NCBI GenBank assembly: GCA_012523015.1
Contig: JAAYJI010000352.1
Span: 1-46,725 of the forward strand
Source: Candidatus Hydrogenedentota bacterium
GTDB lineage: Bacteria > Hydrogenedentota > Hydrogenedentia > Hydrogenedentales > CAITNO01
Direction: 5' to 3'
Length of the DNA stretch: 46,725 bases
The translations under genes were made by a program, and so were the position numbers. Position 1 is the stretch's first letter. Each line of letters opens with the position of its first letter. Below are positions 1 to 46,725 of this stretch, one piece after another. The notes under the pieces are model-generated. The model saw only the letters and a program-made list of their open reading frames with translations, had not been told where the DNA came from and made no database searches.

Positions 1-49
1 CTAGCTTGGCCTTGAACTTATCCGTGAATTGTCTGCGTTTCTTGCCCAT
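1..49 (-). CDS. IS3-family transposase OrfA, N-terminal fragment
   Basis: Only the first 16 codons are inside the window; the gene continues off the left edge. The predicted peptide is strongly basic and matches the usual start of the helix-turn-helix OrfA protein that binds the IS ends. An AAAGGA Shine-Dalgarno lies 6 nt upstream. An alternative in-frame ATG two codons upstream is too close to the Shine-Dalgarno. The family call rests on this short stretch and the terminal sequence beside it. Confidence 0.55.
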   Translation of the reverse strand, partial: MGKKRRQFTDKFKAKL

Positions 50-127
50 CTGCATCCTTTCTTTTTGACCATTTAAAGGATACAGATTCCACTTAAGACA
101 GTGGTACTAATTTCGGGGTAAACCGCA
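1..127 (-). mobile_element. Terminal end of an IS3-type insertion sequence (partial)
   Basis: The window opens inside an insertion sequence. On the minus strand an ATG at 49 starts a short basic peptide (MGKKRRQFTDKFKAKL) typical of the N-terminus of IS3-family OrfA transposases, preceded by AAAGGA. Outward of it lies a terminal-repeat-like sequence which, read on the minus strand, begins TGCGGTTTACCCCGAAATTA and continues through ACTGTCTTAAGTGGAAT, a form common at IS3-family ends. The outer boundary is placed at the TG at 127-126. This is approximate, because the other end and any target duplication are outside the window. Confidence 0.65.
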
Positions 128-345
128 GTTATCACTGGAACCATAGCGAAAATAAACCAGAACATAGATTGGTTGATTTTTTGGAAGAGAAATCAAACTC
201 AGTGCAAAAAAGAATTTTGGAGTCTACGGGAATCAAAATCAAGAGCCCCATTTACTACTCTGCAGAATACAACTACAACATTGACAAACTGTTGGATTTA
301 CTTATTAATAACATGCCAAAAGAAAAACGAAAACTGATAACTTAA
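128..345 (+). pseudogene. 3' remnant of a GTPase gene, cut off by the insertion sequence
   Basis: An open frame runs from the IS end to TAA at 343-345 and encodes about 72 residues with no start codon. The segment containing SVQKRILESTGIK, PIYYSAEYNYNIDKLLDLL and MPKEKR looks like the end of a P-loop G domain of Era/dynamin-like GTPases: a G5-type SAE motif followed by the last helix. The P-loop and the other G motifs are absent. I infer that the IS inserted into or rearranged this gene, leaving a non-functional tail. The fragment is too short to place in a subfamily. Confidence 0.6.
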
Positions 346-1192
346 AACTATGCGTATTGCAGATTTTTTTCCTTTGATTGTGTGATATTATTTTAATATT
401 GAAGCTCTGACCTCCGGCGCTATAATTTTGATTAATAAGATAAAAGAAGATAATTAAGTCATACTTGAGGTTTATCTCGTTAACTTTTTTTGAAGTCTGT
501 TTCCAGGAAACGGCTACATTTCAATCTTGAATCCGACTTCATTCTTGACCGCATTTTATCCCATGAAGTCCGGCGCGCAAAAGGACGCGTCCGGCGTGAT
601 ACACTTATTAAAGACCAAAAGCCTTCTAATCGCAACTCGCGGTCTAAGATTTTCTATTTGACTATGAAAACTTTTCCATTCAAAACTTAGATCCGTGCTC
701 CCTGAAATCCGCTGGCGTTCTTTAGAACGGGCTCTGAGCGTTATGGCAGCGATGGGCTGTTGATTTTGTAAGGGGGAAAGAATAGGCTTGTTTAGGGGAT
801 CAAGCACGCCTATTCACTTGCGATACTCTTGCGCCAAGTCCGGGGCATTCTCTCTTTTTCTCTCCTCCTCACTCTCTTTTTCGGTACAATTTTTCTTTTG
901 TGATTTCGAAGAAATAAATACTAGTAAACTGTGTTTATTGATCCGTATATAGAAAAAAAATTTGCGGTTTTTGAAATATAGCCCCCTTTTTGAATGTTTA
1001 AGACAATGGCTGTGCGTTGTATTCGTAGTTTGGATACAGCATTGACCGTTGAAATATGTGTGGTATCTCTATGAAGACGGTCGATAGTTAAATCACCTTT
1101 ATCCTCCCTCCTACCCCTTCCGAATATTTTCGTCTTGATTAAAATTTACGTGTTGTGTGTATGAATCAAATCTACTCAAGGAGAATGACGAA
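346..1192. other. Non-coding stretch between GTPase remnant and C25 peptidase gene
   Basis: About 850 nt, mostly AT-rich, with no gene I can support. Short open frames at 490-690 (plus) and 556-807 (minus) lack ribosome binding sites and recognisable composition. Small symmetric elements are visible: the palindrome GTTTCC-A-GGAAAC at 499-511, two copies of TCCGGCG around 569 and 590 flanking GGACGCGTCC, and an inverted repeat GAATAGGC (780-787) / GCCTATTC (808-815) without a T-run. The stretch could be decayed DNA beside the mobile element plus the promoter of the next gene. Confidence 0.5.
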
Positions 1193-4096
1193 ATGAAGCT
1201 GTTTTTGCGAAACCTTTGTGTCTGCCTAACGGTGCTGGTCTGTGCCGTCTCCACTTGCCTATTGTTTAGCGGCTGCGAAGTGGACACGACGCCGCCGGGC
1301 CCGGTCAGCAATCTTGTTGCTCTTGCCGGCGACGGCACTGTGTCATTAGGCTGGAGCAACCCCTCGGACAGTGATTTTGCAGGTGTGACGATACTTCGAA
1401 AAAATGTGAGTGCGCCGACGTCTCCGGAAGATGGGACGGCGGTCTATACAGGCGTTGAAAATTCCTTTGTCGACGAAACGGTTTCGAACGGCACAGAATA
1501 TTTTTATAGCGCCTTTGCCTTCGATACCTCCGGTAACTATAGCGAGGGTGTGTCTGCGCAAGCGACGCCCACCATTGCCGGCGCGGAAGAGCGTATTCTC
1601 CAAGAATACGAAGATATCCGTGTCATGATCTTAAGTGATCCGGAAGAAGCGCTGGAAGAAGCCGATAAAGAAGACTTGGAAGAGCATCTGCAAGAGGCCG
1701 AAGCGCTGTATCGCGGAGGCGATTTATGCGGTGCCGGCGAGGTTTTGTATAGCAAATACTTACGGAAAACTCAGGAACTCCGTCACGATAAAGCGGTGAA
1801 CACGGCGGAAGACCTGTATAATAAAGGGCGCACACTTCGGCAAGACATCTTGGCCTCCATTGAAGCGAAAGAAGAATGTCCCGGCTCCAAACGGGTGGGC
1901 TTAACGGCGGAAGCCAATGTGGAAGAAGAGAGTGCAGCATCGCTCAGCATTTCGGGGATTTTTGGTGAGCCCCGGTTTATAAGCATCGCACAAGGTGAGG
2001 GAGCGTCGCGTAAAATCTTCACGGATTTACAGATCCTCGGTGCGGAGACTGCGAACGGTGAGCCCGGCGCGCCGGCGGTTCCGATTTATCGCAATCTGAT
2101 TGCGGCACCCATAGGCGCAAAAGTGACGCTTGATGATCAGCGTCAATCGGCCGCGCAAGTGGTGGAAGAGATTTCTATGCTCCTCTATCCTTGCCAGCCT
2201 CAGCCCCTTGACGATGATATGCCGGATCCTTCGATGTTCGCGAATGCGCCCTTCACGCAGAATCTAGCGGTCTACGATTCGGACGAGCCCTATCCGCCTG
2301 AAGCGGTGTCTATCAAATATATGGGCAACGGCCGGGATGTAGAATACTATTTGGTGGAAGTAGCCTCGGGTCAATATTATCCGAAGAGTAATAAATTACG
2401 TTTGTTCGGTGAGGCGGATATACATATTTCTTTTGAAGGCGGAGACGGTGTTTTCCTCACGGAAAATATGCTGAGCCCCTTTGAATCGAACGCTTCCCTA
2501 TATACGGGCGCTGTATTAAACACAGAGTCGTTAAGCAAATTTGTGGGCGGAAAGATTATCAATACTTTTGGCGAAGAGTTTATCATTTTCACCCATCCGA
2601 ATTTCCAAGCGGCCGCGGAGCGTCTCCGTGATTGGAAGCGGTCTAAAGGCATTTGGACGAGCGTAATTCTCTGCGGTACCGGTTCGGACACGAATTTTCG
2701 AAGCAACAACAGTATCGTGGCAGAAATTCACCGCCGTTACAATGAAAACTATCTGCGTCCCTCCTACGTCCTGCTTTTTGGCGATGCTGAATTTATTGCG
2801 CCTTTCTATATTAACGGCATCGGTACAGACTGGCCCTATGCTGTTTTGGGTAATCCTCAGACCGATCGTATCCCTGATTTTGCTGTGGGCCGTATTTCGG
2901 TTGACACGGCAGAACAGGCGAATACGGTCGTGTCAAAAATTATCCAATACGAAAAAGAGCCGCCTCGGCTGGAAAGTTTCTATGAGAAGGCTGCGATTGC
3001 TGCACAGTTCCAATGTTGCCGGACGGGCGCTTCTGAAAGTGGTGTGGAAGAGCGCACCTTCGTCGAAGTCTCTGAGTTCGCGCGCAACGTCATGAGCAGT
3101 GCGGGCAAAACGGTTGATCGGCTCTATATTGCGACGGGCAACCAAATCCCGGCACGGTACTATGACGGAACGCTTCTCCCTTCCGCCCTCAGATACGGCA
3201 ACGGCTTTAGTTGGAACGCGAATTACACCGATATTCAAAATACTTGGAACGAAGGACGTTTCCTGATCATGCACCGTGATCATGGCGGGGTGAACGGCTG
3301 GTCTGACCCCCGTTTTACGGTAGGGAACATCCCCAATCTGCGGAACGGCGCGCTGCTGCCTGTGGTCTTCAGTGTAAACTGTGCCAGCGGCTTTTGGGAT
3401 AACGAAACTGCTGATTCCATTACCCGCACAGACTATGGAACGAGTGCTTCCGGCGTCTATTTTGCGGAACAATTGCTGCGCAAAGCGGACGGCGGCGCTG
3501 TGGCGCTGCTCTGCGACACGCGGAATAGTCCCAGCTGGGAAAACTCAGTACTGACCCAAGGCTTTTTTGATGCTATCTGGTCCTCTGCAGTGGGTACCTT
3601 CGGAAGCAATGTTTCACAACGGCGCTTAGGCGACATTTTGAACCACGGCAAGCTGTACTTGATGTCGAAGAGCGGAATGGGCGCTTTTGGTTCGATTATC
3701 GGAGAATCAGCATCAGTGGCTCAGCTTTATCTGTGGCATTGTTTGGGCGACCCAACGTTGGAATTGTGGACTTCAAACCCGTACCAACAAAGCCTCATCC
3801 CCAATTTAAAATATCGTTTTCTCCGGCTCGTTTCGCCGTGGGAAGGCGGCCCGCCTGTAGCCGAATCAATCAGCTTGGAATATCCGGTGGAAGGCGCCAT
3901 CATTACCGTGTATCGACCGGACAACCTTACACAGACGCGTAAGCCTGATCCTCGGCCTATCGGACGTGGTGTAGTCAATAACGGCGTGAGTTTCATTGAT
4001 CTGCTGGATCCAATTCCTTTGGAAGAACCTTTGGAATTTGTTGCCAGCGCGCCTAATGCTATCTCGACTATCTTGAAAGGATATAAGATAAACTAA
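1193..4096 (+). CDS. C25 (gingipain-type) cysteine peptidase, FN3-containing lipoprotein
   Basis: Start at 1193 is chosen because AAGGAG ends 8 nt upstream and the product then begins with a signal peptide; a longer frame from 1157 has no such site. The product has 967 residues. A lipoprotein signal ends in FSGC with the lipidated Cys at 28. A fibronectin type III domain covers about 33-126. A Glu-rich helical stretch lies near 130-200. A C25-like peptidase region spans about 460-856. The likely catalytic dyad is visible: His697 in MHRDHGG and Cys730 in VNCASGFWDN, and the typical tail motif LGDPTLELW is present. I infer a lipid-anchored endopeptidase in the outer membrane or periplasm. No C-terminal type IX sorting domain is obvious, unlike Bacteroidetes gingipains. 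Cleavage specificity cannot be read from the sequence. Confidence 0.85.
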   Translation: MKLFLRNLCVCLTVLVCAVSTCLLFSGCEVDTTPPGPVSNLVALAGDGTVSLGWSNPSDSDFAGVTILRKNVSAPTSPEDGTAVYTGVENSFVDETVSNGTEYFYSAFAFDTSGNYSEGVSAQATPTIAGAEERILQEYEDIRVMILSDPEEALEEADKEDLEEHLQEAEALYRGGDLCGAGEVLYSKYLRKTQELRHDKAVNTAEDLYNKGRTLRQDILASIEAKEECPGSKRVGLTAEANVEEESAASLSISGIFGEPRFISIAQGEGASRKIFTDLQILGAETANGEPGAPAVPIYRNLIAAPIGAKVTLDDQRQSAAQVVEEISMLLYPCQPQPLDDDMPDPSMFANAPFTQNLAVYDSDEPYPPEAVSIKYMGNGRDVEYYLVEVASGQYYPKSNKLRLFGEADIHISFEGGDGVFLTENMLSPFESNASLYTGAVLNTESLSKFVGGKIINTFGEEFIIFTHPNFQAAAERLRDWKRSKGIWTSVILCGTGSDTNFRSNNSIVAEIHRRYNENYLRPSYVLLFGDAEFIAPFYINGIGTDWPYAVLGNPQTDRIPDFAVGRISVDTAEQANTVVSKIIQYEKEPPRLESFYEKAAIAAQFQCCRTGASESGVEERTFVEVSEFARNVMSSAGKTVDRLYIATGNQIPARYYDGTLLPSALRYGNGFSWNANYTDIQNTWNEGRFLIMHRDHGGVNGWSDPRFTVGNIPNLRNGALLPVVFSVNCASGFWDNETADSITRTDYGTSASGVYFAEQLLRKADGGAVALLCDTRNSPSWENSVLTQGFFDAIWSSAVGTFGSNVSQRRLGDILNHGKLYLMSKSGMGAFGSIIGESASVAQLYLWHCLGDPTLELWTSNPYQQSLIPNLKYRFLRLVSPWEGGPPVAESISLEYPVEGAIITVYRPDNLTQTRKPDPRPIGRGVVNNGVSFIDLLDPIPLEEPLEFVASAPNAISTILKGYKIN

Positions 4097-4130
4097 AAGG
4101 TTGGTGAAAGAACACGCTGTTTATAACAAA

Positions 4131-4164
4131 TAGGCCTGTCGTCTTGTAGAAGGCGGCAGGCCTC
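4131..4164. terminator. Hairpin between convergent genes, probable bidirectional terminator
   Basis: An inverted repeat TAGGCCTG...CAGGCCTC lies between the stop of the C25 peptidase gene and the stop of the convergent acyltransferase gene. Downstream T-rich sequence is short in both directions (GGTTTT on plus, ATTTG on minus). Position and symmetry suggest a shared terminator; the weak T-tracts keep confidence moderate. Confidence 0.5.
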
Positions 4165-4191
4165 TATGGTTTTGGAGGAGAATCGCGGCTG

Positions 4192-5316
4192 TTACAGGCG
4201 CAGATAGATACGTTTTTTGTCTAAAAACCAGACAAAGAGTAATGCCAGCCCTAAGGCAACGGAGACTTTGAGCATATAGGCGCCGTCTTCGCCAAAGCAC
4301 AGCGCCACACTGCCGCCGACAAAGCGATCCCCTATTTTCGAGAAATCAATTACACTGCGGGCAATGTAGATGGTCAAGGAATTTTTGCCGATCCAGACGA
4401 AGGGCGCAATCCACCATTGCACTTTAAAAATATCAATGACTGTAAAAAACAGGGCTACGAGAATGAGGCTGTATCCCCCTGACACACAGACGTAACTAGG
4501 TGTCCAAATTTTTTTAATGATGGGACATTGGAATCCCCAGAGATAGCCGATGAGGACGATGCCCACCCCGGACAGTAAAAATGCCGCTGCCTTTCGTTTT
4601 GGGATTATATTCTTCGATTTGATGAGCAGCCCTGCGAAGACGCCCAGGAGACAGGTTCCCACAGCGGGCAAGGTACTTAAGATTCCCTCGGGGTCATAGC
4701 TGTCATAGAGTATTCGGCCGGGTAAGAGAGCGGTGTCCATCCAAGAGACCCAATTTTCACCTTCAGCCCATGAAACAGCCGACAGATCGGGTGCGGGGAT
4801 GAAACTGAGGAGGATCCAATAGCCGCCCAAGATTAGGAATAAGGACGCTAACATGCCGCGCCACGACATAAAACAAAAAAGGAGTCCGGCAAAGAAACAA
4901 CAGAGGGCAATACGTTGCAACACGCCGAGTATACGCACCTCGGGCCAAGGCTGCGACAAGCCGCCGTTATAGAAGATGCCGAGTAAAAACATGATGAGGC
5001 AGCGCCGTCCCAGTCGTTTGAGTGCGGCAAGGCGCCCTTCTTCCTTCAGTATGCGTCCCATGGAAAAGGCGATGGACATGCCTGCGAGAAATATGAAGAG
5101 CGGAAAAATCAAATCATAGAAGTAAAAGCCGTCCCACTTGGCATGTTGGAATTGGCGCTGAATGCCTTCTTTCCAAGGCGAACCGAGGAGCCTGCCGATG
5201 CCCAAGGCAACCCCTGCTCCGCCTACGAGCCAGAGCATGTCAAAACCACGTAACACATCCACACTGACAATGCGGGCGGATACGGCTTTTGTCGGGGCCT
5301 CTGTTTGCGATGTCAT
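4192..5316 (-). CDS. Heparan-alpha-glucosaminide N-acetyltransferase-like (NagX/DUF5009) membrane protein
   Basis: The 374-residue protein has about ten hydrophobic segments. Residues 18-28 (SVDVLRGFDML) and the following HAKWDGF...DLIFPLFIFLAG block (His58 to about 79) match the HGSNAT/NagX family, whose conserved His in this loop is the acetyl acceptor during transmembrane acetylation of amino sugars. I infer that it transfers an acyl group onto an extracytoplasmic or imported sugar; the substrate is unknown. GAGG in AAGAGGTATC precedes the ATG. It is a single gene, convergent with the C25 peptidase. The next minus-strand gene upstream encodes a methyltransferase about 80 nt away, so the two may share a transcript. 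Confidence 0.85.
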   Translation of the reverse strand: MTSQTEAPTKAVSARIVSVDVLRGFDMLWLVGGAGVALGIGRLLGSPWKEGIQRQFQHAKWDGFYFYDLIFPLFIFLAGMSIAFSMGRILKEEGRLAALKRLGRRCLIMFLLGIFYNGGLSQPWPEVRILGVLQRIALCCFFAGLLFCFMSWRGMLASLFLILGGYWILLSFIPAPDLSAVSWAEGENWVSWMDTALLPGRILYDSYDPEGILSTLPAVGTCLLGVFAGLLIKSKNIIPKRKAAAFLLSGVGIVLIGYLWGFQCPIIKKIWTPSYVCVSGGYSLILVALFFTVIDIFKVQWWIAPFVWIGKNSLTIYIARSVIDFSKIGDRFVGGSVALCFGEDGAYMLKVSVALGLALLFVWFLDKKRIYLRL

Positions 5317-5396
5317 GATACCTCTTTTCTAAAGGATGGGTTGGTAGGTTGGATTAAGGCAGTGACGTGCTTAGGCCGCCCTGTCTGCGGGAAGGC

Positions 5397-6032
5397 TTAA
5401 GGATGTTCTGCGCTAATTAAAAACATGGTGAAGGTGGTCATTTCTCCGGTGAGCGATGAGGGCCGGGTTGTCTCTGCGGCGGTAGTTGCTTCAATGTTGA
5501 TGTAACCGCTTTTCGCGAGGAGTTGGATCAGCTGTTCGCGGTTAAATCCTTTATGGTAGAGGGCGGTTTCATCGCTGTGGAAATGCCCGTTTTCGGTGTC
5601 GAGATCGATGAGCCCTATCTTCCCGCCGGGGCGGAGCAATAAGAACAAGTCTTGGAAGAGGGCTTCAATATGTTGAACGTGATGCAGGGTCATGGTAGTG
5701 ACGATGGCGTCAAAGCTGCCCTTGGCGGGGATGCGCTCTTCTGTCTCCAATTTCCATGTATCCACGTTGGTTAAGGAGGCGAAATCAGCTTTTTGGCGCA
5801 GCTGCTCCAGCATCCCGCCGGAGGTATCTGCGCCGGTGATGCGCGCCACCTTTTCGGCGATCTGGAGGGTGACCAATCCGGTGCCGCATCCGAAATCGAG
5901 GACGTGCATGTCTTTGTGGAAAGAGATCTTCTGTTCCAATGCTGTGAAAAGATTTTGTGCCATGGTGTGGCGGCGGACTTTATTGTCCCACTGTGGGGCA
6001 GCCGTATCAAATTTATGTGTATTCGGATTCAT
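5397..6032 (-). CDS. Class I SAM-dependent methyltransferase
   Basis: The 211-residue protein has the Methyltransf_11/25 fold. Motif I VLDFGCGTG is at 44-52. The acidic end of strand 2 and a TTMTLHHVQH segment follow, and GGKIGLIDLD marks the strand 5 region. Length fits small-molecule or UbiE-like methylases, but nothing fixes the substrate. The C-terminal part is short and ends in STSLTGEMTTFTMFLI-type beta strands as in related YcgJ-like enzymes. Upstream of the ATG only a weak AGGAAC is seen. The gene lies 74 nt downstream of a secreted-protein gene on the same strand. Confidence 0.85.
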   Translation of the reverse strand: MNPNTHKFDTAAPQWDNKVRRHTMAQNLFTALEQKISFHKDMHVLDFGCGTGLVTLQIAEKVARITGADTSGGMLEQLRQKADFASLTNVDTWKLETEERIPAKGSFDAIVTTMTLHHVQHIEALFQDLFLLLRPGGKIGLIDLDTENGHFHSDETALYHKGFNREQLIQLLAKSGYINIEATTAAETTRPSSLTGEMTTFTMFLISAEHP

Positions 6033-6106
6033 CTCTGTTGTTCCTATGATTTAATCTCCCCTGAGAAGTGTATTTAAACAAAAGTGGAATAGGTCATGCA
6101 ACGTTT

Positions 6107-7546
6107 TCAGCGGTAGATGAAATGGGCGGTTGCCTGACAATCTTTGTTGGCGCGGAGCCGCACCCAATGGGCGGAGAAGGCTGCGGGAAATTCATGGTGC
6201 AGATATTCTTGAGCTTGCAGCTCTTTTGCGGCGTAGGTCACCCAAGAGGCATCTCCGAGAAAATCCACTTCAACGGTAAATGTGACGGCTTCTTCCGCCT
6301 TATTTTGGAGGTGCAATACTTTGTGGTCGAAGCCGGTCATCAAATAAGGGTCGGAAGGTACATCCGCCTGCACGGGGCTATCCCACCAAGGTCCCCCCCA
6401 CCCTGCGGGCTTGCCCATATTCCACAAATCATCAATATTGCCAAACCATAATCCGGACTGGGGCTGTCCCACGGCATTATCGGTTTGGTCGGACGCCATG
6501 ACGAAGAGTCCGCGCCAATGACAATAATCAGGGACAATACGGAGGTGGGTGGAAATGGGCCGTATCCCCCACACTCTGCCTGCATAGATTAATGCGGGCA
6601 ATTCGTAAAATATACCGTGCAAGTCCATGATATAGCGCTCGGTCTGGGCTTCACGAATGCGCATCCATTCCGTGTTCCACGTGTGATCAAAAGACTGGCT
6701 GCCTTTGGGCAGCAGATAGCGCGACCATTGCCCATCGTGGAGTACTCGTAGAATGGCGCTTGATTTATCCCAGCCCGTGGCAAAAAGAGTATTGCCGAAG
6801 CGCTGCCCCGCTATAGGATTTTGTTTGCCTGAGACCTCCACGAAGGGGTTCCGTTCGAGGACGGTCCATGTTTCGCCGTCCCATTCCGCCAGACAACCGG
6901 CGGCTCTGGTGCCGAGAAACTCTTCTTCTTCATAGGTATTATTGGCGACGACGACCCGTCCTTGTGCGGTGTGGCAGCCTTTGAAATGGGCTTGTCCGTC
7001 AATTTTCAGAGTCTCTTTTAAATCGGCGAGTTCGGTGGTCTCGAGGCTCAGCAGATCAGTTTCAAAAAACAAACCTTCCATGGTCAGGAAATAAACCATG
7101 CTTTTGGGATGCACGAGATGGCGGGCTGTGGCGGTCAAGCGGTGCCCCTTTAAGGCTTCAATGGTGCGCACATTTCCTTCCGCATCGATCACGTGGGGAC
7201 CGATCACTGCCTGCGAGGTTTCCCAATGAACCAAGCGGTTGGCGAAAGTTCCGGTGACGGCTTCGGGATGGAGACGCATGGTCATATCCTCAGAAATTTC
7301 ATAAAGCCCTATGCCGGCGCCGTGGATGTGTGCCACATAGCCAATCGCCCATAATTTGTCTGCCCACGGGATGAGGGCGCCTACGCCGGTCTCACTGCGG
7401 CTGTTAACGCCGGATGCAAAGACGGTCAAGGACGGGAAGACGCCGTTGATTTGGACGGGCTCGGATGAGACAGCGCCTTGGGCTGCGGCAAGGGCAGATA
7501 CGAGACAGAAAAGACTCGAGACAAAGACAGATAAAGATAGACGCAT
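6107..7546 (-). CDS. Secreted protein of unknown function, probable beta-propeller
   Basis: Start at 7546 is chosen because AGGAGG lies 7 nt upstream and the product then begins with a clear Sec signal peptide (MRLSLSVFVSSLFCLVSALAAAQ). A longer frame to 7705 lacks both features. The mature protein has about 455 residues. It is rich in Trp, Gly and short beta-strand blocks (LWAIGYVAH, GLYEISED, WDGETWTVLE, LWFGNIDDLW) repeated in a way that suggests a propeller, followed by a C-terminal beta-sandwich-like segment (about 400-479). I do not recognise the family and assign no reaction. It lies divergent from the saccharopine-dehydrogenase-like gene. Confidence 0.75.
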   Translation of the reverse strand: MRLSLSVFVSSLFCLVSALAAAQGAVSSEPVQINGVFPSLTVFASGVNSRSETGVGALIPWADKLWAIGYVAHIHGAGIGLYEISEDMTMRLHPEAVTGTFANRLVHWETSQAVIGPHVIDAEGNVRTIEALKGHRLTATARHLVHPKSMVYFLTMEGLFFETDLLSLETTELADLKETLKIDGQAHFKGCHTAQGRVVVANNTYEEEEFLGTRAAGCLAEWDGETWTVLERNPFVEVSGKQNPIAGQRFGNTLFATGWDKSSAILRVLHDGQWSRYLLPKGSQSFDHTWNTEWMRIREAQTERYIMDLHGIFYELPALIYAGRVWGIRPISTHLRIVPDYCHWRGLFVMASDQTDNAVGQPQSGLWFGNIDDLWNMGKPAGWGGPWWDSPVQADVPSDPYLMTGFDHKVLHLQNKAEEAVTFTVEVDFLGDASWVTYAAKELQAQEYLHHEFPAAFSAHWVRLRANKDCQATAHFIYR

Positions 7547-7830
7547 GATATTTCCTCCTGATGTATAGGAAATGATACCAAAAATAGACTGTGGATGTTG
7601 TTTTTGAAGCGTGAGCGTCGCTTTACGCGTTCCGGTGTCAATGAGAATTGAACTTGACCGTGTTAATGTGGGAATATGAAATGTCCGAATTGAGTCCTTA
7701 TGCATCAGAATAGGGAAAGCTTTTAGGGTTTTAGGAGCGCGCCTTTTGCAAGGTCATTTCAGATCGGACATAGGCGCTGCCAAGGCTGTAGTCCTCGTAT
7801 TTTATTTTTAAAATGAAAGGAGTTGCTTCT

Positions 7831-8913
7831 ATGACAGAACACGGCGTATTTATGATTTATGGCGCCAACGGTTATACGGGCAAACACTGCGCTTTAGAGG
7901 CATTGGAACGAGGCATGCGCCCCATTCTCGCGGGCAGAAATAAAGAGGCTGTCGAAGCCCTTGCCGCTGAACTGAACTTGGCGCAGCGTATCTTTAATTT
8001 GAGCGATACGGTGGCCAGTGCGCGGGCGCTTGAAGATGTTACCCTTGTGTTGAACTGTGCCGGTCCCTTTTCCGCGACGGCGGCGCCGATGCTGGACGCG
8101 TGCGTGATCTCGAAAACACACTACCTTGACGTGACAGGAGAAATCAGCGTATTCGAAACCATTTTCCGTGAGCGAGACCGCTGGACGCAAGCGGGTATTG
8201 CCGTACTGCCGGGGGTAGGCTATGATGTGGTGCCTTCAGACTGTTTGGCTGCGATGTTGAAGGAGGCGCTGCCCGACGCCACTACGCTGCGGCTTGCGTT
8301 GAAGAACAAAGCGGGACACTTGAGCCCGGGTACAGCCAAAACCATTTTGGAAGGAGTTGCTCAAGGCGTGACCGTGAGACGAGACGGCGCTTTTGAACAG
8401 TTGACGGTGGGCACGCTCAGTGATACGATCCCTTTCGCCTCCGGGGAAGACTTTGCCATTGCCATTCCATGGGGCGATGTGTCTACGGCATTCCATTCTA
8501 CGGGCATTCCCAATATTGAAGTCTTTACCGCTGTATCGGAAAAACAATATAAAACGGTGCGGCGTTGGGGAGCCTATGCCTCGTTGCTGCAAAAGAAATG
8601 GATACAACAATTGGCGAAATGGGCTGTGGGCAAGATGATTTCGGGACCTGATGAAACCAAGCGTTTGGAAGACACGTCGGAGTTTTACGGCCTTGTGAGC
8701 AATGAATCGGGCGACCGTGTTTCGATGACGATGACCACGCCGAACGGCTATTCGCTCACCTTTGAATCTGCCATACGCTGTGCGGAACATGTCCTTGCGG
8801 GCAAGGTCGGTGGCGGCGCTTGGACACCTTCCTTAGCCTTTGGCAGTCAATTCATTAAAGAATTGTCCGGTGTTGCCTGCGGCGCCTTAGAACAAAAGAA
8901 CAGCACTCCGTGA
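7831..8913 (+). CDS. Saccharopine dehydrogenase-fold NADP-binding oxidoreductase
   Basis: An ATG at 7831 with AAGGAG 8 nt upstream is preferred over the ATG at 7813, which overlaps that ribosome binding site. The product has 360 residues. The N-terminal Rossmann segment MIYGANGYTGK (8-18) carries GxxGxxG and is followed by ILAGRN, the NADP-type pattern of the saccharopine dehydrogenase NADP-binding family. It also has NCAGPFSATAAPMLDAC and YLDVTGE, as in the trans-acting enoyl reductase/YSDR group. It probably reduces or isomerises a lipid-like or small ketone substrate in the cytosol; the substrate is not evident. It stands 57 nt before a secreted-protein gene on the same strand and may be co-transcribed. 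Confidence 0.85.
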   Translation: MTEHGVFMIYGANGYTGKHCALEALERGMRPILAGRNKEAVEALAAELNLAQRIFNLSDTVASARALEDVTLVLNCAGPFSATAAPMLDACVISKTHYLDVTGEISVFETIFRERDRWTQAGIAVLPGVGYDVVPSDCLAAMLKEALPDATTLRLALKNKAGHLSPGTAKTILEGVAQGVTVRRDGAFEQLTVGTLSDTIPFASGEDFAIAIPWGDVSTAFHSTGIPNIEVFTAVSEKQYKTVRRWGAYASLLQKKWIQQLAKWAVGKMISGPDETKRLEDTSEFYGLVSNESGDRVSMTMTTPNGYSLTFESAIRCAEHVLAGKVGGGAWTPSLAFGSQFIKELSGVACGALEQKNSTP

Positions 8914-8970
8914 GCGCATTCTTTCTGGGCGCAAACATAATGGTGCATGGAGCCTTTCCAAGGAGATGTC

Positions 8971-11142
8971 ATGATACAGCGACTTGTTCTTTCCTTATTA
9001 CTCGTTTTGGCGTTGATTAGCCTCCTCTCTTTTGCGGATACCTTCGGCCCTGATTATACCTGCTTTCAAGAGGCGGGTCCCTACACGCCGCAAATCGATA
9101 TTGGCACTGATATGGCGGTGGTCTATGGTGTGAATGAAAGCTTTAAAGAACGGGTGGCTCGGTGGCGGGAAGAGGGCTATTCCATTGGCATGATGACGGG
9201 CATCGCGTGGGGCCATTATGGTGACTATTATAACGACGGGTCGGGCTTCAAAAAAGAGGAAGTGCAAACGGCGAAATCGGGCAGGCTGTATATGCACGGC
9301 GACAGCACGACGGTGGGCTACAATGTCCCTACCGACGCCTATATCGAATATATTAAAAAGCGTGTGGAAACGGCTGTGGATGAGGGGGTACAAGCCATCT
9401 TTTTAGAGGAACCGGAGTATTGGGCAGAAACAGGCTGGAGCGATGCTTTCAAAGAAGAATGGGCACGCTTTTTTGGCGAGCCGTGGCAGGCGCCTGATTC
9501 GAGTGTGGACGCTCAATACCGGGCGAGCAAACTCAAGTATGAACTCTATTTCAACGCCTTGCGAGAGGTCTTCAGTCATATCAAAGAACGCGCCCAAGAA
9601 CAAGGCAAAAGCGTGGATTGTATTGTGCCGACCCACAGCCTCAACAGCTATGCCCAGTGGCGCATTGTCAGCCCTATGGCACATTTAATGGATCTGGAAG
9701 CCATGGACGGCTATGTGGCGCAGGTGTGGACGGGCACAGCTCGGAGTGCCAATGTGTATCGGGGTTTGTTGAAAGAACGTACCTTCGAGAGCGGCTTCTT
9801 GGAATATAGCCAAATGCTCGCCATGGTACGTCCCACGGGCAGGAAAGTTTGGTTTCTTGCTGATCCTATCGAAGACAATCCCAACTACAGTTGGAACAAC
9901 TACAAACTAAATTATGAGTGCACCGTTATCTCCTCCTTGTTTTGGCCGGAAGTGCACCGCTTTGAAGTGATGCCTTGGCCTACTCGTATTTTCAAGGGCA
10001 GTTATCCGAAAGTCGATCGGGACAGGAGTTCCGAAGAACGTGAGGGCATCCCCATGGACTATGCCACAGAAATCTTGAGTGTTATAAATGCGCTCAATGA
10101 CATGGATCAGGACGTTGTCGAATATGAGACGGGCACACGGGGTATTGGTGTGCTGGTCTCGGATAGTTTGATGTTTCAGCGTGCCGCGCCCACGTCAAGC
10201 GATGCCCATCTGAGCCACCTTTATGGGCTGACCATGCCCCTTGTGAAACATGGCATCCCCGTGGAACTGGTTCAAATGGAAAACTTGGAAACGCCCAATG
10301 TGTTGGACAGGATGAAGCTGTTGCTGCTTAGCTATGAAGGTCAAAAACCGCTCAAAGCAGACTATCATAAGATTTTGGAGCGCTGGGTCCGTGATGGCGG
10401 CAGCCTTCTTTTTATCGATGATGGGAAAGATCCGTACAATCTTGTTCGGGTATGGTGGAATAAATACGGCGGTACAAAAGGGACGCCGGCCATGGATTTG
10501 CTTGATCGTCTACAGCTTCAAAACGCCGCGTCGTCGACCGCTGCGGCCGTGGATAAAGGGTGGGTCTGTATTTATAAGAAGGCTCCGAGCGAGCTGGCAA
10601 AAGAGGAAAACGGCGCTGATGAGCTGATGGCGCTCGTGAGAATGATGCTGCAGCGGCGGGGCGAAACATTGAAGACCCAAAACTATCTGAAATTGCGGCG
10701 CGGTCCCTACGTTATCGCGTCGGTGATGGATGAATCGATTGATGATGAGTCGCTGACCTTGAGTGGTCTCTTTATTGATATTCTGGATCCCCGATTACCT
10801 ATCATTGATGAAAAAATCTTGGGGCCGGGAGAAAGAAGCTTGCTCTATGATCTTCATTGGGCACGGGAACATCTCGGCGATACCAAGGTGGCGGCGGCTG
10901 CCTGCAGGATCCGGAAAGAACAGAAAGATAAGGAGCAGTTCCGCTTTGTGGCGCGGGGCCCCGTAGGTACACGTGCTCGGGCACGCGTCGCATTGCCTGC
11001 CGCTCCCGCTTCCTTAAAGACAAAACCCGGTATATTTGTTGATCAGCAGTGGGACGCAAATAGCAATACCTTATGGCTGGATTTCGATAATCAGGCGCAA
11101 GACATCCTGTTTACACTTGTTTTGGCGGAGGCGAAGACTTGA
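8971..11142 (+). CDS. Secreted glycosidase-like protein of unknown family
   Basis: Start at 8971 is set by AAGGAG 5 nt upstream and by the signal peptide MIQRLVLSLLLVLALISLLSFA. An earlier in-frame codon at 8947 would place charged residues before the signal. The 723-residue product contains a probable TIM-barrel-like region (about 30-380) with the acidic strand end AIFLEEPEYW. A Rossmann-like or flavodoxin-like segment follows (about 395-520, including VLDRMKLLLLSYEGQKPL and GGSLLFIDDGKD), resembling beta-galactosidase trimerisation domains, with a beta-rich tail. This order resembles GH42-like hydrolases, but I cannot match a family, so carbohydrate hydrolysis is only a suggestion. Confidence 0.7.
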   Translation: MIQRLVLSLLLVLALISLLSFADTFGPDYTCFQEAGPYTPQIDIGTDMAVVYGVNESFKERVARWREEGYSIGMMTGIAWGHYGDYYNDGSGFKKEEVQTAKSGRLYMHGDSTTVGYNVPTDAYIEYIKKRVETAVDEGVQAIFLEEPEYWAETGWSDAFKEEWARFFGEPWQAPDSSVDAQYRASKLKYELYFNALREVFSHIKERAQEQGKSVDCIVPTHSLNSYAQWRIVSPMAHLMDLEAMDGYVAQVWTGTARSANVYRGLLKERTFESGFLEYSQMLAMVRPTGRKVWFLADPIEDNPNYSWNNYKLNYECTVISSLFWPEVHRFEVMPWPTRIFKGSYPKVDRDRSSEEREGIPMDYATEILSVINALNDMDQDVVEYETGTRGIGVLVSDSLMFQRAAPTSSDAHLSHLYGLTMPLVKHGIPVELVQMENLETPNVLDRMKLLLLSYEGQKPLKADYHKILERWVRDGGSLLFIDDGKDPYNLVRVWWNKYGGTKGTPAMDLLDRLQLQNAASSTAAAVDKGWVCIYKKAPSELAKEENGADELMALVRMMLQRRGETLKTQNYLKLRRGPYVIASVMDESIDDESLTLSGLFIDILDPRLPIIDEKILGPGERSLLYDLHWAREHLGDTKVAAAACRIRKEQKDKEQFRFVARGPVGTRARARVALPAAPASLKTKPGIFVDQQWDANSNTLWLDFDNQAQDILFTLVLAEAKT

Positions 11143-11331
11143 GCCGTGACGCTTGCAGGGGCATATCTTTTCCTGAATTGAGCCGCAAATAGTATATACT
11201 CTTCCCACACCGACGCGTTTTGAAATGAATACCTATTTCGCGTGCTTGGTGCTTGGAATAAGGGATGGGGAAAAACTGTTACTCCTCGGGTTTAAGGTAT
11301 TGGTTCACACTGTCCAGAAAGGATCTTTTTC

Positions 11332-12237
11332 ATGAAGAATAACGCAACTTGGCTTGTATACACGCTGCTTCTTTTGCTGATGGCGCCCATGATGGTGTGG
11401 GCGGCTCCTGCTGCTAAAGCGGACCCTGTCCCGGAGAAACTGCCGTGGACCCTGCGCGAACACTATACCTTTCACGGGGAAGGGCTGCGTTTAGATTATG
11501 CGAAAGATAACGCGGAATGGCGGATCAAAGAATATGAAGAAGATTCCGAATCGAGCCGCATGTATCCGAAACTGGTGCTCCGCGATGTGGGCTTCTCCAT
11601 TGACGTTAAAAATGGGCCCGTATTAAATAATGAACTGCTGAGTGCAACGGGTGAAACGACGATGCACCGGGAAGCCTACAACTGCGATATTTTAGGGGAA
11701 GGCACGACTTACGCTGTCGAATTTGTTCCCTATGAAGGGCTGACGGTAAAACACAGCCTGATCACCATGCGCCGCTGGAATTTCATCCGTGTGGTTATCT
11801 CCATTACCAACACGAGCGGCGCGCCTGTTGAAATCGCTAAAATTTCACCGGTAATCATCTCTTCCGATAATTATCCCAACCTCAGTGTGAACGCAGTGAC
11901 TTCCACAAACAGCCTGGTCTACGAAGATGGCAAGGCGGTGCTGGGCGATACGGGTGCTGTGAACACCATTCGCCTCTTCGATCCCGACCGGAATGTGACG
12001 CTGCTCATGGGCTTTATCCCTACGGGTCAGGGAGTCTGTGAATTTAGAAAATATCCTGCCGGCGCTCCTCTGGAAGGTATTTTCGAGACGGTCTATGATC
12101 CCGCTGTGGTGATTGCCGACGGCGAAACGATGGAAAGCAATCCCCTTTCCATCGGCTTCGGTATTGATGCGGAGATTATGGAAGGTCAATACGCCTATCT
12201 TCTGCGGAAGTTTTGTGAAGTGCCGGAGACGAAGTAA
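11332..12237 (+). CDS. Secreted beta-sandwich protein, possible glycosidase-associated domain
   Basis: The 301-residue protein has a signal peptide ending near VWAAPA. AAAGGA lies 8 nt upstream of the ATG. The mature region is all-beta in appearance, with blocks such as VKHSLITMRRWNFIRVVISI and NTSGAPVEIAKISPVII, which resemble the N-terminal supersandwich of GH36 alpha-galactosidases or carbohydrate-processing accessory domains. No catalytic barrel follows, so it would be a stand-alone domain if that similarity holds. Three genes in this neighbourhood (6107-7546, 8971-11142 and this one) encode exported proteins of unknown family, suggesting a shared extracellular role. Confidence 0.7.
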   Translation: MKNNATWLVYTLLLLLMAPMMVWAAPAAKADPVPEKLPWTLREHYTFHGEGLRLDYAKDNAEWRIKEYEEDSESSRMYPKLVLRDVGFSIDVKNGPVLNNELLSATGETTMHREAYNCDILGEGTTYAVEFVPYEGLTVKHSLITMRRWNFIRVVISITNTSGAPVEIAKISPVIISSDNYPNLSVNAVTSTNSLVYEDGKAVLGDTGAVNTIRLFDPDRNVTLLMGFIPTGQGVCEFRKYPAGAPLEGIFETVYDPAVVIADGETMESNPLSIGFGIDAEIMEGQYAYLLRKFCEVPETK

Positions 12238-12262
12238 AACAACTTTTCAACGCCGGACAGAG

Positions 12263-12292
12263 TTGGGCAAGCCATGACACAAGTTGTATAGT
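12263..12292 (+). promoter_or_regulatory. Candidate sigma-70 promoter of the UbiB-like gene
   Basis: TTGGGC, an 18-nt spacer and TATAGT lie 26 nt upstream of the ATG at 12318. The element resembles the one predicted before the ATPase gene at 39780 (TTGGGT, 17 nt, TATAGT, also preceded by GTTG), which supports both. It is a prediction from consensus only. Confidence 0.5.
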
Positions 12293-12317
12293 ATGTTTAT
12301 CCCTATAAGGATCGGAC

Positions 12318-14000
12318 ATGTTTTACAGCAAACTGGGACGACATAAAGTTAATGTAGTGCGCTTTGCCGAAATAACGCAAGTGTTGCTGCGTCATGGTTT
12401 TTCCGATATTCTGTGTCGTGCCGGGCTGGATAAAGGCTGGCCCGGCAAAATTTTAAAGCGCATGAAGATCGTGGAAACGCCTCATGAGGAACCCTCCACT
12501 TTCGGCAGCAGACTGCGTGAAACGCTGATTGAATTGGGGCCTAGCTTCATTAAACTAGGACAGGTCTTGAGTACCCGTTCCGATCTGGTAGGCTCCACCC
12601 TTGCCATGGAGCTGAGCCGCCTGCAAGATGATGTTACACCTGATCCTTTTACAGTTTTTGGCCCGCTGATTGAAGAGGAACTGGGCAAAAGCATTGATAC
12701 GGTCTTCCAATCCATCAATTGCGAGCCCGTTGCTTCCGCCTCACTCAGTCAGGTTTATCACGGTGTACTCGTTACGGGCGAAGAGGTGGCCGTCAAGGTG
12801 CAACGCCCCGACATTCACCAGATCATCAAATCCGATATCAGCCTTTTGCGCACCGTTGCGGAGTGGATCGCCAAACATCAAAAAGGCCGGCTCATTATTA
12901 ATCCTGTAGGCATTGTGGAAGAATTCTCTCGATCCATTACGAGAGAGTTGGATTTCACTTTGGAAGCACGGGCTGCCTTTAGTTTTGCCGAAAATTTTGC
13001 TGATGTAAAAGATATTGTTATTCCAAGACCTTTTCCGGACTTGTGCACACCCAAGCTTCTCGTCTTGGAATGGGTTGAAGGCGTTCCCATCAATTGCATG
13101 GAGGATTACGAGCCTCTAAACAGCTCCCCCGCTGCTGTGTCGGCAGTAGGATGCCACGCGCTCTTTGAGATGATCTTTAGCCACCAATTATTTCATGCAG
13201 ATCCCCACCCCGGCAATGTATTCCTTTTAAAGGACAACCGCATTGCATTCCTTGATCTGGGAATGGCGGGGCATCTTGAGCTCTCTGATGTATACGTCTT
13301 TTCCGATATCCTATTGTCCGTATTCAACGGCGATACGGAACAGTGCTTGAATTCTCTGTTGTTTTTGGCGGGTAAAGAAGACCTGGCAACCCGTGATGAA
13401 TTGCGCTATGAACTGTCTGAATTTATCGCCTTTGAAGCGCCCCTCATCCTGTCTCAAGGATTGGTGGCGCGGGGCTTGGAGCTGATGGTACAGGTTATGG
13501 GCCGTCATCGTTTAGAGATCAATCCCCGGTTTTCCTTGTTGATTAAAGCGCTGATCACCATTGAAATTGTGGGGCGGGAACTGGATCCAAGTCTGGATAT
13601 GATCAAAATGGTGCGCCCCTATGTGGAGTCCATGATCCTGAAACGATACCATCCCACCCATCTGTTGCAGGAACTAAAGACGCACACTTTAGGCTATCTG
13701 CGGCTTAGCCGTCAAGCGCCCACCGATGTGGCTCATTTATTACGGCAATTGCGTTCAGGTAAAATGAAAGTTCATATTCATCATGATCATCTGGAAGCGC
13801 TGGCGGTGACCATTGACCGGGCAAGCAAAAGAAATGCCGTTGCTGTTGTCGCCGCCGCCTTGTTTGTGGGATCGAGTATGCTGTTCCTAGCCGATGCGCA
13901 CATGGAAGAACTGGCACTCATCGGCTACATTGCGTCGGGATTGCTGAGCGTGGGATTGGTACTGTCCATCCTTTGGCGCAGCAGCTTCGGCAAAGATTAG
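12318..14000 (+). CDS. UbiB/AarF (ABC1/ADCK) family atypical kinase
   Basis: The 560-residue protein has all the hallmarks of the family that supports ubiquinone or other isoprenoid-lipid metabolism: a KLGQ motif at 79-82, the Ala/Ser-rich nucleotide loop ASASLSQVYHG from 139, VAVKVQRP with Lys160, HADPHPGN at 293-300, and DLG at 313-315. Two hydrophobic segments at the extreme C-terminus (about 500-555) would anchor it to the inner membrane, as in UbiB. Length fits the family. The gene follows a predicted promoter and precedes a small membrane protein by 76 nt. No quinone-biosynthesis gene is adjacent; the nearest isoprenoid gene in the window is the polyprenyl synthetase at 34.8 kb. Family call is firm; physiological role is inferred. 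Confidence 0.9.
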   Translation: MFYSKLGRHKVNVVRFAEITQVLLRHGFSDILCRAGLDKGWPGKILKRMKIVETPHEEPSTFGSRLRETLIELGPSFIKLGQVLSTRSDLVGSTLAMELSRLQDDVTPDPFTVFGPLIEEELGKSIDTVFQSINCEPVASASLSQVYHGVLVTGEEVAVKVQRPDIHQIIKSDISLLRTVAEWIAKHQKGRLIINPVGIVEEFSRSITRELDFTLEARAAFSFAENFADVKDIVIPRPFPDLCTPKLLVLEWVEGVPINCMEDYEPLNSSPAAVSAVGCHALFEMIFSHQLFHADPHPGNVFLLKDNRIAFLDLGMAGHLELSDVYVFSDILLSVFNGDTEQCLNSLLFLAGKEDLATRDELRYELSEFIAFEAPLILSQGLVARGLELMVQVMGRHRLEINPRFSLLIKALITIEIVGRELDPSLDMIKMVRPYVESMILKRYHPTHLLQELKTHTLGYLRLSRQAPTDVAHLLRQLRSGKMKVHIHHDHLEALAVTIDRASKRNAVAVVAAALFVGSSMLFLADAHMEELALIGYIASGLLSVGLVLSILWRSSFGKD

Positions 14001-14076
14001 TTTAGGAATCTTCCCGTTTTCCCGCCCATGATTCAGATTGGCAGTATAATGTATACTATGAACGAAGGAAATAGGC

Positions 14077-14370
14077 ATGGATACCTTAAGAACCTTGACA
14101 GGATGGATTTTATTTTTGATTATGAGCGTATTGGCGGCTTTCTTTTGGCACCAGTCCGCTTCTCGAGGCAGAGAAATTAGCGAACTCGAGAGCAGCATTT
14201 TAGAAATAAATCTTCAAATTGAAAAATTAAACGCGGACATCCTGTTGATCCATCATGAATTCGACAAAAATGAAATAGGTCTTGAAAATGGGGTGAGTTT
14301 ACCCGTATCCTCTTCCCTAGGGGAGGTAAAACAAGAAGCAATAATCCTTGAAGAGGATACGAATCCATGA
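14077..14370 (+). CDS. Small single-span membrane protein with coiled coil
   Basis: The 97-residue product has an N-terminal transmembrane helix (about 9-25, WILFLIMSVLAAFFW), then a heptad-like coiled coil (about 33-65) and a polar tail. AAGGAA lies 7 nt upstream of the ATG. The topology recalls FtsB/FtsL-like divisome proteins, but the motif match is poor and I give no function. Its stop overlaps a possible ATG of the next gene in an ATGA arrangement (14367-14370), consistent with co-translation with the phosphodiesterase-fold protein. Confidence 0.6.
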   Translation: MDTLRTLTGWILFLIMSVLAAFFWHQSASRGREISELESSILEINLQIEKLNADILLIHHEFDKNEIGLENGVSLPVSSSLGEVKQEAIILEEDTNP

Positions 14371-14438
14371 ACATTCAAGCAGTAAATGTGGAAAGCGGTT
14401 TTGAAATTCCCATTCCTGTACAAAAGGAAGAAGGTTTT

Positions 14439-15488
14439 ATGAAGAAATTTTTGCGTATTTTTTTAAAGGTGGTGGCAATAACGGCTGTAGTCGTTTTGCT
14501 GTTCAGCATCTTCACCTATTTCCAAGGTATTCAATACACAATCGCCCTCTTGACCGGCTCGCTCCGTGACCCCTATTTTGATCATACGCCCTATTCGCCC
14601 GAACAAAATTGTGCCGGCGCGGCTGCCTGCGATAGCGGAGCAATACGGATCCTGAGCTATAACGTCCTTTGTCGTGTATGTGTCAAAGATGAGTTTGATC
14701 CGTGGTCTGTGCGGATTGAGCATCTGCGCGGGCTGGTGGAACGATATGATCCCGATCTGATCGGCACGCAGGAACTGGGCGGTTGGGAGGATATTCAAGA
14801 ATTCCTGCCTGAAGGCGATGTCTACGGTACGGTCTCTTTTGAGTTTGGTCCGTGGACCTATGCAGATTCCGCCCTCTTTTATCGCCACGCCAAATATGAA
14901 CTTTTAGATTCCGGTCAATTCTGGCTCAGCCCGAAACCGGGGCTGCCCTTTGGCTTTGGATGGCTCAAGTTGAGTATGCCCCGTTATGTGTGCTGGGCGT
15001 GTTTACGTGACCGCAGCAACGGCTTCACCTTCTTATTCTTGAACTCTCATTTCGATAATAATGGCGTCAACAAAAAGGAGACGGGTCAGTTGGTTCATGA
15101 CAGTTTTGGCCCTCATGCGGAACGGCTGCCCATCCTCTTCACCGGCGATTTCAATATCAATCCTACGACGGATTACTATGCTGCGCTGCAACGGGGCGGC
15201 ACTGATACGGTGACTTTTGTAAATGCTGCTGATCTCGTGCCCCGTCTGGAAATGCAAGAATATGTACCCGGATCCCCGGATCCGGTGAATACGGTCGACT
15301 TTCCTTTCTTTAATCGGGCGATCGAACATCTTTTCGTAACGGGGCCTCTTCCCGCAACTGTTAATCGGTGGATCATGGATTATAATATCTACGGAGAAGC
15401 GCAAAAATGGGCGTCCGACCATCCCGCGCTCTATGTTGAACTGGCGTTCAGCAGCGAATTCGACGACGGGGAGACCGATCTTCCCTGA
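14439..15488 (+). CDS. Membrane-anchored endonuclease/exonuclease/phosphatase-family hydrolase
   Basis: Two starts are possible. The ATG at 14439 has AAGGAAGAAGG just upstream and yields 349 residues beginning with a signal anchor (MKKFLRIFLKVVAI...). The ATG at 14367 overlaps the previous stop and adds 24 residues. The EEP fold is shown by ILSYNVLCR, DPDLIGTQELG (metal-binding Glu), FLNSHFDNNG, ILFTGDFNIN (catalytic Asp/Asn) and the C-terminal ASDHPALYVEL with the conserved SDH. Such enzymes cleave phosphodiesters in nucleic acids, lipids or sugar phosphates. The anchor suggests action outside the cytoplasm, perhaps on a sphingomyelin- or phospholipid-like substrate, which is speculation. 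Confidence 0.85.
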   Translation: MKKFLRIFLKVVAITAVVVLLFSIFTYFQGIQYTIALLTGSLRDPYFDHTPYSPEQNCAGAAACDSGAIRILSYNVLCRVCVKDEFDPWSVRIEHLRGLVERYDPDLIGTQELGGWEDIQEFLPEGDVYGTVSFEFGPWTYADSALFYRHAKYELLDSGQFWLSPKPGLPFGFGWLKLSMPRYVCWACLRDRSNGFTFLFLNSHFDNNGVNKKETGQLVHDSFGPHAERLPILFTGDFNINPTTDYYAALQRGGTDTVTFVNAADLVPRLEMQEYVPGSPDPVNTVDFPFFNRAIEHLFVTGPLPATVNRWIMDYNIYGEAQKWASDHPALYVELAFSSEFDDGETDLP

Positions 15489-15686
15489 CCGCGACGGCGC
15501 ACAGCACCATTCAATCCTTTTCCCGGATAGCTGTTCGTGGCTGGCTCGCGGAAGGACAGTTCAATTCTTTTCAAGGGCAAGGTTGGAGTATACTTAGATT
15601 TGCAGAAGGGTCGGTGCACGTAGTCACGGATCTTTTCTGTCTTCTTTATGGTAGTGAGAAACAGGGCACATTGTATGGAGAATAAT

Positions 15687-16175
15687 ATGTCATTACGCCC
15701 CGATGAGATGCGCGATATTTTTGAACGTACCATCATCGTGCGACGGCCTACTTACGGAATTGTAAAAGGCTATCACGAACTTCCGTATATCTGCTTAGGA
15801 AATCCGGTGGACGAAAAGGACGGAACCCTCCTTGTCCGCGGCATGATCCATGTTTCTCCTCAATTCGTTATCAAGCCGACCCACTACCATCCCAAATATG
15901 GTGAAATCTTTGGCGAGGACGGCGTAGACAAGGCTATTTCCGGGCGTATCTTCGGGTTTTTGGGCTTCCCCGATAAGCCCGTAGATTGTTCGTTGGAACA
16001 ATTCGAGGTCGCGCACGTATCAGGCACATTGGATGATCTGCTGAGCCGTGAGCTGGATGCTTTAGAGCGCAAAGAAGATATTACTACAGGCGTGATCATT
16101 ACGCCGGAAAGCCGCTATTACCAGATATCGCTGGAACGTTTTATCGCGCATATTTTAGAAGATGAGTTCCGCTAG
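15687..16175 (+). CDS. Conserved-looking protein of unknown function, 162 residues
   Basis: The ATG at 15687 has GGAG 6 nt upstream; earlier ATGs at 15675 and 15648 are also in frame. The sequence contains IIVRRPTYGIVKGYHELPYI, a His-rich turn PTHYHPKYGEIFGE and a terminal helix ERFIAHILEDEF. No family is recognised. Composition and codon use are gene-like and the frame fits the gap. Its TAG stop shares the CTAG palindrome with the stop of the convergent tlyA gene. Confidence 0.65.
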   Translation: MSLRPDEMRDIFERTIIVRRPTYGIVKGYHELPYICLGNPVDEKDGTLLVRGMIHVSPQFVIKPTHYHPKYGEIFGEDGVDKAISGRIFGFLGFPDKPVDCSLEQFEVAHVSGTLDDLLSRELDALERKEDITTGVIITPESRYYQISLERFIAHILEDEFR

Positions 16176-16915
16176 TCTTCTTTTTTAAAGCCGTGCATCC
16201 AAGCCAAGAATTCGCGGTTACCGGCCGGACCGAGCAGCGGTGAGGGAATGACCTCAACGGCGCTGAATCCGAGACCTTTGGCAAATTCGGAAACGCTCTC
16301 TATTACCCGGGCGTGAACGGCGGCATCCCGTACGACCCCGCCGCGGCTGACGTGTTCTTTACCCGCCTCAAATTGCGGCTTAATCAGAGCGAGCCCTTCG
16401 GGATTCGGCGCCATTAACTCCATTACAGCCGATAAGACCATGGTCAGGGAGATGAAAGAGCAATCAATAGTGAAAAAGGACGGAAGTACATCCAATTGTT
16501 CCCGTGTTAAGTTCCGAATGTTGCAGCGTTCGAGGACGATCACCTTGGGGTTCTGTCTTAACTCCCACACCAGTTGACCATAGCCCACGTCTACGGCATA
16601 GACTTGCGCTGCCCCCTCTTGTAAGAGACAATCGGTGAATCCGCCTGTAGAAGCGCCTACGTCAATGACCGTTTTGCCTTGCACACGAATGGGAAAATGT
16701 TCGAAGGCATGCTTTAGTTTTTCTCCGCCGCGGCTGACAAAAGGCGGCCCGTCTACCAGTTCCAAAACGATAGCGGGATCAACGCGCAGCCCCTGTTTGT
16801 TCAATACCTGGCCGTTGCCGTCCTTGATCTTATTTGTCTGGATTAATCCCTGCGCTTTACTGCGTGACACATTAAAACGCTTCGCCACAATCGCATCCAA
16901 ACGTTCTTTTTGCAT
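16172..16915 (-). CDS. tlyA: TlyA-family rRNA (cytidine-2'-O)-methyltransferase
   Basis: The 247-residue protein starts with an S4 RNA-binding domain (about 1-60, RLDAIVAKRFNVSRSKAQGLI) and continues with the FtsJ-like methyltransferase. SRGGEKL is at 61-67, the SAM motif DVGASTGGFTD at 85-95, the DCSFISL segment near 145-152, and LIKPQFE follows. These are diagnostic of TlyA, which 2'-O-methylates cytidines in 16S and 23S rRNA. Length matches the family. GGGGAAG precedes the ATG, and the gene starts 18 nt after the dipeptidase stop, suggesting a two-gene unit. Confidence 0.93.
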   Translation of the reverse strand: MQKERLDAIVAKRFNVSRSKAQGLIQTNKIKDGNGQVLNKQGLRVDPAIVLELVDGPPFVSRGGEKLKHAFEHFPIRVQGKTVIDVGASTGGFTDCLLQEGAAQVYAVDVGYGQLVWELRQNPKVIVLERCNIRNLTREQLDVLPSFFTIDCSFISLTMVLSAVMELMAPNPEGLALIKPQFEAGKEHVSRGGVVRDAAVHARVIESVSEFAKGLGFSAVEVIPSPLLGPAGNREFLAWMHGFKKED

Positions 16916-16933
16916 TGCTTCCCCGCTGCGCGT

Positions 16934-18304
16934 TTAGAGAGCCAGAAGTTTCATGAACTGTGCATAACACTCCATGCCTTGAAATAAGAGGGGCAGCGAT
17001 TGGTGTTCATCCGGTCCATGGATACCGTCTTCGGGCAGCCCAAATCCGAGCATTACCGAATCCACACCTAGCTGTTGCTGCATCAATGCTACGACAGGAA
17101 CGCTCGCTCCCTCTCTCCTGAAGAAAGGCTTTTTCTTGAAGATCATTTCAATAGCTGTGGCGGCGGCGCGCATGGCAGGCGCTTTACGATCCATGATAGC
17201 GCCCGGACCTAAAGAATGAACGATTAATTCATAGCGGTATCCCTGCGGCACTGCCGCTTTCATATACGCCTTGACTTGTTCGACGACCTGATCCAGCCCT
17301 TGATCGGCGACAAGGCGCAGCGAGAATTTAGCGCCACAGCTCGCGGGCAGTACTGTTTTAGATCCTTCGCCCTGAAAGCCGCCCCAAATACCGTTAATAT
17401 CCAGTGAAGGGCGTGCGCCGAGACGCTCAACAGGCGTAAATCCTGATTCTCCATAGAGTTTGGAAGCACCGGAAAGCTTTAAATAATAGGCGTCATCATA
17501 AGGACCTTCTTTCAAGACAGCCCGTTCCTCGTCGTCAAGAGGGCGTACCGTATCATAGAGACCGGGCAAGGTGATGCGTCCTTGATCATCATGCATGCCC
17601 GCCAAGACTTTACAGAGCACGTGTAATGGATTGCGGATAATACCGCCGAACATGCCGCTGTGCACATCTTTGGGTTGTCCGAAGAGCCGCAATTCAAAAC
17701 AGGCAAGACCGCGTAAGGCATAGACTAAGGAAGGCGCATCCACAGCATGGATGATGGAGTCGCAATTGACGACGGCGTCACAGTGGAGCAGCTCTTTATG
17801 CTCACGAATAAAGGCTTCGAGCCCGGGAGACCCGACTTCCTCATCGCCCTCAATTAGATATTTTATGTTTATCGGAAGTTCGCCATCTACCTGCAACATG
17901 CTCTCAACCGCCATGAGTTGCGCAAAGATCTGCCCTTTCATGTCCGACGCGCCCCGTGCATAGATGTTGTCATCTCGTATGGCGGGGTCAAAAGGCGGTG
18001 TCGTCCATTCATGGAGAGGATCACAAGGCTGCACGTCATAATGGCCGTAAACCAGCAAGCAGGGTTTGCCCGGAGCATGGAGCCAATCACCGTAGACGAC
18101 GGGATTATGGCTGGTCGGCATCAAGGCGACATTCTCCAGACCCATGGCGCGCATTTGTTCAGCAAACCATGTCGCCATCTCCTGCATATCCCCTTTGTTT
18201 TCTGAAAAAGTAGATATGCTTGGTATCGCCAATGCCTCTTTAAAGCGGCTCACATAAGATTCTCGGTGTTGTCGAATATGTGCAAAAACAGGATCCAAAT
18301 TCAT
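16934..18304 (-). CDS. M20/M28-type dipeptidase (zinc amidohydrolase)
   Basis: The 456-residue protein has the complete M20 metal centre: His88 and Asp90 in YGHYDVQP, bridging Asp121 in ARGASDMKG, the catalytic Glu pair at 155-156 in EGDEEVGSP, Asp182 in VNCDS, and a late His in EDGIHGPDEHQ. A dimerisation domain lies between about 205 and 335. The YGHYDVQP and ARGASDMKGQ forms point to the DapE/carnosinase-like dipeptidase branch. It should cleave dipeptides or acylated amino acids in the cytosol. Start is set by AAAGG upstream of the ATG. Confidence 0.9.
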   Translation of the reverse strand: MNLDPVFAHIRQHRESYVSRFKEALAIPSISTFSENKGDMQEMATWFAEQMRAMGLENVALMPTSHNPVVYGDWLHAPGKPCLLVYGHYDVQPCDPLHEWTTPPFDPAIRDDNIYARGASDMKGQIFAQLMAVESMLQVDGELPINIKYLIEGDEEVGSPGLEAFIREHKELLHCDAVVNCDSIIHAVDAPSLVYALRGLACFELRLFGQPKDVHSGMFGGIIRNPLHVLCKVLAGMHDDQGRITLPGLYDTVRPLDDEERAVLKEGPYDDAYYLKLSGASKLYGESGFTPVERLGARPSLDINGIWGGFQGEGSKTVLPASCGAKFSLRLVADQGLDQVVEQVKAYMKAAVPQGYRYELIVHSLGPGAIMDRKAPAMRAAATAIEMIFKKKPFFRREGASVPVVALMQQQLGVDSVMLGFGLPEDGIHGPDEHQSLPLLFQGMECYAQFMKLLAL

Positions 18305-18328
18305 AAGAAATACGCCTTTTTTTTAATT

Positions 18329-18365
18329 GCGTCTATAGAAACCCGGAGCCGGGTATGAAAGACGC
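18329..18365. other. Hairpin-forming inverted repeat in the smpB-dipeptidase gap
   Basis: GCGTCT...AGACGC enclose an inner ACCCGG-AG-CCGGGT, giving a two-part stem with an internal loop. The flank facing the dipeptidase gene is A-rich on the transcribed minus strand rather than U-rich, so it is not a standard terminator of smpB. It may be an RNA structural element, an attenuating stem or a processing site. Confidence 0.4.
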
Positions 18366-18395
18366 TTATTGGTTCTATAGGGACAGCATCATGTA

Positions 18396-18854
18396 CTATC
18401 TTATTCGTTTGACGATGCGTTCCATCTCTCGGTCTGATTCTCTTTTCTTGATGGATTCGCGTTTATCATAAAAATGTTTGGCCCGGCACAAGGCAATTTC
18501 CACCTTAACTTTCCCCCGTTTGAAGTAAACGGTTAGAGGTACCACGGTCATCCCTTTTTCCTGAACTTGCCGGGTTAATTTATTGATTTCACGTCTATTG
18601 AGCAAGAGCTTTCTCGGCCGTTCCGGCGTATGGTTGTTGATATTGCCTTGTAAATAGGGGCTCACACGGGAACCGACCAGCCACGCCTCACCTTTGTTCA
18701 AATCCACATACGATTCTTTTAGGCTGATGGCGTTATTGACGCGGATAGACTTTACTTCGGTGCCTTGCAATGCGATGCCTGCCTCGAACTTTTCCAATAC
18801 ATGGTATTCGTGGTAGGCCTTTCTATTTTTCGTGACAATCTTAATGCCGCTCAT
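18396..18854 (-). CDS. smpB: SsrA (tmRNA)-binding protein SmpB
   Basis: The 152-residue protein has typical SmpB length and order: VTKNRKAYHEYHVLEKFEAG, GIALQGTEVKSIR, the SYVDLNKGEAWLVG strand, and a basic C-terminal tail with KRESDREMERIVK that reaches the decoding centre. SmpB delivers tmRNA to stalled ribosomes for trans-translation. The ATG overlaps the stop of the upstream membrane-protein gene in an ATGA, so it is probably translated as part of the 25.15-18.4 kb series. No tmRNA gene is seen in the window. Confidence 0.95.
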   Translation of the reverse strand: MSGIKIVTKNRKAYHEYHVLEKFEAGIALQGTEVKSIRVNNAISLKESYVDLNKGEAWLVGSRVSPYLQGNINNHTPERPRKLLLNRREINKLTRQVQEKGMTVVPLTVYFKRGKVKVEIALCRAKHFYDKRESIKKRESDREMERIVKRIR

Positions 18855-20497
18855 GATTCCCCCAATTCGGTGCTTTGTGTGTCCGCCGTCTCGTCATTTG
18901 TTGGGGCATGTAGGTCAGCCGCCATATTGATCTTGACCTCAGCGCGGAGCCGTCCCTCACTCCAAGAGGCGAGCAATGCCGCTTCTTTCACCCGTGACGC
19001 AGATTCTTGCCATGATTTGGCGGCGAGCTCCAAGCTCTCCGGCGTATATCCGCGCAATAAACCGGAATAGGCCAATTCTCGTGCTGCATCCAACAAGGTG
19101 TCTGCCACTTCAGGGGGCTTGACCGAAGCGTACAAATTGCCCTGCTGATTAAAGCCTTGCACGAGGGGCAAGGTGTTTTTCATGTTGATTGCCAAAGGCA
19201 GACTGGAGCTGAACAAGATCCCTTCATTATAGGTCAACAATGTAGGTTCGAGATTGGGCCCGCCCACGAAAGGCACGTGACAAAGCATTTCTTCCGCATT
19301 GAGGCGCGGACACAAATCTATTTCATCGGCAGTCTCCGGCGTGGCGGGTATATTTTCGAAAAGGAAAAGCATTCGATCTGTATTCGCTTCAAAGGTGGCT
19401 GCCACAAGTGGCACGGGCATTATTTCGTTGGAATCCATGCCGAACCAACCCAAACGAACCCGTGAATCGCTGGTTTGGAGCATGGAAGCAATTAAGGGTT
19501 GCAAGGACGTAATTTCTGTCTCGTCTTCGGGCATTCTGTAACTGTGCCACAGCCATTCGGGGAAGATGTTGGTCTCGTAAAACACTTTGGCCAGTCCATC
19601 CAATATTTGCGACAAGGGTTTCCCAAAATCCATGGAAACAGAAAAGAGCGTATCAAAAGGAATGGGCAGCGTTTGTCCCGTAGTAGAGGGCAATAACATT
19701 TCATATTGCTGTTGGAACGCGTCGGAGAATCCTCCCTGCACCAGAAAACGGATAGACTCTTTTTCAAACTTTAAGGCAAAGGATAAGGCTTCGAAAGGAC
19801 GGAAAGACTCTTCAAATATTTCCGGTTCCAAGCGGCAGTAAATATCTGCGCCGCCGGACTCTTTGACACGTTCCGCAAGATCCGACTCCGTCAGCGCCTT
19901 TGCTTTTTCCAAGGTAAGGGCGAGGATCAATTCGTCTCGTGACATGGAGAGCAGCAACATGCGCCCGCGTACAGCGTAGTAAAGGGAAGCATCAGGGAGA
20001 TAATGAAGTTTCAGTCCGCCTGCAGTGTCGGCTTTAACGATAGGCAGCAAACGGGCGGCTTTTTCGGCGATGCAGCCGACACGGGTCATTTTGGTGACAA
20101 TCAGGGTATTGTCGAAGTCTTGAAAGTTCTTTCCCGAGACGAGGCAAAGACCGCTGTTCAGATTTTTTAAGAGCCACTCGGGCACGGGCAATTCTTGGGC
20201 AATGCCGTCCATCACATGTCGCAAGGAGGAAGATTCCCAAAATAAGGGGGCGAGATTACTGTCGATGACATCTTGGCGACGCTGTACCACATCGTTGATA
20301 TACACTTGGAAATTAGCATCTTTTCCAATGAACGACGCCATGGGATGATTGTCTCGGGTTATCCAGATCCCCACAATGACGAGCAGAACAATCAGCGGGA
20401 CAAGATATTTAGCGACACTGACGCTGTGCCTGTGTAAGAGGCGGCGGCGGCGGTTTGTTCCCCTTTTCATGCTATAAAAACGTAAGGTCTCAGTCAT
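18851..20497 (-). CDS. Single-span membrane protein of unknown function
   Basis: The 548-residue protein has a strongly basic N-terminus (RRRRLLHRH), one transmembrane helix (about 31-46, YLVPLIVLLVIVGIWI) and a large extracytoplasmic part of alternating helices and strands. It has no recognised motif, though the plan recalls DUF3352-type proteins. GGAG lies 8 nt before the ATG. It overlaps the ceramidase-like gene by 8 nt upstream and smpB by 4 nt downstream, so it is clearly in the operon. The Gln/Leu-rich central region shows no cysteines arranged as metal sites. Function is unknown. Confidence 0.75.
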   Translation of the reverse strand: MTETLRFYSMKRGTNRRRRLLHRHSVSVAKYLVPLIVLLVIVGIWITRDNHPMASFIGKDANFQVYINDVVQRRQDVIDSNLAPLFWESSSLRHVMDGIAQELPVPEWLLKNLNSGLCLVSGKNFQDFDNTLIVTKMTRVGCIAEKAARLLPIVKADTAGGLKLHYLPDASLYYAVRGRMLLLSMSRDELILALTLEKAKALTESDLAERVKESGGADIYCRLEPEIFEESFRPFEALSFALKFEKESIRFLVQGGFSDAFQQQYEMLLPSTTGQTLPIPFDTLFSVSMDFGKPLSQILDGLAKVFYETNIFPEWLWHSYRMPEDETEITSLQPLIASMLQTSDSRVRLGWFGMDSNEIMPVPLVAATFEANTDRMLFLFENIPATPETADEIDLCPRLNAEEMLCHVPFVGGPNLEPTLLTYNEGILFSSSLPLAINMKNTLPLVQGFNQQGNLYASVKPPEVADTLLDAARELAYSGLLRGYTPESLELAAKSWQESASRVKEAALLASWSEGRLRAEVKINMAADLHAPTNDETADTQSTELGES

Positions 20498-22847
20498 AGT
20501 TTTTCTCCGAAAGGCTTAACCGTGTAAATTTGCCGACAGTACCCGAAGGCACAGGGAAAGCCACTTCCATCACTTGGGCGCTTGGCAGAAAAACGACACT
20601 GTGCCGCGTTTGCGCGTTCCAAATGCGCTCAAGATTATCGACAGCAGGCTGACCGGCACCGGTTAAGATCTGTTTGAGCGTCTCTACGGAAAGTTCCGGT
20701 TGGGCATTGAGCAATTCACGAGCCGTAGCATAGCGCTTGCGTGTGGCGGATGATGCCTGCACATTTTCGGGTAATACTCCCAGCAATACGCCATCCTCAG
20801 CTTCGCGAACCGTAACGGTCTCCCCCATCTCTACAATGGCGGCACGGGGATTTTGACCTTCCATACCCGCCACCAACACATGGGTGTTTCGGATATGGTC
20901 GATCCTTTGAAGCCTTTCAATGGCATCGGCGTACGACACAGCATATTGAATGATATCGCGCAGGAGAAACTCAAGGGGCGCTTTTTCGGGAAGCTGCCCC
21001 ACTTCCGGATGAAGCCGCTCTACACAGAGCACCAAGCCCTTTTCATTCATTGCTGTCAGCAGACCGGCATTCCAGGTAAATCCTGCCTGTAGAAAGGCAT
21101 GGCCCTCGTCGGGAAGGACTTTAGTAACAACTCCTTTTTCTTGGAGACGCCAATCCAGATTCCGACCGATGATCAATTCTTCCTTGCCTGCCCGTTTACC
21201 AATGACTGCAGCCATGGTGCAAATCGGCGCTGCATAAAGAAGTGCTTTGTCATCGATACTATCGTAAAGAGGCGCATTTTGCAACAACCAAAGCCCGTCA
21301 AAAGGCAGGCGTGCTCCCGTCGCCATCCCCTCCATTTCCTGCAGCAATTCCAAGGAGATGTCTTTCAACAAATTGCGTGACCCCATGCCCATGAACGCCA
21401 GAGCGAGAACAGGCACATTGACAAAGGAAGGAATGCTTTTCCAAAAGCCGCCTTCGGGCAGCCAAGTGCCCTGAGCAACAGATTGGACAACGCGCTGCTC
21501 ATAACGCATCTGAATATCAGCGGTAAACAGATTGCCCCGCTGCAATCCCCTGTGCTGAGGACTGCCGCTGAGGGTCACCAAGCTTCCGCCGTCTAAAGTC
21601 TCCACCGGCGCTTCTTTAAATGCTTCGACAGGATCAGGTGCCGCTGCGCCACGGGTCATCACAGATTCGAATTGTTCATAGAACCAATCTTCAGTGCCCG
21701 GGCCGAAAAAGGTCATGGCCGATTCGTAAGTCAGGTCTGCGTAGAGATGTCTGGGGACAAAATACCCGAGATAATCGTTGCTCAGTCCAACGGACAAATG
21801 AGCGCCATAGCCATGATTCAAAGCGATGCTGCGCATCTTAAGCCCCAGCTCCACGCAAGGTTCTCCGGGGAAAAAGGAAATCAATAAATCGTTAATTTCC
21901 AGGGATGCAATTAGCACTTCGTCTGGATGAAAAAAGGAAGCCAAGCTCGGCGGCAGTGAAGCCATTTTTTGCGTGTACGACAAGGTAGGCTGCGAAAAAC
22001 TCAAGCTCTGAGACAGTTCAAAAGCCTGATTCGCCAACGCTCTGCCCATTGCTTCGGTGCGTTCCCATCCGCCCTTGTTTCCTGGAGGTGAAATGGTTTG
22101 ATTACCTTCCGCACCGTTCAAGAAAAAGGAAACACAGTCAGCGCCTAACAAGCTATCCATTTCATCATAGTAAAACCCGGGATAATCGGCAGAAAAATTG
22201 AACTTGTCTCCATCGCCTATGGAGGTAGGATGGGCAGCAAGATTGGATAGAAAGGCTATCGGATTCCCGTCGCTATCCTCAATCATGATGACGCCTAATT
22301 GCGGATCTACCGGGCCGCCGCTATAGCGGCGATTAACCGTGATTCCGTCATGGTATCCCACGGCATAACCCAAGGCGGCGGTACGGCGTTTGGAAAAGGC
22401 ATTCTTCATGGCTTCCGCAATGCGCACGGCGGTAGTTTCAAGGACATCCGGTATAAAGCGTCCCGATACGAAACGGAAGGGAATGTTGCGGCACATGCCG
22501 CCATGACCGTTATGGGTATGGGTGGCTGTCAAGATAATGTTTTCCGGATTGATAAGATCGGCAACCAATTCCTCCACACGCTGACGCAGTTCCGGGTTTA
22601 CGGCAACCAGATCGAGGCTCACCCAAAAGAGTTGTGTATTGCCGTCGTTCAGATACAGCGCCCTTGCCCATAGGGGATCATGAACACCGGTAGAATTCTT
22701 TCCCATGCGATCCCCATAGCCATTGAGAGGCGTACCGATGGGTGGTGTAATTTCTATTTTTGCGGCGCCGGCTTCAAAAGCTTGAGCCGGCAGGTGCAGC
22801 GCTACGGCTCCCAGGACGAAGCAAAGAAGGAAGAGGAGTCTCTTCAT
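20490..22847 (-). CDS. Secreted fusion of a neutral-ceramidase-like domain and a C45/NTN acyltransferase-like hydrolase
   Basis: The ATG at 22847 opens directly onto a classical signal peptide (MKRLLFLLCFVLGAVALHLPAQA). Other in-frame starts are an ATG at 22895 and a GTG at 22964 that overlaps the preceding stop; none has a good ribosome binding site. Residues 24 to about 420 match the neutral/alkaline ceramidase fold: FEAGAAKIEITPPIGTPLNGYG, TATHTHNGHGG with His110/His112, and NGAEGNQTISP near the expected nucleophile loop. The second half looks like a C45/choloylglycine-type Ntn hydrolase: Cys543 in PICTMAAV, IIGRNLDW, NEKGLVL and LLRDIIQYAVSYADAIERL. Both parts act on amide-linked lipids or acyl-amino compounds, so a secreted two-step amidase is plausible but unproven. 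Confidence 0.8.
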   Translation of the reverse strand: MKRLLFLLCFVLGAVALHLPAQAFEAGAAKIEITPPIGTPLNGYGDRMGKNSTGVHDPLWARALYLNDGNTQLFWVSLDLVAVNPELRQRVEELVADLINPENIILTATHTHNGHGGMCRNIPFRFVSGRFIPDVLETTAVRIAEAMKNAFSKRRTAALGYAVGYHDGITVNRRYSGGPVDPQLGVIMIEDSDGNPIAFLSNLAAHPTSIGDGDKFNFSADYPGFYYDEMDSLLGADCVSFFLNGAEGNQTISPPGNKGGWERTEAMGRALANQAFELSQSLSFSQPTLSYTQKMASLPPSLASFFHPDEVLIASLEINDLLISFFPGEPCVELGLKMRSIALNHGYGAHLSVGLSNDYLGYFVPRHLYADLTYESAMTFFGPGTEDWFYEQFESVMTRGAAAPDPVEAFKEAPVETLDGGSLVTLSGSPQHRGLQRGNLFTADIQMRYEQRVVQSVAQGTWLPEGGFWKSIPSFVNVPVLALAFMGMGSRNLLKDISLELLQEMEGMATGARLPFDGLWLLQNAPLYDSIDDKALLYAAPICTMAAVIGKRAGKEELIIGRNLDWRLQEKGVVTKVLPDEGHAFLQAGFTWNAGLLTAMNEKGLVLCVERLHPEVGQLPEKAPLEFLLRDIIQYAVSYADAIERLQRIDHIRNTHVLVAGMEGQNPRAAIVEMGETVTVREAEDGVLLGVLPENVQASSATRKRYATARELLNAQPELSVETLKQILTGAGQPAVDNLERIWNAQTRHSVVFLPSAQVMEVAFPVPSGTVGKFTRLSLSEKNYD

Positions 22848-22960
22848 TCGATGGGCATGTTTTTTCGTTTTGTTAATTGTAGATAAAGCGTTCATGGAGC
22901 AGAAAATTCCCTGCGGTTTTACCGCATTCAACAAGATCGTAGTGCATTCAGTAACCGGAC

Positions 22961-25150
22961 TCACTTCCTGCGATGGGACAAGACCTTTTTCAAGGCTGTC
23001 ACCACTTCGTTAATATGTCGATCGTTCAATTGTGGATGCAGTGGAAGCGAAATGATCCGATTCGACAATGAGGTCGCCACCGGTAAATCCTGCGGCTTTA
23101 TTTGAAGCGCCTTTGCGTAGTATTCATGGAGATGAAGTCCGTAAAAATGGACGCCTGTCCCAATGTTTTCGCGCCTCAAATCTTGGACAATTTCATTTCG
23201 GTCTCGGGTCAATTTGTCTAAGTTTAATTTAATTATATAGAGATGCCACGCGTGTATGCCATCTTCAACGTTGGGCGGCAATTCTATTTCATCCACATCA
23301 GCCAATACGGTGCTGTACATCTCGGCAATCCGTTTGCGGGACGCGGCAAAAGCGGGGAACTTTTTCATTTGCTCGATCCCCAGTGCTGCATTGACATTGC
23401 CCAAAGCATATTTAAATCCCGGCGTAACAACCTCTGAGGGTGCGGGAACTGCACTGCGCCCGTAGCGGTCCCAGGCCGTTGCCATCATACCATTGGCGGA
23501 AAGTTGGCGGATATGTTCTGCTAATTCAGCGTCGTTTAACGTAATAACGCCGCCTTCCATGGTGGTAATGTTTTTCGTGGCATAAAAGCTGAAACAACTC
23601 AAGCCCTCTGAACCGATAGGCCGATCTTTGTACCACGTGCCGAAGGCATGGGCGGAGTCTTCAACAATCGGAATAGCAGCGGCGGCGGCAATACTCCGTA
23701 TAGCGTCCATATCGCAGGGCATTCCCGCCATATGGACGGGCATGATCGCCTTGGTTTTTTCGTTGATCGCTTCGCGCAATGCTTCAGGATCCATGTTCAT
23801 ACTGTGGGGATCCACATCAACCAAACGGAGTGAAGCGCCCATGTTTACAATGGTGTTGGCGGTGGAAGCCCAGGTAATGGGTGTGGTGATCACCTCATCG
23901 CCGGGACCGACACCCAAGGCAGCCAGACATAAATGCAAGGCTGCCGTGCAGGAAGAAACGCCAATAGCATACTTCGCGTGGAGTTCTTCGGACACCATCT
24001 TTTCGAATACCCGTATTTGCGGGCCTGAAGTGAGCCAACCACTGCGAAGCGCGTTAATGACCGCACGTTCTTCTTCGGGTCCTAAGTTGGGGCGGCTTAA
24101 AGGAATGAACCGAGCCGCTACGGGTTCGCCGCCTTCGTCGACAGGAGTAGCGCGAAGCCGTTTCATACGATCTACATTGAAATAGGCCTCTGCGAAGGGC
24201 TGAAGGGTGTCGTCTCGGAGAAAAGCTTGGATCTCTTCAATACCCTTTGAAATTCCTTGCATAGGCGGGGTATCAAGAAGGGCGTTCAATTTCGTAAAAC
24301 GAACCCGGTAATTACGTAAATCGTCATCATCTTTCGCCAGATCAATTTCTACACCGCCCAGAGCGTCGGAGACGAGCTGCGCCAATTCTTTAATGCGGAT
24401 ATTTTGTGCGTCTGAGCCTACATTAAATATTTTACCGGCAACCAAGTCATCGGAAAAGGATGCCAGGCGCAATAAAACAGAAGCAGCATCGCGAATATGC
24501 AAAAAGGGACGCCATTGTGAACCACCACCGCGCACGACAATCCGTTTGTTGCGCATGGCTGCGGCGACCATGTAATTGACGGCCAAATCAAAGCGCATCC
24601 GTTTTGAAAAACCGAAAAGCGTCCCCATACGCGCCACGACCGGAGCAAAAGAAGTAGAGGTCATATTGAGCAAGGCTTGTTCCGCCTTGAGTTTGGTTTC
24701 TGCAAAGACAGAGACGGGATTGGCAGGACTTTCTTCATCCAAGATTTCAAAAACGCCGTTGCCGTAGACAGCGCATGTGGAAGCGAAGACAAAGTCTTTT
24801 ACATTGGCTTCAATAGCTTGACGTGCCAATTCCAAGCTGCAGTCAACATTGATTTGATGGTCCATTTCAGGATCGAGATCACAGGTGGGATCACTGGACA
24901 AGCCTGCCAAATGAATGACGGTGTCCACCCCGTATAATAAGCCGGGATGTTCTTGTAAACGGCGGATATCCCCTTGAATCAGCTGCAAGCGGCCGGAAGC
25001 CAATTCTGGCTCAAACATTTTTTCAGGCTCAAGCGACGGAGGTAAAAAACAAAAACGATCCATCACGCGCACTTGGTGCCCCAAAGCGATTGCCTGTGCT
25101 ACCAGTTCTCCCCCAAGATAACCGCCCCCGCCTGTCACTAAAATATGCAT
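22961..25150 (-). CDS. Fusion of NAD-dependent nucleotide-sugar epimerase/dehydratase and DegT/DnrJ/EryC1/StrS aminotransferase
   Basis: One continuous frame of 729 residues. Residues 1-330 are an extended SDR: HILVTGGGGYLGG (2-14), Asp31 after strand 2, HLAGLSSDP, ASTCAVYG (123-130), and TKLKAEQ with Lys153. The residue where the catalytic Tyr of YxxxK is expected is Phe149. Residues 345-725 form a sugar aminotransferase: PLSRPNLGPEEERAV, SSCTAALHL, EVITTPITWAST, VEDSAHAFG, and the PLP lysine Lys526 in FYATKNITTMEGG. Together they would make a keto sugar nucleotide and aminate it. The gene heads the minus-strand series, with its stop overlapping a GTG of the ceramidase-like gene. Separate proteins are the norm for these activities. 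Confidence 0.88.
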   Translation of the reverse strand: MHILVTGGGGYLGGELVAQAIALGHQVRVMDRFCFLPPSLEPEKMFEPELASGRLQLIQGDIRRLQEHPGLLYGVDTVIHLAGLSSDPTCDLDPEMDHQINVDCSLELARQAIEANVKDFVFASTCAVYGNGVFEILDEESPANPVSVFAETKLKAEQALLNMTSTSFAPVVARMGTLFGFSKRMRFDLAVNYMVAAAMRNKRIVVRGGGSQWRPFLHIRDAASVLLRLASFSDDLVAGKIFNVGSDAQNIRIKELAQLVSDALGGVEIDLAKDDDDLRNYRVRFTKLNALLDTPPMQGISKGIEEIQAFLRDDTLQPFAEAYFNVDRMKRLRATPVDEGGEPVAARFIPLSRPNLGPEEERAVINALRSGWLTSGPQIRVFEKMVSEELHAKYAIGVSSCTAALHLCLAALGVGPGDEVITTPITWASTANTIVNMGASLRLVDVDPHSMNMDPEALREAINEKTKAIMPVHMAGMPCDMDAIRSIAAAAAIPIVEDSAHAFGTWYKDRPIGSEGLSCFSFYATKNITTMEGGVITLNDAELAEHIRQLSANGMMATAWDRYGRSAVPAPSEVVTPGFKYALGNVNAALGIEQMKKFPAFAASRKRIAEMYSTVLADVDEIELPPNVEDGIHAWHLYIIKLNLDKLTRDRNEIVQDLRRENIGTGVHFYGLHLHEYYAKALQIKPQDLPVATSLSNRIISLPLHPQLNDRHINEVVTALKKVLSHRRK

Positions 25151-25343
25151 AATATAGAAACGCTCCTTGGATCGTTGGTTATATCAAAACAGTCTTGCTG
25201 ATTGTAAAGGGAACACCACAAATGCCCTGGCAGATGTGGGGCGGCGCGATAAAGCGCAAAAACACATCATTGAACCGAATTATAACACTTGCCTATGAGC
25301 AATGGATAACAGCTTGAAAGAGAGATTATCAGCCGTCACAATC

Positions 25344-25372
25344 TTGCATTTATATTTTTGCTTTAATATAAT
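25344..25372 (+). promoter_or_regulatory. Sigma-70 promoter of the rrf2-sulfate transporter operon
   Basis: TTGCAT, a 17-nt spacer and a perfect TATAAT lie 40 nt before the GTG start of the Rrf2 regulator. Flanking DNA is AT-rich, as for a strong promoter. It lies in the gap between this gene and the divergent fusion gene at 25150. Confidence 0.65.
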
Positions 25373-25396
25373 ACCTACTTGGTCGTGATTAATTAA
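25365..25396. promoter_or_regulatory. Candidate Rrf2 operator (imperfect dyad) over the start region
   Basis: An imperfect inverted repeat is centred on ACC-TACTT-GGT (25373-25383), with AT-rich arms AATATAAT on the left and GATTAATTAA on the right. It overlaps the -10 and the likely transcription start. Rrf2 regulators such as CymR bind dyads with ATACC/GGTAT-like halves and often repress their own operon. The match is partial, so this is a hypothesis. Confidence 0.3.
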
Positions 25397-25411
25397 CGGA
25401 AGTGTAATGAC

Positions 25412-25834
25412 GTGAAATTATCAAAGAAAACTGACTATGCCCTGAGAAGCTTGTGTTATCTTGCCGCAGAAGATAGGGAAGAATATATTTCGATACGCGC
25501 CCTTTCCGAAGCCAACGATATCCCCTATCGCTTTTTACAACAAATTGTGCTTGATCTGAAACAACACGGGTGGATTATTACGCAGCCGGGCAGAGATGGC
25601 GGTTTGCGCCTTGCCCGCCCTGCCGATGCCATTACCGTGGGCGAAGTGGTTCGTGTTTTTGATGGTGTCTTAGCGCCTATAGGCTGTGTGTCCATCACCA
25701 ATTATGAAGCGTGCAGCCAAGAAACGACCTGCCTATTCCGGCCCCTGTTGTTGGAAGTTCGTAATTACACCGCTGATTTACTGGATCGTACGACCTTACG
25801 CGACCTCATTGACGGCAAAACCAAGGTGGAGTAA
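25412..25834 (+). CDS. Rrf2-family transcriptional regulator with three-cysteine cluster
   Basis: The 140-residue protein starts at a GTG with GGAAG 9 nt upstream. The winged helix-turn-helix covers about 1-70 (KLSKKTDYALRSLCYLA, PYRFLQQIVLDLKQHGWI, GRDGGLRLARP). Cys92, Cys101 and Cys107 are spaced C-x8-C-x5-C, the region where IscR and NsrR bind an iron-sulfur cluster. It lies 20 nt before a sulfate-binding protein gene. By context it probably controls sulfur uptake in response to cysteine or Fe-S status, as CymR and related Rrf2 proteins do. Whether the cysteines hold a cluster cannot be seen. Confidence 0.88.
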   Translation: MKLSKKTDYALRSLCYLAAEDREEYISIRALSEANDIPYRFLQQIVLDLKQHGWIITQPGRDGGLRLARPADAITVGEVVRVFDGVLAPIGCVSITNYEACSQETTCLFRPLLLEVRNYTADLLDRTTLRDLIDGKTKVE

Positions 25835-25854
25835 CTGAGAAGGAAGAGTCGGGG

Positions 25855-26961
25855 ATGCTATCTAAACTTGATACGGGTTCAGCTTGGGGAAGAATCCTCT
25901 CTCTGTCTTTTTTTGCCTTCTTTCTTCTTTGTGTGCCCTTGCTCTTTTCCTGTTCGAATCATAATGACCCCTTGCGCGTTGATTTGCTCAATGTGTCCTA
26001 TGACCCCACCCGTGAACTATACCAAGACTATAACGCTTGGTTTGCCCAAGCCTGGCGTGAGGAAACGGGGCAACATGTGGCTATCCGACAATCCCACGGC
26101 GGTTCGGGCAAGCAGGCACGGTCAGTGATTGACGGTTTGGAAGCCCATGTGGTGACTCTTGCCCTAGCCTATGATATTGACGGGATTGTGGATAAGAGCG
26201 GGCTTATAGATTCAGACTGGCAGAACCGTCTGCCCTTCAACAGCGCGCCCTATACCTCTACTATTGTGTTTCTTGTGAGAAAAGGAAATCCCAAATCGAT
26301 CCAAGATTGGGACGACTTGGTTCGGCCGGACGTGGAGGTGATCACCGCCAACCCGCTCACTTCGGGCGGCGCACGGTGGGCCTATTTAGCAGCTTGGGGC
26401 TATGCCCTCGACCGCGCTTCCGGCGGCAGTTTCCCTGCGCCTTCGCACGCGGGAGAAGCATTAACGGAAACGGAAACCCAGGCTTATGCCTTTATAAAGC
26501 GCCTCTTCCAACAGGTACCCGTATTGGATTCCGGCGCACGGGCGGCAACGACCACTTTTTTACAAAGAAACATTGGGGACGTGTTGTTGACATGGGAAAA
26601 TGAAGCGTTTTTGGTCTTAGACCTGGAAATTGCCGACGGGATAGAGCTCGTTGTACCGTCTATCAGCATTCTGACAGAACCCACCGTCGCTTGGGTGGAT
26701 GCGGTAACCAAGCGGCGGGCTACGGAGACTGTTGCAAAGGCGTATTTAGACTATCTCTATGGGCCGGAAGGTCAGCGGATCATTGCGAATCATTATTTTC
26801 GGCCAAGGCATCCTGAATATGTGGAAGCAGAGCATTTGGCACGCTTTGTAGATGTGAAACTATTTACCTTGGAATCCTGCTTTGGCAGTTGGCAAGAAGC
26901 CCATACCCGTCATTTTTCTGAATCAGGCTTGTTCTCTTCACTGTTTAGCGCTTCACCATAA
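25855..26961 (+). CDS. Sulfate/thiosulfate-binding lipoprotein of ABC transporter
   Basis: The 368-residue protein has a lipoprotein signal ending LFSC (Cys33), so it is anchored rather than free periplasmic. The mature part matches the CysP/Sbp family: LLNVSYDPTRELYQDYN, QSHGGSGKQARSVIDGLEAHVVTLALAYDID, the TSGGARWAYLAAWGY motif and FLQRNIGDVLLTWENEA. The SHGGSGKQ and DPTR segments are part of the sulfate pocket in this family. Permeases and ATPase follow directly. GGAAGAG precedes the ATG. Confidence 0.92.
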   Translation: MLSKLDTGSAWGRILSLSFFAFFLLCVPLLFSCSNHNDPLRVDLLNVSYDPTRELYQDYNAWFAQAWREETGQHVAIRQSHGGSGKQARSVIDGLEAHVVTLALAYDIDGIVDKSGLIDSDWQNRLPFNSAPYTSTIVFLVRKGNPKSIQDWDDLVRPDVEVITANPLTSGGARWAYLAAWGYALDRASGGSFPAPSHAGEALTETETQAYAFIKRLFQQVPVLDSGARAATTTFLQRNIGDVLLTWENEAFLVLDLEIADGIELVVPSISILTEPTVAWVDAVTKRRATETVAKAYLDYLYGPEGQRIIANHYFRPRHPEYVEAEHLARFVDVKLFTLESCFGSWQEAHTRHFSESGLFSSLFSASP

Positions 26962-26985
26962 GAATTCGGCAAGGAAAAGCACAGC

Positions 26986-27825
26986 ATGGCATTACCGATT
27001 AAACGGCGTCACTTTCTTCCGGGCTTTGGATTGAGTCTGGGCTATACGATCACCTATCTCAGTCTTCTTGTCTTGCTTCCCCTGTCTATCTTGGGTTTCA
27101 AAGCACTGTCCCTTGAGCTGAGCACCTTTAAGACGGTTCTTTTAGATCCCCGTACCCTTGCCGCGTTACGCCTGAGTTTTGCCGCCGCTTTTATAGGCGC
27201 GTCCTTAAATCTTGTCTTCGGCTTTGTGGTTGCGTGGACCCTTGTCCGCTACCCTTTCCCCGGTCATCGCGTTGTGGACGCCTTGGTCGATATCCCCTTT
27301 GCCCTTCCTACGGCAGTGTCAGGGATTGCGCTGACAACACTCTTCGCACGAACCGGTCTTATCGGCCGCTTCCTGGATATGCTGGGGATACAGGTTGCTT
27401 TCGCCCCTGCAGGCGTGGTCGTGGCGCTTACCTTTATCGGACTTCCTTTCGTGGTGCGCACCTTGCAGCCCGCCATAGCCGACCTAGATCCTGAGTATGA
27501 AGAGGCAGCACGGAATCTGGGCGCGTCATCCTTCACCCTATTTATTCGCGTAAATTTACCCTCCTTACGGCCGGCATTGCTGACCGGCTTCACCCTTGCA
27601 TTGGCGCGGGCACTGGGCGAATATGGTTCTGTTGTCTTCATTTCCGGCAATCTACCCATGCGCACCGAGATCATTTCTTTGTTGATTATGGGTAAATTGG
27701 AACAGTTCGATTATGCCGGTGCCACGGCGTTGGCGGTCATCGCGCTCTGCCTCTCCTTTTTGATGTTGTTGTCTGTTAATCTTCTCCAGTGGCGTCTCAG
27801 CCGCAAAACGCAACAGGTAGATTGA
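26986..27825 (+). CDS. cysT: Sulfate ABC transporter permease CysT (CysU)
   Basis: The 279-residue protein has six hydrophobic spans. The EAA loop shows as EEAARNLGASSFTLFIRVNLPSLRPALLTG. The stretch GYTITYLSLLVLLPLS and DALVDIPFALPTAVSGIAL are typical of CysT. It forms the channel with CysW for sulfate or thiosulfate entry. AAGGAAAAG lies upstream of the ATG. It lies 24 nt after the binding protein and 1 nt before cysW. Confidence 0.93.
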   Translation: MALPIKRRHFLPGFGLSLGYTITYLSLLVLLPLSILGFKALSLELSTFKTVLLDPRTLAALRLSFAAAFIGASLNLVFGFVVAWTLVRYPFPGHRVVDALVDIPFALPTAVSGIALTTLFARTGLIGRFLDMLGIQVAFAPAGVVVALTFIGLPFVVRTLQPAIADLDPEYEEAARNLGASSFTLFIRVNLPSLRPALLTGFTLALARALGEYGSVVFISGNLPMRTEIISLLIMGKLEQFDYAGATALAVIALCLSFLMLLSVNLLQWRLSRKTQQVD

Positions 27826-27826
27826 T

Positions 27827-28693
27827 ATGAGCTCTAATCGTTATCGTTTTCACTGGACCAAATATTGTTGCACCCTCGTGACCCTCGTTTTTCTCTCTGT
27901 ATTTCTGGTGCTCCCCCTTATCCTTGTATTTATAGAAGCTTTTCGCGGCGGCATCAATAGCTACATCGCCGCCATTACAGAAGCGGACGCCCGTGCTGCT
28001 GTACTGCTCACGCTTTTTGTGGCTGCCGTTACAGTGCCGCTCAATACCTTCTTCGGCAACATGGCCGCTTGGGCGTTGACCAAGTTCGATTATCGCGGGA
28101 AAAGCCTGCTCCTCACATTGATCGACCTGCCCTTTGTTGTTCCCCCTGTCATTGCGGGACTGATCTTCATTTTGATGCTCGGTTCCAATGGTGTCTTCGG
28201 TCCTTGGCTGAAGGCAATGGATATAACCCTTATCTTTGCGCCGCCTGCTATCTTTATTGCCACCTTCTTTATTACCTTCCCCTTCATTGTCCGTGAATTG
28301 GTGCCCCTCATGCAGGAACAAGGCAGAGATGAAGAAGAGGCTGCCATTTCCTTGGGAGCCGGCGCGTTGAAAACCTTTTGGCTCATCACACTGCCTAATA
28401 TCAAGTGGGCGCTGCTCCATGGAATTATCTTATGCAATGCACGAGCCATGGGCGAATTTGGCGCCGTCTCGGTGGTCTCCGGACACATAAGAGGCTCTAC
28501 CATTACCATGCCCCTTCATATAGAGATTTTATATAACGAATACAACTTCAGCGCTGCCTTCGCTGTTGCGTCGCTCCTCGCCATGCTCGCTTTGGTCACG
28601 CTCCTTATCAAAAGCTTACTGGAATGGCGTCTTCAACGGGAGCGGCGCGGATTTGCTCAACATGGTCCAACTCAGGAAGGAACGTTAATGTGA
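27827..28693 (+). CDS. cysW: Sulfate ABC transporter permease CysW
   Basis: The 288-residue, six-span permease has [33 protein letters not shown] and the EAA loop [31 protein letters not shown], then [19 protein letters not shown], characteristic of CysW. It starts 1 nt after the cysT stop. Its last codons ATG-TGA overlap the GTG start of cysA, so the two are translationally coupled. Confidence 0.93.
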
Positions 28694-29766
28694 GTATCGA
28701 AGTCACGAATATCAGCAAATCCTTTGGCGATTTTAAGGCGCTGGACAATGTGAGTCTCCGTGTTGATACAGGAGAGTTGGTCGCCTTGTTGGGTCCTTCC
28801 GGCTCTGGCAAAACGACATTGCTTCGGATTATCGCCGGACTGGATATCCCCGATGACACGCCGGGAGCCAAGGTGATGTTGAGCGAGGAAAATGTAGCCC
28901 GCTGCGATCCCGGCAATCGTCGCGTTGGCTTTGTGTTTCAACACTATGCGCTCTTCCGACACATGACCGTATTTGATAACATCGCTTTTGGACTTCACGC
29001 CCGGCCGCGCCGTACCCGCCCTTCCAAAGGAGCTATTCGAGAAAAAGTAATGCAGCTGCTGCAACTGATCCAGCTGGAAAATCTGGGGAACCGCTATCCA
29101 GCGCAACTCTCCGGAGGACAACGGCAGCGGGTGGCTTTGGCACGCGCCCTTGCTATCGAACCGCGTGTGCTGCTCTTGGATGAACCCTTTGGCGCTTTGG
29201 ATGCACGGGTGCGGCAGGATCTGCGGCGCTGGCTTCGCCGCCTCCACGAGGAGATTCATGTGACCAGCGTTTTTGTGACCCACGACCAAGAGGAAGCGTT
29301 GGAACTAGCAAGCCGTGTAGTCGTGATGAATGAAGGCAAGATTGAACAAATCGGCGCACCCGATGAAGTATTTCACCAGCCTGCCACCGAATTTGTCATG
29401 AAGTTTTTAGGGAATGTCAATTTCTTTCACGGCCGTATAGAATCGGGAAAGGCGATTTTTGGAGGCTGGCAATTACATACCACTTCCCTGACTTGCGAAG
29501 ACGGTTCGCCGGCACGCCTATTTGTGCGGCCCCATGATTTAGAAATCGTGAAAGAGTCTCACGGTGCATCGACGGCTCTTGCCTGCGTGCGGCGCATCCA
29601 ATCTGCAGGCCCGCACGTGAAAGTAGAATTGGAATTGGACACGGGCGAATCTGTATTGGTGGAACTATCCCATGAACGATACAGACAACTTCGCCCCAAG
29701 CCGGGCGAACAGGTTTTCATCAACCTGCGCAATGCTCGGATCTTTACAGAAGATTACATGATCTGA
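28690..29766 (+). CDS. cysA: Sulfate/thiosulfate ABC transporter ATP-binding protein CysA
   Basis: The GTG at 28690 is chosen because AAGGAA lies 7 nt upstream and the protein then begins [13 protein letters not shown], the normal CysA start; a longer frame from 28624 runs back into cysW. The 358-residue product has Walker A GPSGSGKT at 35-42, the Q-loop near 84, signature LSGGQ at 140-144, Walker B LLLDEP at 161-166, and the switch His in [10 protein letters not shown]-terminal TOBE-like domain follows about 240. Its stop lies 2 nt from the stop of convergent folE. Confidence 0.95.
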
Positions 29767-29768
29767 AA

Positions 29769-30338
29769 CTATTTGTGCGTGGACTTGTCAAGCAGTTGTA
29801 AGAACTCCTGCCGTGTGATGGCGTCATCATGAAAACTGCCCAAAACCGAGGAGGTGGTCATGATTGAATTTTGTTTTTCAACCCCACGCATCATGGTGCA
29901 AAGATGTCTGCATTCCAATACAACGCCGACACCCTCAGCCTGGGTATGATCCATAATGGCTCGGGCAATTTGCGCAGTAAGTCGTTCTTGGATTTGAAGA
30001 CGGCGTGCGTAATAATCAACGATCCGCGCGATTTTACTCAGTCCGATGACTTTTTTTTGTGCAATATAACCCACATGGGCATAGCCGAAAAAGGGAAGCA
30101 TATGATGTTCGCAGAGGCTATAGAGTTCTATATCCCGCATGATAATCATGTTATTGGATTCAGCCTGAAAAATAGCATTGTTGATGATGGTGTCAAGGTC
30201 TTGATAATAGCCGCGCGTTAAAAATTGCAGTGCCTTAGCATACCGCTCGGGTGTTTTCAGCAGACCTTCCCGCTCCGGATCCTCACCAATCTCTAAGAGA
30301 AGTTCCCGTATCAACGAACTGACACGTTCAATATTCAT
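29769..30338 (-). CDS. folE: GTP cyclohydrolase I
   Basis: The 189-residue type IA enzyme converts GTP to dihydroneopterin triphosphate, the first step of folate (and tetrahydropterin) synthesis. Zinc ligands are present: Cys76 and His79 in [10 protein letters not shown] and Cys147 in CRHLCTMM. The hallmarks [23 protein letters not shown] and RGVEKQNS are also present. The ATG overlaps the folK stop by 4 nt, so the genes are co-translated. Confidence 0.96.
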
Positions 30339-30850
30339 ATGCTCAACCTTTCGTGTAAAGTTTTTGTAAACGGCGTATCCCGTTCCAAGCTTTCCAATTG
30401 TACTTTTGTAATCAAGGTTTTCAACGCTGATGCCGTACCCGGCATGACCAGATCAGCATTGAGTTCCAATAGTCCCGCTGCAAGAAAGGGACGCTGCAGG
30501 ATATCGGGATCCGGCAATTGCAATTCAGGGTCGTCTATAACCAAATCGCCGCACAAGAGTATATCCAAATCAACAGGCCGCGCCGCATAGCTGTCTCCGC
30601 TTCGTTGCCGCCCCAACGCGGCCTCAATAGGACGCAACACTTCAAACTTCAACCCCTTGGGATCACCGTCATAGAGGATAGAGACGACACCATTCAGATA
30701 ATCGGGCTGTTCAGGCCGTCCTATGGCGGCGGTTCGGTAAAAACCGGAGAGTGCACGAATCGGAAACAGCTTATGTAATTGCAGCAGTGCTTCCAAAATA
30801 TTTTCTTCCGGCCGAATATTGCCGGCTGCAGAAATATAACAATCCCGCAT
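30335..30850 (-). CDS. folK: 6-hydroxymethyl-7,8-dihydropterin pyrophosphokinase
   Basis: The 171-residue protein has the HPPK fold: [22 protein letters not shown] (pterin and ATP contacts), an [11 protein letters not shown] region, and [12 protein letters not shown] with the two magnesium aspartates Asp94 and Asp96. It then has [18 protein letters not shown]. It transfers pyrophosphate from ATP to hydroxymethyl-dihydropterin. It is downstream of folB by 14 nt and overlaps folE. Confidence 0.94.
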
Positions 30851-30864
30851 GATTCGCTTTCGCT

Positions 30865-31242
30865 CTAATCGGCTTTTGACCGTTTTCTCGTGATTTCAGC
30901 GCCCACACTTCGGGCAAAACGCAAAGCACCGGGTTTATCTATGGTTACCGTGACTTGTTCCACACCCTGCGTAGCTAAGCAAAGCTTCGCTACGTCTCCC
31001 GCGAGTTTTTCGACCAAGAAACACGATGAACTTTGTACAAGATCAAGAACATTGGTCTTTACCTGTTTGTAATCGACGGTATCTTCAATGGAATCACTCT
31101 CTTCCGCCTTGGTCATGTCGGTGTAGAGAATGATATTAATCAAGACCTCTTGCAGCTTTTCCCGTTCTTCGGGAAAAATGCCCAGTATACAACGCGCGTT
31201 TAAGTCCCGTATATAAATCCGATCCCAAGATGATTCATTCAT
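30865..31242 (-). CDS. folB: Dihydroneopterin aldolase
   Basis: The 125-residue protein is the usual FolB size. Motifs are IRDLNARCILGIFPEERE with a Glu at 25/26, DTVDYKQV, FLVEKLAGDVAK and DKPGALRFARSVG with Lys103, corresponding to the catalytic lysine of E. coli FolB. It cleaves dihydroneopterin to hydroxymethyl-dihydropterin and glycolaldehyde. Its start overlaps the end of the pteridine-reductase-like gene by 8 nt. Confidence 0.93.
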   Translation of the reverse strand: MNESSWDRIYIRDLNARCILGIFPEEREKLQEVLINIILYTDMTKAEESDSIEDTVDYKQVKTNVLDLVQSSSCFLVEKLAGDVAKLCLATQGVEQVTVTIDKPGALRFARSVGAEITRKRSKAD

Positions 31243-31981
31243 ACATGCGCCCTCTCAAATGTCTTCCTCCATCAACAAACAGAGTTTGTCCCGTTACAAA
31301 ATCAGATTCAAGCAAATAAAGCACTGCCCGTACAATATCGTCTGCACTGCCCACGCGGTTGAGGGGATTGCTTGATTTAAGTTGTTCCAGATAAGATTCA
31401 TCCTGTCCGGCAGGCGGTAAGATTAACCCGGGTGCAACGGCATTCACACGAAGGAGCGGAGCAAACTCGACTGCCATCATTTTGGTAAGACTATGCAATG
31501 CTTTTTTGCTCATATGGTAAGGGACATGGTTAAAATCATAATCCATAACCCGCGTATCAATCATGTTAATGATGGAGCCGGACAATCCTTGTGCAGCAAA
31601 AGCCTGTCCCAGCAACAGGGGCGCAATCACATGGACAGCCATATTTTCTGCGACTGCTTTTTCCGTGCTTTCCATGAAAGTCATTTGATGGAATATGGAA
31701 GCGTTGTTGATCAGGATATGGATCGCGCCAAACTGAGTGAAAGCCCTGTCCATAAGCGCTTTCGCCCCATCACCATTGGAAAGATCCCCTTGGACGACGG
31801 CAGCTTTTCCGCCCGCCGCGATAAGGCGCTGTGCCAATTCCTCAGCCGCTTTTTCGCCGTGATTATAGTGGATGAGTACGCGGACGCCCTGTTTTGCCAA
31901 AGCGATACTCATCGCCGCGCCCAGCCTCTTCCCCGCGCCTGTTATCAGTGCGGTTTTTCCTGCTAATCTTTCCGTTGCCAT
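31235..31981 (-). CDS. Pteridine reductase-like SDR (PTR1/FolM type)
   Basis: The ATG at 31981 gives 248 residues; a TTG at 32014 would overlap the upstream gene. The cofactor motif TGAGKRLG (14-21) fits TGX3RXG, the signature that separates PTR1-type reductases from ordinary SDRs (TGX3GXG). Catalytic Tyr155 and Lys159 are in PYHMSKKAL. Placement in front of folB, folK and folE supports reduction of dihydropterin, dihydromonapterin or dihydrofolate. No folA is seen in the window, so it may supply or support dihydrofolate reductase activity; that is inference. Confidence 0.85.
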   Translation of the reverse strand: MATERLAGKTALITGAGKRLGAAMSIALAKQGVRVLIHYNHGEKAAEELAQRLIAAGGKAAVVQGDLSNGDGAKALMDRAFTQFGAIHILINNASIFHQMTFMESTEKAVAENMAVHVIAPLLLGQAFAAQGLSGSIINMIDTRVMDYDFNHVPYHMSKKALHSLTKMMAVEFAPLLRVNAVAPGLILPPAGQDESYLEQLKSSNPLNRVGSADDIVRAVLYLLESDFVTGQTLFVDGGRHLRGRMYE

Positions 31982-31994
31982 ATTGATGCCCGTT

Positions 31995-34643
31995 TTATAA
32001 AGAATCGACCTCAAGCCGGTCCATGAGTTCTAGATTCTTTGCAGCAGCCTCATTTTCCGGATCCACTTCGAGAACGCGTTCATAATAATGTCTTGCTTGA
32101 GTATAACGCTCCATAGCAAGACAAGCATTCCCCAGTTCTATTAAAAAAGCAGAATTATCGGGGTCTTCTTGCGATAAGACTTCCCATTCCTGCAGTGCTT
32201 GCCCGCTTTCCCCCAGCGCTTCCCACGCCCGCGCCAGATTCACCCGTGCACGGGTGAAGTGTGGGTAACGCTGCAACACTTGTTGATAATAATCGATAGC
32301 TTTTTGGTAGTCCCCTTGCACGGCGTAGTGATAACCCAGCCCATTCAACAGATCGGCATTCTCCGGATCAAGGGCGATCCCTTCGGTGTAGACACGGACG
32401 CTTTCCTCAAATTGTCCCAACTGCGTCAACAAGATGGCGAGATTATCCCGTGCCAGACTATACTTCGGCGACAACGCTAAGGCGCGGTTGAAGAGTTCCA
32501 GTGCCGCTTCTGTATCCCCTTCTTCTTGATACAACAAGGCAAGATTATTGAGTGCGCGCAGGTCTTTGGGCTTCCATTTCAAAACCTCCTTATATTGGAG
32601 AATCGCTTCGTCTTGGCGCCCGGCCGCGTTAAGATGGACGGCAAGGTTATAAAGGAATTCCGGATTATTTTTCACGTGTTGAAGGGCGGTTTTAAAGATC
32701 TGAACAGCGCCCTCATGATCCCCTTGCCGCCCGAGCAGATCCCCCATATTGCTCCATGCCAGCACGAAATCCGGATTTGCCGCCACAGCAGCCTGATACG
32801 ACGCCAGCGCGCCGGAAGTGTCTCCTTCTTGTTCCAAGAGTATACCGAGATCATTGTGAGCGCGGCAGTCTTGCGGATTCAAGCGCAAGGCTTCTTCATA
32901 CGCTTCCCGTGCTTCTTCCATACGACCGTCCGCCATCAACACGCCGCCAATATTGAAATACAGGTCTTCCTGATAGACAAGTGATTGTTCGCCGCTGCCC
33001 AAGGCGGCGTGCAGCAATTTTTCCGCGAGCTTATACTCTTTTTTTTGTTCCATCCCATAGCCGATGCGGAAAGGCATATAGAGCGCGTACTTTTCTTGGA
33101 GCAATTGTTCCGCTTCCGGTTTTGCCTTTTCAACTTCCCCGCTGCGCAGCCATGATTCAGCGCGCGCATAATGCCACCGTGCCTTATCAGGCTGATAATC
33201 AACAAAATTCACGGACGATAAAAGATAAAATGCCGCAAACAGCACTGCAAGTGTGGCGAAGGAGAGAAATTTCTTTTCCAGAAGGAGCTGCCACAATCGG
33301 TACAGACCGTATGCACCGATCAGAAAGAGGAAAGGATAGAGCGGGTGTCGGGCGCGCGCATTTACAAAGAAAGGAAAGAAGGAAATCCAATAAACGGCGA
33401 TCAGTCCGTAGACCAATGCGAGCAGAGACCATCTTGACGATCCGCTTCCGTGCTGCTGCCAAGGTAATGCCTTCTTGAATCCATCTCGGATGAGCAAAAT
33501 CGATCCAAACAAAAACAGTGCCAGCACATGGGGGAAGCCCGGCAAATATTTTAAAGGCCCGTAGTAATACTTTTCATATTGGACTACCTTATTCTCGGTG
33601 ATTTCCCAAGGCGACCAAAATAAGAGCGCCTTTTTCAAAGTCAAGCGCAGCGCAGCGCCCGGATTCTCTTTGATCCAAGCAAGGGCTTTACGTGCAAAGA
33701 TATAAGAGGCTTCCGAATGTGTTAGCCGAGGATTACCCACTTCCCTGCCCAGCCCCTGCACCATACGATCATACTCCCACACCGAGAACTGGCCGCTGCC
33801 TTCGAGTTTTTGCAGATAAGGCGACCATGAGGTATAGCCATCAGCATCTTCGTTGTAGCCAATGTGAAGATTTTCGCCGAAATAGGTGGAGATCGGCACA
33901 AATTCGCCGGAAACCATATAGTTGCGCACGGTTACAGGAGCAATAACAAGGGCTGTAATCCCGGCAAGAGCAAGCCACGCCGCGGCGACAGCTTTGAGCT
34001 GTTTATGACGCCGGCCGACCCACAAGAGCCAGGCGGCCATAAAGGGTCCATAGAGGAGGATATTGGGGCGCATCAAGGCATAACAGCCAGTGAGCACGGC
34101 GACAAAAAGAATCCATTTCACAGAGAAATCTTTTTGCCAGCGATGGAGAAGCAAAAAAAGACAAGGAAGCAAAAAAACGAAAATAGCAGGGTCGTTTACT
34201 TCGCCTTCGTAAAAAATACCGCCCCAATAAACCGCCATGAGGGCGCTCGTAAAAAGGGCAACGCCTTGTCCGAAGATAAGGGAGGCAAAACGAAACATAA
34301 GCACGATGGCGGATAAGCCCAAGATGATGTTAAAGATACGGGGCGCCAAATAACTTCCGTTGCTGACATAATAAATGGCGGCGAGGAGATAGGTGTAGGC
34401 AGGCGGCCGATAGTAAGGCGTGGTGATAATCTTTGGGTCATTCCGTCCCGGCGGCAGTGTCCAATCCCCTGAAAGGATAGCACGGGCGTGATAATCCTGC
34501 ACTGACATGTCCTGACGGAGCTCAACAAAATCAGGAGCATGCACGACATTATAGAGATACCAGAGACGCAACAAAAGAGCAATAAAAAAGATCAGAACCA
34601 ACCAAAGCCTATAGCTGTGATTATTGGGTTTAGGGAGTTTCAC
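31995..34643 (-). CDS. Membrane glycosyltransferase (GT39/PMT_2-like) with C-terminal TPR array
   Basis: The 882-residue protein starts at a GTG with AAAGGG 8 nt upstream. Residues 1 to about 470 are polytopic with about eleven hydrophobic spans. The first extracytoplasmic loop carries DMSVQDYHARAIL and PYYRPPAYTYLLA, as in ArnT/PMT-like GT-C enzymes that use polyprenyl-phosphate sugars. From about 500 on, some ten TPR units run to the C-terminus (AHNDLGILLEQEGDTSGALASYQ, ALNNLALLYQEEGDTEAALELF and similar). The array would bind a protein partner or acceptor. It lies directly upstream of the pteridine reductase gene with a 13-nt gap, though function is unrelated. Confidence 0.85.
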   Translation of the reverse strand: MKLPKPNNHSYRLWLVLIFFIALLLRLWYLYNVVHAPDFVELRQDMSVQDYHARAILSGDWTLPPGRNDPKIITTPYYRPPAYTYLLAAIYYVSNGSYLAPRIFNIILGLSAIVLMFRFASLIFGQGVALFTSALMAVYWGGIFYEGEVNDPAIFVFLLPCLFLLLHRWQKDFSVKWILFVAVLTGCYALMRPNILLYGPFMAAWLLWVGRRHKQLKAVAAAWLALAGITALVIAPVTVRNYMVSGEFVPISTYFGENLHIGYNEDADGYTSWSPYLQKLEGSGQFSVWEYDRMVQGLGREVGNPRLTHSEASYIFARKALAWIKENPGAALRLTLKKALLFWSPWEITENKVVQYEKYYYGPLKYLPGFPHVLALFLFGSILLIRDGFKKALPWQQHGSGSSRWSLLALVYGLIAVYWISFFPFFVNARARHPLYPFLFLIGAYGLYRLWQLLLEKKFLSFATLAVLFAAFYLLSSVNFVDYQPDKARWHYARAESWLRSGEVEKAKPEAEQLLQEKYALYMPFRIGYGMEQKKEYKLAEKLLHAALGSGEQSLVYQEDLYFNIGGVLMADGRMEEAREAYEEALRLNPQDCRAHNDLGILLEQEGDTSGALASYQAAVAANPDFVLAWSNMGDLLGRQGDHEGAVQIFKTALQHVKNNPEFLYNLAVHLNAAGRQDEAILQYKEVLKWKPKDLRALNNLALLYQEEGDTEAALELFNRALALSPKYSLARDNLAILLTQLGQFEESVRVYTEGIALDPENADLLNGLGYHYAVQGDYQKAIDYYQQVLQRYPHFTRARVNLARAWEALGESGQALQEWEVLSQEDPDNSAFLIELGNACLAMERYTQARHYYERVLEVDPENEAAAKNLELMDRLEVDSL

Positions 34644-34775
34644 AATGAAACCCTTTCTCTACTGGAACGCTCTTTGAAAAAGACCATGTCGGTGATCACT
34701 TATCGCTTCGTCTGATCCATCCGCTGTTGGGGGAATCGCTGTATTGATTGAGTTCATCCGACTTCTATTTGATTG

Positions 34776-35756
34776 TTAAGAAAGGCGGTTCAACACAAAG
34801 TGGGTAAGCCCTTCCAGAGATTGCCGGTATAGGGAGCTGGGAAGCACAGAGATTGATTGAAGCGCTTTTTCTATATAGCCTTCGGCTTCTTCGCGAACAA
34901 AAGCCGCCACTTCCAATGCGTCAACCTGTTTCTTGATCCATTCACAATCGTCGTCGTCCAACTCTTGACCTTTCAGTGCTTGCAGTCGGTCACGCTCTTC
35001 GTTATCCATACGTTGCCGCATCACAACCAGAGGAAGGGTCTGTTTGCCCTCCGCCACATCGCCGCATTCCGGCTTGCCCAGGGCGGCGGCAGTTTGTGTC
35101 AGATCCAACAAATCATCGATGAGTTGGAAAGCGATGCCCAAATCAATACCGAATTGGTAGAGTGTATCAACCTTTTCTTTGTCGAAAAGGTACGCAGGCC
35201 CGGCACAGACAGCGGCAAACAAACTAGCGGTTTTCGTATCGGCCAAGGTAATACAGTCGCTTTTATCGGTCTCTTGCGGGTTCCGGTCAAAGAAACGTAA
35301 TTCGCCGCCTGCCATGCGCCGCATGGCATACAAGGCGCCCTTCAAAAGATCGGGGCATTCATATTCCAATAAGATTTCGAAAGAACGGGCGACCAGATAA
35401 TCGCCTCCCAAAATGGCAGCGTGTTCATTCCACAATTCATTGAGAGACGAACTGCCGCGACGGAGCGACGCGTGGTCGACCACGTCGTCATGGGCGAGGG
35501 ACGCCATATGAATCGCTTCATAAGCGGCTGCGAGACGAACGAGCCCACTTTGATCCTCCTCTCCCAGCGCACCGGCGCTGAGCAGGCACAATGCGGGCCG
35601 CAGCAATTTGCCTTCAAAGTGTTGCCCCTGTCCCATACTGGCCAAACCGCCGACTAAAGAGAGGACTTCCGACCACAAAGCGGCCACGGTAAACCGAACC
35701 TCTTTCATGGCGGGCGCAATGGGCGCATACACGTCTGTTAAAGAGCTATTGTTCAT
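34776..35756 (-). CDS. Trans-polyprenyl diphosphate synthase
   Basis: The 326-residue protein has both aspartate-rich motifs: first DDVVD at 90-94 followed by Arg99-Arg100, second DDLLD at 214-218. The usual GGKRLRP is EGKLLRP here, keeping Lys50 and Arg53 but with Leu51 for an Arg. A small residue (Ala85) lies five positions before the first Asp, which in this family favours long chains. It would make the isoprenoid tail of a quinone or a polyprenyl carrier. No Shine-Dalgarno is visible before the ATG. A promoter predicted only a few nt upstream suggests a leaderless transcript. Confidence 0.92.
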   Translation of the reverse strand: MNNSSLTDVYAPIAPAMKEVRFTVAALWSEVLSLVGGLASMGQGQHFEGKLLRPALCLLSAGALGEEDQSGLVRLAAAYEAIHMASLAHDDVVDHASLRRGSSSLNELWNEHAAILGGDYLVARSFEILLEYECPDLLKGALYAMRRMAGGELRFFDRNPQETDKSDCITLADTKTASLFAAVCAGPAYLFDKEKVDTLYQFGIDLGIAFQLIDDLLDLTQTAAALGKPECGDVAEGKQTLPLVVMRQRMDNEERDRLQALKGQELDDDDCEWIKKQVDALEVAAFVREEAEGYIEKALQSISVLPSSLYRQSLEGLTHFVLNRLS

Positions 35757-35765
35757 AAGTCGAAA

Positions 35766-35794
35766 ATTGTACCATACATTGTTTTTAAGACCAA
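35766..35794 (-). promoter_or_regulatory. Candidate promoter giving a leaderless polyprenyl synthase mRNA
   Basis: On the minus strand TTGGTC, a 17-nt spacer and TACAAT are read toward the ATG at 35756. The expected start of transcription is near 35759, only about 3 nt from the ATG. This fits the lack of a ribosome binding site. It lies in the 72-nt gap after fabG. Confidence 0.45.
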
Positions 35795-35828
35795 ATAGGC
35801 CTTGTTAATTATCCCTTTATTTTCGGGT

Positions 35829-36563
35829 TCACATCCCTAATCCGCCGTCCACGGGAATGACAGTACCCGTAATATATGCGGCTTGGTCAGAGGCAAGAAA
35901 GGCAACGAGCGGCGCGATATCTTCGGGCAGTCCGCTGCGATTCAAAGGAATACGTTTCAGAGCTTCTTCGCGCATGGCAGGCGTCATGGCGGCAGTCATA
36001 TCGGTTTCCACAAAACCAGGCGCAACAAGATTGACCGTGATATGGCGCGGCGCCAATTCTCGCGCGCACGCTTTGGTAAAGCCGACCAAGCCCGCTTTCG
36101 CAGCGGCGTAATTGCATTGTCCGGCTTGTCCGTGCAAGCCTACGACGGAACCGATATTGATGATACGCCCAAAGCGCTGCCGAATCATAACACGCGATAC
36201 AGCTCGGGTCAAATAAAAGACGCCATCCAGGTTGGTTTGCATCACCGTGCGCCATTGCTCATCGGTCATGCGCATCAACAGGCCGTCATGGGTGACGCCG
36301 GCGTTGTTGACCAGAATGTGAAGGGCTCCGAAATGCGCTGTCACCGACTTCACCAAGGCCGAGGCGGCATCAGGATTGCTGATGTCTGCTGCGAGCCCCA
36401 AACAAGTGTCGCTGATTGTCTCGGCCGCTTCCTGCGCACGAGACGCATCCCTTCCGCACAAGGCTACTTGCGCGCCTTCTTTGGCGAAATAGGCGGCGCA
36501 GGCAAGGCCGATGCCGCGGGTGCCGCCGGTGATCAATACAACCTTATCTTGAAACAGCTTCAC
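35829..36563 (-). CDS. fabG: 3-oxoacyl-[acyl-carrier-protein] reductase
   Basis: The 244-residue SDR is typical FabG. Nucleotide motif TGGTRGIG is at 13-20, NNAG at 86-89, catalytic Ser139, Tyr152 and Lys156 lie in IGSVVGLHGQAGQCNYAAAKAG, and the end GTVIPVDGGLGM is characteristic. It reduces beta-ketoacyl-ACP in fatty-acid elongation. It starts 3 nt after the fabD stop. The acpP gene normally found next is missing, and a polyprenyl synthase follows instead. Confidence 0.95.
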   Translation of the reverse strand: MKLFQDKVVLITGGTRGIGLACAAYFAKEGAQVALCGRDASRAQEAAETISDTCLGLAADISNPDAASALVKSVTAHFGALHILVNNAGVTHDGLLMRMTDEQWRTVMQTNLDGVFYLTRAVSRVMIRQRFGRIINIGSVVGLHGQAGQCNYAAAKAGLVGFTKACARELAPRHITVNLVAPGFVETDMTAAMTPAMREEALKRIPLNRSGLPEDIAPLVAFLASDQAAYITGTVIPVDGGLGM

Positions 36564-36566
36564 GGC

Positions 36567-37466
36567 TCAGCCCCCCTCCCGTGCCGCGAAATTGCGGCAC
36601 TGTTCAGGCGCTGCTCCACCGCAGACGACGGGCCCGTCCGGCGTACGTTTCGCCAAGCCCTGCAACACCGTGCCGGGACCTGCTTCTACGGCGCTGCGCT
36701 TTCCAAGCTGTTCCATGACCCGAGTCCATTGCACGGGACGGTAGAGCTGCGCCGCAAGGAGACTGCGTATCGCCTCAGGATCTGTTTCCCATTCTCCCGA
36801 GACGGAAGAAAGAAAGGGACGCTTCGGCGGCAAGATCGGAAAGGCTTTAAGAAAGGCCGCCAGTTGATCGGCAGCAGGTTTCATAAACTTCGAATGGAAA
36901 GGTCCTGATACGGACAAAGGAAGCAGTCGTTTCGCGCCGCCTTCTTTCAGGCGCCGGGCTGCTTCTTTCAAGGCGTCCCCTGTCCCGGAGATAATGGTTT
37001 GGAAACTTCCGTTGTAATTGGCGACCTGTACGTCGTCGGGTAAGAGGGCTTCAATATCGGCCGGCGCCAATCCGAGCACAGCCGTCATGCCCCCTTCGGG
37101 CACATCTGTTGACATCAAGCGCGCCCGCTCCACGACAAAGACCAAGGCGTCGGCAAAATCGATGGCTCCCGCTGCGACCAAGGCGGAAATCTCGCCGAGG
37201 CTATGGCCGGCGCAGGCGGCGGGTTCCACACCCAAGTGCTGCAAATAGGCAGCGACTGCCACTTCCACACAGACCAAGGCGGGCTGGGCGACGCGTGTAT
37301 CGTGCAGCGCCTCTTGCGTGCCTTCCATGATCAGGTGATACAGTTCATTACTGAGGATGTTTTGGGCAATATCAAAAAGGGCATGGCTTTCCGGGCAGGT
37401 ATCTTGAAAAAGTGCGGCGGCGCCGGCTTGTTGGCTGCCTTGACCGGGGAATAAAAATGCGGGCAT
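36567..37466 (-). CDS. fabD: Malonyl-CoA:ACP transacylase
   Basis: The ATG at 37466 gives 299 residues starting MPAFLFPGQGSQ, the standard FabD N-terminus. An in-frame GTG at 37496 abuts plsX and would add ten residues. Nucleophile Ser89 is in AGHSLGE and the catalytic His191 in SGPFHSKFM. It loads malonyl groups onto ACP. GGAGG lies 11 nt upstream. It follows plsX, with no fabH between. Confidence 0.95.
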   Translation of the reverse strand: MPAFLFPGQGSQQAGAAALFQDTCPESHALFDIAQNILSNELYHLIMEGTQEALHDTRVAQPALVCVEVAVAAYLQHLGVEPAACAGHSLGEISALVAAGAIDFADALVFVVERARLMSTDVPEGGMTAVLGLAPADIEALLPDDVQVANYNGSFQTIISGTGDALKEAARRLKEGGAKRLLPLSVSGPFHSKFMKPAADQLAAFLKAFPILPPKRPFLSSVSGEWETDPEAIRSLLAAQLYRPVQWTRVMEQLGKRSAVEAGPGTVLQGLAKRTPDGPVVCGGAAPEQCRNFAAREGG

Positions 37467-37495
37467 TATGTGGAGTTCCTCCCTGACCGGTACCA

Positions 37496-38587
37496 CTACA
37501 GGGGAAGGGCATCCGTCCCTGTCGGTAAAGGCGTGTTTTCGCTGGCGTCTGAAGGGGTGATGCCATTGACCGATGAATTTCCATTGCCGTTGCTTGCGCG
37601 CAGGCTTTGAATATTCTCATGTATGTGACCGATCAGGTCGGTTTCGATGGCGGCGCGGGCGCCAATGATGGCGTTCTCCACGGCTTTGGACGCACAGGAA
37701 CCGTGCAAAATCACGACCATCCCATCCACGCCGAGCAAGGGCGCGCCGGGATATTCGTTGGGATCCATCTTTTGCTTCATTTGGAGCAGCGCTTTGCGTG
37801 CGAGTACGGCGCCGAGTTTACTCATGGAGGTGCTCTCGAAAGTCTCGCGGATCAGCTGGCTCATGAAGGAGGCGATTGCCTCAGTAGTTTTCAAGAAAAG
37901 GTTTCCGATGAAACCATCACAGACGACGACATCGGCTTTGCCCTCGGTCATGGCGCGGGGCTCCACATTGCCGACGAAATTGAGATGGGTAGATTTGGAC
38001 AAGGTAGCGTGGGCTTCCCGTGCGATACACCCGCCTTTTTGGTTTTCTTCGCCAATATTCAAAAGGGCGACCCGCGGATTATCAACGCCCAGCCCATAGC
38101 GGGAGTAGGCGACACCCATCTCTGCGAATTGACACAATTGACGGGCGGAACAATCCACATTGGCGCCGAGATCGAGCAAAACGACGCGGCCTTGCAAGGT
38201 GGGCAGCATTTGCGTGATGGCGGGCCGAGACACACCGGGGATGGGACCGAGAATCGTACGCGCTGCCACCATGACCGCGCCTGTGTTGCCGGCGCTGATC
38301 ACAGCGTCTGCCTCCCCTTGCTTCACCATACGCATGGCGACTAAGAGGGACGATTGCTTTTTATGGCGCACCGCCATGACGGGTTGTTCGTGTGATAAAA
38401 TCGTTTCGGGAGCATGGCGCACTTCGATGGCGCCCATCTTGGAATAGGCAGACAGCTTCTCGCGAAGCAAGGTCTCATCGCCAACCAAGATGATTTCCAC
38501 ATCCGATTGTAAACTGGCCTGTACGGCGCCTTCGATTTCAACATCCGGCGCGGCGTCAGTGCCCATGGTGTCCACGGCTATGCGCAC
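37496..38587 (-). CDS. plsX: Phosphate acyltransferase PlsX
   Basis: The 363-residue protein starts at a GTG with GGGGAAG 7 nt upstream. It shows the PlsX signatures: RIAVDTMGTDAAPDVEIEGA, HAPETILSHEQPVMAVRHK, SAGNTGAVMVAARTILG, LLDLGANVDC, NIGEENQKG, DVVVCDGFIGNLFLK and GAPLLGVDGMVVILHGSC. It makes acyl-phosphate from acyl-ACP for phosphatidic acid synthesis. The last 30 residues are low-complexity and beyond the usual fold. Confidence 0.95.
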   Translation of the reverse strand: MRIAVDTMGTDAAPDVEIEGAVQASLQSDVEIILVGDETLLREKLSAYSKMGAIEVRHAPETILSHEQPVMAVRHKKQSSLLVAMRMVKQGEADAVISAGNTGAVMVAARTILGPIPGVSRPAITQMLPTLQGRVVLLDLGANVDCSARQLCQFAEMGVAYSRYGLGVDNPRVALLNIGEENQKGGCIAREAHATLSKSTHLNFVGNVEPRAMTEGKADVVVCDGFIGNLFLKTTEAIASFMSQLIRETFESTSMSKLGAVLARKALLQMKQKMDPNEYPGAPLLGVDGMVVILHGSCASKAVENAIIGARAAIETDLIGHIHENIQSLRASNGNGNSSVNGITPSDASENTPLPTGTDALPL

Positions 38588-38668
38588 GATATCACTTCCC
38601 CGGAGACGGTGTGACGCAGATGCGGGTGTACCCGCTCATAAGGCTCACGAACCGTCTCGAATTGAAGG

Positions 38669-38851
38669 TTAATCATTTTCCGGTTTGACGACAACGCGGC
38701 CTTTGTAAAAGCCGGTCTTCAGGCACACGCGGTGCGGGAGCTTGGCTTCGCCGGAGTCGGGGCATTCAATGACATTCGGCGCAGTGAGTCCGTGATGAGA
38801 ACGGCGCATACGTTTTTTCGTGCTTCCGGTACGTCTTTTTGGTACTGGCAT
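38669..38851 (-). CDS. rpmF: 50S ribosomal protein L32
   Basis: The 60-residue protein has the L32 start MPVPKRRTGSTKKRMRRSHHGL and a C-terminal CLKTGFYKGRVVV. Only one cysteine remains where zinc-type L32 has a CxxC pair, as in the C-minus form. It lies 6 nt after yceD and 81 nt before plsX, the usual bacterial order. Confidence 0.95.
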   Translation of the reverse strand: MPVPKRRTGSTKKRMRRSHHGLTAPNVIECPDSGEAKLPHRVCLKTGFYKGRVVVKPEND

Positions 38852-38857
38852 GGTAAC

Positions 38858-39451
38858 TTATTCCTTTTTGTTGTTCGGGTCGAATTCCGGGAAAAGTTGT
38901 GCAAGTTTAGCAAGGCCGGAATTGCCGGGTTGTTCTGGTTCCTGTACGCTTTGACAGGTGCAAGAGCTAAGGTTCAAATTTTCTCCGCAGCGCGGGCACA
39001 AGCCCTGACAGGTTTCGTTGCAGATTATACGTGTCGGCTGGGCAAGGACCAGCTCTTCCCACATATAGGGTGCTACATCAATTTCCGTCAGATCCGCAAC
39101 GGTCGGCGGATTGTCGGCATGCACAGACGCTGTAAGTTCATGATCGTCCGAGCTGTGTCCCAGCTCCCGGTACACACCGGAAGTATCCTTGGTAAAGACC
39201 CAAGAGACCGGCACTTTCACCAGTTGTTTCGCCGGCGCTAAGCACCGGTAACAGGCTTCTGCGAAGACACCGTTGACTGTGCCGCGAAACAAATAGTTGT
39301 CATCGAGCGGCACAAACTGCCCCGATATCGATACTTCATCGATCGGCAGGGTACTGGTGGAGCCGGGTTGAATCTCCGAGACAAGCGCACGCGCATCCAA
39401 TGTATAGCCTGTTTCTTCTATGGAGGAAACAGGAATCCTAAAGGTATTCAT
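38858..39451 (-). CDS. yceD: YceD (DUF177) family protein, linked to 23S rRNA accumulation
   Basis: The 197-residue protein has the DUF177 core with FRGTVNGVFAEACYRCLAPA and a C-terminal metal-binding tail with CNETCQGLCPRCGENLNLSSC. YceD family members are required for 23S rRNA stability and are almost always next to rpmF, as here. Start is an ATG at 39451 without a strong ribosome binding site. It is the first gene of the 39.5-35.8 kb series. Confidence 0.92.
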   Translation of the reverse strand: MNTFRIPVSSIEETGYTLDARALVSEIQPGSTSTLPIDEVSISGQFVPLDDNYLFRGTVNGVFAEACYRCLAPAKQLVKVPVSWVFTKDTSGVYRELGHSSDDHELTASVHADNPPTVADLTEIDVAPYMWEELVLAQPTRIICNETCQGLCPRCGENLNLSSCTCQSVQEPEQPGNSGLAKLAQLFPEFDPNNKKE

Positions 39452-39518
39452 GCATCCATATCTTTCTACGGAAGCGTGACGCTGCCGGTTAGTGTATCAA
39501 AAACACAGTAAAGACTTC

Positions 39519-39546
39519 AATATACAAACGCCTTATCCGAAGTAAA
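39519..39546 (-). promoter_or_regulatory. Candidate promoter of the yceD-rpmF-plsX-fab series
   Basis: On the minus strand TTTACT, a 16-nt spacer and TATATT lead toward yceD, giving a leader of about 60 nt. Fit is moderate. A second possibility downstream is TTGAAG, 16 nt, GATACA. Confidence 0.35.
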
Positions 39547-39597
39547 CACTGACAAAGGGGATAAAAATTCTTTTGCCCTGTTTTTAGGCATAAAGGC

Positions 39598-39626
39598 TTG
39601 GGTACTGAAAATTCATGTTGTATAGT
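39598..39626 (+). promoter_or_regulatory. Candidate sigma-70 promoter of the ATPase-permease-DUF3299 operon
   Basis: TTGGGT, a 17-nt spacer and TATAGT stand about 150 nt before the ATPase start. The element is nearly the same in form as the one before the UbiB-like gene at 12318, including GTTG just before the -10. Confidence 0.5.
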
Positions 39627-39650
39627 ATTTTTTGATATGGTATTCTATAC
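39620..39650. promoter_or_regulatory. Inverted repeat over the -10, candidate metalloregulator operator
   Basis: GTATAG at 39620-39625 and CTATAC at 39645-39650 form a 31-nt AT-rich dyad with imperfect inner arms (TATT / TATT). It covers the predicted -10 element. If the downstream genes import zinc, a Zur-type repressor would be the natural ligand. The halves only loosely resemble known Zur boxes, so the identity of the regulator is a guess. Confidence 0.35.
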
Positions 39651-39779
39651 TAAAAGGGATGGCAGATGGGAACGGCCTGTCAAATCAGGCGCCTATGCGC
39701 AGCGTTCCATCACAACTGATCGCCCGTCCCCTGCTACAATCTCAATGTGTTTAAGCCATGAACATGAGGAACCGCAGCC

Positions 39780-40442
39780 ATGATTTTTTTGGATAAGGTC
39801 AAACGAAGACTGGGGCCCGGTGTCGTCTTTTACTGCGACACCTTCCAAGTAGACGCGGGATCGAGCACCGCCTTATGGGGACCCAGCGGCTGCGGCAAAT
39901 CGACTATGCTCAATCTCATCTCCGGATTATTGAAGCCCGATTCGGGTATCGTCCGCGTTGACGGGCAGGAAATCCAACATTTATCAGAAAGCAAATTGGA
40001 CGCTTTCCGCGCCGAGCGTATGGGCTTTGTCTTTCAAACTTTCAACTTACTCGCGCCCTTTAATGTGCTCAACAATGTGGTGCTCGGCATGCGCTTTGCC
40101 GATGTCCTTCCCCAAAAAGAATGGAAGGACCGCGCTCATGCCATGTTGGAGCGCGTGGGACTGTCCCACCGCCTCAACAGCAAACCCAACACCCTCAGCG
40201 TAGGCGAGCGCCAACGGGTCGCCATTGCACGCGCCTTGGTCAACACGCCTAAAATCATCGTTGCTGATGAGCCCACGGGCAGCCTCGACCCGAAAGCGGC
40301 GGATTCGGTCATGACCCTGCTGCTGGAATTATGCGCCCAAGAAAAGGTCACCCTCTTGCTCGTGACCCATGATAAGGGTATCGCCGACCGACTCCCCCAT
40401 ATCTTCGACTGTTCGGCTTTGGTACAGGAGGATCCCTCATGA
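39780..40442 (+). CDS. ABC transporter ATPase, LolD/MacB type, ZrgC-like
   Basis: The 220-residue protein has Walker A GPSGCGKST at 34-42, signature LSVGE (in place of LSGGE/Q), Walker B IIVADEPTGSLD and the switch His in LVTHDKG. The size and TGSLD form belong to the LolD/MacB/FtsE group that pairs with FtsX-type permeases. GAGGAAC lies 9 nt before the ATG. Its stop overlaps the permease ATG (ATGA). Confidence 0.9.
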   Translation: MIFLDKVKRRLGPGVVFYCDTFQVDAGSSTALWGPSGCGKSTMLNLISGLLKPDSGIVRVDGQEIQHLSESKLDAFRAERMGFVFQTFNLLAPFNVLNNVVLGMRFADVLPQKEWKDRAHAMLERVGLSHRLNSKPNTLSVGERQRVAIARALVNTPKIIVADEPTGSLDPKAADSVMTLLLELCAQEKVTLLLVTHDKGIADRLPHIFDCSALVQEDPS

Positions 40443-41695
40443 GTCTTTGGCATATTGCATGGAGTTATCTCTGGAACCGGAAATTCACCACCGTCCTCAC
40501 CATTCTATCGGTCGCGCTCGGCGTGGGACTCATCTCCGCCATCCTCACGCTGCGCGACGAAACGCAGCGCCGTTTTGAAGAGGAAGGGCAAGCCTTTGAC
40601 CTCGTCATTGGCGCAAAGGGCAATCCGCTGCAGCTCGTCTTGAGCACGGTCTACTTTCTCGACGCGCCCACAGGCAACGTGGATTGGGCGCTCTATGAGG
40701 CGTTGAAAGATCATGACGACGTGACCGCCCTCTTCCCCGTCGGCATGGGCGATACCTACGCCGGATTTCGCATTGTTGGCGTCACCCCCGAGCTGATGGA
40801 CTTTGAGCCCGGCGGACGTACCCCCTACGCCCTCGCCGAAGGCAGCCATTTCACAAAACCCTTCGAAGCGGTCATCGGCGCGAACGTGGCGGAAACGACC
40901 AACTTGAAGCTGGGCGACAGCTTTGTAGGCACCCACGGCATGGTGGCATCGCCCTATGCCGAGGTACACGAACATCATCCCTACACTGTGGTGGGCATCC
41001 TGCAGCGTTCGGGATCACCCAACGACCGCGCCATCTTCTGCGATCTCCAATCGGTGTGGGATGTACACAGCCACGGCGATGAAGAGGAGCACGACGCAGC
41101 AGCTGCGGCGGCGACGGAAGACGAAGCGGATGACCATCATCATCATGACAAGGAAATCACGGCGCTCTTGGTCAAACTCGAATCGCCCGCCATCCGTTTC
41201 GAGTTCAAGGACATGATCAACCGCCGCTCCAACGCCATGGCCGCCATACCCATTCAGGAAATCCAAAAACTCTATGAACAGCTCTTGGGTACGGCGAAAT
41301 TGGTATTGCTCGCCATTGGCTACCTCGTCGTCGCCATCTCCGCCCTGTCCATACTCATCGGTCTCTATATGGCGATTTTGCAGCGCAAACGAGACCTTGC
41401 TATCATGCGTGCACTCGGCGCGGCGCGCGGCGAGATCTTCGGCGCTGTCATCATCGAGGCGTTCTGGGTCACCTTGCTCGGCATCCTCGTGGGCTGGCTC
41501 CTCGGCAGCAGCGTGTGCATGGTCTTGAATCGCTATCTCGTCGTGAAGATTGGTTTCCACGTGCCGCCCGTATCCCTGAGCGCCGATCTCGTCGCCGCAT
41601 ACTCTGCGGTGCTGCTCATGGGCTTGGTGGCGGGCATCCTGCCGGCGTGGCAGGCATACCGCACCAATGTGGCCCGTGACCTGGCAGAATTATAA
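40439..41695 (+). CDS. FtsX/MacB-type ABC permease with His-rich extracytoplasmic loop, zinc-transport-like
   Basis: The 418-residue protein has one N-terminal span, a large extracytoplasmic domain (about 45-275) and three C-terminal spans ending RTNVARDLAEL. The segment AFDLVIGAKGNPLQLVLSTV is a form I associate with the permease of the Vibrio cholerae Zrg zinc transporter and its relatives. A stretch at 210-237 is rich in His and acidic residues (HSHGDEEEHD, then HHHH at 233-236) and is likely to bind metal. Coupling to the ATPase upstream and a DUF3299-like gene downstream supports a zinc-related role. Direction of transport and metal are inferred. Confidence 0.85.
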   Translation: MSLWHIAWSYLWNRKFTTVLTILSVALGVGLISAILTLRDETQRRFEEEGQAFDLVIGAKGNPLQLVLSTVYFLDAPTGNVDWALYEALKDHDDVTALFPVGMGDTYAGFRIVGVTPELMDFEPGGRTPYALAEGSHFTKPFEAVIGANVAETTNLKLGDSFVGTHGMVASPYAEVHEHHPYTVVGILQRSGSPNDRAIFCDLQSVWDVHSHGDEEEHDAAAAAATEDEADDHHHHDKEITALLVKLESPAIRFEFKDMINRRSNAMAAIPIQEIQKLYEQLLGTAKLVLLAIGYLVVAISALSILIGLYMAILQRKRDLAIMRALGAARGEIFGAVIIEAFWVTLLGILVGWLLGSSVCMVLNRYLVVKIGFHVPPVSLSADLVAAYSAVLLMGLVAGILPAWQAYRTNVARDLAEL

Positions 41696-41819
41696 GGAAT
41701 TGTTTCTTCGGCGGAGCCGCCGCACAGCCTAAAACGTGGTGCTTGCAACGGGGCGGCTTCGCATATCCCATACCCTAAACCTCAACGAATATCAAAACAA
41801 CATTTAAGGGAATACATGT

Positions 41820-42506
41820 ATGCGCAAACGTTCTAAACGGGATTTATTGACGCTCCTCGGTCTCGTCATCATTGTGGTATCCATCATCAGCGTGAACGGA
41901 TATTTACGCCGCGCCGGCTTGCGCGAACACTTCGAGAAGATGCGTGCCGCCCTCGAACAAAAACACCGCAGCGAAGGGGTCAAACTCATCGACTGGACCG
42001 AGCTGCATGCCGTCGTCGGCAATCGCCGCACAGGCGCGACCTTTCCCGAATCCCTCAAAGAAAAAGACGGGCGCCTGGTCAATATCGTCGGTTTCATGAA
42101 CGCCATCGATCAGTTCCGCAACGTCACCGAATTCATGCTGCTGCCCGTGCCCATCACCTGTTTCTTTTGTGATGTGCCGCCTATGCGCGACATCATCGAG
42201 GTCAAGCTGCAGCAACCTGCCAACATGATTAATGAACCGGTGTTGGTGGGCGGCAGGCTGCGCATCCACGAAGGGCCCAAACCCCTCTTCTTCTACACCA
42301 TTGAAGACGCCAAATGGAATGAAGCCGTCTCCGATGAAGAGAGTACCGATAAGGTCATCGAACAGGAACACAAGCTCCATCTCATCGACGGCTTTAAAGA
42401 ACTGCGCGGTGAATCGCCGCTCCTTGATCTTGACGATGAGGAAGAGTTGCTGCCCGGCTACGAAATTAACCTGCAGACAACGGCGCCCGAAAGTACCGAA
42501 GAATAA
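41820..42506 (+). CDS. DUF3299-like anchored protein with CxxC
   Basis: The 228-residue protein has an N-terminal transmembrane anchor (about 9-27) and an extracytoplasmic domain. The core VNIVGFMNAID...TEFMLLPVPITCFFCDVPP resembles the DUF3299 pattern (GFM-LP-EF-LVP-CxxxPPP). Cys114 and Cys117 form a CxxC able to bind a metal or act as a thiol pair. AAGGG lies about 9 nt before the ATG. It follows the His-rich permease by 124 nt; a DUF3299 protein is part of Zrg-type clusters. Function is unknown, metal handling is likely. Confidence 0.7.
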   Translation: MRKRSKRDLLTLLGLVIIVVSIISVNGYLRRAGLREHFEKMRAALEQKHRSEGVKLIDWTELHAVVGNRRTGATFPESLKEKDGRLVNIVGFMNAIDQFRNVTEFMLLPVPITCFFCDVPPMRDIIEVKLQQPANMINEPVLVGGRLRIHEGPKPLFFYTIEDAKWNEAVSDEESTDKVIEQEHKLHLIDGFKELRGESPLLDLDDEEELLPGYEINLQTTAPESTEE

Positions 42507-42534
42507 GCGCGCTCTGCGGCAAGAGTCTCCGTCG

Positions 42535-44007
42535 TTAATCCATATAGCCCAAGCGGCGCAGCTGTTCTCGTGTCTCCTCGTCGATGGTGACCTCCTGCCC
42601 CACGCCACGGCGTGCGCGGAGGTTCGCCTTATACTGCGTCTCCAACAAGGACTGCATGCGCCTGACGGTGTCGGCTTCCGACGCCGCCAAATTCGCTGAT
42701 TCCACGGGATCCGATCGCCATGCATAGAGCTGTGCGCTGCCGTCGCCATGGTCGACGATCAGCTTTCGATCGCCGTCGATCACCGATTCCAAATCCGTGT
42801 TCCATTCCTCGGTCATACCCCGCGTTTTCGCGTAGAGCGGGCGCGGGCTATCGTCAAAGAGCGTCCTGCCCTGCCACGTATCCGACGCTTCCGTCCCCAA
42901 GAGCAGGCTCAGACTGGGCAGCACATCGATGAGCTGCACAGGATGGGTGTATACGCCCTTGGGCACAGCAGGACCAAAGAGCAGCAAAGGAACGTGCAGT
43001 TCGCATTCATAGAGGGAAAGACCGTGCCCCAGCAGATCATGATCCCAGAAATGTTCCCCATGATCGGCGAGAATCACAAAGAGCGTTTCCGGCGCTTGGC
43101 TGCGCACAGCCGTGACCAAACGGCGCAGCTGGTCATCGGTATAGCGGATGCACGCATCATAGAGACAGCGCACCGCCTCACGGCCCGCTTCCGACAATGG
43201 CGCCATGGGCCGCCTTTCGAGCTGACCGGTCTTGTATTTGCAATGGGCCATGAGATAGTCCAAAAAATCTTCCACGACCGCTGTTTCATCCGCCTCTAAG
43301 GCGTCCCGATCATAGCCCATCATACTTCTGTATTCCGGCGGCGGATTATAGGGCAGATGGGGATCCATATAGTGGGCGTACAAGAAAAAGGAGCCCTTCA
43401 CTTTCGCCAGCTCTTCCAGCGCCCAATCGCTCACCACGCTGCCCGTATCATCCACAGAAACGCGGTACACGTCAAAACCGCGGTCAAAGCCGAATTCCGG
43501 CAAGAGATTGCCGTTCGTTTGGATGCCGATGGTCCCATAGCCCCACGCCTTCATGACCGCCGCCATGGGCGTCAGCTCGGGCGATAAGGCGGCCAAGGCA
43601 GGCGAACCCTCCGGCGGCAGCGTGTCGTAGATCACCTGATGGCTGTCCACGTAGAGGGAGGTGAAGAGCGAGCTCATAGACGGTCGGGTCCACGTGCAAT
43701 TGCTCATAGCTTCGCTGAAAAAGGCGCTCTCCCCCAGGAGCTCATCCAGGAAGGGGGTCAACGCCACGCCGTTACGCTGCGCGCCCACGCGGTCGAAGCG
43801 GAAAGCGTCCATTACGATAAGCACCACGTTCACGTCCGGCGCAACCACGGACCCCACGCCCGTTTTCGCTGCAGGCACATAGAACAGCCACAGCCCACCG
43901 ATCAAGAGCGCCGCCGCCAAGAACGCCAAAACCAACAACACGCCGACCGGCTTCACGCCCGACGCCGAAGAAAAAGAAGTACTGGAGGATGAAGAAGAAG
44001 TAGTCAT
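42535..44007 (-). CDS. Sulfatase-like (alkaline phosphatase superfamily) protein with Thr at the nucleophile site
   Basis: The ATG at 44007 gives 490 residues; a GTG at 44106 would add 33. No ribosome binding site is clear. A Ser-rich start is followed by a transmembrane anchor (about 20-43). The catalytic domain has metal ligands Asp67 in VLIVMDAFRFDRVG and the ADHGEHF pair. The site that is C/S-x-P-S-R in formylglycine sulfatases reads TRPSM (Thr107-Met111). A Thr nucleophile is used by phospho- and phosphoethanolamine transferases of this superfamily, so true sulfatase activity is doubtful. The C-terminus ends RRLGYMD. Confidence 0.88.
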   Translation of the reverse strand: MTTSSSSSSTSFSSASGVKPVGVLLVLAFLAAALLIGGLWLFYVPAAKTGVGSVVAPDVNVVLIVMDAFRFDRVGAQRNGVALTPFLDELLGESAFFSEAMSNCTWTRPSMSSLFTSLYVDSHQVIYDTLPPEGSPALAALSPELTPMAAVMKAWGYGTIGIQTNGNLLPEFGFDRGFDVYRVSVDDTGSVVSDWALEELAKVKGSFFLYAHYMDPHLPYNPPPEYRSMMGYDRDALEADETAVVEDFLDYLMAHCKYKTGQLERRPMAPLSEAGREAVRCLYDACIRYTDDQLRRLVTAVRSQAPETLFVILADHGEHFWDHDLLGHGLSLYECELHVPLLLFGPAVPKGVYTHPVQLIDVLPSLSLLLGTEASDTWQGRTLFDDSPRPLYAKTRGMTEEWNTDLESVIDGDRKLIVDHGDGSAQLYAWRSDPVESANLAASEADTVRRMQSLLETQYKANLRARRGVGQEVTIDEETREQLRRLGYMD

Positions 44008-44195
44008 TGAAGCAAGTTGAAATCCTAAACAAAGCCGCTCTTTATAGATATCGACAATTTTATATGTCTTGACAGTTACGAAAAAGGGCTGGGGAACAAA
44101 TAGCACTGCCCCATCCGAAAATCATGAGATAGACAAATTACGACGCTCTTTTATTTGTATACGTTGAATTAATGTAAAAGAAAGTGCAGCAGAAT
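44008..44195. other. Gap between SGNH hydrolase stop and sulfatase-like start
   Basis: 188 nt, AT-rich, containing the upstream region of the sulfatase-like gene. No clear promoter, terminator or RNA is seen. Confidence 0.4.
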
Positions 44196-45878
44196 TCAAA
44201 TTTCTTCTACCGCTTGATCTTTCTGGTTGCAATTCAATTCTGTCTCCAAAAAGTTATTTAACAAAAAATCAGCCAAGGTGGAAGCTAGGACTTTTGCCCC
44301 TTCCGGAGAAAAATGACCTTCGTGAATATAAAATAAATTCTCCCGATGGGGCTGCGCCATAAAGGCCGACGTAATATCCACATAGGGAATACCGAATTCA
44401 GCAAATAATTCTTGGGTAAGCCTGACATCCTTATTCATTTCATAGGGCGTATTCGGATGGTCCTTATTCGAGGTTTCCCAAAATTCAGGCGTTAAAGAAA
44501 TATTCATACCATGCACAAAAGCAACCAAGGGAATACCATAGGCTTGGCAGTCTTCTTGAATACCACGGATACTGTTGGCATACAACGCCCACGCTTCCTC
44601 CAACTCAGGATACCAATCCCGAAGGCACGGTTCCAAAAGCGGATCGCGATCCACCGCCGGAACCGGCATTTTACAATCTGCAAAAGGCAGAAACCGCAAA
44701 TCAGCCAGTACATCGGAAACAAAGCCTCGTCTCTTCGTTACTTGACACCATTTCCTATAGATTAATGAGTACCGCCAAACCAAACGATCCAAAAGAAAGG
44801 GCAATCTGTCATAATTTCTAAAACTCATCCCTTGTCGCATCATTTCTCGATTAAAACAAGGCAGGAAGCGATTGATTTCAAGATAATCGCCTTCAATGTC
44901 GTTGGCAGGAAAGAGCTGAAGCACAACCAAGTCAGGGTCAAGGGAAAAACCAACTTTTTGCAACAACAACCGTTCTTGCCATGGCGCATAGGCGCCAATA
45001 CCGCAATTGATTACATGCACTTCTTTGTTGCAATTATTAACGCGAAGCAGGCGTTCCAGTTCTCTTTGAAATGTGTCTTCTTCCTGTAAGGCTTGTCCCA
45101 TAGTAAAAGAATCACCTAGCGTCACAATCCTATACTCATTCTCTTTTTTCTCTCCATTTTCACGGTCACGAATCCCCAGAGAGGAACTTGTCATATTCCA
45201 CCTTACAATGTTACCGGAATTGTCTGTATATATACCCTCAAATGATCCTCTAGGTCGCAAGCGAAAGAGCAGTTCAGGATCATATTCAAACCACCCGAGT
45301 TCCGGGGAAACAAATAAAAAAGCACCAACCTCAAAGACTAGGAAGGGCAAGGCTACAAAAAGACCAAGGAGAAGGTATTTTTTCACAATAAATTTCAAGG
45401 ACAGAGATTGAAGCACACGTGCATATAAAAATAATAAGACACCATAACCACCGTAAAAGAGAGATGTACTGCGAAAGCAGCAAGAAAACATCAAGGCAAT
45501 AGAAACAATATACACAATCATGTTCATCCCGTTGAAAAGAACGGGGTATTCGGAAGTCCGAACAACGAGCACTTCTTTTTTTCTATAGACAAGCCATAGC
45601 GCAAAACACCACAGGACTAAGAGAATATAGCCCTGCGCCGCCGGCGTAACAGCAACTCGACTAGAAAGCAAAAGCCAAAGCAATATCCAAGCAACAAGAA
45701 GCACCGTATAATGCAAAAGCACAGACACTGATGAAAACAACACCACTACAAGCACAACGAAAATATACTTCGAAGATGGCAGCAAATAATACGTAGACAA
45801 GAGTAGAAAAGAGGATAAGAGGAGTCGGAGAATCATTGATCGCAAAAGAATGATATATGGCTTAAAGAAAATATTCAT
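44196..45878 (-). CDS. Polytopic membrane protein with C-terminal SGNH/GDSL hydrolase domain
   Basis: The 560-residue protein has about six transmembrane spans up to residue 190, then an SGNH domain facing outside. The nucleophile Ser257 is in VTLGDSFTMG, the Gly block in VINCGIGAYAPW, the oxyanion Asn in LFPANDIEGDY, and the His in HEGHFSPEGAKVL. At the usual Asp two residues before that His (as in DxH forms) there is Glu. Enzymes of this layout remove or transfer acyl groups on cell-surface glycans. DNA here is visibly richer in A and T than the preceding 4 kb, so acquisition is possible. Confidence 0.85.
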   Translation of the reverse strand: MNIFFKPYIILLRSMILRLLLSSFLLLSTYYLLPSSKYIFVVLVVVLFSSVSVLLHYTVLLVAWILLWLLLSSRVAVTPAAQGYILLVLWCFALWLVYRKKEVLVVRTSEYPVLFNGMNMIVYIVSIALMFSCCFRSTSLFYGGYGVLLFLYARVLQSLSLKFIVKKYLLLGLFVALPFLVFEVGAFLFVSPELGWFEYDPELLFRLRPRGSFEGIYTDNSGNIVRWNMTSSSLGIRDRENGEKKENEYRIVTLGDSFTMGQALQEEDTFQRELERLLRVNNCNKEVHVINCGIGAYAPWQERLLLQKVGFSLDPDLVVLQLFPANDIEGDYLEINRFLPCFNREMMRQGMSFRNYDRLPFLLDRLVWRYSLIYRKWCQVTKRRGFVSDVLADLRFLPFADCKMPVPAVDRDPLLEPCLRDWYPELEEAWALYANSIRGIQEDCQAYGIPLVAFVHGMNISLTPEFWETSNKDHPNTPYEMNKDVRLTQELFAEFGIPYVDITSAFMAQPHRENLFYIHEGHFSPEGAKVLASTLADFLLNNFLETELNCNQKDQAVEEI

Positions 45879-45978
45879 ATAAACCCCTCACGGCTGATAC
45901 GAAACGATGAAGGTCACTTGTTCCTTAGGATTTTTGTCAATTGAACTTATAGCAAATCAATTGTGATAACCGCACAGT

Positions 45979-46725
45979 TTACAAATATCCCAAAGCGCGC
46001 AATTGATCTTGCAACTGTTCATCGTCGGGCAAATCAGCCGTGGCTTCAACAGTTTCTGCCAAGGTCAAGCGAAAACCGCCGATAACACTCCAGTAAGGAG
46101 CGTCACCGGCATGTACTTCTATTTCAAATTTACCGTCAGGCACATCTACAACTCCCACTTCAGAGAGACCATAGGGAACACCCCAATCTTTATCGGTCGT
46201 ATAGTGAACATCACGCGCGTGTTCCTCTTTCATAACACGAACACGCACCATGGAGGATGGATGATCTAAAACGTCCGTGTTGGAAAAAAGATGCAGTGCC
46301 AACAAGTATCGACCGGGCCGCACTTCACAGCTGAAATGCAAGGGTTTGGGTTCACTTATCCAAGGCGCAGCCCAAAGATAGGCTTTTATTTTTCTCCATT
46401 TATCGCCCCATACCAAGTCAGTAGTCAAATTATCTACGGGCACCGGTTCTACCGCGTCAGCATTGGCAAGGTCAGCAGATAAGAAAGATTCGGTAAAAAG
46501 GAAATCATGATATAACTTTTCCAGAGCATCATAGGCATTCCAGCGGGGCTCAAAAATATTTTTTCGTAATTCACGAAAGTAGTGGACTTTATCTTTTTCT
46601 TCAGAAGTGCATTCAAGACGATTTGCCAAACGATCAGGCACACGAAAAAGCGCTTCATATCCGTCAATAGGATCATATTCATATTTGTACTCTCTATCGC
46701 GAATAATAAAACCATTGGGCTTATC
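45979..46725 (-). CDS. C-terminal part of a sulfatase-like protein (runs off the right edge)
   Basis: The frame is open from the stop at 45979 to the window end, giving 248 residues without an initiation site; the GTG at 46641 is internal. The visible start GFIIRDREYKYEYDPIDGYEALFRVPDRLANRLE is the C-terminal subdomain of arylsulfatase-like proteins, where the chain states the position of the last helix before the YDL-DP-E-N region. A beta-sandwich-like extension follows (about 110-230), ending QLRALGYL, much like the other sulfatase-like protein at 42535. The catalytic half is outside the window, so its activity cannot be judged. Confidence 0.7.
   Translation of the reverse strand, partial: DKPNGFIIRDREYKYEYDPIDGYEALFRVPDRLANRLECTSEEKDKVHYFRELRKNIFEPRWNAYDALEKLYHDFLFTESFLSADLANADAVEPVPVDNLTTDLVWGDKWRKIKAYLWAAPWISEPKPLHFSCEVRPGRYLLALHLFSNTDVLDHPSSMVRVRVMKEEHARDVHYTTDKDWGVPYGLSEVGVVDVPDGKFEIEVHAGDAPYWSVIGGFRLTLAETVEATADLPDDEQLQDQLRALGYL

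Follow-up and report, generated by a model that had tools for sequence, protein, structure and literature searches.

A phylum-wide SDR-aminotransferase fusion of Hydrogenedentota has repeatedly lost the catalytic dyad of its dehydrogenase half and kept its binding features

The SDR half of a fusion protein found across the phylum Candidatus Hydrogenedentota has repeatedly lost its catalytic dyad, and its binding features have been kept. We examined the fusion gene in a 46,725-nucleotide contig (JAAYJI010000352.1, assembly GCA_012523015.1; hereafter, the window), where a sequence-only reading had noted Phe in place of the catalytic Tyr of the SDR half. The finding proved broader than that reading, being phylum-wide and not confined to a single genome. 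To the best explanation that we can offer, judged from sequence comparisons, we assign a probability of about one half: the SDR half would be a disarmed, binding-competent dehydrogenase module attached to a functional 4-aminotransferase, whose keto sugar another enzyme would supply.

The minus-strand ORF from position 25150 to position 22961 of the window was open throughout, began with ATG, and encoded 729 amino acids (all parts of the fusion gene given below lie on the minus strand). By profile and fold, its N-terminal half is an extended, Cj1427-like SDR domain (residues 1 to 335; positions 24146 to 25150), with the Pfam domain Epimerase at residues 3 to 245 (131.8 bits; cutoff, 20.9). A linker that was conserved in the alignment (residues 336 to 347, PVDEGGEPVAAR; 24110 to 24145) leads to an ArnB-type PLP aminotransferase domain (residues 348 to 725; 22976 to 24109), identified by Pfam, by its match to ArnB, and by its fold. 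This half contains a full-length DegT_DnrJ_EryC1 domain at residues 357 to 720 (395 bits). Both domains were modeled with confidence by AlphaFold2 from an alignment of 50 orthologs (mean pLDDT, 90.7), and the SDR half was a Rossmann fold with a glycine-rich cofactor motif, according to the fold model and a PDB match. The PLP lysine, K526 (23573 to 23575), lies within an FSFxAxKNIT motif, was invariant, and is paired with K188 of ArnB in the alignment; in the structure of the K188A mutant (4oca), the aligned residue is Ala.

Residue 149 of the window protein, in the segment NPVSVF149AETK153, is Phe (codon TTT; 24704 to 24706). In an alignment with Escherichia coli GalE and more than 90 homologs, it fell on the catalytic Tyr column of the YxxxK motif (Tyr149 of GalE), and no substitute Tyr was found elsewhere near the site. 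A variant of the YxxMxxxK type was also rejected, because residue 146, where the Tyr would sit, is Val. The NAD-binding glycine motif is present (G7-G8-G9-G10-Y11-L12-G13, matching G7-G8-x-G10-x-x-G13; 25112 to 25132), as are T125 at the catalytic Ser/Thr position (24776 to 24778) and Lys153 of YxxxK (24692 to 24694). The [S/T]...YxxxK triad is thus incomplete, with Tyr replaced by Phe149, and the window SDR was therefore not classed as a canonical active SDR. The other SDR homologs of the window genome with a readable motif had Tyr at this site. Comparisons by ORF, Pfam, and alignment with GalE and ArnB bore out every detail of the sequence-only reading, namely the fusion, Phe149, the glycine motif, Lys153, and Lys526; its proviso that another Tyr might occupy the catalytic position was settled by the same alignment.

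Among solved structures, the SDR half was closest to Cj1427, a GDP-D-glycero-D-manno-heptose 4-dehydrogenase (PDB 6vo6 and 6vo8; profile E value, 2.7e-50; fold E value, 6e-24). The two proteins have in common an RMR[FL]DL motif, which is RMRFDL in the window (residues 184 to 189; 24584 to 24601) and RMRLDL in Cj1427. However, Cj1427 retains the catalytic Tyr, is unfused, and is only about 28% identical to the SDR half. Cj1427 binds NAD(H) tightly, the NADH being reoxidized by alpha-ketoglutarate, and the 4-keto sugar that it makes is acted on by an RmlC-like epimerase as well as a reductase (PMC10680097). The aminotransferase half matched ArnB, the UDP-4-amino-4-deoxy-L-arabinose aminotransferase (1mdo; E value, 2.7e-92), which was also its top fold match (TM score on target, 0.94 to 0.95). 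The PLP lysine and its flanking motif are common to both proteins, which are about 40% identical over the full length, but ArnB is unfused. The score of this half against the NCBIfam ArnB equivalog model NF008658 (380.5 bits) was below the cutoff of 631, so it is not ArnB in the strict sense, and its substrate may therefore differ from that of ArnB.

The fusion occurred as a single copy in 55 of 68 Hydrogenedentota genomes (52 with a full or contig-cut SDR half, 2 with a degraded SDR half [G006 and G011], and 1 cut at a contig end [G015]). The window genome belongs to this phylum, as do the closest named records. Outside the phylum, full-length fusions with approximately 42% identity were detected in metagenome-assembled genomes labeled Obscuribacter, Omnitrophota, Planctomycetota, Pacearchaeota, Acidobacteria, and an unnamed bacterium, and a full-length fusion with a more distant aminotransferase half was detected in Coatesbacteria. 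At 15 further extra-phylum loci, mostly of Myxococcota, an SDR and a DegT aminotransferase are encoded by adjacent separate genes. These fusions and gene pairs show a recurrent association of the two activities. Our literature search, made among papers available without subscription, returned no report of an SDR-aminotransferase fusion or of natural FxxxK variants. Two other architectures were noted among homologs of the same SDR: in a member of the Bdellovibrionales (L138:7872-9884), the fusion partner of the SDR is a family 2 glycosyltransferase domain and not an aminotransferase, and in one genome (G019, L178:1429-3009), the homolog is extended at its N terminus by approximately 185 residues, which weakly match exopolysaccharide glycosylphosphotransferases.

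The active site could be read in 54 Hydrogenedentota fusions. Phe149 with Lys153 was found in 37 of them and the intact YxxxK motif (Tyr149 and Lys153) in 12; three (L041 to L043) had Tyr149 with Ser or Asn at position 153, and in the remaining two (L053 and L054), the SDR half was degraded and the catalytic segment was gone. Every readable member of the window's genus had Phe149, which was encoded by TTT as well as TTC among orthologous fusions. Outside the phylum, Tyr occupied position 149 in all nine fusions and in every unfused homologue among the matches listed. We built a tree from which the motif columns were excluded and rooted it on the fusions from other phyla, all of which have Tyr. 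A clade of 34 rows (SH-aLRT, 99) was composed solely of Phe149 members and the degraded pair, and three further Phe149 lineages lay outside it. The rooted tree called for a minimum of three Tyr/Phe changes; because this quick tree contains several weak forks, the true count is uncertain, and some of the changes may be reversions. A sequence-only reading of the window had allowed that homologous fusions might keep Tyr, making the substitution a local mutation. Fusions that keep Tyr do exist, but Phe149 is conserved over most of the phylum. It was found in 37 genomes assembled independently of one another, every readable member of the window's genus among them, and this refutes a mutation, assembly error, or frame artifact peculiar to one genome.

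The residues around the altered site were strongly conserved. In Phe149 members, the NAD motif, Ser124, Tyr129, Lys153, Arg174, RMRFDL, and the GGGxQWRPF loop (residues 208 to 216; 24503 to 24529) were invariant or nearly so, with G7, G8, G10, and G13 constant in all Phe149 rows that cover the glycine motif; the loop probably binds the NDP-sugar, to judge from its position in the family. Purifying selection on the Phe149 SDR halves is strong: dN/dS ratios were 0.06 to 0.21 for Phe149 pairs with measurable dS and 0.05 to 0.16 for YxxxK pairs, and aminotransferase halves gave values similar to those of Phe149 SDR halves. The low ratios and the constant pocket indicate that the Phe149 half is a maintained domain and not a decaying one, with the exception of genus g4. 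In the two fusions of that genus (L053:7556-9598 and L054:2865-4913), the SDR half lacks the catalytic segment as well as the GGGxQWRPF loop, and the aminotransferase half is intact; dN/dS was 0.33 in the SDR half versus 0.08 in the aminotransferase half.

A search for an acid or base close to the site that all Phe149 lineages had gained found none. The clearest covarying residue was Glu107 (24830 to 24832), which was found in 37 of 37 Phe149 fusions, 3 of 3 Lys-less fusions, and 4 of 21 YxxxK fusions, and which lies in helix 94-114, away from the catalytic motif. The corresponding helix is usually part of the dimer interface in extended SDRs. Thr at position 125 was restricted to fusions lacking Tyr149 or Lys153, an association that was not significant once ancestry was allowed for.

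Two groups of stand-alone SDR paralogs with an intact YxxxK motif, B and A', were identified in the phylum. Group B includes a gene of the window genome (G000:C150:4221-5204) whose product is 33% identical to the SDR half of the window protein, and group A' has the signature CSIYDRG...YATSK. With the two groups pooled, a choice made after the data had been seen, genomes with a Tyr- or Lys-less fusion had a paralog in 40 of 42 cases and those with an intact fusion in 2 of 12 (Fisher P value, 1.7e-7). Common ancestry explains much of this association: the tree afforded only two to three independent contrasts, which agreed with the expectation without exception but were not significant. In the window genome, the paralog lies between genes for an RmlC-type 3,5-epimerase and a GT9 glycosyltransferase, and in other genomes it lies beside RmlD-type reductase genes; such neighbors are expected if the paralog makes 4-keto sugars. 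It is not adjacent to the fusion gene.

The surroundings of the fusion gene were rejected as a guide to its pathway, as no sugar operon was found around it and its neighbors differed between genera. A run of genes for a ceramidase/C45 protein, a 548-residue protein, and smpB was common to family f1 only. In the window, the first of these is a single minus-strand ORF (20490 to 22964) that encodes a neutral-ceramidase N-terminal domain (residues 63 to 251) and a C45-type autoproteolytic acyltransferase domain (residues 593 to 754); the ORF and the end of the fusion gene share 4 bases, and related genes occupy this place in several f1 genomes. The 548-residue protein (18851 to 20497, minus strand), encoded between that ORF and smpB, is conserved in several genomes of the family and had no match in Pfam or NCBIfam. 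Divergent from the fusion gene, on the plus strand (25412 to 29766), are an Rrf2 regulator gene and an ordinary sulfate ABC transporter set (binding protein, CysT, CysW, and CysA).

The ancestral gene would have encoded a self-contained oxidize-then-aminate enzyme, and oxidation by the SDR followed by amination by the fused aminotransferase is its likely ancestral role. A Cj1427-type SDR would oxidize an NDP-sugar at C4, the ArnB-type half would aminate the resulting keto group with glutamate as the donor, and the alpha-ketoglutarate released could reoxidize the bound NADH, as in Cj1427 and WbpB/WbpE. In the latter pair, the 3-dehydrogenase WbpB of Pseudomonas aeruginosa reoxidizes its NADH with alpha-ketoglutarate (PMC10622841) and WbpE is the aminotransferase. 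The resemblance is one of oxidize-then-aminate logic; WbpB and WbpE are separate proteins, and the amination is at C3. The ancestral role is plausible today for the YxxxK fusions of this and other phyla and for the unfused Myxococcota gene pairs. In most Hydrogenedentota, including the window genome, the general base would then have been lost by the change of Tyr149 to Phe. The Phe149 half still folds in the model, should bind NAD(H) and probably the nucleotide sugar, and would now serve in binding, scaffolding, or regulation. The substrate of the aminotransferase half would be a keto sugar from another enzyme, plausibly the stand-alone YxxxK paralog encoded near RmlC/RmlD-type genes. For the C4 chemistry, the loss of activity, and the supply in trans, we infer from relatives and gene content what the proteins would do.

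The sequence-only reading had left three options for the SDR half: that it works by another chemistry, that it is a module for binding or regulation, or that it channels a keto sugar to the aminotransferase. We favor the module over the other two, on the grounds that the pocket and NAD residues are kept, that Tyr or Lys was lost in separate lineages, and that one lineage is eroded; channeling, which describes the likely ancestral role, is not favored for Phe149 proteins. Mutants of related enzymes are in line with this choice. The Y149F mutant of UDP-glucuronate 4-epimerase still binds NAD+ with activity reduced approximately 1,200-fold (PMC7984243), and crystal structures of Y-to-F mutants of related epimerases, retrieved in the fold search, retain both fold and ligands. 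By analogy, the simplest expectation is that the Phe149 half binds but hardly turns over. Counting against the module are two Phe149 genomes without a detectable paralog (G021, 63% complete, and G046, 94% complete) and two YxxxK genomes that have one.

Strong conservation of the SDR pocket is also expected of a working but altered enzyme. The main alternative, a tentative one that we consider possible, is that the SDR half is still an active oxidase, dehydratase, or epimerase that works without the Tyr; its base might be, among others, Ser/Thr125 together with Cys126, Tyr129, Asp87, or water. Besides the pocket and the purifying selection on it, such an enzyme would account for the retention of Phe across a large clade (the degraded pair excepted) and for the restriction of Thr125 to Tyr- or Lys-lost fusions. 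It also has precedents in the 4,6-dehydratases WbpM, PglF, and CapE, working natural NDP-sugar SDRs that have Met in place of Tyr (PMC8987622, PMC3699295). These MxxxK enzymes lack the catalytic Tyr, as does the Phe149 SDR, but the replacement is Met instead of Phe and they are not fused to an aminotransferase. The base pair of PglF is Thr395-Asp396 (PMC8987622), and a base of that type was rejected for the window protein, which has T125-C126-A127 (Ser/Thr-Cys in the family) and FxxxK instead of MxxxK; moreover, the Cys at the Asp position is also found in YxxxK members. Tyr-independent catalysis is further opposed by the absence of any polar residue near the site gained across all Phe lineages and by the cost of the engineered Y-to-F change cited above. 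Sister lineages without Lys153 or without the whole site suggest, in addition, that canonical redox chemistry is dispensable.

It is unlikely that a slow Phe149 dehydrogenase suffices, whether through slow growth of the organisms or through a pull of the fused aminotransferase on the equilibrium. UDP-glucuronate 4-epimerase Y149F does turn over slowly, and faster at high pH (PMC7984243), but residual activity explains neither the lineages that lost Lys153 or were degraded nor the usual presence of a YxxxK paralog. Still less probable is a drift of the SDR half toward loss, with Phe149 as an early neutral step and no role kept. Genus g4, with its deleted catalytic segment and raised SDR dN/dS, looks like such an outcome, but the low ratios and near-invariant cofactor and pocket residues of the other Phe149 lineages disfavor decay. 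A speculative and rather improbable elaboration is that the Phe149 SDR is a pseudoenzyme in a mixed oligomer with the YxxxK paralog, docking the active dehydrogenase onto the aminotransferase through the changed surface of helix 94-114 (with Glu107) so that the keto sugar passes from one to the other. For an accessory role of the kind that we favor, MAT2B offers a partial parallel, as it is an extended sugar-nucleotide-type SDR fold that serves as a subunit of another enzyme (PMC3793261). MAT2B differs in being a separate polypeptide that binds NADP and retains YxxxK, and it was therefore rejected as a Tyr-less precedent (PMC3793261).

If the reading of the SDR half as a disarmed, binding-competent module is true, a whole uncultured phylum carries a natural counterpart of the textbook Y149F SDR mutant, preserved by selection within a two-step enzyme. 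The intact, Phe149, Lys-less, and eroded fusions would then provide a natural series for the fate of an SDR after loss of its base, and the gene would mark a conserved, apparently uncharacterized 4-amino-sugar route in Hydrogenedentota.
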